Source of the DNA: Actinobacteria bacterium HGW-Actinobacteria-6
GTDB lineage: Bacteria > Actinomycetota > Coriobacteriia > Anaerosomatales > Anaerosomataceae
Assembly: GCA_002841295.1 (NCBI GenBank)
Contig: PHEU01000021.1
Location: forward strand, 1 to 64,000
Length of the DNA stretch: 64,000 nucleotides
Reading direction: 5' to 3'
In this document: in pieces, positions 1 to 64,000 of the stretch
How positions within the stretch are numbered: position 1 is the first letter of the stretch
Layout of the letters: each line of letters begins with the position of its first letter
Made by a program: the position numbers and the translations under genes
The notes under the pieces: model-generated
Database searches by the model: none
Told to the model about the DNA's origin: nothing
Seen by the model: the letters and a program-made list of their open reading frames with translations, nothing else

Positions 1-1
1 G

Positions 2-1333
2 ATCGGCGACTACACCATCCAGCCGGAGAACGGCGGCGTGGGCGTGTTCGCGCACGAGTACACGCACGACCTTGGCGTGCCGGACCTCTACGACACCGTT
101 GGCGGCGACAACGCCACCAGCTTCTGGACGCTCATGGACAGCGGCTCGTGGCTCTCGCAGGTGGATTACGACCTGGGCTCGGCGCCGAACCACCAGGGTC
201 CGTGGGAGAAGCTGCAGCTTGGCTGGCTCGACGTAGTGGTGGCCGATCCGGGCACCACGGCCGAGCTTACGCTGGGGCCGGTGGAGCACCAATCCACGCA
301 GCCGCAGGCGCTCTTGGTGAACCTGCCCGACAAGACCGTGTCGTGGACGGTAGCCGCGCCGTACGCCGGCACGTACTTCTACTACAGCGGTCAGGGCGAC
401 AACCTTCGCAACAAGATGACGAAAGCGTTCACCTTGCCTGCCGGCGCGCAGCTCACGGCGATGGTGAACTACCAGATCGAAAAGGGCTACGACTACGCGA
501 ACCTCATCGTCTCGACCGACGGCGGGGCCACGTGGAACACGGTGCCGACGAACCTCTCCAGCTCAACGGTCGAGGCGAACGGCATCGACGGCTCCACCAG
601 GCGGTGGACGCAGCTCACAGCCGATCTCTCGGCGTACACGGGGGATGTGCTGCTGGGCTTCAGCTACATCACCGACGGCGGCGTGGCCGAGCTCGGGTTC
701 ATGGTGGATGATCTTGCGATCACCGATCAGACGCTTGATGGTGCCGAGTCAGACACCGGCTGGACGTTTGACGGCTTCAAGCGATCGACAGGCACCGAGG
801 GCGGCACGTACTGGAACTACTACCTGGCCGAGAACCGCACGTACGCCGGGTACGACGTTGCGCTCCAGAAGGCGTACAACTGGGGCAACCTGCTGGGGAA
901 GAGCGCGATGCCCAACTGGGCCGAGCGGTTCCCGTACCAAGACGGCCTGCTCGTGTGGTACTGCGATACCTCGCAGGTGGACAACAACGCCAGCGTGCAT
1001 CCCGGGCACGGGTTCGCGCTGCCGGTGGACGCGCACCCCAAGGCGCTCACGCGCAACGGGAAGAACCTGTGGCGCAACCGGATCCAGACGTACGACTCGA
1101 CCTTCGGGCTGGAGGCGACCGACGCGCTGCCGCTGCACTACAACGGCAAGCTCTATCCGATCCCGAGCCTGTCGGCCGTGTCGGTCTTTGACGGCATGCT
1201 GTCGTACTACGACGCGACCAACCCGACCGGCAGCGTGATCACGCCGGTGACCTCGGCGAAGATCCAGGTGCTGGGGACGACGACGTCGGATGATGGCGGG
1301 GTTTACATGGGCGTGAGGGTGACGGCGCCGTAG
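2..1333 (+). CDS. M6-family (immune inhibitor A type) secreted metalloprotease, 5' end missing
   Basis: The reading frame is open from the first bases of the window, so the N-terminal signal and propeptide lie outside it. The visible part begins just before the zinc motif HEYTHDLGVPDLYD, which fits HExxHxxGxxD and is typical of peptidase family M6. About 420 residues follow, rich in aromatic and Gly/Asp beta-type sequence (for example LGFSYITDGG and ELGFMVDDLAITD), resembling the C-terminal VEG-like region of immune inhibitor A. It is presumably a secreted protease. The frame stops at a TAG followed closely by a strong terminator hairpin. A degenerate copy of its 3' end recurs near 7.3 kb. 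Confidence 0.9.
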   Translation: MGDYTIQPENGGVGVFAHEYTHDLGVPDLYDTVGGDNATSFWTLMDSGSWLSQVDYDLGSAPNHQGPWEKLQLGWLDVVVADPGTTAELTLGPVEHQSTQPQALLVNLPDKTVSWTVAAPYAGTYFYYSGQGDNLRNKMTKAFTLPAGAQLTAMVNYQIEKGYDYANLIVSTDGGATWNTVPTNLSSSTVEANGIDGSTRRWTQLTADLSAYTGDVLLGFSYITDGGVAELGFMVDDLAITDQTLDGAESDTGWTFDGFKRSTGTEGGTYWNYYLAENRTYAGYDVALQKAYNWGNLLGKSAMPNWAERFPYQDGLLVWYCDTSQVDNNASVHPGHGFALPVDAHPKALTRNGKNLWRNRIQTYDSTFGLEATDALPLHYNGKLYPIPSLSAVSVFDGMLSYYDATNPTGSVITPVTSAKIQVLGTTTSDDGGVYMGVRVTAP

Positions 1334-1370
1334 GCGGAGTAGCAAGCGAACGACGCAGGTGAGTGACGAA

Positions 1371-1397
1371 GGGGCGCCCGGGTGGGCGCCCCTTCTT
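1371..1397 (+). terminator. Rho-independent terminator after the M6 protease
   Basis: A perfect 9-bp stem GGGGCGCCC / GGGCGCCCC (1371-1379 with 1384-1392) closes a 4-nt loop and is followed by TTCTT. It lies about 40 bp after the protease stop. Confidence 0.85.
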
Positions 1398-1511
1398 GCG
1401 TTCGGACGAGGCGCGCCTATCAATGTCAGAGCCTTCCTGTAGGTTCATCCCAGGACGCACGGTCGTATGACCGAGAACAGATCGACCCGCACACAACCCT
1501 TGGAGGACTTC

Positions 1512-1658
1512 ATGGCAACACTGCTTCGAGTGGCGATGGTCGTGTTGTACGTGCTAGCCGCAGTGCCTTTGGTGGTGGGAGCATTCCCGATAGCCCTGGC
1601 GATGGCCGCGCTCGGCTGGCTGTGCGGCAAAGCATCTGAGGCGGTGGATGGAGAGTAG
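1512..1658 (+). CDS. Small membrane protein (48 aa)
   Basis: The ATG at 1512 is preceded by a good ribosome site (TTGGAGGACTTC), which favours it over the in-frame upstream ATG at 1467. The product is almost entirely hydrophobic: one long or two short membrane segments from about residue 5 to 38, with a short charged tail ending EAVDGE. No family is recognised. It lies between a terminator and the convergent helicase gene, so it is probably monocistronic. Confidence 0.6.
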   Translation: MATLLRVAMVVLYVLAAVPLVVGAFPIALAMAALGWLCGKASEAVDGE

Positions 1659-1749
1659 GTTGCGTCGGGGGCGCGCCGACTGTCGCACGCGTCTAGGTCT
1701 AGTCGCAGAGAATCGTTGATTTGAACGAGAAGCTAGTGAGGCTCAGACC

Positions 1750-4700
1750 TTACTTCTCGTTGAGATACTTCGCCGCAACTGCTGCGAGCTGCTCCTTAAT
1801 CTCCGTGGTTGGTTGCGTTATGGCGTAGACAATCGAAAGACTGGCGACTGCGTCTTTGTTCGATGATGTTGCGTCGGGAGAGCAGTCGTGAATCTGCCGC
1901 AGAACTTCCAGCATCTCCAAAGGCGGGATCTCCATCACGCCGCGTGGACCGCGGTCTCGAGCGAGAATGTCTGGCTGACCCGTAACGTGCACCGTATTAA
2001 TCGGCTCTCCGCCGTCCGCATATTCAGTGCGCCTAGAGATGGCTCCCGACCGGGCCATTGAGGTCAAGGCTGTGTCGAGGAACACTCTCTCAGAGGGCCC
2101 TGCAGAAGCGCTTGATGGCGAGTTGCGGAAATAGAGGGCGCAAAGGCGTTCCACGGCGATTGGCCCCTCAGCCTCGATGATTTCTAGAAGACTATCGCGC
2201 AAGAGTTCGAGTGAGCAGCGTGCTGTATTTGGCAGTCTGCACGCGATCCACGCTGTGTAAGGACGGAGTGAGACAAGCGATTGGCACACCAAGTCACATT
2301 CCTTATATGCATTGGCTCGCGTGCGTCCGAGGTTGGTGGCTGGTCTTTTTGCGCGCTCGGGTAAGGCAGGCCTGTCTATCACAGGAGTAGATACTGCTGG
2401 CTGTCGGTGCATGCTGAGGGAGGCTTCATCACGCCTGGTTGCACCACTGCCAGCGCTTGCTGAGGCGCTCTGCACATGTGGAGTTTCGATTGGCGCACTT
2501 GCCGACGGCATGACTTCAGGAAGGGTCGGCCGCTCAGCAGCATGGTACGTTGGAACATCATCACGCGCTGTTGTTCCCGAGTGAGTTGGGCTGGCATCAG
2601 CCGACAAGTCTCGGGAAGCAACACTGCTGTAGACCTTCAGATCCGCCAGTCGCTCCCAGAGCCCTTCCATTGCCTTCGTGGGGTTTCGACGGAAGCTGCT
2701 CTCTGTCACCCGCCAGAACGGTAGGCCGCAGCGTTCCAGTTTCCGCTGTCGGGCGACATCGGCGTCGTACTGTTCAGGACCGTGCCAGGTTTCGCCGTCA
2801 CATTCGACTGCTACGCAACCTTCAATCCCCTGGACCATCAGGTCGATGAAATAGCCACCGGACTTGTACTGCGGAATAACTCGGTAGCCTCGGCCAACTA
2901 TGAGTAGGAACACATCCAGCTCGAACCAGCTATCGAACGGCTCGGGTTGATTGCCAAGAGTTCGGTTCTTGGAGGCACGACGTCTAAGTGCGTCGATATC
3001 TAGCCCGGACGCATCGTCCCAATTCCCGACTCGGGGTTCGAGGCAGTACTCGAGCAGTTGACGTCGGAAGCAGGCATGACTCAAATCAGCAGAGACAACG
3101 CTGTGGAAGAGCCAGAGTTGGTCTTTCGCTCGACTCACCGCGACGTTGAACCGACGTTTATGGGACTCTGAACTTAGCACGCCGATTCGCTGGTTGTTGG
3201 CGTTCACCATACTCAGGAATATGATGTCGCGTTCATCGCCTTGAAAGTCGTACGCGTCGCCGCAGATGATCTTCCGTCGCCGGATCTCCTCTGCCCCGAT
3301 CCTCTCAAGTAGCAAGCGCTCGACCAGAAGCGCTTGTTTTGAGGTACTGAGCAGGCTAATGACTCCCATGGTCAGGCCGTCGTACGCGGGGTCTTTGCAG
3401 AGCGATACGATCTTTTCCACGATAGCTTTGGCTTCCGGAGGATTGACTGTTCCTTTGCCGTCCTCTTGATACCCCTGGCTCACATGTTCGACCATGATTG
3501 GAGGCAGCCGGTCCGCTCCGTACTGTCGCAGAGGCTCTAGGGGCTGGTCGGCGTAGCACAAGTTATTCGAGAACTGGATGATTTCCGGCATGCACCGGAA
3601 GTGCTCTCTCAGGCGGAGGGGATGTCCGAAGTACTGCTTGCCCAGGTCGAACAGGCTACTCCCGACGCCGAAGACGCCTTTGAATGGCATTTCGGAGAGG
3701 TAGAGGTTCACGAGGTCCTGAACGGCATCCACACTGACGCCGACATCGTCCGGAGAGATCTGCTGATCGTCGCCGACGACGATGACCTTCTTGGCGATGT
3801 ACGTGACGAATAGTGCCTCGGGACCGCTCTGACTGGCTTCATCGACGATGGCTACATCGAACATGGCAGGTTTAGGATCGAGCGTCTCGGCAACCTTGTA
3901 CAGAGGCATGATCCAGGCTGGGATCACGTCCTTGCAGTACTGCATGTGTTCACGGGCCGCATTGCGATGGAGCGGAGCGTGCTTGCCTGTTCCCTTTCCG
4001 AGCTTCTTGATTTCCCGAGCCCAAGCTACGAGGTGACCTCGGTGGGCATCAGTCATCTTCGACAGACAATGGGACCATGCGAGCTCGGCTGCGAGAGTAG
4101 CTACGGTGCTGTCAACGTGGCCTTGCTGTTCCTCGAGCCGCTGAGATACCTCCTCGTGTGCGGTGGGATTACACACGCGGCGCAGCCATAGTTCGGCTCG
4201 CAGCCAATTCCAGGCGACCGGCAATTGAGTCAACGTCACAGCGGAGGGTCCTTCACCCCATCCAAAGAGGTGGTTGGCCAGTGCGCGTGACCTCTCGGAG
4301 AGAGCCTCGAACGCGGGCTGAATCGCGGCGAGATGGAGTTGGCTTCTCTCAAGTACATCAAGGTCAGCCAGCACGCCCTCGTATGCGTCAGAATCGCGAT
4401 TCTCGATGGCAACCACAAGCGTTGGCACGAGGGGGTGAGGCGAGGGTCCGCACGCCGTAGCCGTTTCAGCCACGCGGTGTAGGCGCTCCGTTGATTGCGT
4501 GTGGCGCAGTTGGCGAGCTGCGATCTCTGCTGCGCTGATGACTTCTTCCAGACCTGCGTCGCTGGTCAAGTTTGGGGAGAATCCGAAGTCCACGTCGGAG
4601 CACTCTTTACGCAGATTGCTAACACGTGCGGCCGCGTCGACGATCATTGAGATTCTTCGTCGCAACGTACGAAGATCGGAGACCCTTGCCGTCTGAGAGG

Positions 4701-7086
4701 GACCTGTTCCAAGACCGTGGTTGGAAAGGCGGAGAGTGGCGGCTCGCAGCGTTTGTTCGATTTCGATTGCCGCCGCCACTTGCTTCAGTTTTGATGCCTC
4801 GGCGCACAGCGCACCATCAATGCGAGTCTCCTCGACCAAATAGAGGCATTCCTTGACCAGCTTCGAGCGAAAGGGTCCAATTCCCAGGCTCTTTCCGCAC
4901 TCAAGGTGCGTACAGAGCCTGGTTGCGTCGGTTCTGATTTGTGCGATTGATTTATCACTTGGCGATTCAATTTCAAGGTAGAGCGTGCCGAGCTGCTCAA
5001 TCTCAGAGAGCACTCCGTCGAGGTACTGGGCTTCTTGTTCAGTCGCTGCAGTGTCACCAGCTAGGACGTTTCTAAGCATCTCTCCGAAGCGTTCTTGCTG
5101 ATGGACAATCTGGGTGACTGCAGCAAGGTCAGCCTTGGCATCGATCGCATGCGACTTGATGGTGCTTGGATCCTGTGGCCACATGAATCCGTTACTTTCG
5201 GGTTCATGTGTGCCGAGAGCGGCCAGCGACTCACGCTCCATTGCGACCAGAGACCTGAACGTTTCTGCATCCGGCAGAGCTGCCAACGCGGGTCGCGAGA
5301 GAGCCAACTCGTCCACATATTTCAGCGTGAGGGACCGGGCCAGGGGAGCTGCGCTGTTGCACTCGTCTTGGCTGAGCGGACAGGCTCCGGGGTCAGTATC
5401 GTCTGTGAAGAACTTGGCAATCCAGCCGTACTCATGTGATTCCTCGTGCACCCGCTGTGCGACCGAGGCTCGCGTGCCCTCATACGCGCCAGGCACGGCC
5501 TGAGTTTGTTCCGTCTCTGCTTGGCGTAGCTCACGGAGACGTGCAAGGCTAGTCTGGACTGCTTCTCGACCCTCATGGTAGTTCGTGAGAAGACGCCTAC
5601 GTGACTCGGCGGCAGCCTCAGGACGCCAGGCCTCGTATTTCGCTGAGATGGAGCTGACTGCCATTTCCAGTGACATGTTTGACTCATGATCTGAGCCAAG
5701 CAGGAGCACGCACAGGCTTTGCAGCTCGGGTGGCAACATGTCTCGGAGAACATGGAGTGCCCGAGCTCCCTTGCTTGTCACGAGCACACGGTTGCCTCGA
5801 GCCAGAAGGTCGCACACAAGGTTGGTGATTGTGTGTGACTTCCCTGTGCCAGGCGGACCCTGAACAATCAGGCCGCCTTCTGCTTGCGCGAGCTTCGTCA
5901 CGATCATGCGCTGCTCGTCGTTGGATTTCTTCGGGAAGAAGACCATTCCGTCGAGAAGTGGATCCTGATCCAGAGCCTTGACCTCATCGCCGATCTCGGC
6001 CGGGGCCGCGTCTTCTGTCGCAGGACTCGGGACTCCAAGAATCACCGCAAGCGCGGGCGGGATGGATTGTTCGTTGGTGACCTGAGACTCGATTGATGCG
6101 AGGAGGGACGAGATTGATTTCTCGCCCCGCTTTCGCATGACCAAAACAGGTGAGTACGTGATTTGCGGGTGGGAGTCGGCTGATGAGGCTGGCATGAGAG
6201 TGTTGTCGTACGAACCGTCCGCAGCAAGCACGAACGCAATGCTGGTGAGAACGCCTCCGGCCGATGAGCGCTCGACAAGCTCGCCGCCACAGTCCGCGAC
6301 CAGGCTGTGCATCATGCGCGTGGCATCCGGATCAGGTCGCCGCGTGATCGGGAGCATGTCCAGTTCGAGGGCCGGATTCGCGTCAGATTGGAGGCTCACG
6401 TTTATCGATCCGTTACCCGCGTCCATTTCCACCGTGACAGGGATGGTGAGCAGCGGTCGTCGAATGGGTTCCTGGGTGTCCTGATCCTTCCAGACCAGCG
6501 TTCCAACCCCCAGAATCATCTCCCACTGTTCGCCGAGCTGGATCTGGCGCTGGCGCCAGGAGAACAGTTGTCCGTACAGCGATTGGATGGCGGCCTTATT
6601 CCTGTCGGTCTGCGCCCACGGAAGCCAAGATCGCGAAATGTACCGTTGAACTTCGTCATAAGCCCCTGGTGAATCATCGAGTTTCATGACGATTGGGTCG
6701 ACCGAAACCGAGTTCCCCTCGTCGTCCGTCTTCGGAGCGTCTGAAGGAACCGAGATGGTGCGAAGGACGAGGGGTGCCTCAAGAGTCGAGTCCGACAGGG
6801 TCTCCAAGTCAAGCCAACAGGCGACGCCTGCCGAGGGGGGAGGCGCAGAAGGACGTTGCGGTCGTTTCACAGACAGTAGTGTCCCTGTGCTGAGGATATC
6901 GTTGCTGTCGAGGAGCGCGTTGGTCACCTCGGTGCCGGATGGCCAGCTGTGAACCCACGACAGGTCCCATGTGTCCATGTTCCGCTGCTGCCGCGTGCGC
7001 AGTTGTGTGTATTCAGCGAGGTAGCGGAAGACGTTCTTCGCCAACTGAACGCTAGTGGCTGGAGGCAACGTTGAGACTCCCAACAT
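1750..7086 (-). CDS. Giant SF1 helicase with C-terminal Vsr-like endonuclease domain (probable antiviral)
   Basis: A protein of about 1780 residues. The Walker A motif GPPGTGKSHTITNL is at roughly residue 410, the Walker B-type VDEASQSGPE near 1080, and the C-terminal helicase motifs FQGDERDIIFLSMV and NVAVSRAKDQLW near 1290-1320, as in Upf1/DNA2-like SF1 helicases. After these comes a Vsr/MTES_1575-type nuclease segment (IDLMVQG..VAVECDGETWHG), then a low-complexity linker and an unassigned C-terminal domain. Helicase-Vsr fusions of this kind are known from defence islands, and the neighbours here are restriction genes. I see no classical DUF4011 opening. The start is uncertain: the frame is open to 7212, the ATG at 7086 has no Shine-Dalgarno, and a TTG at 7068 follows GGGAG. 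Base composition looks more AT-rich than the flanks, suggesting transfer. Confidence 0.88.
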   Translation of the reverse strand: MLGVSTLPPATSVQLAKNVFRYLAEYTQLRTRQQRNMDTWDLSWVHSWPSGTEVTNALLDSNDILSTGTLLSVKRPQRPSAPPPSAGVACWLDLETLSDSTLEAPLVLRTISVPSDAPKTDDEGNSVSVDPIVMKLDDSPGAYDEVQRYISRSWLPWAQTDRNKAAIQSLYGQLFSWRQRQIQLGEQWEMILGVGTLVWKDQDTQEPIRRPLLTIPVTVEMDAGNGSINVSLQSDANPALELDMLPITRRPDPDATRMMHSLVADCGGELVERSSAGGVLTSIAFVLAADGSYDNTLMPASSADSHPQITYSPVLVMRKRGEKSISSLLASIESQVTNEQSIPPALAVILGVPSPATEDAAPAEIGDEVKALDQDPLLDGMVFFPKKSNDEQRMIVTKLAQAEGGLIVQGPPGTGKSHTITNLVCDLLARGNRVLVTSKGARALHVLRDMLPPELQSLCVLLLGSDHESNMSLEMAVSSISAKYEAWRPEAAAESRRRLLTNYHEGREAVQTSLARLRELRQAETEQTQAVPGAYEGTRASVAQRVHEESHEYGWIAKFFTDDTDPGACPLSQDECNSAAPLARSLTLKYVDELALSRPALAALPDAETFRSLVAMERESLAALGTHEPESNGFMWPQDPSTIKSHAIDAKADLAAVTQIVHQQERFGEMLRNVLAGDTAATEQEAQYLDGVLSEIEQLGTLYLEIESPSDKSIAQIRTDATRLCTHLECGKSLGIGPFRSKLVKECLYLVEETRIDGALCAEASKLKQVAAAIEIEQTLRAATLRLSNHGLGTGPSQTARVSDLRTLRRRISMIVDAAARVSNLRKECSDVDFGFSPNLTSDAGLEEVISAAEIAARQLRHTQSTERLHRVAETATACGPSPHPLVPTLVVAIENRDSDAYEGVLADLDVLERSQLHLAAIQPAFEALSERSRALANHLFGWGEGPSAVTLTQLPVAWNWLRAELWLRRVCNPTAHEEVSQRLEEQQGHVDSTVATLAAELAWSHCLSKMTDAHRGHLVAWAREIKKLGKGTGKHAPLHRNAAREHMQYCKDVIPAWIMPLYKVAETLDPKPAMFDVAIVDEASQSGPEALFVTYIAKKVIVVGDDQQISPDDVGVSVDAVQDLVNLYLSEMPFKGVFGVGSSLFDLGKQYFGHPLRLREHFRCMPEIIQFSNNLCYADQPLEPLRQYGADRLPPIMVEHVSQGYQEDGKGTVNPPEAKAIVEKIVSLCKDPAYDGLTMGVISLLSTSKQALLVERLLLERIGAEEIRRRKIICGDAYDFQGDERDIIFLSMVNANNQRIGVLSSESHKRRFNVAVSRAKDQLWLFHSVVSADLSHACFRRQLLEYCLEPRVGNWDDASGLDIDALRRRASKNRTLGNQPEPFDSWFELDVFLLIVGRGYRVIPQYKSGGYFIDLMVQGIEGCVAVECDGETWHGPEQYDADVARQRKLERCGLPFWRVTESSFRRNPTKAMEGLWERLADLKVYSSVASRDLSADASPTHSGTTARDDVPTYHAAERPTLPEVMPSASAPIETPHVQSASASAGSGATRRDEASLSMHRQPAVSTPVIDRPALPERAKRPATNLGRTRANAYKECDLVCQSLVSLRPYTAWIACRLPNTARCSLELLRDSLLEIIEAEGPIAVERLCALYFRNSPSSASAGPSERVFLDTALTSMARSGAISRRTEYADGGEPINTVHVTGQPDILARDRGPRGVMEIPPLEMLEVLRQIHDCSPDATSSNKDAVASLSIVYAITQPTTEIKEQLAAVAAKYLNEK

Positions 7087-7273
7087 CGATGTATGAGTTT
7101 GCGAGTGCGAAAGTTGGCGATGATTGGAGGCCCTGGCCGTTCGCCCTGCGTAGAATACCTCAGTCGCGCGCCGAGGGCGGAATCTCATCGCACCGTCGCT
7201 TCTGACTCGCAACCCCTGTTCGGGTGATCATGACTTATCGCTCTGACATTCTCGAACGCGTTGAGTGAGCGGT

Positions 7274-7351
7274 GAGATGTTGGGCTTCGGCTACATCATT
7301 GACGGCGGCGTGTACATGGGCGCGAGAGTGATGGTGCCATGGGTGGAGTGA
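7274..7351 (+). pseudogene. Degenerate 3' fragment of an M6 protease gene
   Basis: Read from 7277 the sequence encodes MLGFGYIIDGG joined directly to VYMGARVMVPWVE and a stop. The first half matches LLGFSYITDGG around 650-680 of the window, and the second half matches GGVYMGVRVTAP at the protease end (1294-1333). About 600 bp between these two blocks is missing. Resemblance continues past the stop (ttagtaacgggg against tgagtgacgaagggg) into a weak hairpin. It is therefore a decayed internal-deletion copy of the upstream gene. The rest of the interval 7087-7514 shows no other gene. Confidence 0.7.
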
Positions 7352-7514
7352 GGTCGCGCTATGCACGTTAGTAACGGGGTCCCCGAAGGGATATGGGCCC
7401 TGGTTGGGCCTGTTTCTCTGATTCTTGAGGAGTCTGACTTAAGTGACTAAGAAACAAGCTGATCACGCGGCACATTCCCAGTGTTGGCGTTCGCCTGGTT
7501 CCCGTCTGTGAATG

Positions 7515-10304
7515 CTATCGAACCTGCTCGCCGGTTGTCGCGACGCTGTATTCAACACCCTCCAGTGCTCGCTCGAAGTGCGCGCGCCCGCACTGGACCT
7601 TATACCGCTCGAATGTCGCGAGTTCACCCTCCACCCGGCCCTTTGTCTCGGTGACCAAATACACACGCTCGGCGCCGTCCCGATCAAGCACGATTGCCCA
7701 ATCCGGCCGATAGCGGCCGACGGGTGTGTCAACCTCGAACCATGCCGGCAGTTTGAGGTAGACCTTGACGTCATCCCGGGCTTCCATGGCATTGGCAAAA
7801 TTGCTCTCGATGATGGAATCACACGGCACAAGATCGTACAGGCTCCGCTCCGACTCGACCACGTACTTGCTGAAAGCAGCGACTTCGTCCTCGGCAAGCA
7901 GCCTGGACATGTTGAACCACTCGCCAGTCTGCTGGTACTTGATGCCATGGACGAGCTGAGTCGCGAGGGCCGCCCTGAGACACCTAGCGGCCGCTGCGGC
8001 GAATTCATGAGGACTGTCCAGTAGGTGACTGGCGGCGGGATCCACCCTGCGAATGAAGTCAAGTAGCGTGCGTCCTGACAGGCGTACCGGCGGGCTTGCC
8101 TGTTCTAGGTGCTGTCGAATGAGCTCTACAACGTTCGGTAGGGGGAATCGCCCACTGAGATCTTTGAGACTGCGCGCGCCTGCGGACTGTAGCGCTATGA
8201 ATGCATTCTCGTCGGCGATAACCACCGCTCGAGTGAAGGTAATCCGAGGTCTTTCGACAGTCTCGAGCTTCATCGACTCGAGCGCCTCCACCAAGAGCGT
8301 CTGAGAGTCCACCTCGACTGCGTAACGGCTCTTGTGGCTGATGCGGGTCCAAAGCTCCGCAAACTCAGGGCTGAGCGCTCTTTGCTTGCGCAGGTGAGCG
8401 ACGCGCTCCCCGGACTTCCGAGGTGGGGGAGGAAGGATGCCCTCGCCGAAGGCGTCTTCGATTTCGCGTCGTTCCGAGTCTGTCAGATTGCCCATTGATT
8501 TGCCGTACCGCTCCTCAATCTCCGCACGGTACTCCGAGGCGATCTCGCTCTGGAGCGCCTGAACATAGGATCGGTAGCTTTCATTCGCGATCACTGTAAG
8601 GATGTTCACTCTCTCGTCATGAACGCGCTCGCCGCGCTGATCAACAGCGAGCCTCACCCCGCGCCCAATCTCTTGGCGTTTCTTGACCTGCGAGGAAGTC
8701 TGGTTGAGGGTGCAGATCTGGAAGACGTTCGGGTTATCCCATCCTTCGCGAAGCGCGGAGTGGGAGAAGATGAACGCGATCTGCTTCTTGCGTCGGGTGT
8801 CATTATCATCGTCGGGTGACGGGAAGGCCAAGAGCGCCTCCTTGTCGCGCATGATGGCGTCGTATGCTAATTGATCTTCACGTGCCTCGCCCGAAGAAGA
8901 GTCCAGCATCTCTATCTCACCGCCACGTTTGCGCTTCTCGGCGAAGTAGGCCGCCCGTACCTGATCAGGCTCTGCATCCTCCCATTCCGGATGCCCAACC
9001 TTGAGCTCATTGAAGATGCGGTCAAACAGAATCCGTATGGTGCCGTTGTCGGCTGCGTAGTTGTCTACTTTGTCGATGAAGAACAGCGACAGGACCTTGA
9101 TCCCGCGCTCCCGCAGGCGCACCTGTTTGTGCAGGTGCTCATCAATGGTTCGCCTTATCTGCGCCTCGAACAGGGCTTCTTTGTCCGAGCCAATCTCAGC
9201 ACCGCTCGTGAGCTCGATTCCGTTGGAAAACACCACCGTGCCCCATCCCGGATTGATTTCATCGATTACGAAATCCTGATACTCACGACGCCCGGTTCGG
9301 TCCGCCAGTGACTCGCCCGGCTTAAAAGCCAAGGTGCTCTCCCGCACCGCCCCTCCAGCGTTCGATGCATGTACTGTCAGTCGGGCATCGATTCGTGTCT
9401 TGTTCACCCGGATCTCGTCCAGGCGCACGAATGGCAGGGCGTCGTCGCCCTCCTTGAGCACTGAGTCGACCTCGATGCGCTTCACGAGGCCCTGCTGATA
9501 TGCCTCGTAGGGAGTGAGCCTGTACACCAGGTTGTAGGACGTCCTGTGCGTCGCGCTATACCGCAATGCCATCAGCGGGTCGAGAGAAGCGAGCGCGATC
9601 CTGCTCTTCTCACTCTCGAAGTTCTGGGGCTCGTCTAGAATCAGCACTGGCTTGGCCATTTGAATCAGGTGGAGTGGTGTCTCTCCTTGCAGCTGATCTC
9701 TCGACTGGCGGATGATATTGGCAGCTTTGTTGAATGAGTCGATGGTCATGATCAGGAATTCAACACTATCGGAGTATGCGAACTGTCGCACCTGGGTTAA
9801 GTTGGCGGAATCGTACACGTTGTAGCGATACACAACGTTGTCGAACAGCTCCCTGAAATGGAGCCGCGTTACGTCAAACGTCTTGATCACGCCTTCGCGA
9901 ACGGCGACTGACGGCACAACTATGATGAACTTTCGCATGCCGTAGCGTCGGTGAAGCTCGAGTGCCGTTCTCAAGTACACGTAGGTTTTACCTGTTCCGG
10001 TCTCCATTTCAATCGAAAAGTTCAGGAACCGGCCATACCGCACACCCTCCGGCGCGTCGAAGGGAAGCTCGAGCGCGTGCAAAGCGTCATCAACCGCTAC
10101 TGCGCTCCTTGTTTGCACAGCCCGTACGTTACGAACGAGCTCCTGTTCGTTCAGGTCGATGCGGTTTGCGACTGCGGCCAACCCTAGAGAGCCGTCGCCG
10201 AAGGTAATTCCTGCGGACACAAACCCCTGCCCCTGGAATAGGTCGGCGACCGAATTGATCGCTCTTAGTTGGAATTCCTGATCAGCGTCAAACTTGAACT
10301 GCAT
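7515..10304 (-). CDS. res: Type III restriction enzyme, Res (helicase-nuclease) subunit
   Basis: A 929-residue protein beginning MQFKFDADQEFQL, with a DEAD-like SF2 helicase core. Walker A is METGTGKTYVYLRTA near residue 105, and the DEAD-type box is ILDEPQNFES near 225. Motif VI-like sequence QEIGRGVRLAVD lies near 560. The C-terminal PD-(D/E)xK nuclease is visible as YRPDWAIVLDRDG followed by YLVTETKG near residues 865-890. Res cuts DNA after ATP-driven contact between two head-to-head recognition sites, in complex with Mod. The gene starts 4 bp after the mod stop, so the two are co-transcribed. Length and motif order are normal and it looks intact. Confidence 0.95.
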   Translation of the reverse strand: MQFKFDADQEFQLRAINSVADLFQGQGFVSAGITFGDGSLGLAAVANRIDLNEQELVRNVRAVQTRSAVAVDDALHALELPFDAPEGVRYGRFLNFSIEMETGTGKTYVYLRTALELHRRYGMRKFIIVVPSVAVREGVIKTFDVTRLHFRELFDNVVYRYNVYDSANLTQVRQFAYSDSVEFLIMTIDSFNKAANIIRQSRDQLQGETPLHLIQMAKPVLILDEPQNFESEKSRIALASLDPLMALRYSATHRTSYNLVYRLTPYEAYQQGLVKRIEVDSVLKEGDDALPFVRLDEIRVNKTRIDARLTVHASNAGGAVRESTLAFKPGESLADRTGRREYQDFVIDEINPGWGTVVFSNGIELTSGAEIGSDKEALFEAQIRRTIDEHLHKQVRLRERGIKVLSLFFIDKVDNYAADNGTIRILFDRIFNELKVGHPEWEDAEPDQVRAAYFAEKRKRGGEIEMLDSSSGEAREDQLAYDAIMRDKEALLAFPSPDDDNDTRRKKQIAFIFSHSALREGWDNPNVFQICTLNQTSSQVKKRQEIGRGVRLAVDQRGERVHDERVNILTVIANESYRSYVQALQSEIASEYRAEIEERYGKSMGNLTDSERREIEDAFGEGILPPPPRKSGERVAHLRKQRALSPEFAELWTRISHKSRYAVEVDSQTLLVEALESMKLETVERPRITFTRAVVIADENAFIALQSAGARSLKDLSGRFPLPNVVELIRQHLEQASPPVRLSGRTLLDFIRRVDPAASHLLDSPHEFAAAAARCLRAALATQLVHGIKYQQTGEWFNMSRLLAEDEVAAFSKYVVESERSLYDLVPCDSIIESNFANAMEARDDVKVYLKLPAWFEVDTPVGRYRPDWAIVLDRDGAERVYLVTETKGRVEGELATFERYKVQCGRAHFERALEGVEYSVATTGEQVR

Positions 10305-10308
10305 GGCG

Positions 10309-12195
10309 CTAGATCGTCTTCAGTCGGCACTGGAGGGCGAGGTTCGCGGCAACGGTGTCACTCAGCGCCACATCACGACACACGAAGAGATCCCCCCGCA
10401 TGAGCCCCAGCGCGTTACCCAGATCCGAGCTGACTTCGGCGTCAAGGCAAATCTGCAAGGACTGCTCGATCCCGGAGTCAGAGACAACTAGCACCGAGTT
10501 GCCAGCCACCTCCATTGTCGTAATCTCACACGTCAGGCTGAAGCCCTCCTTACAAGCTACTTCGTAGGCAACATCGAGCGGCTGCCAACCGTCGACCAGC
10601 GGATCAGAGAAGAGCGACATTGTGTCTATGAAGCGTTCAGCGTCGTCGCTGGCGACACCGGTCCACGGGCGGAAGTTGCTGGTGTCAAGGTGGAATACTC
10701 GGAACCCGAGTTGCGTCTCGCCCGCCACCTGGGCGAGCCCAAGCGCTGCGCGGCGGACGCGCTCCATGGCGAGCTTGGCGATCGATTCGAATTGCTCATC
10801 AGCGATTGGTTCAGGCAGCTGGATGAGCAAGAATCGGCGGCCCTCACCTCGTGCCTCTGTCCGGAGAACCGCCTCGCCGGTGGTTCCCGAGCCCGCGAAG
10901 AAGTCCAGCACGATGTCACCCGGGTCGGTCGCCATCTCGATCAGCCGCTCAACGAGGGCTACCGGCTTCGGCGACATAAAGAGTCTCCCGGGCACAAGCG
11001 CATCTAGATCTTCCTGGCCGCGTTCCGTGTAGAATTCGTTCTCCTGCCAGACGGTCTTGAACTTCTTCGTGACGACCTGGCCCCCAATGTGGGCGTAAGC
11101 CTTGCGGAACACCTTGAACACGCCGTCCACTTCACGACCAACTAGCAACTCAGAGGACTTTGCCGCCTTGGCTCGATTCCAAGTCCAGCAGCCTGAGAAT
11201 CCGTCGGGCCATGTCGGCCAGACCTCCACGGATTTCGAGTCAATACGATCAACGCTGACTGCTCCATTGCCGGGATCAACCCATAGCGGAAACCACATGA
11301 GCTTCCTCGTCTTACTGTTGAACTGACGATGTGTATTTCGCAGTTCAGAAAGCCGATAGTGGCCGCCTTCGTCCTTGAGCGGATATTCAGCATCAATCTG
11401 TTCCGGGGTCTTCTCAACCATCAGGTCTACGTTCTTCGAATCCCGCGCGTAGACAAGCAGATAGTCATGATTCCTTGCGAACTGACCTGCCCCGAGAACT
11501 CGACCTCTCGGGTTGGTCACTACGGTGATCTGGCCGATGAAGTTCTCCTCGCCAAATAGCTCATTCATCAGCGCGCGTAGGTTGAATACCTCGTTGTCAT
11601 CAATACTGATGAAGATAACGCCATCCTCCGTCAGAAGCTGACGGGCGAGGAACAGGCGCGGATACATCATTGATAGCCACGCCGAGTGGTATCGGCCGCT
11701 CTTCTCGGGGTTGCTGCGCAGTAAGTTGCCAGACTCGTCAAGCTGGCCGGACTGTCGCAGATACGCGTTCAGGGAGTCGGAGAAGTCATCCTCGTACACG
11801 AAGTCGTTACCAGTGTTGTACGGCGGATCTATGTAGATCATCTTGACCCGACCCGCATACGCTTTGTGGGCGAGTCGCAATACTTCGAGGTTGTCACCTT
11901 CAACGAAGACGTTGGCGGACGTGGCGAAGTCGACTGATTCGCTGACATTCGGCGTGAGCGTCTGTTGTGTCGGTGCTTGAAGAAGTCGCATCGCATCGCG
12001 CTTCCCCGCCCACGAGAGCGCGTAGCGCTCCGGGCCCTCGCCGCCATCCTGGCCCAGGGCGACCTGGAGGGCGGTCATGTTCAGGCAGCCGTCGACGAAC
12101 GCATTGGGCACAATGTCCCGTAGGACGTCTAGCGTCTCGTCGAGCGCAGCGGACACTTCTCGGTTGGCGCGATCGGGCCCCTCGCCGTTTGCCAT
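10309..12195 (-). CDS. mod: Type III DNA methyltransferase, Mod subunit
   Basis: A 628-residue adenine-N6 methyltransferase of the beta class. Catalytic motif IV DPPYNTGNDF comes first (near residue 125), and the AdoMet motif I DFFAGSGTTGEAV comes later (near 432). The region between the motifs is long, as expected for the recognition domain of Mod proteins. Mod recognises and methylates the target site and directs the Res subunit encoded immediately downstream. The start ATG at 12195 is preceded by GAGAGGAAGTC. No frameshift or phase-variable repeat was seen. Confidence 0.95.
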   Translation of the reverse strand: MANGEGPDRANREVSAALDETLDVLRDIVPNAFVDGCLNMTALQVALGQDGGEGPERYALSWAGKRDAMRLLQAPTQQTLTPNVSESVDFATSANVFVEGDNLEVLRLAHKAYAGRVKMIYIDPPYNTGNDFVYEDDFSDSLNAYLRQSGQLDESGNLLRSNPEKSGRYHSAWLSMMYPRLFLARQLLTEDGVIFISIDDNEVFNLRALMNELFGEENFIGQITVVTNPRGRVLGAGQFARNHDYLLVYARDSKNVDLMVEKTPEQIDAEYPLKDEGGHYRLSELRNTHRQFNSKTRKLMWFPLWVDPGNGAVSVDRIDSKSVEVWPTWPDGFSGCWTWNRAKAAKSSELLVGREVDGVFKVFRKAYAHIGGQVVTKKFKTVWQENEFYTERGQEDLDALVPGRLFMSPKPVALVERLIEMATDPGDIVLDFFAGSGTTGEAVLRTEARGEGRRFLLIQLPEPIADEQFESIAKLAMERVRRAALGLAQVAGETQLGFRVFHLDTSNFRPWTGVASDDAERFIDTMSLFSDPLVDGWQPLDVAYEVACKEGFSLTCEITTMEVAGNSVLVVSDSGIEQSLQICLDAEVSSDLGNALGLMRGDLFVCRDVALSDTVAANLALQCRLKTI

Positions 12196-12302
12196 GACTT
12201 CCTCTCAGCTTAAGTACACATCGGCATCGTAACGTACTCGACATTGGGACGACCGACGCTCGGCCGTGCGCCCGTGGTTGCGTTGTAGACGAGTTGCTTG
12301 CC

Positions 12303-12566
12303 TCAGACCAAGCGCCAAAGCTTTGAGTTGCGCTCAACGCGGGATTCGGCTTCAAGTTCTCTCAGCAATGCGACCGCCCAGAACTGCTGGCTCGCCGAAG
12401 TCGCGGTGGGATAGTCTCCCCAGTCAAGGCCACAGCCTCTGAAGATAGCCGTTTGGCGCATTCCCTCACCGCCTGGCCTGCATTCGGTAGTTGCCTGCAT
12501 GAAGTCGAGCACCAATTCCTTGGCCGCAAGACGAAGTCCTCGGCCCTTCTCCTCGTACGCGTCCAT
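12303..12566 (-). CDS. Conserved-looking small protein in the restriction operon (87 aa)
   Basis: An ATG at 12566 sits 6 nt after AGGAGG, one of the best ribosome sites in the island, which argues for a real gene. The product is small and mixed charged/hydrophobic, with a Cys near the middle (RGCGLDWGDYP) and a helical C-terminal half (QQFWAVALLRELEAES). I recognise no family. It lies between the DUF262 gene (42 nt upstream) and mod (107 nt downstream) on the same strand, so it probably belongs to the same operon. Whether it serves the type III system, the DUF262 protein or neither cannot be told from sequence alone. Confidence 0.65.
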   Translation of the reverse strand: MDAYEEKGRGLRLAAKELVLDFMQATTECRPGGEGMRQTAIFRGCGLDWGDYPTATSASQQFWAVALLRELEAESRVERNSKLWRLV

Positions 12567-12608
12567 GCGCTCTCCCTCCTGTCGATCATGCCGCCCAATG
12601 GCGGTAGC

Positions 12609-14375
12609 CTATACCGTCCAAATCGCTTCAGCGACGTGTCCCAAACGGGCTTGCCGTTCGTTCAGATCAACGAGCGTGAATTCGTCGAGTACTGGTCGGT
12701 CGTCCAGCGGCAGAAGTTGCCCGACGCTATCAACGACGTGAGATCTAATTAGATCTTGATTAAGCGGAAGGCTTGACTGAGCGTAGGCCGAGTCCCGCTT
12801 TTCCGAGAACGATCGATTTGACGCAGCTGTGTTCCAGGACTGGACCAGAAGCGTTAGATTGCCTAGTCGGTTCACGATGTCGTCGAGAGTCGCCCCCTGC
12901 TGCTCAAGGAGTTCCTTCCAGTGCTCATTCGGCGTCTGCGGAATGACGTGTTCCAGCGTGGCCGTCTCTGAGTTCGTGATCATCTCCTCAGGCTCGCCGC
13001 CTGCTTGCATCGCATTGTTTATCTTGGATAGAAGCAGCCTAGCGGTGGGGCCGCTCTTGACCTTCAGGGTCCTGAAACTCTCGATGAACTGATCACGGCT
13101 CGGAGCCTCCTGCGCCAGCCAGGCCTGGAAAGCCGCCGGCTCCCGCACGCCGGCTCGGATGTCCACAGCCCATTGGCTGAAAGCTTCCTCGACAGTATTA
13201 CTCGGGCGCTCGGTGATTTTTGAGTAGCGAATCATGAAGTTAAGAAGCCCTCTAACGGCATCTTCATACTCTTGTGGCGTGTCGCATAGACGTGACCAAA
13301 GCGCCATCAAGACACTTCTTGTGACTCGAATGTTGAGTACCTTGAACTCCCGCATCATTCGAGCGGTTGATGCGCTCTGCCAAAACTCGGCTGTTGGTGT
13401 TCGGAATCCGGCGAAGACACGTGCCTCCCGCTCAAGTGAGCGCAGGTAGTCCCAGACATTTCCAGCTCGAGAGTTCACTGCTTCACGCAGTGTTCCGTAC
13501 AGCTCATCAGCGCGAACAAAAGAGTAGCGTGAGTTCCAAAAAGTGCGCATGAAGTCGGACAACTCGCTATCTCGGCCGAGGTTGTTAACCATCAGCGCCC
13601 AAGTGTTATCGGCTTCGTCCAAGTCCCGTTCTGTGCCCGTTCGATCTACCTCCATGAAGAGGTAGTTCTTGATTAGGTCAGCGGATGAAAGGTCTTCGCC
13701 CTTCGCGTTTAGGGATTCAAAGACCACCTGCGCGTTTATCTCCGATTCGCAGATGATGTGGATGTACCAGAACTTGCTGAGAATCGACTCCCACAGCGCC
13801 GACAAGTTGACGGTTGGATCGCCATCCGCCATCAGCTTACTCACCTGCTGCGCCAGATAGTCGTATGACTTCTTCATCAGCTTGTGAGAATCGTGTGTAC
13901 ATCGTGCCGATCCTGCGGTCACAAGCGACTCGAACACCTGTCGGTCTTGGCGGTTGGCCTGAAGCCGGATAAGTCTCTGAGCACGACCGCCCGACGTGAC
14001 GCGCACCTTCAGCGCACCAGCGAGATCCTCGCGAAGGTTCTCGGCGTCTTCTGAATCGGGCAACGTCTCCGCCGCCGCCTTCATGCTGGCGAGCAGAAGC
14101 ATCAACGTGCTGAGGCGCTGCTGCCCGTCCAGTATGCCAAGGGATGGCCTCCCTGGGTTCCTAGCGAAGACCATCGGCCCCAGGAAGTGAACGTGTCCAT
14201 TTGGGGCTCTATATGCGCGAACAATGTCATCCCAGAAGACGGAGTACTCATCGATCTCCCACGCGTAGCTACGCTGGAAGCGTGGGATCTCGAAGTAGAA
14301 ACGCTCGCTGAAGAGGTTGGAGAGTTGCTCTTCATTGGCTCCGATCGGCGGTCTGTGCTCATCTTCTCTTGGCAC
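12609..14375 (-). CDS. DUF262/DUF1524 protein, GmrSD-like restriction enzyme
   Basis: About 588 residues. The N-terminal DUF262 (GmrS-like) domain shows FQRSYAWEIDEY and the signature LGILDGQQRLSTLMLL. The C-terminal DUF1524 (GmrD-like) HNH nuclease shows TLEHVIPQTPNEHW followed by NRLGNLTLL. Fused GmrSD proteins are NTP-dependent type IV restriction enzymes; characterised members cut DNA with modified (for example glucosylated) cytosine. Next to a type III system it would cover modified phage DNA. I chose GTG 14375 because GGGGAGGAG lies 6 nt upstream; an in-frame ATG at 14405 lacks such a site. Confidence 0.85.
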   Translation of the reverse strand: MPREDEHRPPIGANEEQLSNLFSERFYFEIPRFQRSYAWEIDEYSVFWDDIVRAYRAPNGHVHFLGPMVFARNPGRPSLGILDGQQRLSTLMLLLASMKAAAETLPDSEDAENLREDLAGALKVRVTSGGRAQRLIRLQANRQDRQVFESLVTAGSARCTHDSHKLMKKSYDYLAQQVSKLMADGDPTVNLSALWESILSKFWYIHIICESEINAQVVFESLNAKGEDLSSADLIKNYLFMEVDRTGTERDLDEADNTWALMVNNLGRDSELSDFMRTFWNSRYSFVRADELYGTLREAVNSRAGNVWDYLRSLEREARVFAGFRTPTAEFWQSASTARMMREFKVLNIRVTRSVLMALWSRLCDTPQEYEDAVRGLLNFMIRYSKITERPSNTVEEAFSQWAVDIRAGVREPAAFQAWLAQEAPSRDQFIESFRTLKVKSGPTARLLLSKINNAMQAGGEPEEMITNSETATLEHVIPQTPNEHWKELLEQQGATLDDIVNRLGNLTLLVQSWNTAASNRSFSEKRDSAYAQSSLPLNQDLIRSHVVDSVGQLLPLDDRPVLDEFTLVDLNERQARLGHVAEAIWTV

Positions 14376-14671
14376 TTGAAGCTCCTCCCCGAAAGAACCT
14401 GCCATTGCTTGAACGTCAGCACACTGGACCGACGCAAGTGCAGAGTCGTCACCAAGTATGGTAGCAGCATAGCGTAGAGTTAGATGTGGGGCTTAAGTCG
14501 AGCGCTTGTTCGCTATGTTTGCCGCTGGTCGCTGCGTTCAAACGGCATCTTGGGCGTCCGCTAATCGGTCAGACGGGTGCGCACGATCGCGCTGCCCTGG
14601 GCACCGCTGCTTGAGTCCCGGCACCGAAACGCCGACTATACAGGTACTGCCATTTTCGGGGGGAGCATGAC
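14376..14671. other. Divergent intergenic region between the restriction operon and the NurA/HerA pair
   Basis: About 300 bp that must carry promoters for both directions. A TATACA hexamer at about 14637 is a possible -10 for the plus strand, but no -35 at good spacing was found. No ORF of note, RNA gene or clear repeat was seen. Confidence 0.4.
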
Positions 14672-16036
14672 TTGGCGGATACCGAGACCGACGTACTTCG
14701 TAGCGATCCGGACCTTTTCGTCCGAATCGCCGAAAACGCACTCCTTGTAGCCGACGATCTTCGTCAGGACTACTTTCAGTCGACTCTCGGCATTGCGCGT
14801 GCGATGCGCATTGAGTTCAGGACCGGCGCAGGCCCTTACGGCATCACGCCGGTTCCGAGCGCGATTCCCGAGCCGTGTGCAGTCGCATTTGTAGATGGCG
14901 GAATCTCCAAGATCGACGTTGGCATTGCCACACCGCTTATCGTTCGCGCCGGGATCTTCCGCGTGAAGCAGGGCGAGGCTGATCTTGAGAAGCGTGAGAC
15001 GTTCGATCACTTTCCGCTGATGCTCGGTCAGCTGCGGGGCGGACTGAAGGCCAACTCTCGATACGGCGATGTGGTGCGGCAGTTGGTCGAGCTTGGCGCG
15101 CTAGTCACAGCCCTAGAGGACGACCGGTTCTCAGACCTTCGAGTTCTCATGCTCTATGGACCGCTGCAGTTTGTGAGCGGGCCGTTCTTCGAGCACTGGT
15201 TCTTCCCTGAGGACTACGAGGCCATGCTCGGCCGGGACGAGCGGCCGCACGTTCTTCCGGTACTCGGCCAATTCGCGGGTTGGTGTTCCAAGTGCGAGCT
15301 ACGCAGCTCTGAGCGTTGTCGGCGCGACATCAGCGACCAGCACCTTCCGGCGGTCTGCATGATGGCATTCCTGCAGCACTACGTCTTTCGCCGCGCTCGC
15401 GAGAAGGATGTACTTCTATGCGGAGTTGTTGAGCGGTCCTTTGGGCGCAGTGTCACGCGATACGTTGTGCGTGACATGCTCGAGCACAACCCAGAGGTGT
15501 TCGATCGGCTGCTCACCGTGCTCGATATGCGAGGCCGGGGGACGAAGGTCCAGGTCGAGGCGATTCTCGACGCAACTCGTTACAACGATGCGATTCTGCT
15601 CGCTCTGGCGCTCAACCGTGGCGAGGCGCTCAAGTGGTTCCCAGTGAACCCGCGCATGAAGGTCCAAGACGAGAGAGCCGTTCTATTCCCCGATGTTCAG
15701 AACACGTTTGTTCGTGTCACATCCGCGAAGTATCCGATGCGTATTGAGGTCTCGGCAGACTGCGATGCCGTAGAGCAAGAGGAAGTGCTGTGTCGGGCAT
15801 TTGACTACGCAACGCTTCTGCCAGGGTATGCGTTCCCGATTGGCCTCGACATTGTGGATAAGTTCGCTGCCATTCCGGGCTGGATGACGAAGGCATATCG
15901 GCAGCTGATTCTCGCGGAATACGGACGCTTGCTTACCGGCGAGTTCGTTGAGATGACAGATGCGGATGCTCTGAAATCGATGATCATGATGCGCGGCAGC
16001 GGTAAGCGCAGCCGCGAAACGAGACCGGGGGTCTGA
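14672..16036 (+). CDS. NurA-like nuclease domain protein paired with HerA
   Basis: 454 residues from a TTG start that follows GGGGGGAG by 6 nt. The segment AVAFVDGGIS (Asp75) matches the first metal-binding motif of NurA nucleases (VDGS-like). Later blocks (ERSFGRSVTRYV, YPMRIEVS, GYAFPIGLDIVDKFAAIP) fit the C-terminal part of the NurA fold. The second acidic motif, usually DGsL, appears to read YGPL near residue 162, so the usual Asp may be absent. NurA works with the HerA translocase in DNA end processing; in bacteria HerA-nuclease pairs also occur in defence islands. The HerA gene starts 3 nt after this stop, so they are one operon. Assignment rests on partial motifs plus context. Confidence 0.72.
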   Translation: MADTETDVLRSDPDLFVRIAENALLVADDLRQDYFQSTLGIARAMRIEFRTGAGPYGITPVPSAIPEPCAVAFVDGGISKIDVGIATPLIVRAGIFRVKQGEADLEKRETFDHFPLMLGQLRGGLKANSRYGDVVRQLVELGALVTALEDDRFSDLRVLMLYGPLQFVSGPFFEHWFFPEDYEAMLGRDERPHVLPVLGQFAGWCSKCELRSSERCRRDISDQHLPAVCMMAFLQHYVFRRAREKDVLLCGVVERSFGRSVTRYVVRDMLEHNPEVFDRLLTVLDMRGRGTKVQVEAILDATRYNDAILLALALNRGEALKWFPVNPRMKVQDERAVLFPDVQNTFVRVTSAKYPMRIEVSADCDAVEQEEVLCRAFDYATLLPGYAFPIGLDIVDKFAAIPGWMTKAYRQLILAEYGRLLTGEFVEMTDADALKSMIMMRGSGKRSRETRPGV

Positions 16037-16039
16037 CGC

Positions 16040-17755
16040 GTGGGCGATACGAAAGCAACTTCAGTGGGGACTGTCGTGGGGGTCAGCTCAACGACCGAGT
16101 TCCAGATGCAGGTGCGACCGGACGCAGTGCGGGCGCAGGACCTAGTGGCGGTCGACACTGTCGAGGGCGGGGAGACGTATCGCGTCTGGGCTAAAGTTGG
16201 CGTGATCGAGCGCCTTAACCCGCTCTTTCCTCGGGAAGCTGCGCAGGAGCTTGCCTTCCAGGGGCGCGATCCTATCGACTCCGTCGTGTCATTGTCTCGA
16301 GAGATGATCACGGCAACGTGCAAGGTCGTTGGCGTTCAGCGCGACGGCCGCCTCGAGCCGCCTAAGTACCCCGTTCAGCCGGCAGGCAAAGTGTACGTGC
16401 CGCCAGCAGAGGAGATTGAGTCGTTCTTGGTAGGCGATACGCCCGAGCATCGGCGGCTCTACCTCGGCACGGAACGTGGCAACAAGGACGTGCGGGTGTA
16501 CGTTGACGGCCACATGGCGGTTTCGCGTCACGTGGCGGTGCTTGCTTCGACCGGCGCGGGAAAGACGGTCGCCACTCGCAAGCTTCTCGAGGAGCTCATG
16601 AAGAAGGGCTATCCGATTCTCATTTTCGATCCGCACGGCGACTACTCGGGTTTGCACATTGCGAAGCACACCGAGGTGACGACCTATCTCCCGGAGATTC
16701 GGCTGGCTGAGGAGGAGTTCGACCAGGTCCTCAACTACATTCGCGGAATGTCCGGCGAGACCATTTCGGCACCGCAGGAGCAGTTGTTGATGGGCATCAT
16801 GGAGGTGCTCAGTGATGATGCGAAGCGAGCGGCACTAGATGTCGCTCTACGTGAAAACGAAGTTGGGGGACTGCAGAAGACCCTTGAGCACGATCACTTC
16901 TACGCGCTGGCTGAAGTTGCAGAGAAGATCGCGGTTCTGAAAGCTGCGGACGATCGCGCGCCCCTGCCGCGGGAGATCAGTCGGCTTTCGGCGGCCATCA
17001 ACGTGCAGTCCTCTACCGCGAATGCGGTTCGCCGCCAGACCAAAAAGGCTGGTTGGCAGTACTGGAACATGATAAAGACGAACCGCAAGTTCGCGGCAAT
17101 ATCAAAGCCGCTGCCGTCCGGCAAGGATGTACACACCATCATCAAGACGGGCGCCGTGGCCATCGTTTCACTCGAGGGCTATACGGATGAACTGCGCCAG
17201 TCGATCGTGGCGAGCATCCTTTCTCGCATGTTGAGCGCACGAATCGATGAGAAGATGCCGCGGTTCCTGACGGTCCTCGAAGAGGCCCACAACTTCATTC
17301 CTGGATGGAGCGCTGGTAGCGGGGGCGAGGGTTCGGTCCCGTCGCTGTCCGTGATCAAGCAGATAGCGACTGAAGGCCGAAAGTATGGAATGGGTCTGAT
17401 CTTCATTTCTCAGCGCCCCAGTCGCATCGATGCAACCGTTCTTTCGCAGGCTAACAGCTACATCATTCTCAGAATCGTGAACCCGAACGATCAGAAGTAC
17501 ATCCGGGACGTGGTCGAAACCATGGGCGAGGACGAGGCGAAAGCGCTGCCAAACCTCAATACCGGTGAGGCGCTGCTGTCGGGGCTGTTCACACGCATTC
17601 CGGTGATGGTGAAGGTCGAGAAGAGCCGAAGCGAGGGCAAGCACGAGGAAGAGGACTTCCTAGCGTACGCGGAGAAGTCGGCAGAGCCGATGGCGGCGGA
17701 AGATTCGGCGAAGTGGGTGGAGGCGTCCTCTGCGGGTTTGAGCACACCCTCGTAG
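16040..17755 (+). CDS. herA: HerA-family DNA translocase ATPase
   Basis: 571 residues. An N-terminal beta-rich HAS-barrel-like region covers about 1-120 (TSVGTVVGVSSTTEFQMQV). The FtsK/HerA ATPase follows: Walker A STGAGKTVATRKLL near 172, then FDPHGDYSGLH near 197, Walker B FLTVLEEAHNFIPG near 413, and sensor ISQRPSRIDATVLSQANS near 458. HerA forms a hexamer that drives DNA into its partner nuclease. The GTG start lies 3 nt after the NurA-like stop, indicating tight coupling. All ATPase motifs look intact, so the motor should be active even if the nuclease partner is unusual. Confidence 0.93.
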   Translation: MGDTKATSVGTVVGVSSTTEFQMQVRPDAVRAQDLVAVDTVEGGETYRVWAKVGVIERLNPLFPREAAQELAFQGRDPIDSVVSLSREMITATCKVVGVQRDGRLEPPKYPVQPAGKVYVPPAEEIESFLVGDTPEHRRLYLGTERGNKDVRVYVDGHMAVSRHVAVLASTGAGKTVATRKLLEELMKKGYPILIFDPHGDYSGLHIAKHTEVTTYLPEIRLAEEEFDQVLNYIRGMSGETISAPQEQLLMGIMEVLSDDAKRAALDVALRENEVGGLQKTLEHDHFYALAEVAEKIAVLKAADDRAPLPREISRLSAAINVQSSTANAVRRQTKKAGWQYWNMIKTNRKFAAISKPLPSGKDVHTIIKTGAVAIVSLEGYTDELRQSIVASILSRMLSARIDEKMPRFLTVLEEAHNFIPGWSAGSGGEGSVPSLSVIKQIATEGRKYGMGLIFISQRPSRIDATVLSQANSYIILRIVNPNDQKYIRDVVETMGEDEAKALPNLNTGEALLSGLFTRIPVMVKVEKSRSEGKHEEEDFLAYAEKSAEPMAAEDSAKWVEASSAGLSTPS

Positions 17756-17860
17756 GTTTGAGATGTGATTATTACTTGGGGAGCTACTCAGCAGTCTACT
17801 GACATATACTGGAGGGAACAGCGTGTTTGCGAAGGCTCCGACCTGCAATGGGGGAAAACA

Positions 17861-18610
17861 ATGTTCAAAGGATTCTTCACACAATGTGGCGTTGCCACAT
17901 TATTACTGATTCTGGTCATCGCGACCTCGACAGGTTGCACGGCAAGCTCACCTGTAATCCCGTCCAGTTCGGCTGAAGTTGTGGTGCCTGAGGTTGAAGC
18001 GACCGGGTGGCAGGAATACGCGGACACTGACGGCGATTCCAGCGTCGCTGAGTACGAAATTGGCGAAGATTACATCACGATTCTTTTTAGTGATGGGTCA
18101 ATCTACACCTACACGAACGCGAGCGCAGGCGCCGCCAACATCGAGCACATGAAAGCGCTGGCGATTGCGGGAGACGGATTGAATGCGTTCATCATGACGA
18201 ACGTGAAATACGATTATGTGAGCAAGACGCAGGCTGCTAAGAGTGTTATCCCAGAGCCACAGCCTTGCAGTGCGTGTGACGGTGAGGGATCGTCCAGGTG
18301 CCTAGCTTGCGGCGGGCGTGGGCGTACGCCCTGCGTTGCCTGTGGGAGCGCTGGTTTCACCAAGTGCACGATGTGCGGCGGCAGCGGGCTTGATGAGTGT
18401 TGGCAGTGCTACGGAAGCGGAGTTCTGTCTTACGGCGGAACATGCACGATGTGTCGAGGCGCCGGCGTAATTGACTGCATTGGATGTACCGGGGGCGGGT
18501 TCGAATGCTATGCCTGTAATGGGACGGGCGCGTCTCTGTGCTACTTGTGCGCTCAAACTGGCAGGCAGGAGTGTCAGACGTGTGGTGGCTCGGGGCTCGT
18601 GTCGTACTGA
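17861..18610 (+). CDS. Lipoprotein with KTSC-like domain and DnaJ-type Cys-rich zinc-finger repeats
   Basis: The ATG at 17861 follows a GGGGG run and gives a lipoprotein signal (hydrophobic stretch, then TSTGC lipobox), so I prefer it to the longer frame from 17765. Residues about 45-125 resemble a KTSC domain (ITILFSDGSIYTYTNAS, then NAFIMTNVKYDYV). The C-terminal half, from about 130, is a run of CxxCxGxG-type knuckles (CSACDGEG, CLACGGRG, CTMCGGSG and others), as in the DnaJ Cys-rich domain. A secreted, membrane-anchored protein with so many thiols is unusual. It may bind zinc or help thiol-dependent folding outside the cell; that is inference. It follows herA by about 100 bp but need not belong to that operon. 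Confidence 0.72.
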   Translation: MFKGFFTQCGVATLLLILVIATSTGCTASSPVIPSSSAEVVVPEVEATGWQEYADTDGDSSVAEYEIGEDYITILFSDGSIYTYTNASAGAANIEHMKALAIAGDGLNAFIMTNVKYDYVSKTQAAKSVIPEPQPCSACDGEGSSRCLACGGRGRTPCVACGSAGFTKCTMCGGSGLDECWQCYGSGVLSYGGTCTMCRGAGVIDCIGCTGGGFECYACNGTGASLCYLCAQTGRQECQTCGGSGLVSY

Positions 18611-18736
18611 TCGACCTACACTTGCCGGTAGAATCGCCCTGGACTGTCATGGTCGTGTCGTGCGGATACGCATGGATGTAGAAGGTTCGCTTGCAGGGCA
18701 TTGCCCGCGTCTGTTGACTATGAGGGAGTCACCTCT

Positions 18737-19252
18737 ATGACCCCACCCAGCATCCCCACATCCTGGTTCGTCCGCCTCGATGGCATCGACCACTCGGCGG
18801 GCATCCATGGGCGCGGGCACACGTTGCGCGTGTGGACGCACGCGACCGAGCTCGCACGTGAGCTCGAGCTGCCGGAGTGGCAGCGCGAGGCGATTCACCA
18901 TGCGGCGCTTTGGCACGACATCGGCCGCATCGATGACGGCGCCGACTACTACCATGGCGCGCGGAGCGGCGGTCGCGTCCTCGGCCTTGGGCTGCATGAG
19001 GGGCTCGACCCGATTATCGCTGAGGCCGCCATCTTCGCGGTCACGCACCACTGCGGCTCGGAGGAGCATGCTGAGCGCGCGCTCGGCTACCAGCTCGACC
19101 CGCAGGGATTCGGCAACGTGTTCCGCGTGCTCAAGGACGCCGACGGGCTCGACCGTGTTCGCCTCGGCGGATTGGACGAGCGCTTCCTGCGATTCCAGCA
19201 GTCGCACGGACGCATCGAGCGGGCGTGGGAGCTGCTAGAGGAGATTCGGTAG
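18737..19252 (+). CDS. HD-domain phosphohydrolase
   Basis: 171 residues from an ATG at 18737 preceded by GAGGGAG. The HD metal-binding pattern is visible: IHGRGHTLRVW, LWHDIGRIDDG, AVTHHCG and LKDADGLDRV, giving the H...HD...D order of the superfamily. Members hydrolyse phosphate esters of nucleotides or other small molecules; the substrate cannot be told here. There are no extra domains. Gaps of over 100 bp on both sides suggest an independent transcript. Confidence 0.85.
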   Translation: MTPPSIPTSWFVRLDGIDHSAGIHGRGHTLRVWTHATELARELELPEWQREAIHHAALWHDIGRIDDGADYYHGARSGGRVLGLGLHEGLDPIIAEAAIFAVTHHCGSEEHAERALGYQLDPQGFGNVFRVLKDADGLDRVRLGGLDERFLRFQQSHGRIERAWELLEEIR

Positions 19253-19321
19253 GGGGGTAGCTCCTGTTCGGAACCTGGTAAGTCCCGCGTTCTAGATTGA
19301 GGGTTAGTCAGTGCATCGCGC

Positions 19322-19343
19322 GAAGTTGTCAGTTGACAACTTC
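19322..19343. promoter_or_regulatory. Perfect palindromic operator upstream of the toxin-antitoxin-like pair
   Basis: GAAGTTGTCA and TGACAACTTC form a perfect 10-bp inverted repeat with a 2-nt spacer. It overlaps the -35 hexamer of the promoter for the following genes, a typical place for autorepression by an antitoxin such as the HTH protein encoded at 19505. Confidence 0.75.
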
Positions 19344-19361
19344 ACCGGATTTGACTACCTT
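19333..19361 (+). promoter_or_regulatory. Sigma-70-type promoter of the toxin-antitoxin-like operon
   Basis: TTGACA at 19333-19338 and TACCTT at 19356-19361 are separated by 17 nt. The expected start near 19368 lies just before the GTG at 19378. The -35 lies inside the palindrome. Confidence 0.6.
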
Positions 19362-19377
19362 CATGGAAGGATGCGGC

Positions 19378-19566
19378 GTGTCACGTCGACGGCACTCTGA
19401 CCAGCATATCGAGAACGCACTTCAGTATTGTGAGCGCCATGGCTGGCGTGTGGAGCTGTCAGCCGGACACGCGCATTCCTATGGCACAGAACGGAGGTCG
19501 GGGAGTGATCGCCTACGATTTCACGCTGCGATTCCGCCTCACCGACATCAGCATCGCCATGGATGA
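19378..19566 (+). pseudogene. Truncated small partner gene of a toxin-antitoxin-like pair
   Basis: The GTG at 19378 opens VSRRRHSDQHIENALQYC, continuing to ERHGWRVELSAGHAHSYG. This matches, from memory, the first half of a family of about 75-80 aa proteins normally encoded just before an HTH protein like the next gene. Those proteins continue with a Cys-containing core and a STPRNPxNHARxIRR-like tail. Here that half is missing, and the frame runs into the start of the next gene and ends in unrelated, Arg/His-rich sequence. I read it as a deletion remnant; an alternative start at 19363 is possible. Confidence 0.55.
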
Positions 19567-20065
19567 CCGCGCCGAGCGCTTGTTCGAGGCTGGTTGTGAT
19601 GATGCGCTTGTCGGTACCGGCCGACCAGGAAGGATAGCTCTCGCGTTCACTCGCGGTGCTGCCTCGGCCAGAGAAGCGGTTCTGAGCGCGATGTCAGACG
19701 TTCTTAAGGCCATGCCTGATGCACAGTTGATCGGCGCCTCGCCGGATCTTGTCGGCCTCACGGAGGTAGCTGAAATCATGGGCTTCTCAAGGCAGAACAT
19801 GAGGAAGCTCATCCTCGGCCATGGTGAGCTGTCCCCGGCGTCCGTGCACGAAAGCACGCCGTCGCTGTGGCATCTTGCGGACATGCTGAACTGGCTATCA
19901 GGCAGGGGATATGCGGTTGACCCCACCATCGCGGACGTTGCCCGCATGACGAAGCAGGTGAATATCGCGGTCCAATCTGCATTCGCGGACCCAGGTGCAC
20001 AGCGCGAGATCGCAGAGGCGCTCGACGATCTCGCTGCGGAGTCGCAGGAACTTGGGCTGTACTGA
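19505..20065 (+). CDS. HTH-containing antitoxin-like DNA-binding protein
   Basis: 186 residues from a GTG at 19505 with GGAGG 7 nt upstream. The N-terminal half begins VIAYDFTLRFRLTD and contains LFEAGCDDALVG and PGRIALAFTRGA. A helix-turn-helix follows near residue 85 (LTEVAEIMGFSRQNMRKLI). This arrangement recurs behind a small partner protein in many bacteria as a putative toxin-antitoxin pair (family memory; function not proven to my knowledge). The regulator is intact while the partner looks truncated. The palindrome at 19322-19343 is the likely target of autorepression. Confidence 0.75.
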   Translation: MIAYDFTLRFRLTDISIAMDDRAERLFEAGCDDALVGTGRPGRIALAFTRGAASAREAVLSAMSDVLKAMPDAQLIGASPDLVGLTEVAEIMGFSRQNMRKLILGHGELSPASVHESTPSLWHLADMLNWLSGRGYAVDPTIADVARMTKQVNIAVQSAFADPGAQREIAEALDDLAAESQELGLY

Positions 20066-20193
20066 TGCCGCGGGTTGCCCGCGTGATTGACGCCCGGTCA
20101 ACGCCCGGTTCACTCCTCGGCTAACGCTTGTCCGAGCCTCTTGCGCAGGCCTCTGCCTCATGTCCGAGATACTCCTTAAGTGGGGTCACGGAC

Positions 20194-20214
20194 GGCGCGC
20201 GAGCCTCGCGCGCC
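20194..20214. promoter_or_regulatory. Hairpin just upstream of a membrane-protein gene
   Basis: GGCGCGCGA and TCGCGCGCC are perfect complements with a 3-nt loop, ending about 5 nt before the ribosome site of the gene at 20231. It could act in translation or be a protein-binding site. There is no T-tract, so it is not a classical terminator. Confidence 0.4.
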
Positions 20215-20230
20215 CGGTGGAGGAGGGGTC

Positions 20231-20674
20231 ATGGGAAGGCAGCTTTCGCAGGCACAATCGTACGCGGACAAGGTCATGAAGCTTGTCCCCACGGAGATCG
20301 TGGGGGCCTACATGGTGCTGGGGGGCATCATCGGGTACCCTCCGGGCGCCACGGTGCGCGTTGCCGAGGCAGCGGCGGGAATCACGGATGACGTGCTCAG
20401 GGCGTTTCTCATCCAGTTCACGTTCGCTGTGCTGTTCGTGCTCACGCCGGTGTACTTGCGTAGGGTCGGCAAGGTCGCATCGATCGGGCAGATCGTGCTG
20501 AGCACGGCCACGTTCGTGGTGTGGGTCTACTCGCTTGGCGGGCCGTTCGTGGTGTGGGGCTTCTACTACCCGCTCATGGGCTCGGTCGGGCTGGTGCTGT
20601 GGGCGCTCATCGTGCCGCTGCTGATGGCGTCTCCTGCGAAGGCTAAAGCGAAGGCCGTCGCGGCTGCGGCATAA
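20231..20674 (+). CDS. Four-helix integral membrane protein of unknown function
   Basis: 147 residues starting at ATG 20231 after GGAGGAGGGG. A short cytoplasmic-type N-terminus (MGRQLSQAQSYADKVMKLVP) is followed by about four hydrophobic segments (residues about 22-38, 58-78, 88-108 and 112-135) and an Ala/Lys-rich tail. I recognise no named family. The gene stands alone between a hairpin and a terminator. Confidence 0.7.
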   Translation: MGRQLSQAQSYADKVMKLVPTEIVGAYMVLGGIIGYPPGATVRVAEAAAGITDDVLRAFLIQFTFAVLFVLTPVYLRRVGKVASIGQIVLSTATFVVWVYSLGGPFVVWGFYYPLMGSVGLVLWALIVPLLMASPAKAKAKAVAAAA

Positions 20675-20697
20675 GCGCGGGCTCATAGCGACTGACA

Positions 20698-20726
20698 GGG
20701 GGCGGGCCTTCGGGCTCGCCCTCCTT
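20698..20726 (+). terminator. Terminator-like hairpin with TTCG loop
   Basis: A 9-bp stem (20700-20708 with 20713-20721, one G-T pair) closes a TTCG tetraloop after the membrane-protein gene. The T-tract is short (TCCTT). Confidence 0.6.
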
Positions 20727-20817
20727 ACGCGGTGCGGCCTGCATAGAGTCGCGCCTGCCGGGTTCATGTCAGACCCGGGCGCTAACCTGTAACTACCAAC
20801 CGATAGGGGGAGTCGAG

Positions 20818-21552
20818 ATGGCGCAGAAGAAGTATCACGGCGGGGAAGAGTCGGGGAGCATCCTCATCAACTTCGTGCTCGATAAGTCGGGCTCGATGGA
20901 TTCGATCCGCGATGCGACGATTTCCGGATTCAACGAGTTCAAGAACGATCAGGCGCGCGAGGACGGCGAGGCGTTCTTCACGCTCACGCTCTTCGATACC
21001 GAGTTCAAGACCGTGGTCTCAGCGGTCCCGGTGAACGACGTGTACGACCTCACCCGCGAGACGTATGCGCCGAGCGGGATGACCGCGCTCTACGACGCCA
21101 TCGCACACACCATGAAGCTCACCGACGAGTTCGTTGCGAAGAACCACCCGAAGCAGGTGCTTTTCGTGATCATGACCGACGGGCACGAGAACGCCAGCCG
21201 AGAGATCGACCGCGACCAGCTCTTCGCGATGATCAGCGACCGCCAGGGCAAGGCTGGTTACGAGTTCATCTACCTCGGCGCAAACCAGGACAGCTTCGCG
21301 GTCGGACGCTCGATCGGGCTGCGGCCCGGGCGCACGATCGACTACGCCGCATCGCCCGAAGCCACGCGCAACACGATGCGCTACGTGTCGCACAACGTCC
21401 GCGCGCACCGTCGCATGGCCGAGGCGCAGTCCGAGGCGTTCTTCTCGCCCGAGATGGACGCGCTCGGCGGGATGGACGCAGACGCCTACGCCGCGCTCAG
21501 CGAGGCGGAGCGCGAGGCGATGCGCGAGCGCATACAGAGCAGGCAGGGGTAG
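20818..21552 (+). CDS. von Willebrand factor A domain protein
   Basis: 244 residues. The MIDAS motif DKSGSMDSI (DxSxS) stands near residue 22, followed by GMTALYDAI (the MIDAS threonine) and FVIMTDGHENASRE (MIDAS aspartate). The domain fills most of the protein, and there is no signal peptide or membrane anchor, so it is probably cytoplasmic. The C-terminus is Met/Ala/Glu-rich and helical (ALSEAEREAMRERI). The start has GGGGGAGTCGAG before the ATG. It is alone, with no MoxR ATPase neighbour, so its partner is unknown. Confidence 0.85.
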   Translation: MAQKKYHGGEESGSILINFVLDKSGSMDSIRDATISGFNEFKNDQAREDGEAFFTLTLFDTEFKTVVSAVPVNDVYDLTRETYAPSGMTALYDAIAHTMKLTDEFVAKNHPKQVLFVIMTDGHENASREIDRDQLFAMISDRQGKAGYEFIYLGANQDSFAVGRSIGLRPGRTIDYAASPEATRNTMRYVSHNVRAHRRMAEAQSEAFFSPEMDALGGMDADAYAALSEAEREAMRERIQSRQG

Positions 21553-21609
21553 GGGGAGGTAAACCCCTGCCTGGAGTTGCGGATGCCCCGGGGTCGCTCC
21601 CTGGGGCAT
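21541..21609 (+). terminator. Two consecutive hairpins after the VWA gene
   Basis: The first stem, AGGCAGGGGT with ACCCCTGCCT (perfect 10 bp, 21541-21550 with 21563-21572), overlaps the VWA stop codon. The second, ATGCCCC with GGGGCAT (21583-21589 with 21603-21609), is followed by TTTCG. Together they probably end the transcript. Confidence 0.6.
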
Positions 21610-21768
21610 TTCGCGTCTCACGCCACTGCTGCGGCCGAAGTCAGGAGATGTTAACTGATTCTAACAATTGGTTTCCCGCAAAGACGTTTAATGTTGCCTC
21701 AGTAGTGGGTACACCCGACTATCAGCTCCGGATGAACGGGTTGCTCAGTGCACAAAACTCGCAAGAAC

Positions 21769-22260
21769 ATGACCGGCGCTTCTGCGCACAGAGTGACCGC
21801 GATAGTCCTGGTCTTCCTTGTTGTGATTGTCGTCGTGAGCGTTCTCGTCGCAATCCCCACCTTCCACCAAGCGCTTGGCATCGGCTCCACAGACGCGCTC
21901 GACGAGGGCGTACTCATGCCGAGGATGTCGACGAGCATCGCGAACGGAGCGCCTGTCTACGGGGTGCTCGCGCTTGCGTTCCTTGTGGCGGTGTCAACGG
22001 CGCGCATGCCGCATGCGGCAAAAGTGGCTCCGACCAGCCCTCGTGCGCTCTCTCGATCTTGCGCGGTCCAGCGGCGGCGTTCGCGCATCCGTAGGTCGGC
22101 GTGTGCGACTGACGACGCCGATCATCACTACACCTCCATAGTCACGACCCCGGCCCTTCGGAGCGCGCTTCATTCAGCGCAACCGGAGGGCTTTTCTGTG
22201 TGCACGCTCCGTACGGCTCCATACGGCGAGGAGGGATACCCGGCACAACGGCACAAATGA
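21769..22260 (+). CDS. Uncertain ORF with two hydrophobic segments
   Basis: From ATG 21769 the frame encodes a strongly hydrophobic segment (VTAIVLVFLVVIVVVSVLVA) and a second near residue 70 (VYGVLALAFLVAVS). A C-terminal half of Arg/Ser/His-rich sequence follows and looks less protein-like. No ribosome site is clear. It may be a real small membrane protein whose end is frameshifted, or a fortuitous frame. The surrounding 21610-22305 holds no better gene. Confidence 0.3.
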   Translation: MTGASAHRVTAIVLVFLVVIVVVSVLVAIPTFHQALGIGSTDALDEGVLMPRMSTSIANGAPVYGVLALAFLVAVSTARMPHAAKVAPTSPRALSRSCAVQRRRSRIRRSACATDDADHHYTSIVTTPALRSALHSAQPEGFSVCTLRTAPYGEEGYPAQRHK

Positions 22261-22305
22261 ACCTGCAAAGCGTCTTAGGATCGGGATTCTACTTGGAGAG
22301 GGAGA

Positions 22306-25300
22306 GTGAGATTTGTGAGGCACGTGAGGAGCAAGGTTTCTAGATTCGTTGCCCTGCTCATGACAGGGGCGCTCGTCTTAGGGCCCATACAACCGGCACT
22401 CGGAGCAGCAGCTCCTGCTACGCCGGATTCAACGATGGCCGCGAAGGCCGAGAGCGTTCACGCGAAGATGGATCGCCGCATCTCGCAAGAGGAGCGTGAG
22501 GCGGCTGCTGCACAGCTTGCAGAACTGATGGATTCGACGACCGGCATCGCGCCGGCCGCCGTTGTCGCGGACCCCCCGGGGCCCGGCGGCATACCGGACT
22601 ACTTCAGCTCAACGCCGAACTGGGCGTATTCACCTGAGCTCCGCAAGTTCGTTGACGGACTCCCGGGCGTAGGTCCGGAGAACGCCAACAACCTCGGCCA
22701 GTATCTTTCGGTCGCACACCCCGACACGACCACATATCCGGGTAGCGACTACTACGAGATCGAGCTTCGCCAGTACTCGGAGCAACTTCACTCGGACATG
22801 CCCGCAACGCTCCTTCGCGGCTACGTCCAGGTGAACAAGGGCACCGATGGCAGCGGCAAGAACACGATCGTGCCGGATCCGATCCACTACCTCGGGCCGA
22901 CCATCATGGCCACGAAGGACCGCCCGGTCCGCATCAAGTTCACGAACAAGCTTCCCATCAATGAGGGCGGCGACCTCTTCATCCCGGTCGACAAGTCGTA
23001 CATGGGTGCCGGATATGGTCCGGAAGGCATGATGGAGGGCGACCCGATGTACACCGAGAACCGCGCGGTCGTCCACCTGCACGGTGGCAAGACCGTTTGG
23101 ATCTCTGACGGTACGCCGCATCAGTGGATCACCCCCGCCGGCGAGAACACGCCGTATCCCAAGGGTGTCAGCGTCCAAAACGTTCCTGACATGCCGGATC
23201 CCGGCGACGGTTCCACCACGCTCTTCTATAGCAACCAGCAGAGCGCGCGCATGCTCTGGTATCACGACCACGCATACGGCATCACCCGCCTGAACGTGCT
23301 GGTGGGCATGGCCGCAGGCTATTTCATCACCGATGACGCCGAGAAGGAGCTCATCGACGACGGTCTCGTCCCGACCGACCAGATCCCGCTCATCATCCAG
23401 GACAAGACGTTCGTTGACGCGAGCACGATCGCAACGACCGACCCCACGTGGAACTGGGGCGCAACTCCGGGAACGCCGCATACCGGCGACCTGTGGTTCC
23501 CGCACGTCTACGTCCCTGCGCAGAACCCTGCGATGACCGACGGCGTGAACCCGACCGGTCGCTGGCACTACGGTCCGTGGTTCTGGCCGCCTGCGCAGGT
23601 TGCAAAGGGACCGGTAGCCAACCCGTACTACGATCCTGATGGCTCGACGCCGTGGGAGAACCCCACGATGCCGGGCACACCCGATGATTCAAGCGGTATG
23701 GAAGCGTTCCAGGACACGCCGCTCGTGAACGGCACGGCGTACCCGACGATGAACGTCGACCCCAAGGCGTATCGCATGCGCATCCTGAATGCCGCAAGCG
23801 ACCGCTTCTGGAACCTGCAGATGTACGTTGCCGACCCCGGCACGATTTCGTGCGACGGTCGCCGTAACACCGAGGTCAAGATGCTTCCGGCCGCCAAGAC
23901 GACAGGTTGGCCCGCCGACTGGCCCGTAGATGGCCGAGAAGGTGGCGTTCCTGATCCCAAGACCGCCGGACCTGACTGGATCCAGATAGGTACCGAGGGC
24001 GGCGTTCTGCCCAACGTCGCGGTGATTCCGCAGCAGCCGATCACGTGGGTAACCGACGTCACGCTCTTCAACGCCGGCAACGTCGACAAGGGCTCTTTGA
24101 TCGTTGCCCCCGCCGAGCGCGCCGACGTGATCGTCGACTTCTCCAAGTACGCGGGCAAGACGCTCATCATGTACAACGATGCGCCTGCGGCGTTCCCTGC
24201 CGGAGACCCGCGTTATGACTACTACACCGATAATCCTGACATGACCGATACGGGTGGCCACGCTCCGACGCGCGCTGGCTATGGTCCCAACACCCGCACG
24301 ATCATGCAGATCAAGGTCGCTGCCAAGACCGCGGCACCGGCATTTGATCTCGCAGCGCTTCAGGATGCGTTCACGTCGACCGGAGCGCACGACAGCGTCT
24401 TCGAGTCGTCGCAGAACAAGATCATCGTGCCGAACGACCGCTACAACAGCACGTACGACCAGGTCTTCGTGAAGGATGCGTACGTCCGCATCTTCGAGAC
24501 CAGCTTCAAGTTCAAGAATCTTGACGGCGTCGAGACGACGTTCCCGCTCGAGCCCAAGGCTATCCAGGACGAGCAAGGTGAAACGTTCGACGAGTTCGGC
24601 CGCATGAGCGGCAAACTTGGCCTCGAGCGCCCAACGGGCGTACCGGGCGCGCCGAACTTCATCCTGTACAGCTACATGGACCCGCCAACCGAGGTTGAAG
24701 TGGCAGTGTCTCCCGACATGGTTCCGCTGACGCCGGTGATGGGCGACGGTACGCAGATCTGGAAGATCACGCATAACGGCGTGGACACACACCCGATGCA
24801 CTTCCATCTCTACGACGTACAGCTCATCAACCGTGTTGGCTGGGATGGGTTCATGAGGTATCCCGATGAGAACGAGCTCGGCTGGAAAGACACCGTACGC
24901 GTGAGCCCGCTTGAGGACACCATCGTGGCGCTGCGCCCGGTCGCTCCGACGGCACCGTTCAACGTGCCTGACAGCGTGCGACCGCTCGACCCGACGCAGG
25001 AAATCGGCGGGATGATGATGTTCTCGACGATCGACCCGGTGACGGGCCAACCGTACGACATGCCGATCATGAACGAGGTTCGCAACTTCGGCTGGGAGTA
25101 CGTGTGGCACTGCCACATCCTGAGCCATGAAGAGATGGACATGATGCGACCGGTCACCGTCGAAGTCGCCAGCTTGATGCCGGAGGCTCCGGTTCTCGAC
25201 CCGGCGACCATCGTCTCTCCCGGCACGACCGCGCTCACATGGGTGGATGGCACCCCGGCAGAGCTTGCCTCCACGTGGGGCAACCTGGCCAACGAGATCG

Positions 25301-26943
25301 GCTTCCGCGTTCAGCGCGCGCCGATCGTGGCGAGCGTCGTGGGAGAGTACTCCACCATCGCCACCGCGCTTGCTAACCAGACGAGCTTCAAGGACGACAC
25401 CATCGTTCTCGGCGAGGAGTACAGCTACCAGGTCATCGCATACAACCAAGAGGGGACGGCCACGTCCACTCCCGTTGCGATCGGGCCGATCGTTGATGAC
25501 ACCGCACCGATGACGACTTCGAATGTCGATGGCATGTGGCACCAGCAGCCATTCTCGGTGACGCTTGTCGCAACCGATACGCTCTCCGGTGTCGCTTCGA
25601 CCTCGTACAAGCTCGATGCGGGCGCGACGATGCCCTACTCGGCCTCGTTCGACGTGTCCGGAGAGGGAACGCACACCCTTGAGTTCTGGTCCGAGGACAA
25701 CCTGGGTGCAGTGGAGTCCACCAACACCGCCACGGTGAAGATCGACAACACCGCACCTGTCACGACCGATAACCATCTCGGCTCCTACACCGGCAGCGCG
25801 ACCGTGGCTCTCTCGGCTACCGATCCGCTCTCAGGAGTTGCGAAGACGTACTACAAGCTCGATGGCGGTGCGACGGTTGCCGGTGCCTCGGTGAAGACAT
25901 CGACGCAGGGCTCCCACTCGCTTGAGTACTGGTCCGAAGATGCGGCCGGCAACGTTGAGTCGCCGCACACCATCGGTTTTGCGGTGCTCCCGGCGAACGC
26001 CACGTACATGCCGCTCGAAGGCCCTAACCGCCTGCAGACCGCGCTTGAGATCTCACGCGCGACGTTCCCGCTGAACTCAGTGGACACGGTCGTCATCGCT
26101 AGCAGCGACGCATGGCCCGACGCACTCGTCGGTGCCTCGCTCGCGGGCGCATACCAGTCGCCGATCCTGCTCACCAGTCCCACGATGCTCTCATCAGGCC
26201 TCTCGACCGAGATCACGCGACTTGGTGCAAGCAAGGCGGTCATCCTCGGCAGCACGGCGTCCGTTGGGACGGCAGCCGAGAACTCGCTCAAGACCCTTCT
26301 GGGCGCGAGCAACGTCACGCGCATCGGTGGCGTGGACCGCTACGACACCGCCAGGCTCGTTGCTGCCGAGACGGTCAAGTTCTTTGACTGCAACTTCGAC
26401 GGCACGGCCATCGTGACGACCGGTCTCAACTTCCCCGACGCGCTTGCGGCAGGTCCGCTCGCCTCGGCAAAGGGATGGCCGATCTATCTCGTGAGGCCCA
26501 CCGGCATTGGTGCGGCGAACGCTGCCGCGATGAACGCCGCCGGAGTCACGAAGGCGCTCGTGCTTGGCAGCACGGCCGCGGCACCGGCCTCGGTGACGAG
26601 TGACATCACCAGCATGGTGGGCGCCACGGTCACGCGGCTTGAGGGCCCCAACCGCTACGCCACTGCAGTCAAGATCGCCGAGTACGGCGTCGCGAATGCA
26701 GGGCTCAAGTGGGACGGCGTGGCGATCGCCACGGGCCAGAACTTCCCCGACGGTCTCGCGGCTGGCGCGGCACAGGGCTACAACCGCTCCGTGCTGTTGC
26801 TGACGCCGACGAACTGGCTGGCTCCTGCAACGCAAGCCGCGCTCCTTGCGCACAAGAACGACATCGTGAAGGTTCGGTTCATTGGCTCCGACGCGGCCGT
26901 GAGTGCCGTCGTCCGGACGGCGGTAGCCGCACAGCTCAACTAG
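22306..26943 (+). CDS. Secreted multicopper oxidase with Ig-like domains and three CWB2 cell-wall repeats
   Basis: 1545 residues with a signal peptide (cleavage near residue 34, after LGPIQPALGA). Copper-site blocks are HLHGGKTVWISDGTPHQW and WYHDHAYGI near 255-325, HPMHFHLYDVQL near 830, and WHCHILSHEEMDMM near 938; together they supply the type 1, 2 and 3 copper ligands. An FnIII-like segment follows (about 970-1065), then two repeats of the type DTLSGVASTSYKLDAG / DPLSGVAKTYYKLDGG. Three CWB2 repeats end the protein (LEGPNRLQTALEISR, IGGVDRYDTARLVA, LEGPNRYATAVKIAE). It is therefore probably a wall-attached oxidase. Multicopper oxidases oxidise metal ions or phenolic compounds with O2; the substrate is not clear. 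GTG start after GGAGAGGGAGA; a terminator follows. Confidence 0.92.
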   Translation: MRFVRHVRSKVSRFVALLMTGALVLGPIQPALGAAAPATPDSTMAAKAESVHAKMDRRISQEEREAAAAQLAELMDSTTGIAPAAVVADPPGPGGIPDYFSSTPNWAYSPELRKFVDGLPGVGPENANNLGQYLSVAHPDTTTYPGSDYYEIELRQYSEQLHSDMPATLLRGYVQVNKGTDGSGKNTIVPDPIHYLGPTIMATKDRPVRIKFTNKLPINEGGDLFIPVDKSYMGAGYGPEGMMEGDPMYTENRAVVHLHGGKTVWISDGTPHQWITPAGENTPYPKGVSVQNVPDMPDPGDGSTTLFYSNQQSARMLWYHDHAYGITRLNVLVGMAAGYFITDDAEKELIDDGLVPTDQIPLIIQDKTFVDASTIATTDPTWNWGATPGTPHTGDLWFPHVYVPAQNPAMTDGVNPTGRWHYGPWFWPPAQVAKGPVANPYYDPDGSTPWENPTMPGTPDDSSGMEAFQDTPLVNGTAYPTMNVDPKAYRMRILNAASDRFWNLQMYVADPGTISCDGRRNTEVKMLPAAKTTGWPADWPVDGREGGVPDPKTAGPDWIQIGTEGGVLPNVAVIPQQPITWVTDVTLFNAGNVDKGSLIVAPAERADVIVDFSKYAGKTLIMYNDAPAAFPAGDPRYDYYTDNPDMTDTGGHAPTRAGYGPNTRTIMQIKVAAKTAAPAFDLAALQDAFTSTGAHDSVFESSQNKIIVPNDRYNSTYDQVFVKDAYVRIFETSFKFKNLDGVETTFPLEPKAIQDEQGETFDEFGRMSGKLGLERPTGVPGAPNFILYSYMDPPTEVEVAVSPDMVPLTPVMGDGTQIWKITHNGVDTHPMHFHLYDVQLINRVGWDGFMRYPDENELGWKDTVRVSPLEDTIVALRPVAPTAPFNVPDSVRPLDPTQEIGGMMMFSTIDPVTGQPYDMPIMNEVRNFGWEYVWHCHILSHEEMDMMRPVTVEVASLMPEAPVLDPATIVSPGTTALTWVDGTPAELASTWGNLANEIGFRVQRAPIVASVVGEYSTIATALANQTSFKDDTIVLGEEYSYQVIAYNQEGTATSTPVAIGPIVDDTAPMTTSNVDGMWHQQPFSVTLVATDTLSGVASTSYKLDAGATMPYSASFDVSGEGTHTLEFWSEDNLGAVESTNTATVKIDNTAPVTTDNHLGSYTGSATVALSATDPLSGVAKTYYKLDGGATVAGASVKTSTQGSHSLEYWSEDAAGNVESPHTIGFAVLPANATYMPLEGPNRLQTALEISRATFPLNSVDTVVIASSDAWPDALVGASLAGAYQSPILLTSPTMLSSGLSTEITRLGASKAVILGSTASVGTAAENSLKTLLGASNVTRIGGVDRYDTARLVAAETVKFFDCNFDGTAIVTTGLNFPDALAAGPLASAKGWPIYLVRPTGIGAANAAAMNAAGVTKALVLGSTAAAPASVTSDITSMVGATVTRLEGPNRYATAVKIAEYGVANAGLKWDGVAIATGQNFPDGLAAGAAQGYNRSVLLLTPTNWLAPATQAALLAHKNDIVKVRFIGSDAAVSAVVRTAVAAQLN

Positions 26944-26961
26944 TATCACCAGCACGCACGA

Positions 26962-26996
26962 GGGCCCGCGGGGGAGTCATCCTCCGCGGGCCCTTT
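26962..26996 (+). terminator. Strong terminator after the multicopper oxidase gene
   Basis: A perfect 10-bp stem GGGCCCGCGG / CCGCGGGCCC (26962-26971 with 26984-26993) is followed by TTT. Because the next gene ends convergently at 27015 it may serve both strands. Confidence 0.85.
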
Positions 26997-27014
26997 CGTG
27001 TGGAGCCGGCCGTG

Positions 27015-27575
27015 CTATGCGCCGATGACCCACTCGGCGGCGATCGTTTCGCCCATGAGCGGCAGCTTCTCGTACACGGCAGGGCCGCGCATCCGGAAGC
27101 CCGAGCGATCCAGCAGACCAAGCAGCTCCTCGGCGCTCATGCCGTGACCGGTCGGCTCGCGTATGAAGAGCCGTCCTCCCGGCGCGAGCGACTCCGCGAT
27201 ATTGCCGAGAGCCGCATCGCGCTGCTCGCCAGCGATGTCATGGAGCACGAAATGCAGAGTCGCCGCATCGAACGCCCCGGCGCGCTTCCAGCGCGTGATA
27301 TCGCCGATGGTGAACTCGGCGCGGTCGTAGCCGGTCAGCCGCTTGCGCGCGATGGCGAGCCAGCGCGCGTCGACGTCCAGGCAGGTGAGCGAGCCGGCGG
27401 GCAACGCCGCCGCGATGTGTCGCACGCACGCGCCCGCGCCGCAACCGACGTCGAGTACGCGCTCGGTGCCCGTGAGGCCGAGGCCCCGCACCCAGCGCCG
27501 GTACACACCGGCGCCGAGGCGGTTGCCGAGAAGCGCTTCGAGCGCTACCTCAAGACGGGGGAGCGAGCTGCTCAT
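27015..27575 (-). CDS. SAM-dependent methyltransferase (class I)
   Basis: 186 residues with the AdoMet-binding motif I RVLDVGCGAGACVRHIA near residue 40, the acidic end of the second strand (LTCLDVDARWLAIARKRL) and motif DAATLHFVLHDI near 107. The substrate is unknown. The start codon overlaps the stop of the upstream membrane methyltransferase gene (ATGA), so both are made from one transcript under the TetR-controlled divergent promoter. Confidence 0.85.
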   Translation of the reverse strand: MSSSLPRLEVALEALLGNRLGAGVYRRWVRGLGLTGTERVLDVGCGAGACVRHIAAALPAGSLTCLDVDARWLAIARKRLTGYDRAEFTIGDITRWKRAGAFDAATLHFVLHDIAGEQRDAALGNIAESLAPGGRLFIREPTGHGMSAEELLGLLDRSGFRMRGPAVYEKLPLMGETIAAEWVIGA

Positions 27576-28246
27576 GCGCGCGAATCCGCAGCCCGGCGGG
27601 GCATCTCGGCAGCGCGTGCGGCACGCGAGAAGACCTTCGTCGGCAAGAACATACCGGTGCGAGCAACGTACTCGTCATACGCGCGGCCAAACTCGGCACG
27701 CATGTCGGCCTCTTCCCGGCGGGCAAGGCGGAAGTAGATGACGCCGAGGATCGGGAACATCACGAGCATCGGCAGCGTCGCCCACTCAAGCAGCATGCCG
27801 ATCGTGAAGCACGCGAAACCGGTGTACTGCGGGTGGCGGATGAAGCGATAGATGCCGCTCGTGACCAGATGGCCCTCGCCGCGGTCCTTGCTCCAGTAGT
27901 CGCGGTAGATCGCGCGCCAACCCGAGATGATGAGTACTGCGCCAAAGAGGTACAGGAACATCGCGATGTTGGTGCCGAGCAGTCCCACGTAGCCAACGAG
28001 GGTGTGCCCCCACAGAACGCCGTCGGGGAGGTACTGCCCGACTACGCCCGAGATCGCGTACATAGAAAGCGGCACGCCGAACATCTCGACGGCGAGCGCC
28101 ACGACAAACGCCAGGAACGCGCCCTTGGGCTTGACGCCGCTCTTCTTGTAGAACGGGGTGAACAGCAGGAAGACGGCGAAGATGGCGACGAAAATGATTG
28201 CCACCGCCCAGTTCCCAAAGTGCTCCATGACCGGATCGATACTCAT
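27572..28246 (-). CDS. Isoprenylcysteine carboxyl methyltransferase-family membrane protein
   Basis: 224 residues with about five hydrophobic segments and the family signature IYRFIRHPQYTGFACFTIG, then a second motif YFRLARREEADMRAEFG. This family (ICMT/phospholipid methyltransferase-like) includes enzymes that methylate small lipophilic or lipid substrates; many bacterial members are uncharacterised. It is the first gene of a two-gene operon divergent from tetR, so its substrate may relate to the TetR ligand. The leader contains a small hairpin (28265-28282) before AAGGGAG. Confidence 0.82.
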   Translation of the reverse strand: MSIDPVMEHFGNWAVAIIFVAIFAVFLLFTPFYKKSGVKPKGAFLAFVVALAVEMFGVPLSMYAISGVVGQYLPDGVLWGHTLVGYVGLLGTNIAMFLYLFGAVLIISGWRAIYRDYWSKDRGEGHLVTSGIYRFIRHPQYTGFACFTIGMLLEWATLPMLVMFPILGVIYFRLARREEADMRAEFGRAYDEYVARTGMFLPTKVFSRAARAAEMPRRAADSRA

Positions 28247-28303
28247 GGTGAAGCTCCCTTCTCTGCGGGGCTTCGCCCCCGCTGCCGGATTTCTGCCCGG
28301 CTC

Positions 28304-28352
28304 TTGATGTCTACACTGTAGACCACTATAGTCTACGGTGTAGACAAGTCAA
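28304..28352. promoter_or_regulatory. Divergent overlapping promoters with twin TetR-type operators
   Basis: Two similar inverted repeats, GTCTACA-C-TGTAGAC (28309-28323) and GTCTAC-GGT-GTAGAC (28331-28345), have centres 22 bp apart. Plus-strand promoter: TTGATG (28304-28309), 17 nt, TATAGT (28327-28332). Minus-strand promoter: TTGACT (28352-28347), 16 nt, TATAGT (28330-28325). The palindrome ACTATAGT supplies the -10 of both. Repressor bound to the two sites would block both directions. Confidence 0.82.
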
Positions 28353-28380
28353 CACCCAATTTGGCGGGAGTTTTCAGACC

Positions 28381-29013
28381 ATGGCCGAGAAGCTCACACG
28401 CGAGAGACTCATCGCCGCCGCTCTCACGATCGTCGACCGCGACGGGCTGGATGCGCTCTCCATGCGCAAGCTCGGCGCGGAGCTTGGCGTCGATCCGATG
28501 GCCGCATACCGGCACCTGCCTAACAAAGAAGCGCTGCTCGACGGCGTGATCGAGGCGGTGGCAGGCAGCGCCGACATCGAGGTCGACACGACGCTTCCGT
28601 GGCAGGGACAGCTGCAACAGCTGATTCGCGCGAACCTGAAGGCGACGCTCGCGCACCCGAATGTGCTGCCGCTCCTGGCGCAGCGCCCGCTCACAACGCC
28701 GGGTTCGCTCGGCTTGGTGGAGCGCTCGTTTCAGATCATGGTCGGCGCTGGTATCCCGCTGAAGCAGGCGGCGCTCGCGATCAACACCATGGGACTGCTC
28801 ATGGTCTCGCTCGCCGTGGCGATCTCGTCCGCGCAGACCGACCCGCGCGGCTCCCAGGAGATGCAGGCGCTCTTCGCAAGCCTGCCGCGCGAGGAGTTCC
28901 CAAACATCGTGCGCGCGATCGAGACCGGCCAGTTCATCGAGAGCCACGACGAGATCCTCGACTTCTGGACCGGCGCGCTCATCGAGCGCCTTGAGCGGAC
29001 GATTCCCCTGTGA
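28381..29013 (+). CDS. TetR-family transcriptional regulator
   Basis: 210 residues with the N-terminal TetR helix-turn-helix: LTRERLIAAALTIVDRDG, then LSMRKLGAELGVDPMAAYRH and LPNKEALLDGVI. The C-terminal ligand-binding domain resembles the TetR_C type (LLAQRPLTTPGSLGLVE). It is divergent from the two methyltransferase genes, with two matching operators in the 134-bp gap, so it probably represses itself and them. The inducer is unknown. The stop overlaps the start of the dus gene (GTGA), so dus may also be read from this promoter. Confidence 0.92.
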   Translation: MAEKLTRERLIAAALTIVDRDGLDALSMRKLGAELGVDPMAAYRHLPNKEALLDGVIEAVAGSADIEVDTTLPWQGQLQQLIRANLKATLAHPNVLPLLAQRPLTTPGSLGLVERSFQIMVGAGIPLKQAALAINTMGLLMVSLAVAISSAQTDPRGSQEMQALFASLPREEFPNIVRAIETGQFIESHDEILDFWTGALIERLERTIPL

Positions 29014-30014
29014 GCGCCGCAACCGACATCCGCACGCTCCTCGCCGCCGGCAACGTGGTACTCGGCCCGATGGCGGGCATCACCGAGGCGCCGTTTCGCG
29101 CCATCTGCAAGCGCATGGGCGCAGGCCTCACGTACACCGAGATGGTGAGCGCGACCGGCCTGCACTACAACCCCGACTCGCGCATCTCCCTCTCGCTCCT
29201 CACCTTCGCTGCCGAGGAAACCCCGTGCGCCGTGCAACTCTTCGGAGCCGACCCCGCAGTGATGGCCGAGCAGGCCGCGCGCATCGTCGAGCGCTACGGC
29301 GACGATGTCGCGCTCATCGACGTCAATATGGGCTGCCCCGTCTCCAAGGTCGTGGCGAAAGGCGAGGGGAGCGCGCTCATGCGCACCCCCGAGCTGGCGG
29401 CCGAGGTCGTCTCGGCGATGGTCTCGGCAGTGAGCGTGCCGGTCACCGTGAAATTCCGGAGCGGCTGGGACGATGTCAGCGTGAATGCGGTCGAGTTCGG
29501 ACTTGCGATGGAGGCGGCGGGTGCCTCGGCGCTCACCGTGCACGGTCGCACGCGCGAACAGTTCTACAAGGGCAAAGCCGACTGGGATGTCATCACACGC
29601 GTGAAGGCGGCCGTCGCTGTGCCGGTGCTCGGCAGCGGCGATGTCTTCTCGGCAGACGATGCGGCCGCGATGCTGGAGCGCACCGGGGTCGACGCGGTGA
29701 TGGTCGCCCGGGGCGCGCAGGGGAATCCCTGGATCTTCGCGCAGTGCCGTGCGCTGCTTGATCACGGCGAGCGGCTGGAGCCTCCCGGCGCGCTTGAGCG
29801 CATCGAGGTCGCCCTGGAGCATGCGGCAGCGCTCGTGGCATTCGCAGGCGAGGAGCGCTTCGCGCGCATGCGCAAGCATGTGGGCTGGTACATCTCGGGC
29901 GTGCCCGGCGCCACGTACGTGCGCGCCCGCGTGAACGAGGTTCCCAGCTACGCGGGTCTTGTCGCTTTGCTGGCCGAGTACCGCGAGTGGATCGAGAGTC
30001 GCGGCTTGATATAG
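29010..30014 (+). CDS. dus: tRNA-dihydrouridine synthase (DusB-like)
   Basis: 334 residues: a TIM-barrel flavoenzyme reducing uridine to dihydrouridine in tRNA D-loops. Visible motifs are LGPMAGITEAPFRAICKRMG at the N-terminus, IDVNMGCPVSKVVAKGEGSA with the active-site Cys, ALTVHGRTREQFYKGKADW, and VMVARGAQGNPWIF. Length and order are normal for DusB. It starts at a GTG overlapping the tetR stop, an unexpected coupling of a tRNA-modification enzyme to a drug-type regulator. Confidence 0.94.
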   Translation: MSAATDIRTLLAAGNVVLGPMAGITEAPFRAICKRMGAGLTYTEMVSATGLHYNPDSRISLSLLTFAAEETPCAVQLFGADPAVMAEQAARIVERYGDDVALIDVNMGCPVSKVVAKGEGSALMRTPELAAEVVSAMVSAVSVPVTVKFRSGWDDVSVNAVEFGLAMEAAGASALTVHGRTREQFYKGKADWDVITRVKAAVAVPVLGSGDVFSADDAAAMLERTGVDAVMVARGAQGNPWIFAQCRALLDHGERLEPPGALERIEVALEHAAALVAFAGEERFARMRKHVGWYISGVPGATYVRARVNEVPSYAGLVALLAEYREWIESRGLI

Positions 30015-30071
30015 GGACGCATCCGCCTCGTTCGGGTAGCATCAACTGTGATGCCTTAAGGAGGCTCCCTT

Positions 30072-31472
30072 ATGCCGCGAACCAAGATCATCGCAACCAT
30101 CGGCCCCGCCAGCGACTCACCCGAAACGCTGCGCGCGCTCATCGACGCCGGACTCTCGGTCGTTCGACTGAATGCATCGCACACCGCACGCGAGGACCTC
30201 ATCAGGCGCCTGGCAACGGTGCGGACCGTGGCCGAGCAGGCGGGCAAGCACATCGCCGTCATGCTCGACCTCGGCGGACCGAAGCTGCGCGTCGGGGTCG
30301 TCTCTCACGACACCTTGCTCAACGCCGGCGACCGCTTCGAGCTTATCTCGGGCGAGTGCATCGGCGATGCACGCCGCGTGTGCGTCACGTACGAAGGCCT
30401 CACGATCGACGTGCCCGACGGCGCCCGCGTACTTATCGACGACGGTCGCATAGAACTCCTCGTGGTTGGCCGACGTGATGGCGCGCTGCTGACCGAGGTC
30501 GTTATCGGCGGGCTGCTGACCAGCCACAAGGGTGTGAACGTGCCGGGTGTGCGCCTGGCGATCGACGCCATCACCGAGAAGGACCGCGAAGACCTCGCGT
30601 GGGGAATCGAAGCCGGTGTGGACCTTATCGCGCAGTCGTTCGTGCGCTCCGCCGACGACGTGCTGCGCCTCCGCGAGCTCATGGGCGAGCGTCGCATACC
30701 CATCATCGCGAAGATAGAGAAGCACGAAGCCGTGGCCGCCATGGACGAGATCGTGGCCGCAGCCGACGCTGTGATGGTTGCGCGCGGCGACCTCGGCGTT
30801 GAGACCGCTGCCGAGCAGGTCCCGGTCGTGCAGCGACGCATCGTTGCCGCATGTCGTGCAGCCGGCCGCCCGGTTATCATCGCGACGCAGATGCTCGAGT
30901 CGATGACGGCCGCCGCGCGCCCGACGCGCGCCGAGGCGTCCGACGTGGCCAACGCCATCTTCGACGCTGTGGACGCTGTCATGCTCTCCGGCGAGACTGC
31001 CATAGGCGCACACCCGGTCGCTGCGGTGACCACGATGGCGCGCATAGCCACGGTTGCCGAGGAGTCGCTCTCGGATCGCCCGGACGTGGCTCCCACTCAT
31101 GGTGGCCGAGACGATGTTACCCGCGCGGTGAGCACGGCAGTCTCCGAACTCGCGTGCGACCTCGAACTGGCGGCGATCGTCACCGCTACGCAGTCCGGCA
31201 CCACGGCGTTTGCGGTCGCAGCACATCGACCACGCACGCCGATCGTGGCTGTCACGCCGGAGGTCACGGTTGCCCGGCGCCTCGCGATCGTATGGGGTGT
31301 GACCGCGCTCGTCGTCGCGCATCACGACACCATCGACGAGATGCTCACGCACTCCGTGGAGGCGGTCAGGGTAGCGGGGTATGCGCTTCCGGGGCAGATG
31401 GTGGCGCTCACAGGGGGCGTTTCCGTTGGCGTTCCGGGCACCACGAACCTGATCCAGGTCACGCGGGTCTAA
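30072..31472 (+). CDS. pyk: Pyruvate kinase
   Basis: 466 residues. Pyruvate kinase transfers phosphate from phosphoenolpyruvate to ADP, the last step of glycolysis. Signatures are KIIATIGPASDSPETLRAL, VVRLNASH, the lysine region PIIAKIEKHEAV, the metal-binding VARGDLGVETAAEQVP, and TQMLESMTAAARPTRAEASD with VMLSGETAIGAHPV. The C-terminal regulatory domain is present; no extra PEP-utiliser domain is fused. Start with AAGGAGG before the ATG. It is probably transcribed alone. Confidence 0.96.
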   Translation: MPRTKIIATIGPASDSPETLRALIDAGLSVVRLNASHTAREDLIRRLATVRTVAEQAGKHIAVMLDLGGPKLRVGVVSHDTLLNAGDRFELISGECIGDARRVCVTYEGLTIDVPDGARVLIDDGRIELLVVGRRDGALLTEVVIGGLLTSHKGVNVPGVRLAIDAITEKDREDLAWGIEAGVDLIAQSFVRSADDVLRLRELMGERRIPIIAKIEKHEAVAAMDEIVAAADAVMVARGDLGVETAAEQVPVVQRRIVAACRAAGRPVIIATQMLESMTAAARPTRAEASDVANAIFDAVDAVMLSGETAIGAHPVAAVTTMARIATVAEESLSDRPDVAPTHGGRDDVTRAVSTAVSELACDLELAAIVTATQSGTTAFAVAAHRPRTPIVAVTPEVTVARRLAIVWGVTALVVAHHDTIDEMLTHSVEAVRVAGYALPGQMVALTGGVSVGVPGTTNLIQVTRV

Positions 31473-31607
31473 GCTGACAGAACGGCCTCACCCTCGACTT
31501 GACCCTTAATCTACACACCTGTGAATTCGTGCTATCATGCCGAGAGGCGTGCGATCGCACGTTCTCGATGTACCGCTTGTGCCTTCACGCAGTATGAAGT
31601 TGGAACG

Positions 31608-32174
31608 ATGACAACAGCGCGAAAGACGCAGAATGGGGCCAAAGCGGGCGCTCGACGGAGTTCCTCGGCAACGAGGAAGGCTCCGGCGCGAGCGTCCCAG
31701 CGTACGTCCGCACCCCGAAAGAGCGCTGCACCTGCCAAGCGCAAGTCCACCGCCGCCACGCGCAAGCCGGCCGCCCGCACCACGGCGCGCCGCCCCCGTC
31801 GGGATCACCGCGCACTCACCGTCATCCTCATCGGCACCCTCGTGCTGGCTGCCTGGACGCTCTATCCCGTGTTGCGCCTGCAGTATCAACAGACCCGGGA
31901 GAAGACCACGCTCGAGCAGGAGCTCGCCGGTCTGAAGGACCGCAACGAGACTCTGCGGGCGCAGGTCGATCGCCTCAAGACACCGGAAGGCGTTGAGGAA
32001 GCAGCGCGTGAGAACCTCGGCCTCGTGAAAGAGGGCGAGCAGGTCTACGTTGTCACCGACGGAGACGCCACGCGCGCGCCGGCCCCCGAAGTCGGTGCGC
32101 AGACCCGCAGTGTCACCGCGTCAGAGGCCACGGTCTGGACGAAGGTTCTCGACGCAGTCTTCGGCTTCCGGTGA
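31608..32174 (+). CDS. Septum formation initiator (FtsB/DivIC-like)
   Basis: 188 residues from ATG 31608. The first 65 residues are a basic, Ala/Lys/Arg/Ser/Pro-rich cytoplasmic tail, then comes one membrane helix (LTVILIGTLVLAAWTLYPV), then a coiled coil (TTLEQELAGLKDRNETLR) and EGVEEAARENLGLVKEGE, typical of FtsB/DivIC. It would act at the division septum with FtsL and FtsQ/DivIB. The long basic tail is common in Actinomycetota. It is followed with a 4-bp overlap by the DUF501 gene and then ppx, a conserved actinobacterial order. The ribosome site is weak. Confidence 0.88.
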   Translation: MTTARKTQNGAKAGARRSSSATRKAPARASQRTSAPRKSAAPAKRKSTAATRKPAARTTARRPRRDHRALTVILIGTLVLAAWTLYPVLRLQYQQTREKTTLEQELAGLKDRNETLRAQVDRLKTPEGVEEAARENLGLVKEGEQVYVVTDGDATRAPAPEVGAQTRSVTASEATVWTKVLDAVFGFR

Positions 32175-32671
32175 CACCCTCAGACGCAGATGTCGTGCTC
32201 TTGCAGCTCGGTCGACCGCCGAGAGGAACCTGGCGCGTTGCGGCCCGTTGCAGTTACGGTTATCCGACGGTCATCGCAACGCCATCGTTGTTGCCCACGG
32301 GCGAGCCGTTCCCCACGCTACTCTGGCTCACATGTCCGCATCTCATCGAGGCTGTCGGGCAGCTTGAGTCGGCAGGCCACGTGGAGGTGTGGGCGACCCG
32401 GCTTGCGAACGACCCTGCGCTCGCACAGCGCATGCGCGAGGCCGACGCGGCGTACCGCTCGGCACGGGCGATCGAGAGCGGCGGCGAGGACGCGTGCGCG
32501 AGCGTTGGAATCGCCGGGCAGCGCGACCCGCTCGGCACCAAATGTCTGCACGCGCACGTTGCGACAGCGCTTGCGGGTATGAGTGACCCAATAGGCGAGG
32601 CTATTCTCGGCAGTACCGCCAGTGAATGTGAAGACCAGCGTTGCTCGAAGGGAGCACCGATCAGTGAGTGA
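32171..32671 (+). CDS. DUF501 family protein
   Basis: 166 residues. The DUF501 pattern is visible: QLGRPPRGTWRVAARCSYGYP, TLLWLTCPHLIEAVGQLESAG, then a Cys/His-containing end GTKCLHAHVATALAG that may bind metal. The function is unknown, but the family almost always lies between ftsB-like and ppx/gppA genes in Actinomycetota, as here. The GTG start overlaps the previous stop by 4 bp, and its own end overlaps the next start. Confidence 0.88.
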   Translation: MTPSDADVVLLQLGRPPRGTWRVAARCSYGYPTVIATPSLLPTGEPFPTLLWLTCPHLIEAVGQLESAGHVEVWATRLANDPALAQRMREADAAYRSARAIESGGEDACASVGIAGQRDPLGTKCLHAHVATALAGMSDPIGEAILGSTASECEDQRCSKGAPISE

Positions 32672-33623
32672 CATGACCCGTTACGCCGCTATCGACATCG
32701 GAACCGTGACGACCCGGCTGCTTGTTGCCGACGCCGGTCCCGACGGCGTGCGCGAGCTTTCCCGGCGCGCGGTCATCACGCATCTCGGTGACGGCTGGAC
32801 GGGTACGGGGCTCCTTTCTCGTGAAGCGATCGAGCGCGTAGCCGAAGCGGTGCGCTCATTCGTTGCCGAGGCCAACGCACTTGGTGCGACGGAGATCTTC
32901 GGCGTGGCCACGAGCGCATCGCGCGATGCCGGCAACTCCGAGGAGTTCCTCGACGCTCTTGAAGCCGCAGGTATGCGGCCGCAGATCATCGCCGGAACGA
33001 CCGAGGCGCAGCTGTCGTTCCTCGGCGCGACGTATGGACGGGACGGCGAGGGGATCTTGGTCGTTGACATCGGCGGCGGCTCGACCGAGCTCGTGGTCGG
33101 CGATGTCGACGAAGACGGCGTCATCGACATCGAGGCGGCGCGCTCTATCGATATCGGCGCGAAGCGCGTGACCGAGCTCTACTTGCATGGAGATCCTCCC
33201 GCACGGCACGAACTCGATGCCGCGAATGCATTCATCACCGAGGAGCTCAGGCCGTACTTTGCGGCCCTGCGTACGCGTCCGCGAGAGCTTGTCGCGGTCG
33301 CCGGTACGGCGACGAGCCTGGCCGCCATCGACCTCGAGCTTGAAGAGTACGATGCCAATCAGGTGCACGGGTACTGTCTCGGCGCACACGCACTTGCCGA
33401 CATGCGCGAGATGCTCGCGACGATGACGCTCGAGAGCCGGCGTGCGGTGACCGGCCTTGAACCGGCGCGCGCAGGCGTGATCGTGGCAGGCGCTCTCATT
33501 CTTGAAACCGTGCTCGCGTTGGCGGGTCTGGATTCGACGCTGGTGAGTGAGCAGGATATCCTCTACGGGATGGTGCTCGACCGTGCCGGTCTCACCGGCG
33601 GGGAGCTGATCGGCACCCTATAA
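32664..33623 (+). CDS. Ppx/GppA-family exopolyphosphatase
   Basis: About 319 residues of the actin-like ATPase fold. Motifs are YAAIDIGTVTTRLLVAD at the N-terminus, ATSASRDAGNSEEFL and VVDIGGGSTELVVGDVDE (phosphate 2 loop). The family hydrolyses polyphosphate or pppGpp. I place the start at GTG 32664, which has GGGAG 9 nt upstream and overlaps the DUF501 end by 8 nt; ATG 32673 is an alternative. It is the last gene of the ftsB-DUF501-ppx operon, ending just before tRNA-Leu. Confidence 0.92.
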   Translation: MSDMTRYAAIDIGTVTTRLLVADAGPDGVRELSRRAVITHLGDGWTGTGLLSREAIERVAEAVRSFVAEANALGATEIFGVATSASRDAGNSEEFLDALEAAGMRPQIIAGTTEAQLSFLGATYGRDGEGILVVDIGGGSTELVVGDVDEDGVIDIEAARSIDIGAKRVTELYLHGDPPARHELDAANAFITEELRPYFAALRTRPRELVAVAGTATSLAAIDLELEEYDANQVHGYCLGAHALADMREMLATMTLESRRAVTGLEPARAGVIVAGALILETVLALAGLDSTLVSEQDILYGMVLDRAGLTGGELIGTL

Positions 33624-33710
33624 GGCGGCGTATCCGAATTGGCACAGGAGGGGGCCTTAAAAGCCTCTAGCCGAAAGGCTATGTGGGTTCGACTCCCACC
33701 GCCGCTACCA
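33624..33710 (+). tRNA. tRNA-Leu (anticodon TAA)
   Basis: The acceptor stem GGCGGCG pairs with CGCCGCT (one G-T pair), the anticodon loop is CTTAAAA, a long variable arm TAGCCGAAAGGCTA marks a class II tRNA, and the T-arm GTGGG-TTCGACT-CCCAC is followed by the discriminator A and an encoded CCA. Confidence 0.95.
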
Positions 33711-33766
33711 TTAGGTCTGCGATACTTGATGAGCATGAACGATTGCGTTGGAGGGAGGGCGAGCGC

Positions 33767-34426
33767 GTGGTGAGCGAGGAAGCGACCCACTTGTATGAGG
33801 CGTTCGTCAGCCAGGACCCCGCCAAGGCGATCCAGGTCGTCGAGCGCGTCCGCTCGTCCGGCGTACCGCAGACGCAACTTTTCGACTCGCTTTTCGTTCC
33901 CGCGATGTCGCTTCTTGGCGGCGCATGGGCCGAGGGCCGCATCGACGAGATCGTCTTCACGCAAGCATCCGTCGTGGCCGAGCAGATCGGCAGCTTCGTC
34001 ATGCCGCCGCTCACGCGCCCCGATACCGGCGTGACGGTCGTTATGGGCTCCATCCACCGCGATCGTCACGGCATCATGAAAGACATCATCGCCTCGGCAC
34101 TCAAAGAGGCGGGCTATCGCGTGAACGACCTCGGCGTTGGCGTTCGCGGGGCCGACTTCCTCGAGCGGCTTGAGGAGACCGGTGCACGCGTTGTCATCGT
34201 CTTTGCCGAGATACTTGCGACTGCCCGCGCCGTTGCCGGCGTCCGCGACTTGCTGACCGCCGAGAATCGCGACGACGTCGTGATGCTTGTGGCGGGCGGG
34301 CCGTTCGCGGCCGACCCGGGTCTTGCGCGCTCTGTGGGCGCCAACGGTGTTATCGCCAGCGCCGAGAGCGCACTCAAGCTGCTCGGCCGCGTTCGCGAAG
34401 ACCTGCTCGGCGGGGGTGCGTCATGA
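33767..34426 (+). CDS. Cobalamin (B12)-binding domain protein
   Basis: About 219 residues: a helical cap (B12-binding-2 type, FDSLFVPAMSLLGGAWAEG) followed by a Rossmann-like B12-binding domain. The family motif DxHxxGK appears as RDRHGIMKDII, keeping the cobalt-ligating His but with Met in place of the Gly. Later strand motifs GVRGADFLERLEE and VMLVAGGPFAADP fit. It could be a corrinoid carrier or a B12 sensor; no methyltransferase lies beside it. Start at GTG 33767 (or 33770) after GGAGGGAGGG. The end overlaps the TPR gene (ATGA). Confidence 0.82.
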   Translation: MVSEEATHLYEAFVSQDPAKAIQVVERVRSSGVPQTQLFDSLFVPAMSLLGGAWAEGRIDEIVFTQASVVAEQIGSFVMPPLTRPDTGVTVVMGSIHRDRHGIMKDIIASALKEAGYRVNDLGVGVRGADFLERLEETGARVVIVFAEILATARAVAGVRDLLTAENRDDVVMLVAGGPFAADPGLARSVGANGVIASAESALKLLGRVREDLLGGGAS

Positions 34427-35589
34427 GTCCTGCGCGCTCGTCGCAACTCCTCATCGCCGAGGACCTCGCCCGGCGGGGCCAGCTGCCGGCTGCCGTGGCC
34501 GCGTGCTACGAGGCGCTCGCGATCAACGACCGCGACCCGTTCGTGCATGCGCTCCTCGGCCATCTGATGCTCGAAGGTGACTTCTACGATGAAGCGATCG
34601 CCGCCTCAACGCAGGCGATCGAGCTCGACCCCGATTGCAGCCCTGCGTACCTTGCGCTCGGCCTCGCGTACGACCGACGCGGCGGCATGTGGGACCAGTC
34701 GGTGCTCGTGTGGCATGAACTTGCCGAGGTCGTGCCCGACCTCGTGATCGCGCACGTCCAGCTTGGCGAGGCGTTTGCCGCGGCAGCCTTCGAGGAGGAA
34801 GCCGTCGATAGCTGGAAGCGTGCGCTCGAGCTCGACCCCAAAGAGGCGCGCGCGCATTACAACCTCGCGATCGCTGCGCTCAAGCACGAGGGGATGTCGA
34901 CCGCGCTGCCGACGATCCGTCGCGCGGGCGAACTCGACCCGAGCCAGGATGAGCTCTTCTTCGCACTCCTCGGCTTGCCTGCCGAGCAGATCGAGTTCGA
35001 CATCGCCACGGTCAAACCGGAGCGCGACGCGCGTCTGTTCGCTGCCGGCATGCTCCTGCGCGGCGAGGACTTCTTCGGCGCGAGCGATCTCGTGCGGATC
35101 GTGCTCGACGAGAACCCCGCTGATGCAGATGCGCTTGCGCTTGCCGCATACGCGTACCTGAAGCAGGAGGCCTCCAACGAGGCGATGGCGTGCGCGCTGC
35201 GTTCGCTGACCTTCTCGGCAGATCTGCCGACAGCGCTGTATACCCTCGGCGTCGTCTACAGCCGATTCCCGGGGCTCTCCAAGCATTCGGCGCGCGTCTT
35301 CATCGCGCTTGCGAAGTCCGCTCCGCAGCACTCGCTCACTCACGTGCTCCTTGCCGAGTCACTCCTCGGCCTGCAGCGGTACGGGCAGGCGCGGCAGGCG
35401 TATCGCGCCGCCGTGCGACTGGACCCGGCGTGCGTGCGCGCCCGCTTCGGGCTGGCGGCCGTTCGCCTCACGGAGGGCGGATACGCCGAGGCGCAGTGGG
35501 AAATACGCCGCGCCGCCTACTACGACACCCGTCGCCAGGGCAACTTCTGGCGCATGTACGACGCCTATGCCGAGGGAGGTGATGCGTGA
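34423..35589 (+). CDS. Tetratricopeptide-repeat protein
   Basis: 388 residues built of TPR-like helix pairs, for example YDEAIAASTQAIELDPDCSP, FEEEAVDSWKRALELDPKEA and YGQARQAYRAAVRLDPACVR. There is no signal peptide, so it is probably a cytoplasmic scaffold. It is coupled to the B12-binding gene by ATGA and to the next gene by overlapping start and stop, suggesting a three-gene unit. The function is unknown. Confidence 0.85.
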   Translation: MSPARSSQLLIAEDLARRGQLPAAVAACYEALAINDRDPFVHALLGHLMLEGDFYDEAIAASTQAIELDPDCSPAYLALGLAYDRRGGMWDQSVLVWHELAEVVPDLVIAHVQLGEAFAAAAFEEEAVDSWKRALELDPKEARAHYNLAIAALKHEGMSTALPTIRRAGELDPSQDELFFALLGLPAEQIEFDIATVKPERDARLFAAGMLLRGEDFFGASDLVRIVLDENPADADALALAAYAYLKQEASNEAMACALRSLTFSADLPTALYTLGVVYSRFPGLSKHSARVFIALAKSAPQHSLTHVLLAESLLGLQRYGQARQAYRAAVRLDPACVRARFGLAAVRLTEGGYAEAQWEIRRAAYYDTRRQGNFWRMYDAYAEGGDA

Positions 35590-37553
35590 TGGCCACCAAG
35601 AAGCCGCAGAAGAAGACCGTCAAGAAGCCTGCTAAGCAGCAGACGGGCGCCGCAAAGTCGGCCGAGAAAGTGCCCATGCGCAACCCCGACTTCCCGGTTG
35701 GCGTGGACTACTACCCGCTCGATGAAGAACGCCGCTCCTGGAGCGACTGGTACGACCGCGATGTTGCCGCTGACTTTGCTCAGATGGCGGCTGCACGCAT
35801 CAGCGACGTGCGCGTCTTCGTGTCGTGGCGTGCCCTTGAGCCGCAGGTGGGACAATACGATGAGGAAGCCATCGGGCGCCTCGAGCGCATCATGGAGGCC
35901 GCCCGCACGCACGACCTCAAGCTGATCGTGTGCTTCTTCGCAGACGACCGCCTCGCCGAGATGAACGAAGTGCCGTGGGGCAAGCGCCGCGATGCACGCA
36001 CCGACGACTACCTCATCCAGCGTGAGATCTCGCTCGTGCAGCGCATCGTCAACCGCTACCGCTCTGAGCCCTCGATCAAGGCGTGGGACCTCGGCAACGA
36101 GGCATTCTGCTCGGGATTCGAGACCGAAGCCGCGCTTGAGAAGTGGGTGACCGAGCTGAGAGAGGCTGTCCGCGAGGTCGATCCTGACCGCCCGGTACTC
36201 CTCGGCGTGGATCCGGAGACGCTGCTGCGTGAGACCGGCGTGGACCCGCGTGGCGCGATCGATCTGTGCGAGCGCGCGTGGAGTCACCTCACCGCGCCGT
36301 ATCGTGCCTATATCGCCGAGGGACCCGTCACTTCCGGGCCGGCGACGTATACCGACTCGTTCCTGCTGCGCGCCGCGCTTCGCGACCTGCCCGTGGTCGT
36401 CGACGGCATCGGCGTGCACGCGCTCGACTTCTCGGCAGCAGAAGAAGCCGCCTATGTGCGCACGGCGCTCTACTCGGCGCTCATGAACCGCGCGAGTGGC
36501 GCGATGCTTCGACGCTGGCGCGACTTGGAGACTGAGAAGCGCGAGCCGTACTTCCGCGATCCGTTCGAGGTGCTTGTCGGCGTCATCGACGTCACCGGCA
36601 CTCCCAAGCCGGCGCTCGCTGAGGTGAAGCGCTTCGCGGCTGTCGCTGCGCGGCTCGATCCGCGGCGATATGCGCTTGCGCCCGAGCGTGCGGCTGTCGT
36701 TATCCCCGCCGAGCGCTACGAACCGCTGCCATCGCTCGCCGGGCTCTACGACCCGCGCGCCTGTCTGCAGGCGTACATCGCCGCCAAAGAAGCGCACGTG
36801 CCGATCGCAGTCGTGCGTGAGGGCGAGACGCTCGGCGCGTACCACGCGCTCTACCTCCCGTCGCCTGCCGCACTCACCGCCGCGATGTGGGCGGATCTGG
36901 GTGCGTTCGTCCAGGGCGGCGGTTCCGTTGTGCTCTCGTATGGCGGCGGGGACGTTGATCCGGCGCTCCGAGAGATCTTCGGCGTCGAGTTCCTCGGCGA
37001 TAGTGGCCCGCGCAAGACTTTTTCGTGCAGGGTGGCACAGCCGGGCATGCTCGGCGATCTGCGCTCCTTCGACGCTCGCATGGAGCTGCCGCATTACGCG
37101 CTTCTCACCGCGAGTGGGGCGACGGTCGTGGCAACCGATGCGAACGGCAGCCCGCTGCTCACCGTGAACCAGTACGGTCAGGGCAAGGCGGTCTTTATCG
37201 CCACCCCGATCGAGCGCGCGATCGCACAGAACGACCCGTGGGCCACGCCCACGCCGGTACGGCATCTCGTCCGCACGGTGTACGGCACAGTGGCGAGTTC
37301 TGCCGGCGCGGGTGCGATGCTCGAGTGCGACATGCCGGATGTTGAGATTGCACACTTCCTCGGTGAAGATGACGACATACTGCTAATCTTGAGTCACAAT
37401 GCCGAGAAGACGACCGCCACGCTCACGACACCGCGTACGGTCGCTACAGTGCAAGATGTTCGGGGCGGGACGCCGGCTGAGGTCGGCGGCAAGACGTTCG
37501 GTGTACCACTCGGCCCGAACGGGGTCGCGGCACTGCGGGTGACGTTCGGCTAG
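35586..37553 (+). CDS. Glycoside hydrolase-like protein (GH42/GH5-type barrel plus trimerisation-like domain)
   Basis: About 655 residues with a Lys-rich N-terminal tail and no signal peptide. The segment VGVDYYPLDEERRSWSDWY opens a TIM-barrel like beta-galactosidase families, with RVFVSWRALEPQVGQYDEEA and the probable acid/base KAWDLGNEAF near residue 171. The C-terminal half (RAAVVIPAERYEPLPSLAGL, VQGGGSVVLSYGGG) resembles the glutamine-amidotransferase-like trimerisation domain of GH42 enzymes. Substrate unknown. Cytoplasmic location and coupling to a TPR gene suggest work on an intracellular glycan or glycoside. Start GTG 35586 or ATG 35589 after GGAGGTGATGC. Confidence 0.75.
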   Translation: MMATKKPQKKTVKKPAKQQTGAAKSAEKVPMRNPDFPVGVDYYPLDEERRSWSDWYDRDVAADFAQMAAARISDVRVFVSWRALEPQVGQYDEEAIGRLERIMEAARTHDLKLIVCFFADDRLAEMNEVPWGKRRDARTDDYLIQREISLVQRIVNRYRSEPSIKAWDLGNEAFCSGFETEAALEKWVTELREAVREVDPDRPVLLGVDPETLLRETGVDPRGAIDLCERAWSHLTAPYRAYIAEGPVTSGPATYTDSFLLRAALRDLPVVVDGIGVHALDFSAAEEAAYVRTALYSALMNRASGAMLRRWRDLETEKREPYFRDPFEVLVGVIDVTGTPKPALAEVKRFAAVAARLDPRRYALAPERAAVVIPAERYEPLPSLAGLYDPRACLQAYIAAKEAHVPIAVVREGETLGAYHALYLPSPAALTAAMWADLGAFVQGGGSVVLSYGGGDVDPALREIFGVEFLGDSGPRKTFSCRVAQPGMLGDLRSFDARMELPHYALLTASGATVVATDANGSPLLTVNQYGQGKAVFIATPIERAIAQNDPWATPTPVRHLVRTVYGTVASSAGAGAMLECDMPDVEIAHFLGEDDDILLILSHNAEKTTATLTTPRTVATVQDVRGGTPAEVGGKTFGVPLGPNGVAALRVTFG

Positions 37554-37577
37554 CAGGGACTGGGGGCGCGACAGCGC

Positions 37578-38933
37578 ATGCGCGATACACGCGAAGTGAA
37601 CGACTATCTACTCGAGTCCTGGCTGGAGTTTCACGATGCGCTTCGTGAGCACCCCGAGATCAAGCGCCTCCTGTTCGATCCGGTCACCGGACTTCCTACC
37701 ACGCCACTACTGTTTCCCCGTATCGAATCCCTGCTCGAGGAGCGCGGCGAGATATCGCTTTTGTGCCTGAGCATTGTGAAGTACTCCAAGATCGAGGAAA
37801 TCTACGGCTGGAAAGTCTTTGACGACGTCATGAAGGAAGTCGCAGCCGCGCTCGAGGGCATCACCGGTTCTGAGCTGCGAGATTCCGACATGGTCGCCGA
37901 GCTCATGATCTCCGGCAACGCATTCGTCGTCTTGCTTTCGCCGCCTCGCACAAGCGATCAGATGCAAAACGAGAATCTCCTGAAGCTGGCCCGCCGAGTT
38001 GAGGAGCGTGTCTGCCTCCATCTCAAATCGGCGCTCGATCCGGCTATCTTCCCGAAGTTCGGCTGCTACGTTGGCTCGTCCACCGTTCGGCACGACCCGA
38101 AGATTCGCCTCGAGCGTATCGTGCACGACGCGCTTGACCGGGCGATGGCGCAGGCCGATTCCAGGGAAGCCAACGATGCCGAGGAGCGCAAGGCGCGTCT
38201 GCAAGACATCATCAACAACGGTGCGATCAGAACGCTGGTCCATCCGATTCTCAAGCTCAGTGATCTCTCGGTCCTGGGGTACGAGGCGCTCACACGTGGC
38301 CCTGAAGGCGGCGAGTTCGAGCGCCCCGACAAGCTCTTCAAGATCGCCTATGACTCTGACCTGGTGCTCAAGCTCGAGCGCTTGTGCCGTCACCGCGCGC
38401 TGGAGGTCGCACGCGACCTCCCCGAGGGCCGGCTGATGTTCATCAACATCGAGCCGGAGGCTGTTGCCGACCCGGAGCTGCGCGACGTGATGTTCTCGTC
38501 CCTGCTCGCCGAGAGTGACCTGTCGCCCTCAAGCATCGTGCTGGAGATCACTGAACGCACAGCAATCACCGATTTTGCAGCCTTCCGCTCCACCATCGAG
38601 TATCTGCGCACGCTTGGCTTCTCGGTGGCGATCGACGACGCGGGCGCTGGCTACGGCTCGCTGCAGTGCCTCGCTGAGGTGCGTCCGGAGTGGCTCAAGA
38701 TCGATATATCGCTCGTGCGCGGAGTGGACTCCGACGAGGTGCGTGCACAGCTCATCGAGAGCCTCGTGACGTTCGCATCGCGGGTTGGCGTGAGACTCGT
38801 CGCCGAAGGTATCGAGACGATGGGTGAACTTGCTAAGCTGCGCGAACTCAATGTCGAGTTCGGTCAGGGCTTCCTGTTCACGGTCCCGGTGGCGCCGTTC
38901 CCAGCGGACGAGGACGTTCGTCCTCAGTCGTAG
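37578..38933 (+). CDS. EAL-domain cyclic-di-GMP phosphodiesterase with degenerate GGDEF domain
   Basis: 451 residues. The first 190 resemble a GGDEF domain whose signature is lost (ELMISGNAFVVLL stands where GGDEF would be), so it is probably a regulatory, inactive cyclase. The EAL domain keeps its catalytic set: LGYEALTRGPEG, FINIEPEAV, LEITERTAI, AIDDAGAGYGSL, WLKIDISLVRG and VAEGIET. It should therefore hydrolyse c-di-GMP. There is no membrane segment, so it is cytoplasmic. It stands between the glycosidase-like gene and selD, with a new promoter in the 87-bp gap after it. Confidence 0.9.
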   Translation: MRDTREVNDYLLESWLEFHDALREHPEIKRLLFDPVTGLPTTPLLFPRIESLLEERGEISLLCLSIVKYSKIEEIYGWKVFDDVMKEVAAALEGITGSELRDSDMVAELMISGNAFVVLLSPPRTSDQMQNENLLKLARRVEERVCLHLKSALDPAIFPKFGCYVGSSTVRHDPKIRLERIVHDALDRAMAQADSREANDAEERKARLQDIINNGAIRTLVHPILKLSDLSVLGYEALTRGPEGGEFERPDKLFKIAYDSDLVLKLERLCRHRALEVARDLPEGRLMFINIEPEAVADPELRDVMFSSLLAESDLSPSSIVLEITERTAITDFAAFRSTIEYLRTLGFSVAIDDAGAGYGSLQCLAEVRPEWLKIDISLVRGVDSDEVRAQLIESLVTFASRVGVRLVAEGIETMGELAKLRELNVEFGQGFLFTVPVAPFPADEDVRPQS

Positions 38934-38958
38934 TCGACGCGGAGCTGACGCAACGCGC

Positions 38959-38964
38959 TATAAT
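38959..38964 (+). promoter_or_regulatory. Probable -10 element of the selD promoter
   Basis: A perfect TATAAT lies 57 bp upstream of the selD ATG; no good -35 at 16-18 bp spacing was seen. Confidence 0.45.
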
Positions 38965-39020
38965 GCGCTGTATCACGTCCGCTTATGCGGTTACTACCGC
39001 GCGTCGCACCGAGGAGCATC

Positions 39021-40049
39021 ATGGAGCAGGTTCGTCTCACGCAGCTCTCCACCAAGTCGGGTTGAGCCGCTAAGTGGGGTCCGGGAGACCTCGCAGCCGT
39101 GCTCGAGCACATGTCGCCAGGTACATCGGATGACCTTATGGTCGGCTACGAGACCTCCGACGATGCCGCAGTCTATCGTCTCGGCGATCAGGCTGTGCTG
39201 CTAACGGTCGACTTCTTCACGCCGATGGTGGACGACCCGTATGACTTCGGGCGCATCACCGCGGCCAACGCGCTCTCCGATGTCTATGCAATGGGCGGGC
39301 GACCGCTCACGGCCATGAACCTCCTGGCGATGCCGTGCTCACTTCCCCCGGAGATAGCCGCGCGGGTGCTGCAAGGCGGTGCGGACAAAGTTCGCGAGGC
39401 CGGAGCGGTGATCGTCGGCGGTCACACCATCGACGACAAAGAGCCCAAGTACGGACTCTCGGTCATGGGCGTCTGTGATCCCGACAAGGTCGTGCGAAAC
39501 GTCGGTGCGCGTGAGGGTGACGTGCTCGTGCTCACCAAGCGCCTCGGGGTTGGCATCATGAACACCGCACTCAAACAAGGCTTCGAGACTGAGGCCACGC
39601 TGGCCGAGGTCATCGAGAGCATGGCGCACCTCAACCGCGCTGCTGCCGAGGCAATGGTCGAGGTCGGCGTCAACGCCGGCACCGATATCACCGGCTTTGG
39701 GATCGCGGGGCATGCCCGAGAGATGGCGCTTGGCAGCGGGGTGTCGATGGAGCTTGAGCTCGCGTCGCTGCCGCTCTGGCGTGACGTGCTGCAGTACTCG
39801 GCAGATGGCGTAGTGCCCGGTCGCACTGCTGATGTACTGGCGTTCCTTGAGGGCTCGGTCGACTGGGGCCCTGCTGACGCTGCATGGCGCGGCGTGCTTG
39901 CCGATCCGCAGACGAGTGGCGGTCTGCTCATGTCGTTGCCTGCCGAGCGCGCTGAGGCGCTGCTTCTGGCGCTCAGTGAGCGGGGCGAAGAAGCGAGCAT
40001 CGTCGGTCGCGTCATTGCCGGCGAGGCCGGTCACATCATCATCAAATAG
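39021..40049 (+). CDS. selD: Selenide, water dikinase SelD, itself a selenoprotein (Sec15)
   Basis: SelD makes selenophosphate from selenide and ATP. Downstream of 39099 the frame is unmistakable SelD (LMVGYETSDDAAVYRLGDQ, VDFFTPMVDDPYDFGRITAA, GGHTIDDKEPKYGLSVMG). The proper N-terminus begins at ATG 39021 and reads MEQVRLTQLSTKSG, then an in-frame TGA at 39063-39065, then AAKWGPGDLAAVLEHM. This places the TGA exactly where E. coli SelD has catalytic Cys17 and other SelDs have Sec. A hairpin follows the TGA, and selA, selB and tRNA-Sec are nearby. I therefore read it as Sec at residue 15, total 342 residues. A standard caller would start at GTG 39099 and lose the catalytic residue and the nearby Lys18. 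Confidence 0.92.
39063..39092 (+). promoter_or_regulatory. SECIS-like element of selD (UGA codon and hairpin)
   Basis: UGA at 39063-39065 is followed by a hairpin with stem GGGGTC (39076-39081) and GACCTC (39087-39092), one G-T pair, and loop CGGGA containing the GG expected for SelB contact. The loop begins 16 nt after the UGA, within the range of bacterial SECIS elements. Confidence 0.7.
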
Positions 40050-40085
40050 CGAGCGGCCGTGCGGGCCGCCGGAAGGGAGCGCGCT

Positions 40086-40424
40086 GTGGGGAAAGTCGTC
40101 TTTGTGAACTCCGACAAGATCGGTGACGGTGAGCCGGAACTCGGTCTGAAGCTGATGCAGTCGTTTCTCTACTCGCTGGCACGTACGGAGGCCAAGCCCT
40201 CGGCGGTGATCTTCATGAACAGCGGCGTGCGGCTCACGTGCGAGCGCTCGACCGCGCTCGACGACATCAAGTTGCTGGCCGCAGACGGCGTCGCGATCAA
40301 GAGCTGCGGGACGTGCCTCGACTACTACGGGCTCATGGATTCGCTCGCGGTGGGCGAAGTCGGCGCGATGGGCGGTACGGCCGAGACCTTCATGGCTGCC
40401 GATGACGTCGTGAGCGTGGGGTAG
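40086..40424 (+). CDS. yedF: YedF-like selenium-metabolism protein (DsrE fold)
   Basis: 112 residues from a GTG with GGGAG upstream. The DsrE/YedF-type fold shows VGKVVFVNSDKIGDGEPELG, VIFMNSGVRLTC, then AIKSCGTCLDYYG with a CxxC pair, and GEVGAMGGTAETFMAAD. Such proteins are usually found in selD/selA clusters and are annotated as selenium-metabolism YedF. Here the N-terminal TusA-like domain found in longer versions is absent. It probably handles reduced sulfur or selenium for SelD; that is inference from context. It lies 36 nt after selD, with a GC-rich hairpin in between. Confidence 0.85.
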   Translation: MGKVVFVNSDKIGDGEPELGLKLMQSFLYSLARTEAKPSAVIFMNSGVRLTCERSTALDDIKLLAADGVAIKSCGTCLDYYGLMDSLAVGEVGAMGGTAETFMAADDVVSVG

Positions 40425-40485
40425 TATCTCGCAATCCGTTGGCGCGACTCGACGCTTGCGCCGCACTCTGGGCTAGAATGAGGCT

Positions 40486-41880
40486 ATGGATACTCAATCG
40501 CTGTTGCGCTCGCTTCCCAAGGTCGACCGGTTGCTCGAACGCGCGGATATCGTCGCGCTTGCCGAGGCGCACCCTCGCGCAGTCGTCACCGATGCCATCC
40601 GGGAGACGCTTGACGCTGTTCGCGCCGAGATACTCTCTGGTATGCGTGATGAGCTTGCCGAGGATGACGTTGCCGCAGCGGTGATCGATCTGGTGGAGCT
40701 CAAGTCGACGCGCTCGCTTCGGCGGGTTATCAACGCCACAGGCATCGTCGTGCACACGAACCTCGGCCGGTCGCGCCTGGCGCGCGAGGCTGTGGCGGCG
40801 GTGGCCGAGGTCGCTGGCGGCTACTCGACGCTTGAGTACGACGTAGCCAGCGGCGAGCGTGGCAGCCGGCACAGCCACGTCGAAGCGCTCATCTGCAAAC
40901 TCACCGGCGCCGAGGCCGCGATGGCGGTCAACAACAACGCGGCGGCTGTTCTGCTCGGCCTGGCGGGACTTGCGCGTGGCAAGGAAGCGATCGTGAGCCG
41001 CGGGCAGCTCGTGGAGATCGGCGGCAGCTTCCGCGTGCCGGACGTGATGGCCGAAAGCGGCGCCACTATGGTCGAGGTCGGCACCACCAACAAGACGCAC
41101 CTGAGCGACTACGAGAAGGCGCTCACGCCCGCAACCGGGCTGCTCCTCAAGGTCCACACCAGCAACTACCGCGTGGTCGGTTTCACCGAGGAGGTCACGC
41201 TCAGCGACTTGGTGGGTCTGGCTGCCGGGCACGGTATTCCCGTCATGGAAGACCAGGGTTCCGGCGTGCTCGTCGACTTGCGCAAGTGGGGCCTGCCGTA
41301 TGAGCCCACGGTCGCCGAGTCGATCGCTGCCGGTGCCGACGTGGTCACGTGCAGCGGCGATAAGCTGCTCGGCGGACCACAAGCCGGCATCATCGCAGGT
41401 AAGTGGCACGTGATAGCCGCACTCAAGAAGCATCCGCTTGCCCGCGCCATCCGGCTCGACAAGATGACGCTTGCGGCGCTCGAAGTGACGCTTAGACTGT
41501 ACCTCGACGAGGACCTCGCCCGGCGTGATATCCCGACGCTCTCAATGCTCTCGGCAACGAAGGAATCAATCGCCGAGCGGGCCGTGCGCCTGGCCGATGA
41601 GATCGGGCGCGCGTGCGGCGACGCGTACCTGGCGGGGACGTCCGAGGACGTCTCGCGTGCTGGCGGCGGCGCGATGCCGATGGAGGACATCCCCACGGTG
41701 GTCGTGGCGATCGTCCCGCAGCGCATGAGCGTGACCGAGCTTGAGGTGCGGCTGCGCGCGGCTGACACGCCCATTGTGGCGCGCATCAACGCCGACCGGC
41801 TGCTCATCGATCCTCGAACACTCACGCTTGGCGAGGAAGCCGAGATCGTGGCCGTACTTGCGGCGCTCGTGGAGCGCTAG
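40486..41880 (+). CDS. selA: L-seryl-tRNA(Sec) selenium transferase
   Basis: 464 residues. SelA is a PLP enzyme converting Ser-tRNA(Sec) to Sec-tRNA(Sec) with selenophosphate. Motifs are [55 protein letters not shown], and the PLP lysine [15 protein letters not shown] (Lys293). The C-terminus [15 protein letters not shown]-type sequence (here [13 protein letters not shown]) is standard. Complete length. It is followed after 3 nt by selB. A TAGAAT hexamer 15 nt before the start may be its own -10. Confidence 0.97.
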
Positions 41881-41883
41881 AGC

Positions 41884-43791
41884 ATGACCGGCCCATCGCT
41901 CGTCCTCGGCACAGCCGGACATATCGACCACGGCAAGTCCTCACTGGTGCGCGCGCTCACCGGCACGGATCCCGATCGCCTGCCCGAGGAGAAAGAACGC
42001 GGCGTCACCATCGAGCTTGGCTTCGCGCAGCTCGAGCTGCCGAGCGGGCGCACGATGGGCGTCGTCGACGTCCCAGGTCACGAGAAGTTCGTGCGCCAGA
42101 TGGTCGCGGGCGCTACCGGCATCGATGTGGTGCTGTTCGTGGTCGCTGCCGATGACGGCGTCATGCCGCAGACCCGCGAGCACTTGGCGATCATCGATCT
42201 GCTCGGCATCCCGAAGGGCGTTGTTGCGCTCACCAAGTCAGACCTGGCCGATGAGGACTGGATCGAGCTGGTCTCGGAAGACATACGCACGCTGCTGGAG
42301 GGCACCTCGATCGACGGCGCGCCGATCGTTCCGGTCTCATCCAAGAGCGGAGCCGGGCTGCCCGAGCTGCTACTGGCAATAGACGAGGTGGCTGCCGAGG
42401 CAAGTGCGCGGCAGTCGAATCTCCCGATGCGGCTTCCGGTCGACCGGGTGTTCACGATCTCCGGCGCGGGCACCGTCGTCACCGGCACGCTGTGGAGCGG
42501 CTCGGCCGAGCGCGACGCGCCGGTGGAGTTGTACCCCTCGGGCGTGAAGGGGAGGATCCGCTCGGTGCAGATGCACGGCGAGCAGGCCGAGAAGGCCGTC
42601 GCCGGCAACCGGGTTGCCATCAACCTCGCCGGTGTGGAGCGAGACGAGGTCAACCGCGGCGATATCGTGGCCGAGCCCGGCACGCTCACCGTCACCGAGC
42701 GATTCGACGCGCACATCACGTATCTCGGCAGCGAGACCAAGCCGTTCGAGAGCGGTGCCCGCGTTCACGTGCATCACGGCACACGCGAGGTGCTTGGCCG
42801 CGTGTTGCTCATGGATGTGCCATCGCTGCCGCCGGGTGGCCGTGGGGTCGCTCAGATACGCCTGGAGGAGCCGCTTTCGCCGCGCTACGGTGACCACTTC
42901 ATCATCCGTTCGTACTCGCCGATGTGGACGATCGGCGGCGGCGTCGTGCTCGACGCGCTGCCTCCCCGTCGCACGCAGCTCAAGCACTACGAGCGCAGTC
43001 TGCTCGAGGCGCTCATCGCGCACGATCTCTCCTCGGCGGCCATCGGGCTGCTTGCCGCACGTGCGCTGCCGATGACCTCGGCACAAGTCGCGCTCGCGCT
43101 TGGCGTCCCGCGCTCCGGAGTCGCCGACGACCTCAACAAGGCGGATCTGCAGCGTCTCAAGGTGGGCAACGACACGTACTTTGTCACCACGGGCGCGCAG
43201 CAGCACTTCCTCGATTCGATCGAACGTGAGCTGCTCAAGTTCCACGAGCAGAACCCGAAAGCGACCGGCATCGCCGCGCTTGCGCTGCGCGACAGAGTCG
43301 ATCGTCGGCTGGAGCCGAAGGTCTTTGACGCGCTGCTCGCCGTCGCGGTCGAGCGTTCTGCTGCCGTACTCGCCGGCGGTGAGGTCCGACACCCCAAGGC
43401 CGCTTCAACTGCGCTTGCCGAGGGAGAAGCTGCCCGCGACGCGCTCGTGCCGCTGCTACGCTCTCAGGGGCTTGCACCGGCAACGGTGGTCGAGCTTGCA
43501 GCGGAGGTTGGCATCGATGCGGGCGTCGTTCGCAAAGCGCTCACAAAGCTGGTGGCCGAGGGCGCGATCGTGCGCGTCGGACCCGAGCTGCACTTCGACG
43601 CGGGGGCTGTTGAAACCGCACGCGATCAGATCGTTGCGCACCTGAAGCAGCATGGTGAGATCCTGGCGAAAGAAGCGCGCGATATCACGGGAAGCAGCCG
43701 CAAGTTCATACTGCCGCTGCTCGAGTACTTCGATGCGCAGGGAATCACCAAGCGCGACGGCGACGTACGCACGCTCGGCAAACGCGGCTAG
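41884..43791 (+). CDS. selB: Selenocysteine-specific elongation factor
   Basis: 635 residues. SelB carries Sec-tRNA(Sec) and binds the SECIS hairpin to insert Sec at UGA. The G-domain shows [45 protein letters not shown] and [10 protein letters not shown]-Tu-like domains 2 and 3 follow ([17 protein letters not shown]), then four C-terminal winged helices ([34 protein letters not shown]) that bind mRNA. Length is normal. The last codon shares the palindrome CTAG with the stop of the convergent histidine kinase. Confidence 0.97.
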
Positions 43792-45200
43792 GCGTCTTTC
43801 GGGGCACTCTGCTTGCGCAGCCGGAGCGTGAAGATCGCGCCTCCTCCGACCGCGTTGTGTGCCTCGATCGTGCCCTGATGCAACTCCACGAGGCGCTTGG
43901 TGATCGCGAGTCCCAGCCCGCTGCCGCCGCTGGTGGCTGCTCTTGGCCCCTGCGAGCGGTAGAAGCGGTCGAAGAGTCTCGGAAGGTCCTCCGTACGGAT
44001 ACCGGCGCCGGTGTCTCTGATCGAGATGACCACGTTGTCGCCCTCAACACGTGCCGAGACGGTCACGGTTCCGGCTACCGGCGTGTGCGTGATCGCGTTG
44101 CGCATGAGGTTGAGGAGCGCCTGGTCGAGCTGGTCGGGATCGCCGCTCACCCACAGCCCCCCGGGCACATCGTTGACGATCGTCGGTCCGCCGATCGCAC
44201 GGGCACGCACGACGGCTTCCTCGGCCAGGGTCGCGACATCGAGGAGCTGGAACGGACGTAGTTGGCGGCTGTCGAGCCGTGCGAGGGCGAGCAGGTCATC
44301 CACGAGTCGTCCAAGGCGTCCCGCTTCGTCGCGTATCGCTTCGAGAGCCCGCTGCTTGGACGTCTCATCGGTGCGTGGGTGGTCGATCAGGTCGAGGTTG
44401 CCACACACGACTGCGATGGGTGTCCTGAGCTCATGCGATGCATCCGCCACAAAGCGGCGCTGCTCGGTGAAAGCGGTCTCCAGCCGGTCGAGCATCCCAT
44501 TGAACGATTCGACCATCGCGCCGACCTCGTCATCCGGGCCGTCGTACGGCACACGGTCGCCGAGCGATGATTGTGTGATCTGTCCAGCTGTCGCCGCGAC
44601 CTTTCGCAGCGGGCTGAGGCTTGCTCGGGCGGCCCACGCCGAGAGAATCGCCCCCAGGATCACCACGAGCGCGCCACCAAGTCCGAGTGTCCCGCCGAGA
44701 TTGGCCGCAACGCCGCGCATGTAGGCGGTCGACAACGCCGCCTGGAAGACGCCCGCGACGGCCCCGTTCGCGCCGAGGATCGGAGCGGTCGCCACCCGGT
44801 ATTGCTCCGAGCCGAGCACGATCGTGCTGAATCCTGCGGTGGGTAGCTCGGTGTTTCCCTCGGCGGTCTCAAGTTTCACGTCGGAGTTGGACAGCACGCG
44901 TCCGTCCGAGAGGCGTACCAGCAGGATCGGCTGGGCGCCCGTCTCGGCTTTTGTGCGGGCGGCCAGGTATGTGCGCGCGATCTCCACGAGTCCGGAGTCG
45001 TCCTCCTCGGCTTCCCCGCTGTGGACGGCCGCCATGAACGCCTCGGATTCACGGAGTAGCCCACGGTCGATGTCGGCCTGTAGGCCGCTCGAAACCGCGA
45101 TGTACGACGTCAATGCAAGGGCGACGACACCGACGGTTAAGGTGAGCGTCATCGCCAGGGCGACGCGCCCCGAGGCCGTCAGGTGCCTACGGGCGGACAC
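43788..45200 (-). CDS. Sensor histidine kinase (HAMP, HisKA, HATPase)
   Basis: 470 residues. Two membrane helices (about 16-37 and 170-190) enclose an extracytoplasmic sensor of about 130 residues with no recognised fold. A HAMP linker follows, then the phospho-acceptor H-box VADASHELRTPIAVVCGN, N-box LLNLMRNAITHT, and G-boxes IRDTGAGIRTEDL and GSGLGLAITKRL. Its start overlaps the response regulator end by 14 bp, so it is the last gene of a minus-strand operon. The operon also holds a multihaem cytochrome, so the stimulus may be redox-linked (inference). Confidence 0.94.
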   Translation of the reverse strand: MSARRHLTASGRVALAMTLTLTVGVVALALTSYIAVSSGLQADIDRGLLRESEAFMAAVHSGEAEEDDSGLVEIARTYLAARTKAETGAQPILLVRLSDGRVLSNSDVKLETAEGNTELPTAGFSTIVLGSEQYRVATAPILGANGAVAGVFQAALSTAYMRGVAANLGGTLGLGGALVVILGAILSAWAARASLSPLRKVAATAGQITQSSLGDRVPYDGPDDEVGAMVESFNGMLDRLETAFTEQRRFVADASHELRTPIAVVCGNLDLIDHPRTDETSKQRALEAIRDEAGRLGRLVDDLLALARLDSRQLRPFQLLDVATLAEEAVVRARAIGGPTIVNDVPGGLWVSGDPDQLDQALLNLMRNAITHTPVAGTVTVSARVEGDNVVISIRDTGAGIRTEDLPRLFDRFYRSQGPRAATSGGSGLGLAITKRLVELHQGTIEAHNAVGGGAIFTLRLRKQSAPKDA

Positions 45201-45852
45201 GGTACCCCGCTCCGCGAACCGTCTCGATGACCGACGGCTTTCCGTGGCGGTCGAGCTTGCGTCTGAGATAGCCTACGTACACGTCGACGATGTTCGATGC
45301 GCTCTCAAAACCGAAGCCCCAGACCGTGTCGAGAATCTGCTGGCGCGTGAGCACCTGCCCTGGATGTCGCATGAGGTACTCAAGCAAGGAGAACTCGCGT
45401 GAGGGCAGATCCGCCGAGTGACCCGCATGTGTGGCGATCCGTGTGCGGACATCGAGGCTGAGCTCGGCTGTTTCGAGCATCCGCGAGCTCTGCTGGCCGT
45501 GTCGGCAGGCTGCGCGCACTCGTGCGGCAAGCTCCGCGAATGCGATCGGTTTCACCAGGTAGTCATCGGCGCCCAGATCGAGGAGTTCGACTTTGTCGTC
45601 GGTCTCACCCAGGGCAGTCACTATGATGATGGGGACTTCGGTGTCGCGTGCCCTGATAGTGCGAAGCACATCGCGTCCACCGCCGTCAGGAAGCACCAGG
45701 TCGAGCAGGATGAGGTCGTAGACATGTGCGGCAGACATGCCGACCGCATCGTGAGCGGTTGAGGCGCGTTCCACGGCGTGTCCTTCAGCGGAGAGGCCGC
45801 TTGCCATGAACGATGCGATGCGGTCCTCGTCTTCGACGAGCAGAATCCTCAT
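45187..45852 (-). CDS. OmpR-family response regulator
   Basis: 221 residues. The receiver domain has the acidic pair (VEDEDR), the phospho-acceptor DLILLDLVLPDGGG, the switch region IIVTALGETDDKVE and the conserved Lys in GADDYLVKPIAFAEL. The C-terminal winged helix is OmpR-type (LPSREFSLLEYLMRHPGQV, NIVDVYVGYLRRKLD, VRGAGYRVRP). It would be phosphorylated by the kinase encoded next. Targets are unknown. Confidence 0.95.
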   Translation of the reverse strand: MRILLVEDEDRIASFMASGLSAEGHAVERASTAHDAVGMSAAHVYDLILLDLVLPDGGGRDVLRTIRARDTEVPIIIVTALGETDDKVELLDLGADDYLVKPIAFAELAARVRAACRHGQQSSRMLETAELSLDVRTRIATHAGHSADLPSREFSLLEYLMRHPGQVLTRQQILDTVWGFGFESASNIVDVYVGYLRRKLDRHGKPSVIETVRGAGYRVRP

Positions 45853-45885
45853 GTGGGCTCCTCGGTATCTGGTCAGAGCCGAGCA

Positions 45886-46371
45886 CTAGTCGTCGAGTTC
45901 CGGCTCATCTCCGGAAGATGATTCCCTGTCTGAGGATTCCTCATCGTCTTGCCAGTGGATCTCGTCGGCCTCGTCGTCATCGGGATCATCTTCGCGAACG
46001 TCCGGGGTCACCACTTCGCGGGGAGCATCCTTCTCGGCCACCGGCCTGCTGGTCTTGGCAGGCGCCGCTGTGGCTGCCGGCACCGTGGGCTTGGAGGATG
46101 GTGCCTCCGCTGCTGTCTCGGTCGCAGTTTCCGGGGCCGTGGTTGACGCCACGGGAATCGGGTCAATGGAGCCGGAGAGGGCGATAACCGGCAGGTCAGC
46201 GCGCGAAGGATTCGACAGGCTACCGAGCGAGATCGCATAGGCGCCAGCCGCGCCGAGGAACAAGGCGGCCGTGAGGCTCACCAGGAAACTTTGCCGCCAT
46301 CTGCCGATCATCTTGTCAACTCCCTTTGCATGCTTCGGCTTCACTAGTGAGTATACGTCGCTCTCGCTCAT
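45886..46371 (-). CDS. Membrane-anchored protein with Pro/Thr/Ala-rich stalk and acidic tail
   Basis: About 161 residues from ATG 46371 (upstream ATGs at 46380 and 46398 would overlap the cytochrome end). A cytoplasmic stretch of about 25 residues is followed by one membrane helix (FLVSLTAALFLGAAGAYAI), then an extracytoplasmic region rich in Ala, Thr, Pro and Glu, and a very acidic tail (REDDPDDDEADEIHW and further Asp/Glu/Ser). No family is recognised. It starts right after the cytochrome stop and precedes the response regulator by 33 nt. The acidic tail could bind cations or dock to the cytochrome; this is speculation. Confidence 0.7.
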   Translation of the reverse strand: MSESDVYSLVKPKHAKGVDKMIGRWRQSFLVSLTAALFLGAAGAYAISLGSLSNPSRADLPVIALSGSIDPIPVASTTAPETATETAAEAPSSKPTVPAATAAPAKTSRPVAEKDAPREVVTPDVREDDPDDDEADEIHWQDDEESSDRESSSGDEPELDD

Positions 46372-46372
46372 C

Positions 46373-47797
46373 CTAGTCATCGTCGGGTCCGTCCGCACCG
46401 TGGCACTTGGTGCACGAGGCTGAGGAATACCCCTTGGTGTGGCAGTTGGTGCAGGCGAAACTCTTGTACGTGTGCTCGCCGCCCGGGATTCGAGGATGGC
46501 TGAATGTCGCGCTCCTCCATGCCTTGGTGGGCGTGTGGCACGACGAACATGAGGTGCCGTAATGCTTCGACGGTGTCGAGTGGCAAGACGAGCAGGATTT
46601 CGATGACGGGTGGTAGAACCTCCACGATCCGCCGGGCTTGTGGCACGTCACGCACGACTTGCTCGAGTGTCCACTCGGGCGCTTATGGCAGTTCGTGCAG
46701 GTCGCGCCACTGCCGGGGTGTGTGAACTTTGCGCTTGCGAACGCCACCTTCGGCGAGTGGCATGCAGAGCATGCGCCCGAGTAGTGCCTTGAAGGCGCCT
46801 TGTGGCAGTTCGAGCATGCCTTCGACGTCGGGTGCTGGAACTTCCAGGAGGCGCCCGTTTCGTGGCAGGTGATGCAGGTGCGCGTCGAGTGCGCTGCGGG
46901 CCGGGTATGGCAGTCCGTGCATGTCGCGGTCGATTGCGGGTGCTGGAACTTCCAGGTGACGCCCGTCTTATGGCACGTCGTGCATGCACCGGTCCGGTGC
47001 TCGGCGGGTGTGGTGTGGCAGTCGGTGCATGTCGCGGCGTTGTCCGGGTGGGAGAACGCCCACGACGCTGCGGTGGCGTGGCATGCGGTGCACGAGGTGC
47101 CCACACCTGTCGTCGTGGCCGTCACGCTGGCAAGCTGAGGATGCCTTTCGGCTTCGCGGGTGTGGCAGTTTGCGCATCCGGTTGCAGCGAGGTCATGGCA
47201 GCTTGAGCACGTCACCCTCATGTGTCCGGGCACGTTCGCGACGCCTCTTCCGGCCGAGGCGAAGATCAGGAGTTCGCGGTTCTGCGCGGCGGCGGTATCG
47301 AGGATGCCCGCCTCAGCAAGGGCGACTGAGGTCACTGTGTGCCCGGCGCTCGCGTGGCAGTCAACGCAGGAGCGGCTGCCCTGGTGCGTCTCGTGGGAGA
47401 AGCCCTCGATGCCGGTGTCGATCGTGCCGCTGTGGCACGCCAGGCATCGGCTGTCGGGGACGGCGGTTACAGCACCCGGGAACTTCGGGTCGGTCGTGAA
47501 GTGGTTGTAGACCTCTTTGAGTGCGACGAACTTATGCGAGACTTGCGCTTCAAGGCCCGGGTCGACGTGGCATGAGATGCATGAGACGTCCGAGTGCGCG
47601 CCAGCATTCCAGGCGGTGTAGTAGGGGGTCATCTCGTGGCACGAGGTGCAAAACGCCGGGCGGCTTGTGTATTCAGTGGCCGCGACGCCTCCGCTGATGA
47701 GTGCGGCAAGCACAACGACAGCCGCAAGTGCGGTCACCGCCGGCCGTCGTATCAGTGCAGCGAAGAGTCGTTTCATGGGCTTCGGCTCCGGTTTCAC
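46373..47797 (-). CDS. Multihaem c-type cytochrome with 19 CxxCH motifs
   Basis: About 474 residues. A membrane anchor (AVTALAAVVVLAALISGGVA) is followed directly by a NapC/NrfH-like opening, FCTSCHEMTPYYTAWNAGAH then DVSCISCHVDPG. I count 19 CxxCH haem-attachment motifs. The C-terminal two-thirds is a repeat of about 25-30 residues of the type CTDCHTxPAxH..CxTCHxxGxxWKFQHP. Each motif should bind one haem covalently outside the membrane, forming an electron wire, plausibly from the quinone pool to extracellular acceptors (inference). Starts: GTG 47797 or ATG 47776. Confidence 0.92.
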   Translation of the reverse strand: MKPEPKPMKRLFAALIRRPAVTALAAVVVLAALISGGVAATEYTSRPAFCTSCHEMTPYYTAWNAGAHSDVSCISCHVDPGLEAQVSHKFVALKEVYNHFTTDPKFPGAVTAVPDSRCLACHSGTIDTGIEGFSHETHQGSRSCVDCHASAGHTVTSVALAEAGILDTAAAQNRELLIFASAGRGVANVPGHMRVTCSSCHDLAATGCANCHTREAERHPQLASVTATTTGVGTSCTACHATAASWAFSHPDNAATCTDCHTTPAEHRTGACTTCHKTGVTWKFQHPQSTATCTDCHTRPAAHSTRTCITCHETGASWKFQHPTSKACSNCHKAPSRHYSGACSACHSPKVAFASAKFTHPGSGATCTNCHKRPSGHSSKSCVTCHKPGGSWRFYHPSSKSCSSCHSTPSKHYGTSCSSCHTPTKAWRSATFSHPRIPGGEHTYKSFACTNCHTKGYSSASCTKCHGADGPDDD

Positions 47798-47888
47798 GTC
47801 TGCTGTGTCCTACCGGAGTATCGGGAACGTCCATGAGTCGTCGATGAGCGGGCGGTGAGAGTTCTCTCACGCAAAAGCGGCATCCGGT

Positions 47889-47917
47889 TTGACAGCAGGG
47901 GAGCGGCTCCCCACAAT
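47889..47917 (+). promoter_or_regulatory. Probable promoter of selC
   Basis: TTGACA (47889-47894), 17 nt, CACAAT (47912-47917); transcription would begin almost at the tRNA 5' end (47926). The spacer contains the inverted repeat GGGGAG-CGG-CTCCCC (47898-47912). Confidence 0.6.
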
Positions 47918-47925
47918 ACCGCCCT

Positions 47926-48019
47926 GGAGGCGAATGGGTCCTGGTGGGCTCCGCGGTCTTCAAAACCGACGTGGGGCGTGAAGAGCGTCCTGGGTGTGTT
48001 CTCGCACACGCCTCCGCCA
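47926..48019 (+). tRNA. selC: Selenocysteine tRNA (anticodon TCA)
   Basis: A 94-nt tRNA. The acceptor strand GGAGGCG pairs with CGCCTCC, then G and an encoded CCA. The D-arm GGGTCC-TGGT-GGGCTC has six pairs and a short loop, a hallmark of tRNA-Sec. The anticodon loop is CTTCAAA (UCA). A long variable arm GGGGCG..CGTCCT follows. The T-arm is odd: GTGTG-TTCTCG-CACAC gives a 6-nt loop without the usual TTCRA and shares bases with the acceptor stem. Confidence 0.87.
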
Positions 48020-48057
48020 TTGCGCGATCCAGTGGGCGCCCCTTGGGGCGCTCGCTG

Positions 48058-49539
48058 TCATTTCACGATGTCGCGCAGGCTCCCGTATACGGCCAGCGCC
48101 CGCAACCGGGCCGACGCATGATCGACGATCGGCTGCGGATACTCTCGGCCAAGCGTGATGCCCGCCGAGGCAAGTACGCCGGAAGGCGCGCCCCACGGGC
48201 GGTGCACCCAGGCCGCGGGGAGCGCTTCGAGCTCCGGAATCCACCTTTTCACGTACGCGCCGTCCGTGTCGAACCGCTCGCCCTGGAGAACCGGGTTGAA
48301 GATGCGGAAGTACGGTGCGGCATCCGCGCCGCAGCCGGCCACCCACTGCCAGCCGAAGGTGTTGTTTGCGAGGTCGGCATCAGCGAGGCGTTCCCAGAAC
48401 CAGCGCGCGCCATCGACCCATGGCAACAGCAAGTCCTTCGTGAGGAGTGACGCCACGAGCATCCGCACGCGGTTGTGCATCCAGCCGGTGGCGAGCAGCT
48501 CGCGCATGCCGGCGTCCACGATCGGATACCCCGTCATGCCTGACTGCCATGCCTCAAGCGCGTCCGGGTCGCGACTCCACGGGAAGACGTCGAAGCGGGC
48601 GCGGAGCGGCCGTTCGGGCGTGTGCGGGTGATAGTGCAGAAGGTGGTAGGCGAACTCGCGCCAGTGCAGTTGCCGGACGAACGCCTCGGCGCCGGCCGAG
48701 ATGTGGCACGAGCCGTTGCAGCTCACGATCGCGTTCGCCCGCTGCAGGAGCGTTCTGGGAGAGATCTCGCCAAAGGCAATGTGTGGAGAGAGCCGGGACG
48801 TGCCGAGTCGATCTGGATGGTTTCGGTTCTCGCCGTAGTCACCCACGATTTCGCTGAAGAAGCTGGCGGCGGCACTCGCCGCTCCCGACTCGCCTGGTGA
48901 CCAGTGGATAGAGAGGTCCGGGCCGCTCCGAGATGTACCGGCGATATCCTGGGGACGAAGCCCGGCGGGGAGCGCATGCGGAGAGACAAGCAGCGACGGC
49001 GCCGCGATTGGCGGGTCGACGGGGGCTGCCCTGAGGCCGGCATTCATGAATGGCGTGAAGACCTGATACGGGCTACCGGAGCCGGTTGTGAGCGCTTCGG
49101 GTTCACGTAGCAGAGACCCGGCGAAGACGTGGACGCGCACCCCGGCAGCAGCGAGCCTCCGCTCGACATGCGCGTCGAGCGCTGCCAGCGCTGGTTCGTA
49201 TCGGCGATTCCAGTAGACGGCAGTAGCACCGGTAGTGCGTGCAAATGCAAGGAGCGCGCTCGCGGTGGGGCCGGCAAGGATGCTCAGGTGACCACCGAGG
49301 CGTCCGATGTCAACGAAGAGGGACGCGAGCGAGAGTGCGAGCCATGACCTGGACGCTGTACCGGGAGACCATGCGCCCGCCTCGTCCGGCGACCACACGA
49401 AGACAGGGGCGACCGAGTCGTACGATTCGGCAGCTGCTGAGAGCGCGGGGTTGTCAGACAGCCGCAAATCGTTGCGAAGCCATACGACTGCCGTACCCGT
49501 ACCCACGCGTGCTCCTCTCGGCCGATATCCGGGCTGCAT
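48058..49539 (-). CDS. phr: Deoxyribodipyrimidine photolyase
   Basis: About 493 residues; the light-driven FAD enzyme splits cyclobutane pyrimidine dimers in DNA. The N-terminal photolyase domain begins VVWLRNDLRLSDNPALSAAA. FAD-binding motifs are HWREFAYHLLHYHPHTPERP, MTGYPIVDAGMRELLATGWM, HNRVRMLVASLLTKDLLLPW and DADLANNTFGWQWVAGCGAD. Start ATG 49539 follows AGGGGAAGGAAAAACT. It is divergent from the DUF523/DUF1722 gene, matching the frequent phr-ybgA neighbourhood. Confidence 0.95.
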   Translation of the reverse strand: MQPGYRPRGARVGTGTAVVWLRNDLRLSDNPALSAAAESYDSVAPVFVWSPDEAGAWSPGTASRSWLALSLASLFVDIGRLGGHLSILAGPTASALLAFARTTGATAVYWNRRYEPALAALDAHVERRLAAAGVRVHVFAGSLLREPEALTTGSGSPYQVFTPFMNAGLRAAPVDPPIAAPSLLVSPHALPAGLRPQDIAGTSRSGPDLSIHWSPGESGAASAAASFFSEIVGDYGENRNHPDRLGTSRLSPHIAFGEISPRTLLQRANAIVSCNGSCHISAGAEAFVRQLHWREFAYHLLHYHPHTPERPLRARFDVFPWSRDPDALEAWQSGMTGYPIVDAGMRELLATGWMHNRVRMLVASLLTKDLLLPWVDGARWFWERLADADLANNTFGWQWVAGCGADAAPYFRIFNPVLQGERFDTDGAYVKRWIPELEALPAAWVHRPWGAPSGVLASAGITLGREYPQPIVDHASARLRALAVYGSLRDIVK

Positions 49540-49625
49540 AGTTTTTCCTTCCCCTTGCATGAGCGGTTCACCCGCAAAGCGGGAACAAGAACAACGACGG
49601 ACCGGCGAATAAGGGGCACGGATTG

Positions 49626-50618
49626 ATGGTTGAGGTGCTGACGGCCAAGGTCTCGCTCGGTGTAAGTGCGTGTCTTGCCGATTGTCCCGTGCGCTACAAC
49701 GGGAAGCGGTTTGACGCGCTTTCAGGTCTGGGCCGCGAACGCGGTGACTTCTCGATCACTCCGGTATGCCCCGAATGCATGGCAGGATTCGGCGTGCCGA
49801 GAGAGCCGATCCATCTCACAGGCACCGGGCAAGAGGTGCTGGCTGGCACCGCCAAGGTGGAGAACCGCTTCGGCCGCGACGTCACGGCGGCGGTGATCGC
49901 GGGAAGCCAGGCGTGTGTTGACGCGCTCGAGCGAGCCGGTGCTCGTGTGGTGATCCTCAAAGAGAAATCGCCCAGCTGCGGTCTGCATGCGGCCAAGGTC
50001 GGGCGCAGCCGGCGCCGGGAAGCGCTCGGCAGTGGGGTCTTCGGAGCGATGCTTGCCGAGAAGGGCTGGTTCCTGATCCCGGATACCGCGTTCAACTCAC
50101 CGCTCACCTGGTGGGACTGGCGGCGTCGCATGCACGCGTGGCTCTGGTTGAGCGACCGTCCGATTGCGACCAACGGCGATCTGACCTCGGCATGGCATGT
50201 GGTCAAGTTCGTGCTGCAGGAGACAGGGCGCGCCACTGCCGATGAGGTCGGTCGTGCGCTGGCGGCGTTACCGAAGCATGCGCCGGTCGAGGAGCTCGAG
50301 GCGCTGCGAGCGAGGATGCTGGAGCTGCTCAAGGTGCCGACGACGCGGCAGCGTGCGATGAGTTACCTGTGGAAGACCTACTCTCATGCCAGCAAGAAGG
50401 GTACTCTCGAGGGTATCGACATGCATGAGCTCACTGTCCGCTCACCCGAGGTGCAGCGCAACGTGACGACCATTGCCGAGGAGATGATCGGGCTCGAGCG
50501 CATATCGTTCGAGAACGACCTGCTCTTTGGAACGAGTCCCGTGATCTATCGTGAGCGTCGGCGCGTCCACATGCGGGACGAGGCGCTTGGCAGGACCAAA
50601 ACTGACGAAGGAGATTAA
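49626..50618 (+). CDS. DUF523 and DUF1722 fusion protein (YbgA-like)
   Basis: About 330 residues. The N-terminal DUF523 shows VSLGVSACLADCPVRYNGKR, VCPECMAGFGVPREP and ILKEKSPSCGLH with four conserved Cys, likely binding an iron-sulfur cluster or metal. The C-terminal DUF1722 (YbgA-like) shows VVKFVLQETG, then MSYLWKTYSH and ASKKGTLEGI. The fusion is commonly found near photolyase genes. A role in tRNA thiolation or DNA repair has been discussed for relatives; I take none as proven here. Ends 2 nt before the nitroreductase start. Confidence 0.9.
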   Translation: MVEVLTAKVSLGVSACLADCPVRYNGKRFDALSGLGRERGDFSITPVCPECMAGFGVPREPIHLTGTGQEVLAGTAKVENRFGRDVTAAVIAGSQACVDALERAGARVVILKEKSPSCGLHAAKVGRSRRREALGSGVFGAMLAEKGWFLIPDTAFNSPLTWWDWRRRMHAWLWLSDRPIATNGDLTSAWHVVKFVLQETGRATADEVGRALAALPKHAPVEELEALRARMLELLKVPTTRQRAMSYLWKTYSHASKKGTLEGIDMHELTVRSPEVQRNVTTIAEEMIGLERISFENDLLFGTSPVIYRERRRVHMRDEALGRTKTDEGD

Positions 50619-50619
50619 T

Positions 50620-51132
50620 GTGGACGCACTAGACGCGATCATGGGTCGCAGAAGCATACGCAAGTACACAAGCGAGACCGTTTCGGCCGAGGCGATAGAG
50701 ACGATTTTGCGGGCCGCGATGGCAGCGCCGTCGGCGGGTAACCAGCAGCCGTGGCGTTTCATCGTGCTGACCGAGCGCGAGCAGTTGGATGCGGCAGCGA
50801 CGACCACGCCGTATGGCGCGATGCTGCGCGAGGCCTCCGCCGCGATCGTCGTCTGCGGCGATCTTCGCGACCTCAAGCACGACATAATGTGGCAGCAGGA
50901 CTGCTCGGCGGCGGTCGAGAACGCGCTCCTCGCCGCGCACGCGCTTGGCCTGGGCGCTGTCTGGCTCGGCTTCTGGCCCAAGATGGATCGCGTGGGCCCG
51001 CTCAAAGTCGCGCTCGAGATGGTCGACGGCGTTGAGCCGCTCGCCGTTCTCGTCATCGGCCATCCTGCCGAGGAGAAGCCCGCCGTCGACCGCTATGACG
51101 CCGACAAGGTGCGGTTCGAGCGGTGGTCGTAG
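50620..51132 (+). CDS. Nitroreductase-family flavoprotein
   Basis: 170 residues from a GTG with AAGGAG 6 nt upstream. Motifs are MGRRSIRKYTSETVS, APSAGNQQPWRFIVLT and ALGLGAVWLGFWP; the C-terminal VIGHPAEEKP is typical. An FMN-dependent oxidoreductase using NAD(P)H; the true substrate is not known for this subgroup. It is coupled upstream to the DUF523/DUF1722 gene, and its end overlaps the ABC ATPase start by 10 nt. Confidence 0.92.
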   Translation: MDALDAIMGRRSIRKYTSETVSAEAIETILRAAMAAPSAGNQQPWRFIVLTEREQLDAAATTTPYGAMLREASAAIVVCGDLRDLKHDIMWQQDCSAAVENALLAAHALGLGAVWLGFWPKMDRVGPLKVALEMVDGVEPLAVLVIGHPAEEKPAVDRYDADKVRFERWS

Positions 51133-51812
51133 CGCCGCCGCTTCTCTCGGCTATCGGGCTGGTCGCCCTGCGCGCTGTCGATGGGCGCGAGCTGCGCGTA
51201 CTCGACGGCGTGAGCTTCGAGCTCCACGCTGGCGACATCGCCGAGCTGCGAGGTCCCTCAGGCGCTGGCAAGACGACGCTGCTGCTCGCGCTCGCGCGGT
51301 TGCTGCCGGGAGCCTCAGGAGAGCTCGCGCTTGCGGGCGCGTCGGCGTCCGGGATCGAACCTGCCGAGTGGCGCACGAAAGTTGCGCTCCTCCCGCAGCG
51401 CACGGCGCTCACCGGCGGCACGGTCGAGGAGAACCTACTGCTCCCGTTCGGCCTGAAGGCGCGCACCGGCGCGACGCCGCCGTCTGTTGATGAGCTGCGC
51501 GCTGCGCTCGACGAGGTCGGGCTGGCCGACGTCGCACTTGATCGCGACACGGCGCGGCTCTCGGTGGGACAGGCGGCGCGCGTCGCGCTTTTGCGCGTGC
51601 TGCTCACGGCCCCGCGCGTGCTGCTGCTCGACGAGCCCGACGCTAGCCTCGATGACGCAAGCGCCGCCGCAGTTGGCACGATGACCGCGCGTTTCGCTGC
51701 CGAGGGGGGCGCGGTGCTCCGTGTGAGTCACCTGCGCGCCGATGCTGCCGCGAACGTGCGGCTGCACCTTGAAGGCGGCCACTTGAGCGGTGGTGATCAC
51801 GTTGGCGCCTAG
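51123..51812 (+). CDS. fetA: ABC transporter ATP-binding protein, FetA (YbbL)-like
   Basis: 229 residues. Walker A LRGPSGAGKTTLLLALA, Q-loop VALLPQRTAL, signature LSVGQAARVALLRVLL and Walker B VLLLDEPDASLDD are all present, and the LSVGQ variant is typical of a diverged signature. Paired with an UPF0014 permease it makes a FetAB-type exporter, which in E. coli lowers cytoplasmic iron and protects from peroxide. The frames overlap at both ends, so the operon is tight. Confidence 0.85.
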   Translation: MVVAPPLLSAIGLVALRAVDGRELRVLDGVSFELHAGDIAELRGPSGAGKTTLLLALARLLPGASGELALAGASASGIEPAEWRTKVALLPQRTALTGGTVEENLLLPFGLKARTGATPPSVDELRAALDEVGLADVALDRDTARLSVGQAARVALLRVLLTAPRVLLLDEPDASLDDASAAAVGTMTARFAAEGGAVLRVSHLRADAAANVRLHLEGGHLSGGDHVGA

Positions 51813-52608
51813 TGGGGCTGTCGTTATCGGCTGGCCGCAGCTGGCGCTTGCGGCGAGCTTCATCGTCGTGACCGGAGCGCTATCAGTCGCCATCGGCCTC
51901 GGCATCGTGAAAGACCTCGTGATTGCCTCGGCACGCACGTATCTGCAGCTCCTCGCGCTCGGCTTCGTGCTGCGCTGGGTGTTCGAGGTGCGCCTCTGGT
52001 GGATCGTGATCCTGCTCCTCGGCATCATGACCATCATGGCAACGCGCATCGTCGTGAAGCGCGCTCCTGACGCACCTCGCGGGCTCTTCGGCTCGGCGTT
52101 CTTCTCGATGGCGGTCACCGGTATCACCGTCACGTTTGCGGTCACCGCGCTCATCGTTCGCGTTCCGGTCTGGTACGAGCCGAGGTATGTGATCCCGATC
52201 GCGGGCATGGTGCTCGGCAACTCGATGACCGGCATCGCGCTCGCGCTTGAGCGGCTCTTCTCGGACCTGGATTCGCGAAGCGGCGAGATACTCACGCTTA
52301 CGGCGCTTGGTGCGGACCGATGGGAGGCTGCACGTGGATCCGTGCGTATGGCGCTTCGAGCCGGGCTCATCCCGACGATCAACTCGATGGCCGCCGCAGG
52401 TATCGTCTTCATCCCGGGCATGATGACCGGCCAGGTGCTCGCGGGTGCCGACCCGCTTGAGGCTACCAAGTATCAAATCGTCGTTATGCTTATGGTCAGC
52501 GCGGCCACCGCAATCGGCTCGATTCTCTCGGTCATGCTGGCGTACCGGCGTGCTTTCACTGCCGATGGCGTGTTCCTGGACAAAGGTTTGCGCGCTTCCG
52601 CGTCGTAA
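51790..52608 (+). CDS. fetB: UPF0014 permease, FetB (YbbM)-like
   Basis: 272 residues with about seven membrane helices. The family motif PIAGMVLGNSMTGIALALERL is the UPF0014 signature, and IPTINSMAAAGIVFIPGMMTGQV and GADPLEATKYQIVVMLMVSA follow. It acts with the overlapping FetA ATPase, probably as an iron exporter. Confidence 0.92.
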   Translation: MVITLAPSGAVVIGWPQLALAASFIVVTGALSVAIGLGIVKDLVIASARTYLQLLALGFVLRWVFEVRLWWIVILLLGIMTIMATRIVVKRAPDAPRGLFGSAFFSMAVTGITVTFAVTALIVRVPVWYEPRYVIPIAGMVLGNSMTGIALALERLFSDLDSRSGEILTLTALGADRWEAARGSVRMALRAGLIPTINSMAAAGIVFIPGMMTGQVLAGADPLEATKYQIVVMLMVSAATAIGSILSVMLAYRRAFTADGVFLDKGLRASAS

Positions 52609-52731
52609 ACCGCACTGAGGGAGCGAATCTCTCATGCCTTGCGGTGTGACTTCATGGCGTGCGCTTGTATACTGGTGCGCACACACCCGCCGTCTGGCGT
52701 TGCCCGCGTGGACGGTTGTCCGAGGAGACAC

Positions 52732-53739
52732 ATGACTGGCTTCGAGCTCTATTTGAACCTCAACGCGAAGAAGTTTGATGACTACCTTCTCAACTTCTTC
52801 TCTAGTGGCTCGCATCCGGATATGTCCCGGTACCTGTACGATCCGCTCCGCCAGTTCTCGGACAATGCCGGAAAGCGGCACCGCCCGCTGATCTGTCTCC
52901 TCGCGTGTGAGGCTGTTGGCGGCGATCCGAAGAAGGCGTGGCCGTCAGCTGCGGCTATCGAGCACTTTCATACGGCAGCGCTCATCCACGACGACATCGA
53001 AGACTCTTCGCTCACGCGCCGAGATGAGCCGTGCATGCACATCTCCGAGGGCATCGGAATTGCGATTAACGCCGGCGACCTTGCTCTCGCCCTCGTCTGT
53101 GGCACGGTCATCGATGATGCCGGCCTGGAAGACGCGATCAAGCTTCGCGTCCTCGGCGAGCTCGTTGCGATGACCACGCGCACCATCGAGGGCCAGTCGC
53201 TCGACATCGGCTGGGCACGCGACGACCGCTTCGACCTTTCAGTCGCCGACTATCTCGTGATGGCGAACCACAAGACTGCGTTTTATTCCGGCGCGATTCC
53301 GCTTGCTGTTGGTGCCATGATCGGTGGTGGCACCGAGGAGCAGGTCGAGGTGCTTCGCGACTTCGGCATGGCAACAGGTCTTGCGTTCCAGATTCAAGAC
53401 GACGTGCTCAACCTCGTCGGCACCCGGGAGTCCACCAAGAAGGACTTCCGCAGCGACCTCACCGAGGGCAAGCGCACACTCGTTGCCATTCACGCGCTTG
53501 AGACCTCGGAGCGTCGTGAGCGCCTGCTTGAGCTGCTCTCCTCGCGCACGACCGACGCGGTCGAGCTCCAGGAGATCGTGGATATCCTCACCGAATCCGG
53601 CTCGATCGACTATGCGCGCGAGTACGGTCGCCAGCTCGTTGTCAGTGCCAAAGACCGCCTGCATGAGGCGCTTCCGACGAGCAAGGCGCGCACGCTGCTG
53701 CTCTCGATGGCTGATTTCTTCGTGAAGCGCTCGTCCTAG
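52732..53739 (+). CDS. Polyprenyl diphosphate synthase
   Basis: 335 residues from ATG 52732 with GAGGAG upstream. Trans-prenyltransferase fold: first Asp-rich motif LIHDDIEDSSLTRRDEP, then GQSLDIGWARDD and NHKTAFYSGAIPLAVGAM; the second motif reads FQIQDDVLNLVG, with Asn in place of the usual last Asp, as in several bacterial enzymes. It condenses isopentenyl diphosphate onto an allylic diphosphate to make a long chain for quinones, carotenoids or wall carriers; chain length cannot be read with certainty. Confidence 0.93.
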   Translation: MTGFELYLNLNAKKFDDYLLNFFSSGSHPDMSRYLYDPLRQFSDNAGKRHRPLICLLACEAVGGDPKKAWPSAAAIEHFHTAALIHDDIEDSSLTRRDEPCMHISEGIGIAINAGDLALALVCGTVIDDAGLEDAIKLRVLGELVAMTTRTIEGQSLDIGWARDDRFDLSVADYLVMANHKTAFYSGAIPLAVGAMIGGGTEEQVEVLRDFGMATGLAFQIQDDVLNLVGTRESTKKDFRSDLTEGKRTLVAIHALETSERRERLLELLSSRTTDAVELQEIVDILTESGSIDYAREYGRQLVVSAKDRLHEALPTSKARTLLLSMADFFVKRSS

Positions 53740-53792
53740 ACGCTCCTTCGGGTACACACACAAAGACGAATCGCATTACGGAAGGAGCCGCA

Positions 53793-54986
53793 ATGAGAGC
53801 GGTACCAGTCAGCGACGGAATCTGGTGGGTCGGCGTTATCGACTGGGGTCTTCGTGACTTCCACGGCTATGAGACCCCCCGCGGCACCACCTACAATGCG
53901 TATCTCGTCCGGGGCGAAGGCACGTGGGCGCTTATCGACACCGTCAAGACGGGTTTCGTGCCCGAGCTGCTGTCGCGAGTCTCGGAGATCATCGATCCGG
54001 CCGAGATAGGTCTCATCGTCGTCAATCACGTTGAGCCGGACCACAACAGCGGTCTTCGCGAGGTGATGGCTGCGATGCCCGCTGCCCGCGTTGTCGCTTC
54101 CGGTTCTGGCGTGAAGGGCGTTGCCGAGTACCACGACGGCCTCATGGTCGAAGCCGTTGGCGCTGCCGACACAATCGACCTCGGCGGCAAAACGCTCGAG
54201 TTCATGCCGGCGCCCATGGTGCACTGGCCGGACTCGATGTTCACGTACTGTCCCGAGGTCAAGACACTCATGCCGAACGACGCATTCGGGCAGCACATGG
54301 CCTCCTCGGGCAGGTTCGCCGATGAAGTCGGCGTGGACCTCGCAATCGAGGAACTCGGCATCTACTACGCGAATATCCTCATGCCGCTCGGATCGCAGGT
54401 CGCAAAGATGGTCGGCAAGATCGCGGATGCCGGCTGGGCGCCCGAGGTCATCGCGCCGTCGCATGGCGTCATCTGGCGCGGAGATGCGCTCGGTGCCGCG
54501 CTGGCCGCATACGGTCGCTGGACGACAGGTTTCAAGCGCGACAAGGCCGTTGTTGCCTACACCACGATGTGGGGCTCCACGAAGCTTATTGCCGAGGCGA
54601 TCACCGACGGTATCACTGCCGAGGGAGTCGAAGTCGATCTCTATGACCTTGCGGTGACTCCTGGTGCGCATATCACCTACGAGCTGCTGGAGGCCAAGGC
54701 GATCATTCTCGGCTCACCGACGCTGCACCATGGCATGCTCTACCGCATGGCCGGTTACATCCAGTATCTCGAGGGTCTCAAGCCCGTCGGGCGGATGGCG
54801 GCGTTCTTCGGGTCATTCGGCTGGGGCGGCGGCGCGGTCAAGCAGATGCGCGAGCGCGTGACCGCTATCGGTCTGGATGTTCCGCTTGAGGATTACGCCG
54901 AGAAGTTCAAGCCGACAGCCGATGACCTTACAGCCGCCCAAGCATGGGGCCGAGAGGTGGGACGCGCGGTCAAGGAGAGGGAGTAG
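53793..54986 (+). CDS. A-type flavodiiron protein (FprA family)
   Basis: 397 residues. The N-terminal metallo-beta-lactamase-like domain carries the diiron ligands in VVNHVEPDHNSGLREV, VHWPDSMFTYC, MPNDAFGQHMAS and PSHGVIWRGD. The C-terminal flavodoxin domain (from about 250) shows VVAYTTMWGSTKLIAEAI and SPTLHHGMLYRMAGYIQYL, binding FMN. Such enzymes reduce O2 to water (or NO to N2O) in anaerobes and microaerophiles. Start after GAAGGAGCCGCA. It is separated from its neighbours and probably monocistronic. Confidence 0.96.
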   Translation: MRAVPVSDGIWWVGVIDWGLRDFHGYETPRGTTYNAYLVRGEGTWALIDTVKTGFVPELLSRVSEIIDPAEIGLIVVNHVEPDHNSGLREVMAAMPAARVVASGSGVKGVAEYHDGLMVEAVGAADTIDLGGKTLEFMPAPMVHWPDSMFTYCPEVKTLMPNDAFGQHMASSGRFADEVGVDLAIEELGIYYANILMPLGSQVAKMVGKIADAGWAPEVIAPSHGVIWRGDALGAALAAYGRWTTGFKRDKAVVAYTTMWGSTKLIAEAITDGITAEGVEVDLYDLAVTPGAHITYELLEAKAIILGSPTLHHGMLYRMAGYIQYLEGLKPVGRMAAFFGSFGWGGGAVKQMRERVTAIGLDVPLEDYAEKFKPTADDLTAAQAWGREVGRAVKERE

Positions 54987-55108
54987 CTCTCGCGAATCTG
55001 GTGTATCCTACTTCACGGTTGTCAGATTGAGCTTCAGTCCTGTTGCATGCGCGCCGATGGACCATGCGACGGTATCTTCTCATTTGTCGCCCTTAGTGCG
55101 GGGGAGTT

Positions 55109-55486
55109 ATGCAGCGGCACCAGGACGGGTTTACGTTGGTAGAACTGATGGTCGTGGTGCTGATCATCGGTGTCCTTGTGTCCATCGCGATTCCGATGTT
55201 CAACTCGGCGAGCAGCACCGCCAGTCTTCGTACGTGCCAATCGAATCAGCGCACGATAGAGGGCGCGTGTCAGACGTACCGGGCCTACACGGCTGAGCTG
55301 TGGACGCAGTCGGCAGTGTTCAATGGCGACGACACCGCTGACAGTGTCGACCTTCTTGCAGCCAAGTACTTCTTGGAGGCCCCGAAGTGCCCTAAGACCA
55401 AGCAGTTCTACTTCGTGACCTCCAGCGGAGACGTCACAGGCGACACGAATGCTGCTGTCTGGACGACTGGTCACTACCACTACTAG
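55109..55486 (+). CDS. Type IV pilin-like protein
   Basis: 125 residues. The short leader MQRHQDG is followed by the prepilin motif GFTLVELMVVVLIIGVLVSI, so a prepilin peptidase should cut after Gly7 and methylate Phe. The globular part has two Cys in RTCQSNQRT and APKCPKTKQ, probably bonded. No assembly genes lie near, so the export machine must be elsewhere. Ends HYHY. Confidence 0.9.
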   Translation: MQRHQDGFTLVELMVVVLIIGVLVSIAIPMFNSASSTASLRTCQSNQRTIEGACQTYRAYTAELWTQSAVFNGDDTADSVDLLAAKYFLEAPKCPKTKQFYFVTSSGDVTGDTNAAVWTTGHYHY

Positions 55487-55510
55487 GTCGAGCCGAGAGG
55501 ATCTGCGGCT

Positions 55511-56146
55511 TTGGGAATCGCGTTCGTGTCGCTGACGGTGTTCGGTTGCGCCGCCGCACTGGTCGCAGCCCGCGCTGACAGGCCCGGCGCCTACGCCTTC
55601 TCGAAGGCGGCCGCGTCTCTCGGCTTCATCGGAACCGCACTGGCGGTTGGCGCGCTGGGTGCCGCGTGGAGCACCGTGGCGTTGGGAGCGCTTGTTCTCT
55701 CGGCGGCCGGTGACATGGCGCTCTCTGCGCACGGCAAGAGGAGTTTCCTCGTCGGGCTTGCGTGCTTCGCTGCTGCTCACTCTGCGTACGTTGTCGCGTT
55801 CGGTCTCTTCGGCGCGCGCGGTGGCATTCTCGGCATCACGAGCCTTGTTGCTGTGTTGGTCGCTGTGGGTGCATGGCGTGCGCTTCGCCATCGACTGCCT
55901 GCTCCGATGCGCATTGCGGTTGGCGTGTACGTGGTGATCGTCATGGCGATGATGGCTGTCGGAACGGCAGCCGGAATCACGCACCGAGCGTGGATGCTTG
56001 CGGTTGGGGCTGTTCTTGTCGCGGGTTCCGACATTGCGGTTGGCCGGGAACGCTTTGGGACGAACGCGTTCGCAAACAAACTCGTCGGACTGCCGACATA
56101 CTATCTTGGACAGACGCTCATCGCGCTCAGTCTGGTTGGGCCGTGA
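55511..56146 (+). CDS. YhhN/TMEM86-family membrane protein (lysoplasmalogenase-like)
   Basis: 211 residues with about eight hydrophobic segments. Family motifs include LSAAGDMALSAHGKRSFLVG, FAAAHSAYVVAFGL, and VAGSDIAVGRERFGTNAFAN. Animal relatives hydrolyse lysoplasmalogens. Plasmalogens occur in anaerobic bacteria, so a lipid role is plausible. The start is uncertain (TTG 55511). Confidence 0.82.
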   Translation: MGIAFVSLTVFGCAAALVAARADRPGAYAFSKAAASLGFIGTALAVGALGAAWSTVALGALVLSAAGDMALSAHGKRSFLVGLACFAAAHSAYVVAFGLFGARGGILGITSLVAVLVAVGAWRALRHRLPAPMRIAVGVYVVIVMAMMAVGTAAGITHRAWMLAVGAVLVAGSDIAVGRERFGTNAFANKLVGLPTYYLGQTLIALSLVGP

Positions 56147-56169
56147 TCGTCCGCAGGTGAGAGGCTGAC

Positions 56170-56700
56170 ATGCCTGAGATCATCTACTTCGTTGCCATGA
56201 GTCTGGATGGGTATATCGCCACACCGGATGGGGGAGTAGGTTGGCTTGCGCCGTTCGAGGGCGGGCCAGAGGACTACGGTTACACGGGGTTCTACGATTC
56301 CGTTGATGCCATCCTGCTCGGAAGCCGCACGTACGAGCAGGTGCTGACGTTCGGTGAATGGCCGTATGCGGAGAAGCCGTCGTGGGTGCTCTCAAGCCGC
56401 GAGTTTGAGGCGGCCGCACCGGAGATCGTCGTCACCGGCTCGAGCCCGTCGGCCGTGGCAGAAGAAATGCGTGCGCGGGGTATCCGCCGCGCATGGCTCG
56501 TCGGGGGAGCGGCGGTTGCATCCTCGTTCCGAAACGAGGGACTCATCACCGAGTACATCGTTTCGGTCATGCCGGTCGTTCTCGGCGGCGGTATTCCGCT
56601 GTTCGGTTTGCCAGGTCCCCGAGAGAGACTTACGCTCGTCTCGGAAGAGCGCTACGACGATGGTGTGGTGCAGCTCATTTACCGCTCTACTGAAGCCTGA
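56170..56700 (+). CDS. Dihydrofolate reductase-like (RibD C-terminal) protein
   Basis: 176 residues of the RibD-C fold: IYFVAMSLDGYIATPDGGVG, LLGSRTYEQVLTFGEWPYA, RRAWLVGGAAVASSFRNEG and LGGGIPLFG. Such stand-alone proteins (YwjB/YyaP-like) probably bind NADPH and reduce an unknown substrate. It is followed by a small membrane-protein gene on the same strand. Confidence 0.9.
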   Translation: MPEIIYFVAMSLDGYIATPDGGVGWLAPFEGGPEDYGYTGFYDSVDAILLGSRTYEQVLTFGEWPYAEKPSWVLSSREFEAAAPEIVVTGSSPSAVAEEMRARGIRRAWLVGGAAVASSFRNEGLITEYIVSVMPVVLGGGIPLFGLPGPRERLTLVSEERYDDGVVQLIYRSTEA

Positions 56701-56723
56701 TCTCACAAGCCGCGGGAGGCAAC

Positions 56724-57086
56724 ATGTCGTCGAGTGCAACGATTGTGATCACGCTAGCGCTGGTCTTCTATTCGGTGGGTGTCTGGTCGGAGCGCATAGC
56801 GGGTCGGCTCAAGGTGTGGCATCTGGTGTTCTTCTGTCTCGGACTGATCTGCGACACCTGGGGCACCGCCATGATGTTCGATTTCGCCGAGGGCATGACG
56901 TTCGATGTTCACGGGGTCACCGGCACGTTGGCCATCGTGCTGATGTTCATACACGCAGCCTGGGCGGCGATCGTCCTGTGGCGGCGTGACGAGGTCTGGA
57001 TCACCCGGTTCCACAAGTTCAGCGTGGTTGTCTGGCTCGTGTGGCTTGTGCCGTATTTCAGCCCGATGGTCTTTGCTCTAGCGTAG
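56724..57086 (+). CDS. Small four-helix membrane protein (TIGR03987/HsmA-like)
   Basis: 120 residues with four membrane helices. Conserved polar residues lie in the helices: VWSERIAGRLKVWHLVFFCL, LICDTWGTAMMF, VHGVTGTLAIVLMFIHAAWA and FHKFSVVVWLVW. Several His residues inside the membrane could bind haem or metal. The family is of unknown function. A ribosome site GCGGGAGG precedes the ATG. Confidence 0.75.
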   Translation: MSSSATIVITLALVFYSVGVWSERIAGRLKVWHLVFFCLGLICDTWGTAMMFDFAEGMTFDVHGVTGTLAIVLMFIHAAWAAIVLWRRDEVWITRFHKFSVVVWLVWLVPYFSPMVFALA

Positions 57087-57109
57087 CTACCGGGCCAGAA
57101 GGAGACCAG

Positions 57110-57388
57110 GTGCCGTTCGCAATCGCTGGCATATACGCTGTCTTGAGCCTAGTGACGTTCATCTCCTACGGCATCGACAAGTCCGCCGCTCGCAAGGGTG
57201 CCCGCCGTACGCCTGAGGCGGAGCTCCACGTGCTATCGCTTCTCGGCGGATGGCCGGGCGCGCTTATCGCGCAGCGTGTCTTCAGGCATAAGACACGGAA
57301 GCAACCGTTTCGGGCATATTTTTGGGTTACGGTTGTAGTGAATTGCGTCGCGCTCGTGTGGTTGCTGACCCGGTTTGCCTCGGCGTAG
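57110..57388 (+). CDS. DUF1294 membrane protein
   Basis: 92 residues from GTG 57110 after AAGGAG. The DUF1294 pattern is clear: ISYGIDKSAARKGARRTPEA, LHVLSLLGGWPGALIAQRVF, RHKTRKQPFRAYFWVTVVVN. Two membrane helices flank a basic loop. Function unknown; often fused to a cold-shock domain in other bacteria, here stand-alone. Confidence 0.88.
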   Translation: MPFAIAGIYAVLSLVTFISYGIDKSAARKGARRTPEAELHVLSLLGGWPGALIAQRVFRHKTRKQPFRAYFWVTVVVNCVALVWLLTRFASA

Positions 57389-57413
57389 GGTCGGCCCGGC
57401 AAGGGGAAGCATT

Positions 57414-57941
57414 GTGGACAGCACGTACCGGAGCGATGTCGGCCTGCGCCCGTGGGCCGAGGGCGATCTGCCGCTGCTCACGCGGTTGCTGGGCGATCCG
57501 GCGATGACCGAGCACATCGGCGGCCCGGAGTCACCCGAGAAGCTCCTGTCACGCCACAAGCGATACCTGGAGTTCCCGGAATCCGCCGGTCGCGTCTTTG
57601 CGATCGTAGTCGGTGACGAGGAGACTCCGGCGGGCTGGGTTGGCTACTGGGAATCCGAGTGGCTGGGACAGAACGTCTGGGAGACCGGCTGGAGCGTCCT
57701 ACCTGAGTTCCAAGGGCGGGGCGTGGCCACCGCTGCGACTGCGCTCATGATCGGGTGGGCCCGAGCGGACGCCGCGCACAGGTTTATGCACGCCTTCCCG
57801 TCGGTCCACAACACCCGCTCGAACGCTATTTGTCGCAACCTGGGATTCGAGTTGCAGGGTGAGGTCGATATCGAGTATCCGCCCGGCACGCCCATGCACA
57901 GCAACGACTGGCGCCTCGACCTGCGGGGTCCGGGAGCCTAG
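57414..57941 (+). CDS. GNAT-family N-acetyltransferase
   Basis: 175 residues from GTG 57414 after AAGGGGAAG. GNAT motifs: GLRPWAEGDLPLLTRLLGDP, VGYWESEWLGQNVWETGW, the acetyl-CoA loop EFQGRGVATAATALM (R/QxxGxG/A) and HNTRSNAICRNLGFELQGE. Acceptor unknown. It uses an acetyl-CoA donor as in the RimJ/RimL-type group. Confidence 0.9.
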   Translation: MDSTYRSDVGLRPWAEGDLPLLTRLLGDPAMTEHIGGPESPEKLLSRHKRYLEFPESAGRVFAIVVGDEETPAGWVGYWESEWLGQNVWETGWSVLPEFQGRGVATAATALMIGWARADAAHRFMHAFPSVHNTRSNAICRNLGFELQGEVDIEYPPGTPMHSNDWRLDLRGPGA

Positions 57942-58007
57942 CGCGATTCCTCACGGCAGTGCGCACGCCGAACCGCTACCATAGATGCACTCACCAAAGG
58001 AGGCACC

Positions 58008-58394
58008 GTGCAACTTCGTCCACACCACATCGGCATCATCGTGAGCGACCTCGAGCGCTCCGTCGCTTTTTACGAGGCTCTCGGCTTCCGTACCGCCAAC
58101 GTCATTCCCAGCGATGACGGCTCGCGTACGATCACCTTCATGGAGCTCGGCGGCATGCAAATCGAGCTCTTCTGGTATGCCGAGACGCCCCGCACCGTTG
58201 AGCGCGGCGAGCGGCAGCTTGGTTTTGTGCACTTCGCCCTGCAGACCGACGACGTCGAGGGCGACTTGGCCGAGCTCAAGGTCAAAGGTCTCGTTCCCGA
58301 GGATGTCCAGACCCGCTCGGTGCCGCCGCGATTCACGCTCGCTTTCATTCCCGACCCAGATGGTGTCGAGATCGAACTCATGCAGGAGGGCTAG
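58008..58394 (+). CDS. Glyoxalase/VOC-superfamily protein
   Basis: 128 residues from GTG after AAGGAGGCACC. Two beta-alpha-beta-beta-beta modules: LRPHHIGIIVSDLERSVAFY, then FVHFALQTDDVEGDLAELK, and FIPDPDGVEIELMQEG. Metal ligands His6, Glu (EIELM) and others are consistent with a metalloenzyme of the VOC type. Substrate unknown. Followed after 3 nt by a PhzF-family gene, with which it is probably co-translated. Confidence 0.92.
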   Translation: MQLRPHHIGIIVSDLERSVAFYEALGFRTANVIPSDDGSRTITFMELGGMQIELFWYAETPRTVERGERQLGFVHFALQTDDVEGDLAELKVKGLVPEDVQTRSVPPRFTLAFIPDPDGVEIELMQEG

Positions 58395-58397
58395 CAC

Positions 58398-59246
58398 ATG
58401 TCGGATATGCGCCGTTTCCTGATCGTCGACGTCTTCACCGATACGCCGTTCGCGGGCAACCAGCTCGCCGTGTTCACCAACGCCACGGGCATGACCGACG
58501 CGCAGATGCAGACGCTTGCGCGTGAGATCAACTTCTCGGAGACGACCTTCGTCCTTCCTGCCGAGCAGGGCGGCGATATCCGGGTGCGTATCTTCACGCC
58601 CGCGCGTGAGCTGTCCTTCGCGGGGCATCCGGTGCTTGGTACCGCATTCGCGATCGCCGGGCCGCTGCAAAGCGTGCTCATGCGGATGGAGACCGGCGCC
58701 GGTATCGTGCCGGTGCTGCTCGAGCGCGAGGGCGCTAAGATCGTCTTCGGCAGCATGCAGCAGCCGATTCCAACCGTGCGTCCGTTTGACGCCGTCGACG
58801 AGCTGCTCGCGGCGCTTGGCGTGAGCGGCTCGGAGCTGCCGGTCGAGGTCTATGACAACGGCCTACAGCACGTGTTCGTGATGCTCCCAGGCGACGCTGC
58901 GGTATCCGGGCTCAAGCCCGACCTCACCAGGCTTGCGGCAGTCGCCGGCGAGGTCGGAGTCAACTGCTTCTCGGCAGGGGGCGGCACGGCGAAGACGCGC
59001 ATGTTCATCACCGACATTGCAACCGGCGAGGATGCCGCCACCGGTTCCGCGGCGGGACCGCTCGCGGTGCATCTCGCGAGGCACGGCATGCTTGGATGGG
59101 GCGAGGAGCTCGTGATCTCGCAGGGCGCCGAGATCGGCCGTCCGAGCACGCTCTACGCCCGTGCAGATGGTTCTGCCGAGGAGATCACCGGCGTGAACGT
59201 CGGCGGCAGCGCCGTGGTGGTGGCGAAAGGCGAGTTCTCGCTCTAG
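58398..59246 (+). CDS. PhzF-family isomerase-like protein
   Basis: 282 residues in two similar halves: FLIVDVFTDTPFAGNQLAVF, INFSETTFVLPAE with the conserved Glu, FTPARELSFAGHPVLGTAFA; then DIATGEDAATGSAAGPLAVH. PhzF-like proteins catalyse proton shifts; the physiological substrate is rarely known. A ribosome site AGGAGG overlaps the end of the VOC gene. Confidence 0.93.
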   Translation: MSDMRRFLIVDVFTDTPFAGNQLAVFTNATGMTDAQMQTLAREINFSETTFVLPAEQGGDIRVRIFTPARELSFAGHPVLGTAFAIAGPLQSVLMRMETGAGIVPVLLEREGAKIVFGSMQQPIPTVRPFDAVDELLAALGVSGSELPVEVYDNGLQHVFVMLPGDAAVSGLKPDLTRLAAVAGEVGVNCFSAGGGTAKTRMFITDIATGEDAATGSAAGPLAVHLARHGMLGWGEELVISQGAEIGRPSTLYARADGSAEEITGVNVGGSAVVVAKGEFSL

Positions 59247-59253
59247 CCCGGAC

Positions 59254-59808
59254 TCAGACGGCTTTCGGCCGCAGCCACTTCCTGAAGAGCCGTGTGATCT
59301 GCGGCATCACGATCCAGGTCATCAGCACGACTGTGACCGCGGTCGTCACTGCCGAGCGCGCCGGCTGCGGCCACGACGCCGTGAGCACGCCGACGGTGTA
59401 AGCGACGAGGAGCGCCGTCGGGTAGAGCCCCACCCACGTGAGCAGTGCCTGCTTCCAGACCTTCGGGCGGGCCTCGCCGGCGCGCGACGGATCCGAGAAC
59501 CAGAACTCAAGCCCGGTGACCATCTCGATTCTCGGCTCGCCCTGAACGAGTTCCCGGGATTCCTCGATGTAGCGCATCCGGATATCGGACTCCTGCCATG
59601 CGTTCAGGTGCTCGGCGGAATCGAAGCGGTAGACGATCGTGTGCTCGCAACCCGTGCCTGGCGAGCGTAGATGTCCGGAGCCGAGATGCCCCGGAAAGGT
59701 AGCTGCTGCTTCCGAGATGCGGTCGGCCCAGGCCTCGAAGCGGCTCTCCGCACCGGGGCTGACGCAGCGGGATATGGCTACCGTCACGGGTGCGGTCTTC
59801 TCGGCCAT
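59254..59808 (-). CDS. ABM-domain (antibiotic biosynthesis monooxygenase-type) membrane protein
   Basis: 184 residues from ATG 59808, which has GGAG 5 nt upstream. The N-terminal half is an ABM ferredoxin-like domain (VTVAISRCVSPGAESRFEAW, FPGHLGSGHLRSPG, TIVYRFDSAEHLNAWQESD). The C-terminal half has two membrane helices (TWVGLYPTALLVAYTVGVL and AVTVVLMTWIVMPQI) and a basic tail. This fusion is common as a protein of unknown function. It lies 26 nt after the cbiO end on the same strand, so it may share the transporter transcript. Confidence 0.85.
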   Translation of the reverse strand: MAEKTAPVTVAISRCVSPGAESRFEAWADRISEAAATFPGHLGSGHLRSPGTGCEHTIVYRFDSAEHLNAWQESDIRMRYIEESRELVQGEPRIEMVTGLEFWFSDPSRAGEARPKVWKQALLTWVGLYPTALLVAYTVGVLTASWPQPARSAVTTAVTVVLMTWIVMPQITRLFRKWLRPKAV

Positions 59809-59834
59809 GAGGAACTCCAATCCAGTGCTGTCGG

Positions 59835-60716
59835 CTAGCACTTCTTCCAGGCATCGAGCGCATCTGCTGCTTCATCAACCGTGAGCGCCGTGACGGGCGC
59901 GGTCGGGTCGAGTTCGCGAAGCCGGGTGAAGAGCTCGGCAAGTATCGGTGGTTTGATATTCCCACGCGCAAGCACCGGTGCGTTGGCGAAGACCTCGGCG
60001 GGCGTGCCGCGCAGAGCGATCGTGCCACCTGGCGCGAGGATGTACGCGTAGTCGGCGAACTCCGGGACGGTGTCAATGTCGTGTGTGCTGAGCACGACCG
60101 TCATCCCGCGCTCCCGCGAAAGCCGTTCCAGCAAGTCGAGGAGTCCCTGCCGCGACGTCGGGTCGAGTCCCTCGAACGGCTCGTCCAGCACCAGCAGTTC
60201 CGGATCCATCACGAGCGCCCCGGCCAGCGCGACTTTGCGCTTCTCGCCGCCGGAGAGGTTGTGCGGCACGCGGTCGGCAAGCTCAGTGATGCCGAGCAGC
60301 CCCAGCACGCGCTCCACACGCTCGCGTACTTCGGCTTCGGGCAGACCGTATTGTCTCGGCGAGAAGGCCACGTCATCACCGACGGTGGGGGAGATGATCT
60401 GCTCGTCGACGTTTTGCAGCACGACGCCAACGCGGCGTCGGATGCTGCTCCATTCCTCGGAAGGAGAGACGCCAAAGACCTCCACGGCACCTTCCTGCGG
60501 CTTCAGCAGGCCGAGGATGTGATAGAGCATCGTCGTCTTCCCGGCGCCGTTAGGGCCGAGGACAGCCACGCGCTTCCCACGGTGCGCCAGGAAGTCGAGG
60601 CCGCAGAGGTGCACCGACGTACCGTCCTCGTACGTGTGTCGCACGCAGCTGATGCGCACGATCTCCTCGGCGGTGGGGTCATCGGGGTGGATGTGGTCGG
60701 TGTGCGTGTGACTCAT
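59835..60716 (-). CDS. cbiO: Energy-coupling-factor cobalt/nickel transporter ATPase
   Basis: 293 residues. ABC ATPase with Walker A VAVLGPNGAGKTTMLYHILG, Q-loop VGVVLQNVDEQI, signature NLSGGEKRKVALAGALVMDP, Walker B LLVLDEPFEGLDP and the switch His in VVLSTHDIDTVPEFAD. The N-terminus is extended and His-rich (MSHTHTDHIHPDD), suiting a metal transporter. It overlaps the cbiQ end by 4 bp. With CbiM and CbiQ it powers uptake of Co2+ or Ni2+. Confidence 0.93.
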   Translation of the reverse strand: MSHTHTDHIHPDDPTAEEIVRISCVRHTYEDGTSVHLCGLDFLAHRGKRVAVLGPNGAGKTTMLYHILGLLKPQEGAVEVFGVSPSEEWSSIRRRVGVVLQNVDEQIISPTVGDDVAFSPRQYGLPEAEVRERVERVLGLLGITELADRVPHNLSGGEKRKVALAGALVMDPELLVLDEPFEGLDPTSRQGLLDLLERLSRERGMTVVLSTHDIDTVPEFADYAYILAPGGTIALRGTPAEVFANAPVLARGNIKPPILAELFTRLRELDPTAPVTALTVDEAADALDAWKKC

Positions 60717-61513
60717 CGGTTCCTCCTGCGCAAGAGAAGCGCCGCGGCCAGGCAGAGCAGCGCGAACGCGAGCGGCATCCAGCTGTAGTCGATGAAGCTG
60801 ATCCAGTACACGCGCCAGAGCGCCGCGGTGAGGAGGATCGCGACGGCCCCGGCGATGAGCGCGCGGTCCGTTCGGGGCGAGGTCGAGGGCCGCTCGGCAA
60901 CCTTCAGCCGTCCGGAGTAGCCGCGCAGTACGAGCACGTCGTACTCACGCTGCGAGAGGTCGAGCGAGTACAGCAGCAGCCCGCCGAGCGCGCGAGTCGT
61001 GGCCTTTGCCGAGCGGATCGGGTGCGCTCCCGAGAGTCCCGCGCGCAGTCGTACGGCGCGCGTGAGGTCCGCAAGCTTGTCCGCGAGGAGGAAGATCGCG
61101 CGGTACGTCATGAGGAGCGCGTCTCCCACAAGCCCGGGCGTAACACGCTGCAGCGCCGCGAAGACCTGCGGGTACGGCGTCGTGAACATGAGTGTGACTG
61201 CGGCGAGCGCTGCGGTAACGGCCTTCGCGATGATGAGCGCGGCCGCAAGCGCATCGGGTGCCGAGGCGAACGCGAACACCGCCGCAAAGAGCGCCGGGTA
61301 TGCCGCAAGCGGCAGCATGGAGCGGGCGGGGAGACGCTCCGCGGCGATGAGGGCCAGGAGCGCGAAGGTCACGGCGAGTACGATGAACAGGTTGGTGCTC
61401 ACGACGATGCTTGCAAGCACAAGCGCGAACGCCAGCAGCTTGGTGCGCGGCGCAGCGTGGTGCAGGTGCGAGTTGCCACTGACGGCGGAGCGGTCGAGGA
61501 CGGCGACATCCAT
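60713..61513 (-). CDS. cbiQ: Energy-coupling-factor transmembrane protein CbiQ
   Basis: 266 residues with about six membrane helices. The CbiQ pattern includes the N-terminal HHAAPRTKLLAFALVLASIV, the coupling region MTYRAIFLLADKLADLTRAV and the A-R-G helices RSAKATTRALGGLLLYSLDL and REYDVLVLRGYSG. It couples CbiO ATP hydrolysis to the substrate-binding CbiM. The start overlaps the cbiM stop. Confidence 0.92.
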   Translation of the reverse strand: MDVAVLDRSAVSGNSHLHHAAPRTKLLAFALVLASIVVSTNLFIVLAVTFALLALIAAERLPARSMLPLAAYPALFAAVFAFASAPDALAAALIIAKAVTAALAAVTLMFTTPYPQVFAALQRVTPGLVGDALLMTYRAIFLLADKLADLTRAVRLRAGLSGAHPIRSAKATTRALGGLLLYSLDLSQREYDVLVLRGYSGRLKVAERPSTSPRTDRALIAGAVAILLTAALWRVYWISFIDYSWMPLAFALLCLAAALLLRRRNR

Positions 61514-62313
61514 CAGCGTATCGCCTCGTCACCGGGGATGATTCGCTCGGCAGGAGCGAGCGCGCCTGCGAAGATGAGCGACGGCCGCACACGCGCCACG
61601 TAGCCGAGCACCGCCGAGGTCACAAGCGCTTCAAGCAGCCAGCCGAGCGGCCCAAGGGTGTACACGATGGCGGCGAACCGGCTCAGGCCCACGCCGGGTT
61701 CCGGTTCGTGCGCCTGCTCGCCTCCCGAGAAGAGCCCGACGCCGATGATGCCGTCCGAGAACGGCGAGGCGAACGTGAGGTTGCTTGCGTCGAGCGCTCC
61801 GGTCTCGCGCGCGGTGGCGCCCGTCACGCCTGAGACCGCCACGAGCCCGACGAGCAGCGTGGTCGTGATAGCAAGCGTCACGACTGTTGCCATCGCGCTT
61901 GCACCACGTACCCGTTTGCGGCCGAGCATCGCGATGAGCGCGCGGAAGAGCCCCCACCCCAGGAGCATCTCGGTCATCGTCATGAGCGTATTCAGACCGA
62001 TGACCGTCACGCCGCCATGCCCGAGCAATGCGAGCACGATCTGCACCACGAACGCCGAGATGATCGCCAGTTGTGGGCCGAGCAGCACGCCAGCGATTAC
62101 CGTCAGGTTGATGTGATATGCGAGCGGCACGATCTCACTCGACATCGATACGAGCACGAGTGCCGAGATGATCCCCACGAGCGGCACCTTGCGGCGCACG
62201 TCCACGCTGCCACTGCGCGAGCTGGCGAGCCAGACGAGCGCGAGCGCGACGAGCCAGCCGCCGAGCCAGAGCCAGACGGGCAGCACGCCATCGGGGATGT
62301 GGATATGCGACAT
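61513..62313 (-). CDS. cbiM: Energy-coupling-factor substrate-capture protein CbiM
   Basis: About 266 residues. It begins MSHIHIPDGVLPVWLW, the metal-binding N-terminal His pair of CbiM, and continues with MSSEIVPLAYHINLTVIAGV, VQIVLALLGHGGVTVIGLNT. A C-terminal stretch with SPFSDGIIGVGLFSGGEQAH resembles a fused CbiN-like segment. Start ATG 62313 overlaps the Fur-type stop by one base, so regulator and transporter are translated together. Confidence 0.92.
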   Translation of the reverse strand: MSHIHIPDGVLPVWLWLGGWLVALALVWLASSRSGSVDVRRKVPLVGIISALVLVSMSSEIVPLAYHINLTVIAGVLLGPQLAIISAFVVQIVLALLGHGGVTVIGLNTLMTMTEMLLGWGLFRALIAMLGRKRVRGASAMATVVTLAITTTLLVGLVAVSGVTGATARETGALDASNLTFASPFSDGIIGVGLFSGGEQAHEPEPGVGLSRFAAIVYTLGPLGWLLEALVTSAVLGYVARVRPSLIFAGALAPAERIIPGDEAIR

Positions 62314-62759
62314 CAGGCACGCTCCTTGGCGCAAGCGCGGCAGAGGCCGTAGAGCGTGACCTCATGTGAGGTCACCGTGTAGCCGGCTTCCTCTGCCGAG
62401 CGACGCAGCGCGCCATCGATCGGGCAACCGATGCCCACGACGATCCCGCAGCCGGTGCACACGAGGTGGTGATGGTGTTCGCCGCCAGTACACAACGCAT
62501 AGAGCGTACTGCCGTCCCGGGCGCCAACCGCCGCAAGCGAACCGGCAGCCGTCATGGCCGAAACCGCGCGATAAACGGTTGCAACACCGATGCCGGGGCC
62601 GTCTCCTGCTGAGACGACCTCGTGCAGGTCCTCGGCGGTGAATGCGCCGCCGATAGACGGAACGGCAGCAGCGATGCGGCGACGAGCCGCACTCAGGCGT
62701 TGCCCGCCGAACAGGTCGGGTGACGGCGCCTTATCAGTGGGGTGATGTATCTTGGACAT
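62313..62759 (-). CDS. Fur-family metalloregulator
   Basis: 148 residues. Winged helix (IAAAVPSIGGAFTAEDLHEV, ATVYRAVSAMTAAGSLAAV), the metal site GGEHHHHLVCTGCG and the second zinc pair YGLCRACAKERA. It is the first gene of an operon with cbiM-cbiQ-cbiO, so it probably controls Co/Ni uptake (a Nur-like role), though Fur or Zur specificity cannot be excluded. A Fur-box-like palindrome lies just upstream. Confidence 0.92.
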   Translation of the reverse strand: MSKIHHPTDKAPSPDLFGGQRLSAARRRIAAAVPSIGGAFTAEDLHEVVSAGDGPGIGVATVYRAVSAMTAAGSLAAVGARDGSTLYALCTGGEHHHHLVCTGCGIVVGIGCPIDGALRRSAEEAGYTVTSHEVTLYGLCRACAKERA

Positions 62760-62770
62760 CTGTGACCTTA

Positions 62771-62787
62771 CTGAGAATGATTATCAG
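62771..62787. promoter_or_regulatory. Fur-box-like operator of the fur-cbiMQO operon
   Basis: CTGAGAAT-G-ATTATCAG is an 8-1-8 inverted repeat with one mismatch, close to the Fur 7-1-7 consensus. A minus-strand -10 (TATAGT, 62799-62794) lies just upstream, so the box covers the likely start point. Confidence 0.75.
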
Positions 62788-62895
62788 ATGCAGACTATAC
62801 CCTGACGCACCTCAACTCAAGCATCGCTGCAGCGCGGCGTTTGCCGTACTATAAGGAAACGCGATACGGCTGGTAATCATCATCAGGGGGACCGA

Positions 62896-63783
62896 ATGAA
62901 TCTCTCACAGCTCCGCACCTTTGTCGCCGTCGTTGAGCACGGGTCGTTCTCGGCAGCGGCACGTGCCCTCGGGCTCTCGCAGCCGGCGGTCACGATGCAG
63001 CTGCAGGCGCTCGAGTCCGACCTCGGCGTGACGCTGCTCGACCGTCGCTACCGCAAAGTCGAAATGACCGAGGCGGGTCGTGCGCTGCTTCCCCACGCAC
63101 GCAAGCTCATGGCCGGGGTGGAGGACGCGCGCCAGGACCTCGAGGACCTCTCCGGCACCGTGTCCGGTCGTCTTACGATCGCGGCGAGCACCACACCCGG
63201 GCAGTATGTGTTGCCCCGGCTTCTCGGCGGATTCCTCAAGCTGCACCCTGATGTAGGGGTGACGCTGCGCGTATTCGACACCAGTGGTGTTGTCTCGCAC
63301 GTCGAGAGCGGAGAGGCCAATCTCGGCATGACCGGCGCTGAGATTCACGGCGCGCGAGCCAACTACGAGCGCCTCGGCAGTGACAACCTCGTGATGGTGT
63401 GTCCGCCGAAGCATGAAATGGCAACGCGCAAGCATCTGAAGATGACCGACCTGGTCGATGAGCCGTTCATCGTGCGCGAGGCCGGCTCAGGCACCCGCAT
63501 GGTCTCCGAGGATTCTATGCGGCGCGCGGGCATCGACCCCGCTGAGCTTCGGGTCGTCATGGAGCTGGGCACGAACGAAGCCGTGCTCTCCGCCGTTGAA
63601 GGTGGCATGGGTATCGGCATCGTCAGTACCTGGGTCGCCGAGAAGGCCATCAAGCTCGGCACCGTGGCAACCGTCGACGTGCCGGAGTTCCCGCTTGCGC
63701 GCCCGCTGTTCCTGGTTCTGCCGAGGACAACCCTTACACGCGCGGCCGATGCGCTTGCTCAGTATCTGAGATCGGCCGTCTAA
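62896..63783 (+). CDS. LysR-family transcriptional regulator
   Basis: 295 residues. The N-terminal winged helix MNLSQLRTFVAVVEHGSFSA, ARALGLSQPAVTMQLQALES, and the substrate domain (RLTIAASTTPGQYVLPRLLG) are typical and resemble the CysB/CysL-like group. Start ATG after AGGGGGACCGA. It is divergent from the fur-cbiMQO operon; its target may be there or elsewhere. A TACTATAAGG sequence near 62850 may be its -10. Confidence 0.93.
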   Translation: MNLSQLRTFVAVVEHGSFSAAARALGLSQPAVTMQLQALESDLGVTLLDRRYRKVEMTEAGRALLPHARKLMAGVEDARQDLEDLSGTVSGRLTIAASTTPGQYVLPRLLGGFLKLHPDVGVTLRVFDTSGVVSHVESGEANLGMTGAEIHGARANYERLGSDNLVMVCPPKHEMATRKHLKMTDLVDEPFIVREAGSGTRMVSEDSMRRAGIDPAELRVVMELGTNEAVLSAVEGGMGIGIVSTWVAEKAIKLGTVATVDVPEFPLARPLFLVLPRTTLTRAADALAQYLRSAV

Positions 63784-63846
63784 TCCGGGGTGTTCGGGCA
63801 TAGACACATCTAGCGTGGTTTGCCGGCATCGAGAATGGAGCTTCGC

Positions 63847-64000
63847 ATGAGAAGGCTGTCCTGGTCGCGTTACCTCGCCCTTCTGCTCGCCGTGACAATG
63901 CTCACCCCTCTCATAGGTGCCTCGCCTGCATACGCGGCGGCGACCTTCACTGGGGGAGCTACAGACTCGGTACTGTACATCCCGAACGATCACACGCCGA
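63847..64000 (+). CDS. Start of a secreted protein, cut by the window end
   Basis: Only 51 codons are visible. ATG 63847 follows GGAG, and the product begins with a classical signal peptide (basic MRRLSWSR, hydrophobic core, ASPAYA cleavage site), then ATFTGGATDSVLYIPN. The mature protein lies outside the window and cannot be identified. Confidence 0.75.
   Translation, partial: MRRLSWSRYLALLLAVTMLTPLIGASPAYAAATFTGGATDSVLYIPNDHTP

Follow-up and report, generated by a model that had tools for sequence, protein, structure and literature searches.

A predicted selenocysteine-containing SelD with a nearby SECIS hairpin, and a tRNA-Sec with a shortened T-loop, in Actinobacteria bacterium HGW-Actinobacteria-6

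Introduction

The selD gene of Actinobacteria bacterium HGW-Actinobacteria-6 is interrupted by an in-frame UGA, which raises the question of whether its product is itself a selenoprotein and whether the genome holds what is needed to read that codon. Among prokaryotic selenoprotein families, Sec-containing SelD ranks second in breadth of distribution (PMC1794560, PMC4561486, PMC13188914), and it accounts for 19% of SelD genes in a reference survey (PMC4561486), in agreement with the preliminary description of this locus, which had treated such proteins as known from other bacteria. The window analysed here is a stretch of 64,000 nucleotides of contig PHEU01000021.1, and the features on which the argument rests are collected in Table 1.

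Table 1. Positions of the selenium-related features in the window and elsewhere in the genome (G000)
Feature	Position	Strand	Details
Shine-Dalgarno-like GAGGAG	39011..39016	+	shortly 5' of ATG 39021; also in relatives L041, L042, L044
selD, selenide water dikinase	39021..40049	+	342 aa, predicted Sec = residue 15
In-frame UGA (predicted Sec15)	39063..39065	+	aligns with catalytic Cys of solved SelD; conserved Lys18 three residues later
bSECIS hairpin GGGGUC-CGGGA-GACCUC	39076..39092	+	loop 39082-39086, 6-bp stem
yedF-like DsrE-domain gene, selenium metabolism	40059..40424	+	TIGR03527; probable start GTG 40088
selA	40486..41880	+	464 aa, intact; ORF and profile match
selB	41884..43791	+	635 aa, intact; ORF and profile match
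tRNA-Sec (selC), anticodon UCA	47926..48015	+	Rfam RF01852 53.5 bits, gathering 47; CCA encoded just downstream
Formate-dehydrogenase-like gene L151	G000:C7:65329-66696	-	in-frame UGA in ARI-U-HSSTV
Formate-dehydrogenase-like gene L152	G000:C18:36322-36789	-	in-frame UGA in ARI-U-HSSTV

Reading frame and identity of SelD

The frame that opens at ATG 39021 contains a single internal stop, the TGA at codon 15, and closes only at TAG 40047-40049, as had been described. The read-through product matches the SelD profile TIGR00476 with 377.8 bits (cut-off 125) over residues 5-310, hence across the UGA, and NF002098 with 339 bits (cut-off 299). A search of the whole genome recovered the same locus, marked with one TGA inside, and found no second SelD, the sole other match lying far under the cut-off. 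When SGU15AAK18 is aligned to GCGCK of the solved structure 3u0o and to GCAAK of 2yye, the UGA falls on the catalytic Cys and is followed by Lys at +3, which bears out the earlier assignment of these residues to the catalytic Cys/Sec loop. In particular, 2yye aligns with 226 bits over residues 3-333 and reads SGCAAKxGPGDL for SGUAAKWGPGDL here, its deposited sequence having Cys where the present gene has UGA. We take 2yye to be the SelD of Aquifex aeolicus, whose native gene presumably encodes Sec at the site given as Cys. A frame-altering error near the UGA, named beforehand as a possible objection, finds no counterpart in the comparison with two same-genus genomes, in which selD carries no frame-breaking indel.

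A different gene model is offered by the mechanical list of open reading frames, in which selD begins at GTG 39099, is 316 aa long and loses the N-terminal loop. Translation from this GTG, with the upstream match as a relic, is highly improbable: the residues upstream and the codons of the hairpin described below are strongly conserved across the order, the GAGGAG run stands before ATG 39021, and a SelD truncated in this way would be devoid of both the catalytic Cys/Sec and the Lys. Misannotation of the gene by standard callers had been called certain; plain ORF calling does yield the 316-aa truncation, but the word is too strong, as selenoprotein-aware pipelines exist. We therefore correct the gene model, and selD almost certainly encodes a Sec-containing selenophosphate synthetase with UGA15 read as Sec.

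A SECIS hairpin directly downstream of the UGA

A hairpin starting about 11 nt after the UGA with GG in its loop had been proposed, and it is indeed seen at 39076 with the loop CGGGA, 16 nt (39066-39081) separating the UGA from the loop. The published bSECIS model (quoted in PMC13188914) asks for an apical loop of 3-9 nt, an upper stem of 4-16 bp, a G in the first two loop positions, a minimum free energy of at most -7.5 kcal/mol and a UGA-to-loop spacing of 16-37 nt. The selD hairpin lies within all of these bounds, with its 5-nt loop (second base G), 6-bp stem, 16-nt spacing and a fold of -8.3 kcal/mol for 39074-39093, so that the claim of a valid bacterial SECIS holds by that model.

The real evidence for the hairpin is codon conservation, energy alone being weak. 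When conserved degenerate codons were ranked in 37 SelD genes by excess synonymous conservation, the first four places were taken by GGT14, GGT20, CCG21 and CTC24, with GAC23 close behind; GGT makes up 20% of the Gly codons in these genes, yet it occupies codons 14 and 20 in 37/37. Across the order, every UGA-type SelD examined (57/57) has the hairpin with G at +18 and G or U at +19, and 98.4% of the hairpin cells are paired, against 31-73% when the hairpin is slid. Two further lines were set aside as proof: covariation is scant, as the single compensatory change on both sides of the stem (G-C to A-U, in L186) is equalled in 39/500 shuffles and is not significant, and the fold energy gives z of -1.1 to -1.9, with 5.75% of synonymous shuffles folding the region equally well or better. 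GGT14 (39060-39062) stands directly before the UGA and outside the hairpin stem, and its constancy might reflect a context effect on UGA reading.

In the bSECIS of Escherichia coli fdhF, the hairpin begins about 11 nt after the UGA and the apical GG of the loop AGGUCU lies at about +19,+20. This register is common to the SelD hairpin and to those of both FdhA genes found in this genome, in each of which a hairpin with GG at +19,+20 comes after the UGA of the catalytic site; all three UGA genes observed thus have their SECIS in a single register. The selD loop CGGGA differs from that of E. coli fdhF.

Conservation among relatives

SelD is present in 244/398 genomes of the class, and among the matches listed in this search, all those from the organism's own order carry one TGA (that of G129 has a TAG as well), the stop-free forms belonging to other families, mostly f18 and f22. 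Among the loci read base by base, the context K-S/A-G-U-AAK is kept in 57/57 UGA-type SelD genes of the order, and this conservation excludes a chance origin of the UGA context and hairpin. The UGA is therefore retained in relatives as would be expected from the initial reading, the nested exception being L181 (G326, f25), a Cys-type gene (UGU) lying among UGA-type genes, in which the hairpin no longer matches and which apparently records a change from Sec to Cys. One sequence kept in the SelD tree, L094, has a very long branch, appears to be frameshifted and is not trusted.

By the SelD locus, the nearest named relative is HGW-Actinobacteria-1 (L041, 89% identity), while L069, from a record named Anaerosomatales, shows 71% identity. 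Anaerosomatales is the former OPB41 of the class Coriobacteriia (PMC9686372). A subsurface order, apparently Anaerosomatales, is thereby added to the Sec-type SelD record, and its selD is uniformly Sec-type in the sample. Loss of the Sec trait was considered for the same-genus genome G115, in which neither SelD nor SelB was found, and was rejected, as its FdhA has a UGA and the genome is only 86% complete. Another genome, G149, has two SelD genes (on C84 and C32), both with UGA.

With the known bacterial Sec-SelD genes, the present one shares a UGA for the catalytic residue in the N-terminal loop, the downstream bSECIS and the presence of SelA, SelB and tRNA-Sec in the genome. It differs in that its hairpin loop lies at about +17, not at about +32 as in most SelD of the other phyla sampled, and in the T-loop deletion of the accompanying tRNA-Sec.

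Two alternative SECIS sites in SelD genes

In the SelD genes sampled, the SECIS lies at one of two alternative sites, which are separated by about 15 nt, exclude each other and are used by different bacterial lineages. Under a rule that was set after looking (G and G/U at the expected loop positions, at least 4/5 pairs), the near hairpin, with its loop at about +17, is found in 57/57 members of the order, in 13/13 genes from families f17, f19, f20, f21 and f27, and in 2/34 from other phyla. The far hairpin, with an AGGUUCU-like loop at about +32, is found in 24/34 genes from other phyla and in 6/8 from f18 and f22. By lineage, it is the site of Coriobacteriales forms and of most of the other phyla in the sample. 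Both hairpins in one gene occur in 0/112 SelD genes (loci L026-L197). In the SelD tree, the near-hairpin genes of the class are set off from the rest by a branch with 100/100 support, and the f18/f22 genes cluster with Bacillota sequences. No description of the two sites was found in the literature searched, the coverage of which was partial. Two SECIS sites within one gene family offer a clean comparison for the tolerance of SelB towards the distance between UGA and loop.

Selenium genes and a proposed route of decoding

The yedF-like gene, selA and selB follow directly downstream of selD. The preliminary description had placed selA, selB and a tRNA-Sec close by; this stands for selA and selB, which adjoin, and the tRNA-Sec lies about 8 kb past selD but is 3 nt short in its T-loop. 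No match to YbbB/SelU was found in the genome, and use of selenium for selenouridine was rejected on this ground.

In the proposed route, SelB and Sec-tRNA-Sec would bind the hairpin just 3' of UGA15, which would then be decoded as Sec, and Sec15, in the selenium-binding loop near the N-terminus of SelD, would serve as the nucleophile in catalysis. The enzyme would provide selenophosphate to SelA, which would turn seryl-tRNA-Sec into Sec-tRNA-Sec; as SelD supplies this substrate, neither SelD itself nor the two UGA-type formate dehydrogenases could be made without it. The frame, the position of the UGA, its conservation, the hairpin, the machinery genes and the other UGA genes can be read from the DNA, and from these we infer insertion of Sec at UGA15 and catalysis by SelD. 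An inactivating lesion in tRNA-Sec would turn UGA15 into a stop, so that SelD, dependent on its own Sec, would not be made.

A tRNA-Sec with a four-nucleotide T-loop

The tRNA-Sec gene of the window has a T-loop (47999-48002) that reads UUCU in place of UUCGAUU, three nucleotides (GAT) being gone between 48001 and 48002. The 7-nt loop UUCGAUU is kept in 34/34 intact tRNA-Sec genes read from relatives, and the window copy scores 53.5 bits against about 68 in same-genus copies, roughly 14 bits lower; by alignment by eye, the shortened loop is the main cause of this drop. ARAGORN does not call the window copy, whereas it calls the relatives' copies as SeC in 10/10 tested (six relatives and four further copies). 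The anticodon, the 6-bp D-stem with its 4-nt loop, the long variable arm, G73 and CCA are unaltered, the predicted cloverleaf is otherwise unchanged, and the promoter-like ACAATAC upstream is preserved.

Bacterial tRNA-Sec has a 12-bp AT-stem (PMC5330540), and the genes of the clade share this architecture as a 7-bp acceptor with one mismatch and a 5-bp T-stem, together with the 6-bp D-stem and 4-nt loop, G73 and CCA; the 4-nt T-loop is found in the window copy only. Relatives G059, G071 and G081 have two full-scoring tRNA-Sec genes. The present genome, 95% complete, has no second tRNA-Sec above the gathering score in the Rfam search, and its sub-gathering hits were dismissed as extra copies, as similar-scoring hits in four relatives are tRNA-Ser.

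In the elbow of tRNAs, A58 forms a reverse-Hoogsteen pair with U54. Loss of three of positions 57-60 removes this pair, and reduced function of the tRNA-Sec is therefore likely on structural grounds. A genuine deletion would probably compromise the entire Sec chain. Because SelD depends on Sec in its own sequence, a single 3-nt lesion, if inactivating, would stop all selenophosphate production at once.

Origin of the deletion

The deletion reflects an error of assembly, a loss of very recent date or an oddity that is tolerated. Since selA, selB and all three UGA/SECIS sites found are intact, it should be an error or of recent date, unless a tRNA-Sec with the short loop still works; a lesion that is both real and inactivating would be very young, there being no decay in selA, in selB or in any of the three UGA genes. 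Compared with two same-genus genomes, selD, selA, selB and the genes for a response regulator and a kinase have no frame-breaking indels, which makes a generally poor assembly unlikely and leaves room for a single local error. For a sequencing or assembly error, with an ordinary tRNA-Sec in the organism, we see about an even chance: the loop is intact in all the relatives read, strong selection on selC is to be expected and isolated errors occur in metagenome assemblies, but this is a clean 3-nt deletion at no homopolymer, it does not correspond to a collapse of the TTCG repeat, by which 5 nt would be lost, and the neighbouring genes have no such errors.

That selC is dead in this strain, with a real and inactivating deletion, UGA15 now a stop and selenium use just lost, appears unlikely. 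The only tRNA-Sec found has lost the GAT of its T-loop and is skipped by ARAGORN, and the clean reading frames of selD, selA, selB and the genes for the histidine kinase and response regulator speak against an assembly riddled with indels; yet no damage is seen in the promoter-like ACAATAC, the CCA end or any dependent gene, and the roughly 5% of the genome that is missing could hold another copy, some relatives having two. We hold only tentatively the joint proposition that the deletion is real, whether because a 4-nt T-loop works or as a first step of Sec loss, and that SelD has two alternative SECIS sites. If confirmed by reads, the deletion would be a natural experiment on what portion of the tRNA-Sec elbow is required or, alternatively, a snapshot of selenium-trait loss amplified by the self-dependence of SelD.

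Two neighbouring regions were also observed. In the same-genus genome G013, about 1 kb between selA and selB (L203:3290-4307), absent from the window, resembles a nucleotidyltransferase/HEPN toxin-antitoxin pair. In the window, the minus strand at 46373-47797, adjoining the tRNA-Sec, encodes a multihaem c-type cytochrome that is rich in CxxCH motifs and resembles NrfH at its N-terminus.

Follow-up and report, generated by a model that had tools for sequence, protein, structure and literature searches.

How a cell with a presumed Gram-positive wall would use a cytochrome of nineteen haems encoded beside a two-component system is the question raised by this locus, for which the original prediction had suggested a wire across the wall together with a control or docking module. 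The locus lies in a 64,000-nucleotide stretch of DNA from Actinobacteria bacterium HGW-Actinobacteria-6 (contig PHEU01000021.1), hereafter the window, and its features are collected in Table 1. The anatomy of the cytochrome (CYT), its operon, a conserved operator-like element, the co-distribution of these parts and the other genes found behind the element lead us to consider it probable, with a good deal of room for doubt, that CYT oxidises menaquinol and serves as a haem wire for extracellular electron transfer, and that its own regulator switches it on together with haem partners that are wall-bound and secreted.

Table 1. Features of the cytochrome locus, in window coordinates
Feature	Coordinates	Strand	Details
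Membrane sensor histidine kinase	43788..45200	-	HAMP, HisKA, HATPase
Response regulator, OmpR/PhoB-type	45187..45852	-	Pfam Response_reg + Trans_reg_C
ACID, small anchored acidic protein	45886..46311	-	141 aa; likelier start ATG 46311
CYT, 19-haem cytochrome	46373..47776	-	467 aa from ATG 47776
Parts of CYT			N-terminal helix, NrfH-like tetrahaem head, haems 5-7, five dihaem ladder units, dihaem cap
-10-like GATACT	47817..47822	-	fixed distance from third repeat
Predicted operator	47826..47871	-	inverted half TGAGA, then CTCAC/CTCAT/CTCAT direct repeats, 11-bp spacing
Sigma-70-like promoter match toward tRNA-Sec	47889..47917	+	TTGACA-17-CACAAT
tRNA-Sec (selC)	47926..48015	+	Rfam RF01852, 53.5 bits vs gathering 47; divergent from CYT

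The predicted haem count was confirmed, since the open reading frame at 46373-47797 (-) contains 19 CxxCH motifs compared to an average of 0.24, and never more than 3, in 10000 shuffles of CYT's own residues. Among the 57 called ORFs of the window, one contains CxxCH. The GTG at 47797 given earlier is a possible start; the ATG listed in Table 1 is likelier, because the relatives in loci L007 and L008 begin with MKRL or MRRL at that point and GGAG lies upstream.

The NapC/NrfH-like anchor that had been proposed also holds up. The head matches PF03264 (Cytochrom_NNT, NapC/NirT) with E=4.6e-11 and 43.2 bits against a cut-off of 24.1, over residues 22-156 of the longer ORF, and its best solved relative among PDB chains is Desulfovibrio vulgaris NrfH (2j7a, E=1.5e-11); with its N-terminal membrane helix and four haems, it belongs to the NapC/NirT/NrfH family. 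The NrfH equivalog model (TIGR03153, NCBIfam) has a cut-off of 134.2 bits and gave the head 61.7, so that the head is, as judged by profile, NrfH-like and not NrfH. As in D. vulgaris NrfH (2j7a/2vr0), a tetrahaem, membrane-anchored member of the NapC/NirT family, the haem-1 motif CTSCHxM is conserved. The positions aligned to NrfH Met49, Lys82 and Asp89, residues that we take to have roles at the menaquinol site, are M, K and E (Glu in CYT) in all 39 aligned heads. Unlike NrfH, the head is fused to 15 further haems and is encoded in an operon without NrfA; this absence, together with the score below the NrfH cut-off, led us to reject a part in NrfHA nitrite reduction. At E<=0.01, phmmer against PDB chains found solely NrfH and cytochrome c-552/nitrite reductase chains and no relation to filament cytochromes of the OmcS/OmcE/OmcZ type. 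The DmsE profile (TIGR03508) gave 30.3 bits against a cut-off of 192.2, over residues 43-154 only, a score that places CYT outside the MtrA/DmsE type, and a match to the selenite/tellurite protein ExtM was discarded (E=0.0027 across 41 residues).

Repeats do follow the head, as originally predicted, but the repeated element is a dihaem unit of 35-39 residues rather than one of 25-30. Each unit has the form CxxCHxxPaxHxxxxCxxCH, then W/F and HP, with CxxCH spacings of about 15 and 20-24, and the spacing plan of the closer homologues reads 23-45-26-(~53)-11 for the head, ~15/20-24 for the pairs and ~32-13 for the cap. Of 113 units, 96% have a His ten residues past the first Cys, and non-proximal His residues number at least haems minus one in 36/36 full-length homologues. 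The best explanation of these patterns is a modular ladder with bis-histidine haems. Ladder residues 246-432 carry a net charge of +17, and no wall anchor was seen at the C terminus of CYT, where Pfam shows none. AlphaFold predictions with the window CYT and three relatives gave no usable fold (pLDDT 34.8, pTM 0.17). Known haem chains extend roughly 0.8-1 nm per haem, and on a very rough estimate 19 haems would span ~15-19 nm.

Full-length homologues in the same order have between 8 and 29 haems. Orthologues at the same locus in one genus have 15 (G001), 19 (the window) and 23 (G003 and G004), and that of another genus (G014) has 21; these orthologues differ by whole dihaem units, with constant ends. 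Across homologues, 19/36 haem numbers are odd and 17/36 even, and the whole-unit rule is therefore seen among close orthologues only. The sole DNA-level tandem array inside the CYT gene comprises 1.9 copies of 108 bp at 78%, a limited extent that suggests an old repeat, for the most part at the protein level.

In a sample of the class, 31 of 197 genomes matched CYT (E<=1e-25, with at most eight candidates scored per genome), and all 31 belong to the order of the window. In the phylum sample, 18 of 396 genomes matched (E<=1e-20, at most four candidates scored per genome); among the matches listed there, coverage is of the head only, except in the window's genome and one family relative, and one of the head-covering matches extends to query residue 234. 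Two Actinobacteria MAGs are the named relatives of CYT, together with one 'uncultured bacterium' that matches weakly. Within a set of 61 genomes, 25 have a CYT of at least 150 bits among the matches listed, 21 of them with the kinase orthologue as well, and the kinase orthologue (E<=1e-60) is present in 26, being cut at a contig edge in G025, G028 and G041. The presumed Gram-positive cell receives indirect support from the Actinobacteria relatives and from CWB2 wall-binding domains in the same genome. Further indirect support comes from G012 and G016, which are probably the isolates Anaerosoma tenue and Parvivirga hydrogeniphila; if this inferred identity is correct, isolates of the same family have a Gram-positive wall (PMC9686372). 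At the thresholds used, neither genome contains the kinase, the operator or, among the matches listed, a long CYT. The same paper reports that Parvivirga reduces Fe(III) and that quinones were detected in neither isolate (PMC9686372). Since Parvivirga apparently does so without the module, Fe(III) reduction in the family does not require it.

The two-component system claimed for the operon is indeed encoded downstream of CYT on the same strand, and its receiver and winged-helix regulator and HAMP-HisKA-HATPase kinase make it a pair of the OmpR/PhoB type, the kinase having an extracytoplasmic sensor of roughly 120-130 residues. CYT is followed after a 61-nt gap by ACID and after another 33 nt by the regulator gene, which overlaps that of the kinase by 14 nt. 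CYT adjoins the regulator and kinase across seven families of the order; at some loci another gene, for a haem or Asp-rich protein, is inserted within the group. The acidic anchored protein of the original prediction is real, with the revised start of Table 1. It consists of a membrane helix, an ADLPVI motif, a Pro/Ala/Thr-rich linker, a C-terminal REVVTPDVREDD motif and an acidic tail, its last 45 residues carry a net charge of -19, and it has no Pfam match. Across the ACID family the membrane helix and the linker are common, most members have a DLPxI-like motif, and the C terminus bears the motif [RH]E[VT][VI]x[PR]x[VIL][RH], usually with an acidic tail.

The opposite charges of ladder and tail, and the position of ACID right after CYT, suit a docking partner that holds the ladder rather than a signalling accessory, an interpretation that we regard as rather unlikely given where else ACID occurs. 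The 20 of 61 genomes with a confident ACID member (profile E<1e-7) all have it directly upstream of the regulator (20/20), and in G042 the photolyase, ACID, regulator and kinase genes stand in order while CYT is on a different contig. In addition, ACID is absent from L054, L055 and L059, where CYT lacks an adjacent pair. Because ACID keeps to the regulator in every case, including G042, gene order indicates that it goes with the kinase/regulator pair, not with CYT. A role for ACID as a signalling accessory thus gains over docking, and the charges may allow both; of the control or docking module first proposed, control is supported by the common predicted operator and docking loses ground. A pair without CYT and ACID was observed at L175 (G018:C67); there the operator stands ahead of genes for an EAL protein and for another kind of acidic protein, whose N-terminus is hydrophobic.

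The predicted operator was found by aligning the DNA between tRNA-Sec and CYT from five close relatives, at which its scores are consequently circular. Three CTCAT repeats at 11-bp spacing were significant against first-order shuffles (p<=0.025) in 20/26 upstream regions, 14 of them at 0/200 shuffles; the 6/26 regions that were not significant include L048, where the gene start is wrong and a site scores 29.2 bits by matrix. No three-repeat signal was seen at L054 or L059, where CYT is present and the pair is missing. The matrix was built from 17 CYT sites, whose own scores are circular, and gave 0 hits of at least 14 bits in four shuffled 64-kb windows. Held-out sites were recovered before CYT in L048, L052 (a near-copy of L042) and L055, before ACID in L081 and weakly (14.8) in L048, with a second one in L060 and two in L079. 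In G055 (L058) the pair is present and no good site precedes CYT, the best scoring 8.9 bits. A -10-like GANNNT lies ten bases past the third repeat. Neither the search pattern nor the matrix included its A and T, which occur at 21/21 CYT-locus sites and at 22/23 (A) and 21/23 (T) of the other sites. Scanning for sigma-70 promoters returned none for CYT on its own strand, as would be expected if the regulator replaces the -35 contact. Direct repeats at 11 bp, placed at the -35 of an activator-dependent promoter, are the layout of PhoB/OmpR-type operators; unlike these, the present element has a CTCAT unit, an extra inverted half-site and mostly CxxCH genes behind it.

A search of the 61 genomes with the pattern TNAGA-N5-CTCAY-N6-CTCAY-N6-CTCAY, allowing at most two mismatches, returned 44 matches compared to 1 for the reversed control. 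A looser pattern without the inverted half gave 26 hits in 9 genomes (control 7), including hits inside other genes, most of which had low, negative or no reported matrix scores and were dropped; 2/4 of its matches in the window's own genome were without matrix support. The 44 sites comprise 19 before CYT, 2 before ACID, 22 elsewhere and one further site before an Asp-rich protein inside the G048 operon. Of the 22 elsewhere, 15 lie ahead of genes for CxxCH proteins whose N-terminus is hydrophobic (this feature, rather than a signal-peptide program, is the basis for calling them exported), 5 lie ahead of genes lacking CxxCH and 2 were not judged. Targets were fetched for 21/22 of these sites; the denominator retains the gene left out, that of G035, and also the G001:C82 site, which has no readable gene, being 260 bases away from the end of its contig.

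The target in the window's own genome (L161:6173-7366 (+), G000:C34) has three CWB2 stretches (E=2e-50), as in CWB2 wall proteins (PF04122), and differs from these in the two CxxCH motifs ahead of its wall-binding domains; a second dihaem CWB2 protein lies behind the operator in G002. A single-haem family follows the operator in G004, G029, G031, G033, G049, G054 and G059, the G033:C233 target being an ORF of second rank whose coding signal is poor. A second single-haem type is Asp-rich in G027, G041 and G050 and is cut by contig ends in G002 (C96) and G043, and G027 also has a nine-haem protein. No terminal reductase was identified among the genes behind the operator. The targets without CxxCH are two in G018, namely the EAL protein and the acidic protein encoded ahead of the pair, together with Cas9 in G003 and a GH26 enzyme and a DUF4405 protein in G055.

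Several of these targets have features of their own. The DUF4405 membrane protein (L158:1832-2905 (-)) has CxxxxCH motifs in its tail. The promoter regions of L162 (G003:C3) and L163 (G004:C10) are near-identical, with Cas9 behind the former and a single-haem protein behind the latter, as though displacement had removed the haem gene in G003. The proteins of L171 (1851-2369 (+)), L172 and L165 combine a hydrophobic N-terminus, one CxxCH and an Asp-rich tail, with cut copies in L168 and L174, and a protein of this type also lies inside the CYT operon of L039. L171, the one compared with Pfam, has a weak magnetochrome match (PF18509, E=8.2e-5, below cut-off).

These genes bear on whether electrons leave the cell at all. 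CYT might instead be a quinol-linked electron store or relay between membrane and wall that exports no electrons, feeds reductases of that zone (nitrite, sulfur compounds, oxygen stress) and has a neutral repeat number. NrfH serves a periplasmic enzyme, and such a role would agree with the NrfH-like head, with a C terminus at which no wall anchor is seen and with haem numbers that differ between close relatives. However, the window operon has no reductase gene, and most partners sharing the operator are CxxCH proteins whose N-termini look export-like, with CWB2 domains in the own genome, which suits an outward chain; we therefore judge the store or relay unlikely.

Whether the operator answers to the adjacent pair can be judged from its distribution. 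It occurs in 24/26 genomes with the kinase versus 2/35 without (Fisher p=1.6e-12, ignoring kinship among genomes that are related), and with the 17 training genomes removed, in 7/9 versus 2/35 (p=3.1e-5, kinship again ignored). Both misses, G025 and G028, have a kinase cut at a contig edge. That the operator serves another regulator, the pair being linked to it by position in the selenocysteine locus only, would agree with the sites found without a detected kinase, two in G002 (86% complete) and one in G035, which also gave the control hit. This co-occurrence nevertheless makes the idea improbable, as do the four genomes with CYT and no kinase (operator in 0/4), the fit to the OmpR/PhoB-type repeat layout, and G042, where CYT (L055) and the pair (L081) lie apart and each retains its own operator copy. 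The case for this regulator is comparative, and binding of the element by it is what we infer.

The gene encoding tRNA-Sec, which ARAGORN missed, sits between a photolyase gene and CYT, and SelB, SelA and a SelD-like gene (Pfam) lie on the far side of the operon. The tRNA-Sec gene is near CYT at 8/9 loci in one set and 9/10 in another, at a distance of 1-2.5 kb in some, and on the opposite side of CYT in L048. Judged by these arrangements, the operon holds an old place inside a selenocysteine locus; no sign that this placing is functional was found, and the link to the upstream photolyase gene looks positional. That the operon, set between tRNA-Sec and selB, is functionally part of selenium metabolism is suggested by these neighbours in the window and at many homologous loci, but is very improbable given that 15/22 operator sites elsewhere lie ahead of genes for CxxCH proteins and no selenium gene was seen behind one, that the G027:C34 site lies among sel genes yet is directed at a CxxCH gene, and that CYT has no in-frame stop before its end. 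Use of the tRNA-Sec gene as an island integration site was rejected, its 3' end pointing away from CYT. In G039, two tRNA-Sec genes (L053:9188-9280 and 11495-11587 (-)) surround a second CYT of 29 haems. In the window, the tRNA-Sec promoter match and the predicted operator share one short intergenic stretch, and the regulator could in principle also affect tRNA-Sec.

If CYT is a menaquinol-oxidising wire under its own regulator, the kinase would sense a signal, perhaps via ACID, and the PhoB-like regulator would bind the three CTCAT repeats in the -35 place of an activator-dependent promoter, switching on its own operon and other exported haem proteins, here including the CWB2 dihaem protein. 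The NrfH-type head would take electrons from menaquinol, and the ladder would carry them off the membrane and through the wall zone to haem proteins that are secreted or bound to the wall, from which they would end at an acceptor outside the cell. The ladder itself would gain or lose whole dihaem units. The window's own genome has a VitK2_biosynth gene and a match to ResB (haem attachment, E=8.2e-9). Several observations count against this reading: quinones went undetected in both isolates, Parvivirga apparently reduces Fe(III) lacking the module, the genes behind the operator yielded no terminal reductase, and 5/22 sites elsewhere are followed by genes that lack CxxCH. A bolder version, which we put forward tentatively and consider less probable than not, holds that one regulator and the CTCAT operator build a whole wall-crossing route in monoderms, with ladder length tuned to the envelope by dihaem units; the parts of this route would be a quinol dehydrogenase and length-adjustable ladder in one chain, a CWB2 dihaem relay and secreted mono- to nonahaem partners.

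The closest published kinds in the sources consulted are a 20-haem 'putative Q-oxidase' of the Gram-positive Carboxydothermus ferrireducens (Ga0395992_02_135863_137242; PMC7829351) and ImdcA of Thermincola ferriacetica (PMC7911101). The former resembles CYT in its ~460 residues (by its coordinates), its 20 haems and the proposed passage of electrons from quinol (PMC7829351), a likeness of haem number, length and proposed role only. It is described as having a CISM-kind membrane-anchor domain and being predicted to be secreted (PMC7829351), and therefore may not be of the NapC/NrfH type. The main text of that paper contains neither 'two-component' nor 'histidine kinase' (PMC7829351), and related proteins are reported in Anaerosoma and Parvivirga (PMC9686372). 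ImdcA is likewise a membrane-bound multihaem protein of a Gram-positive bacterium for which oxidation of the quinone pool is proposed, but it has ten haems, and a separate protein, CwcA, is proposed to cross the wall (PMC7911101), whereas CYT joins head and ladder in one chain. In the titles and abstract openings of the open-licence papers searched, no such regulon or CWB2 haem protein is described.

The passage of electrons across a monoderm wall is an open question, and the route proposed for Thermincola strings together separate proteins (PMC7911101). The CYT locus offers a natural length series at one position, with 15, 19, 23 and 23 haems in one genus and 21 in a neighbouring one. In addition, the operator would allow the members of the chain to be listed from sequence, in a form open to testing, across an order with few cultured members, and this listing reaches single-CxxCH proteins that multihaem searches would miss.
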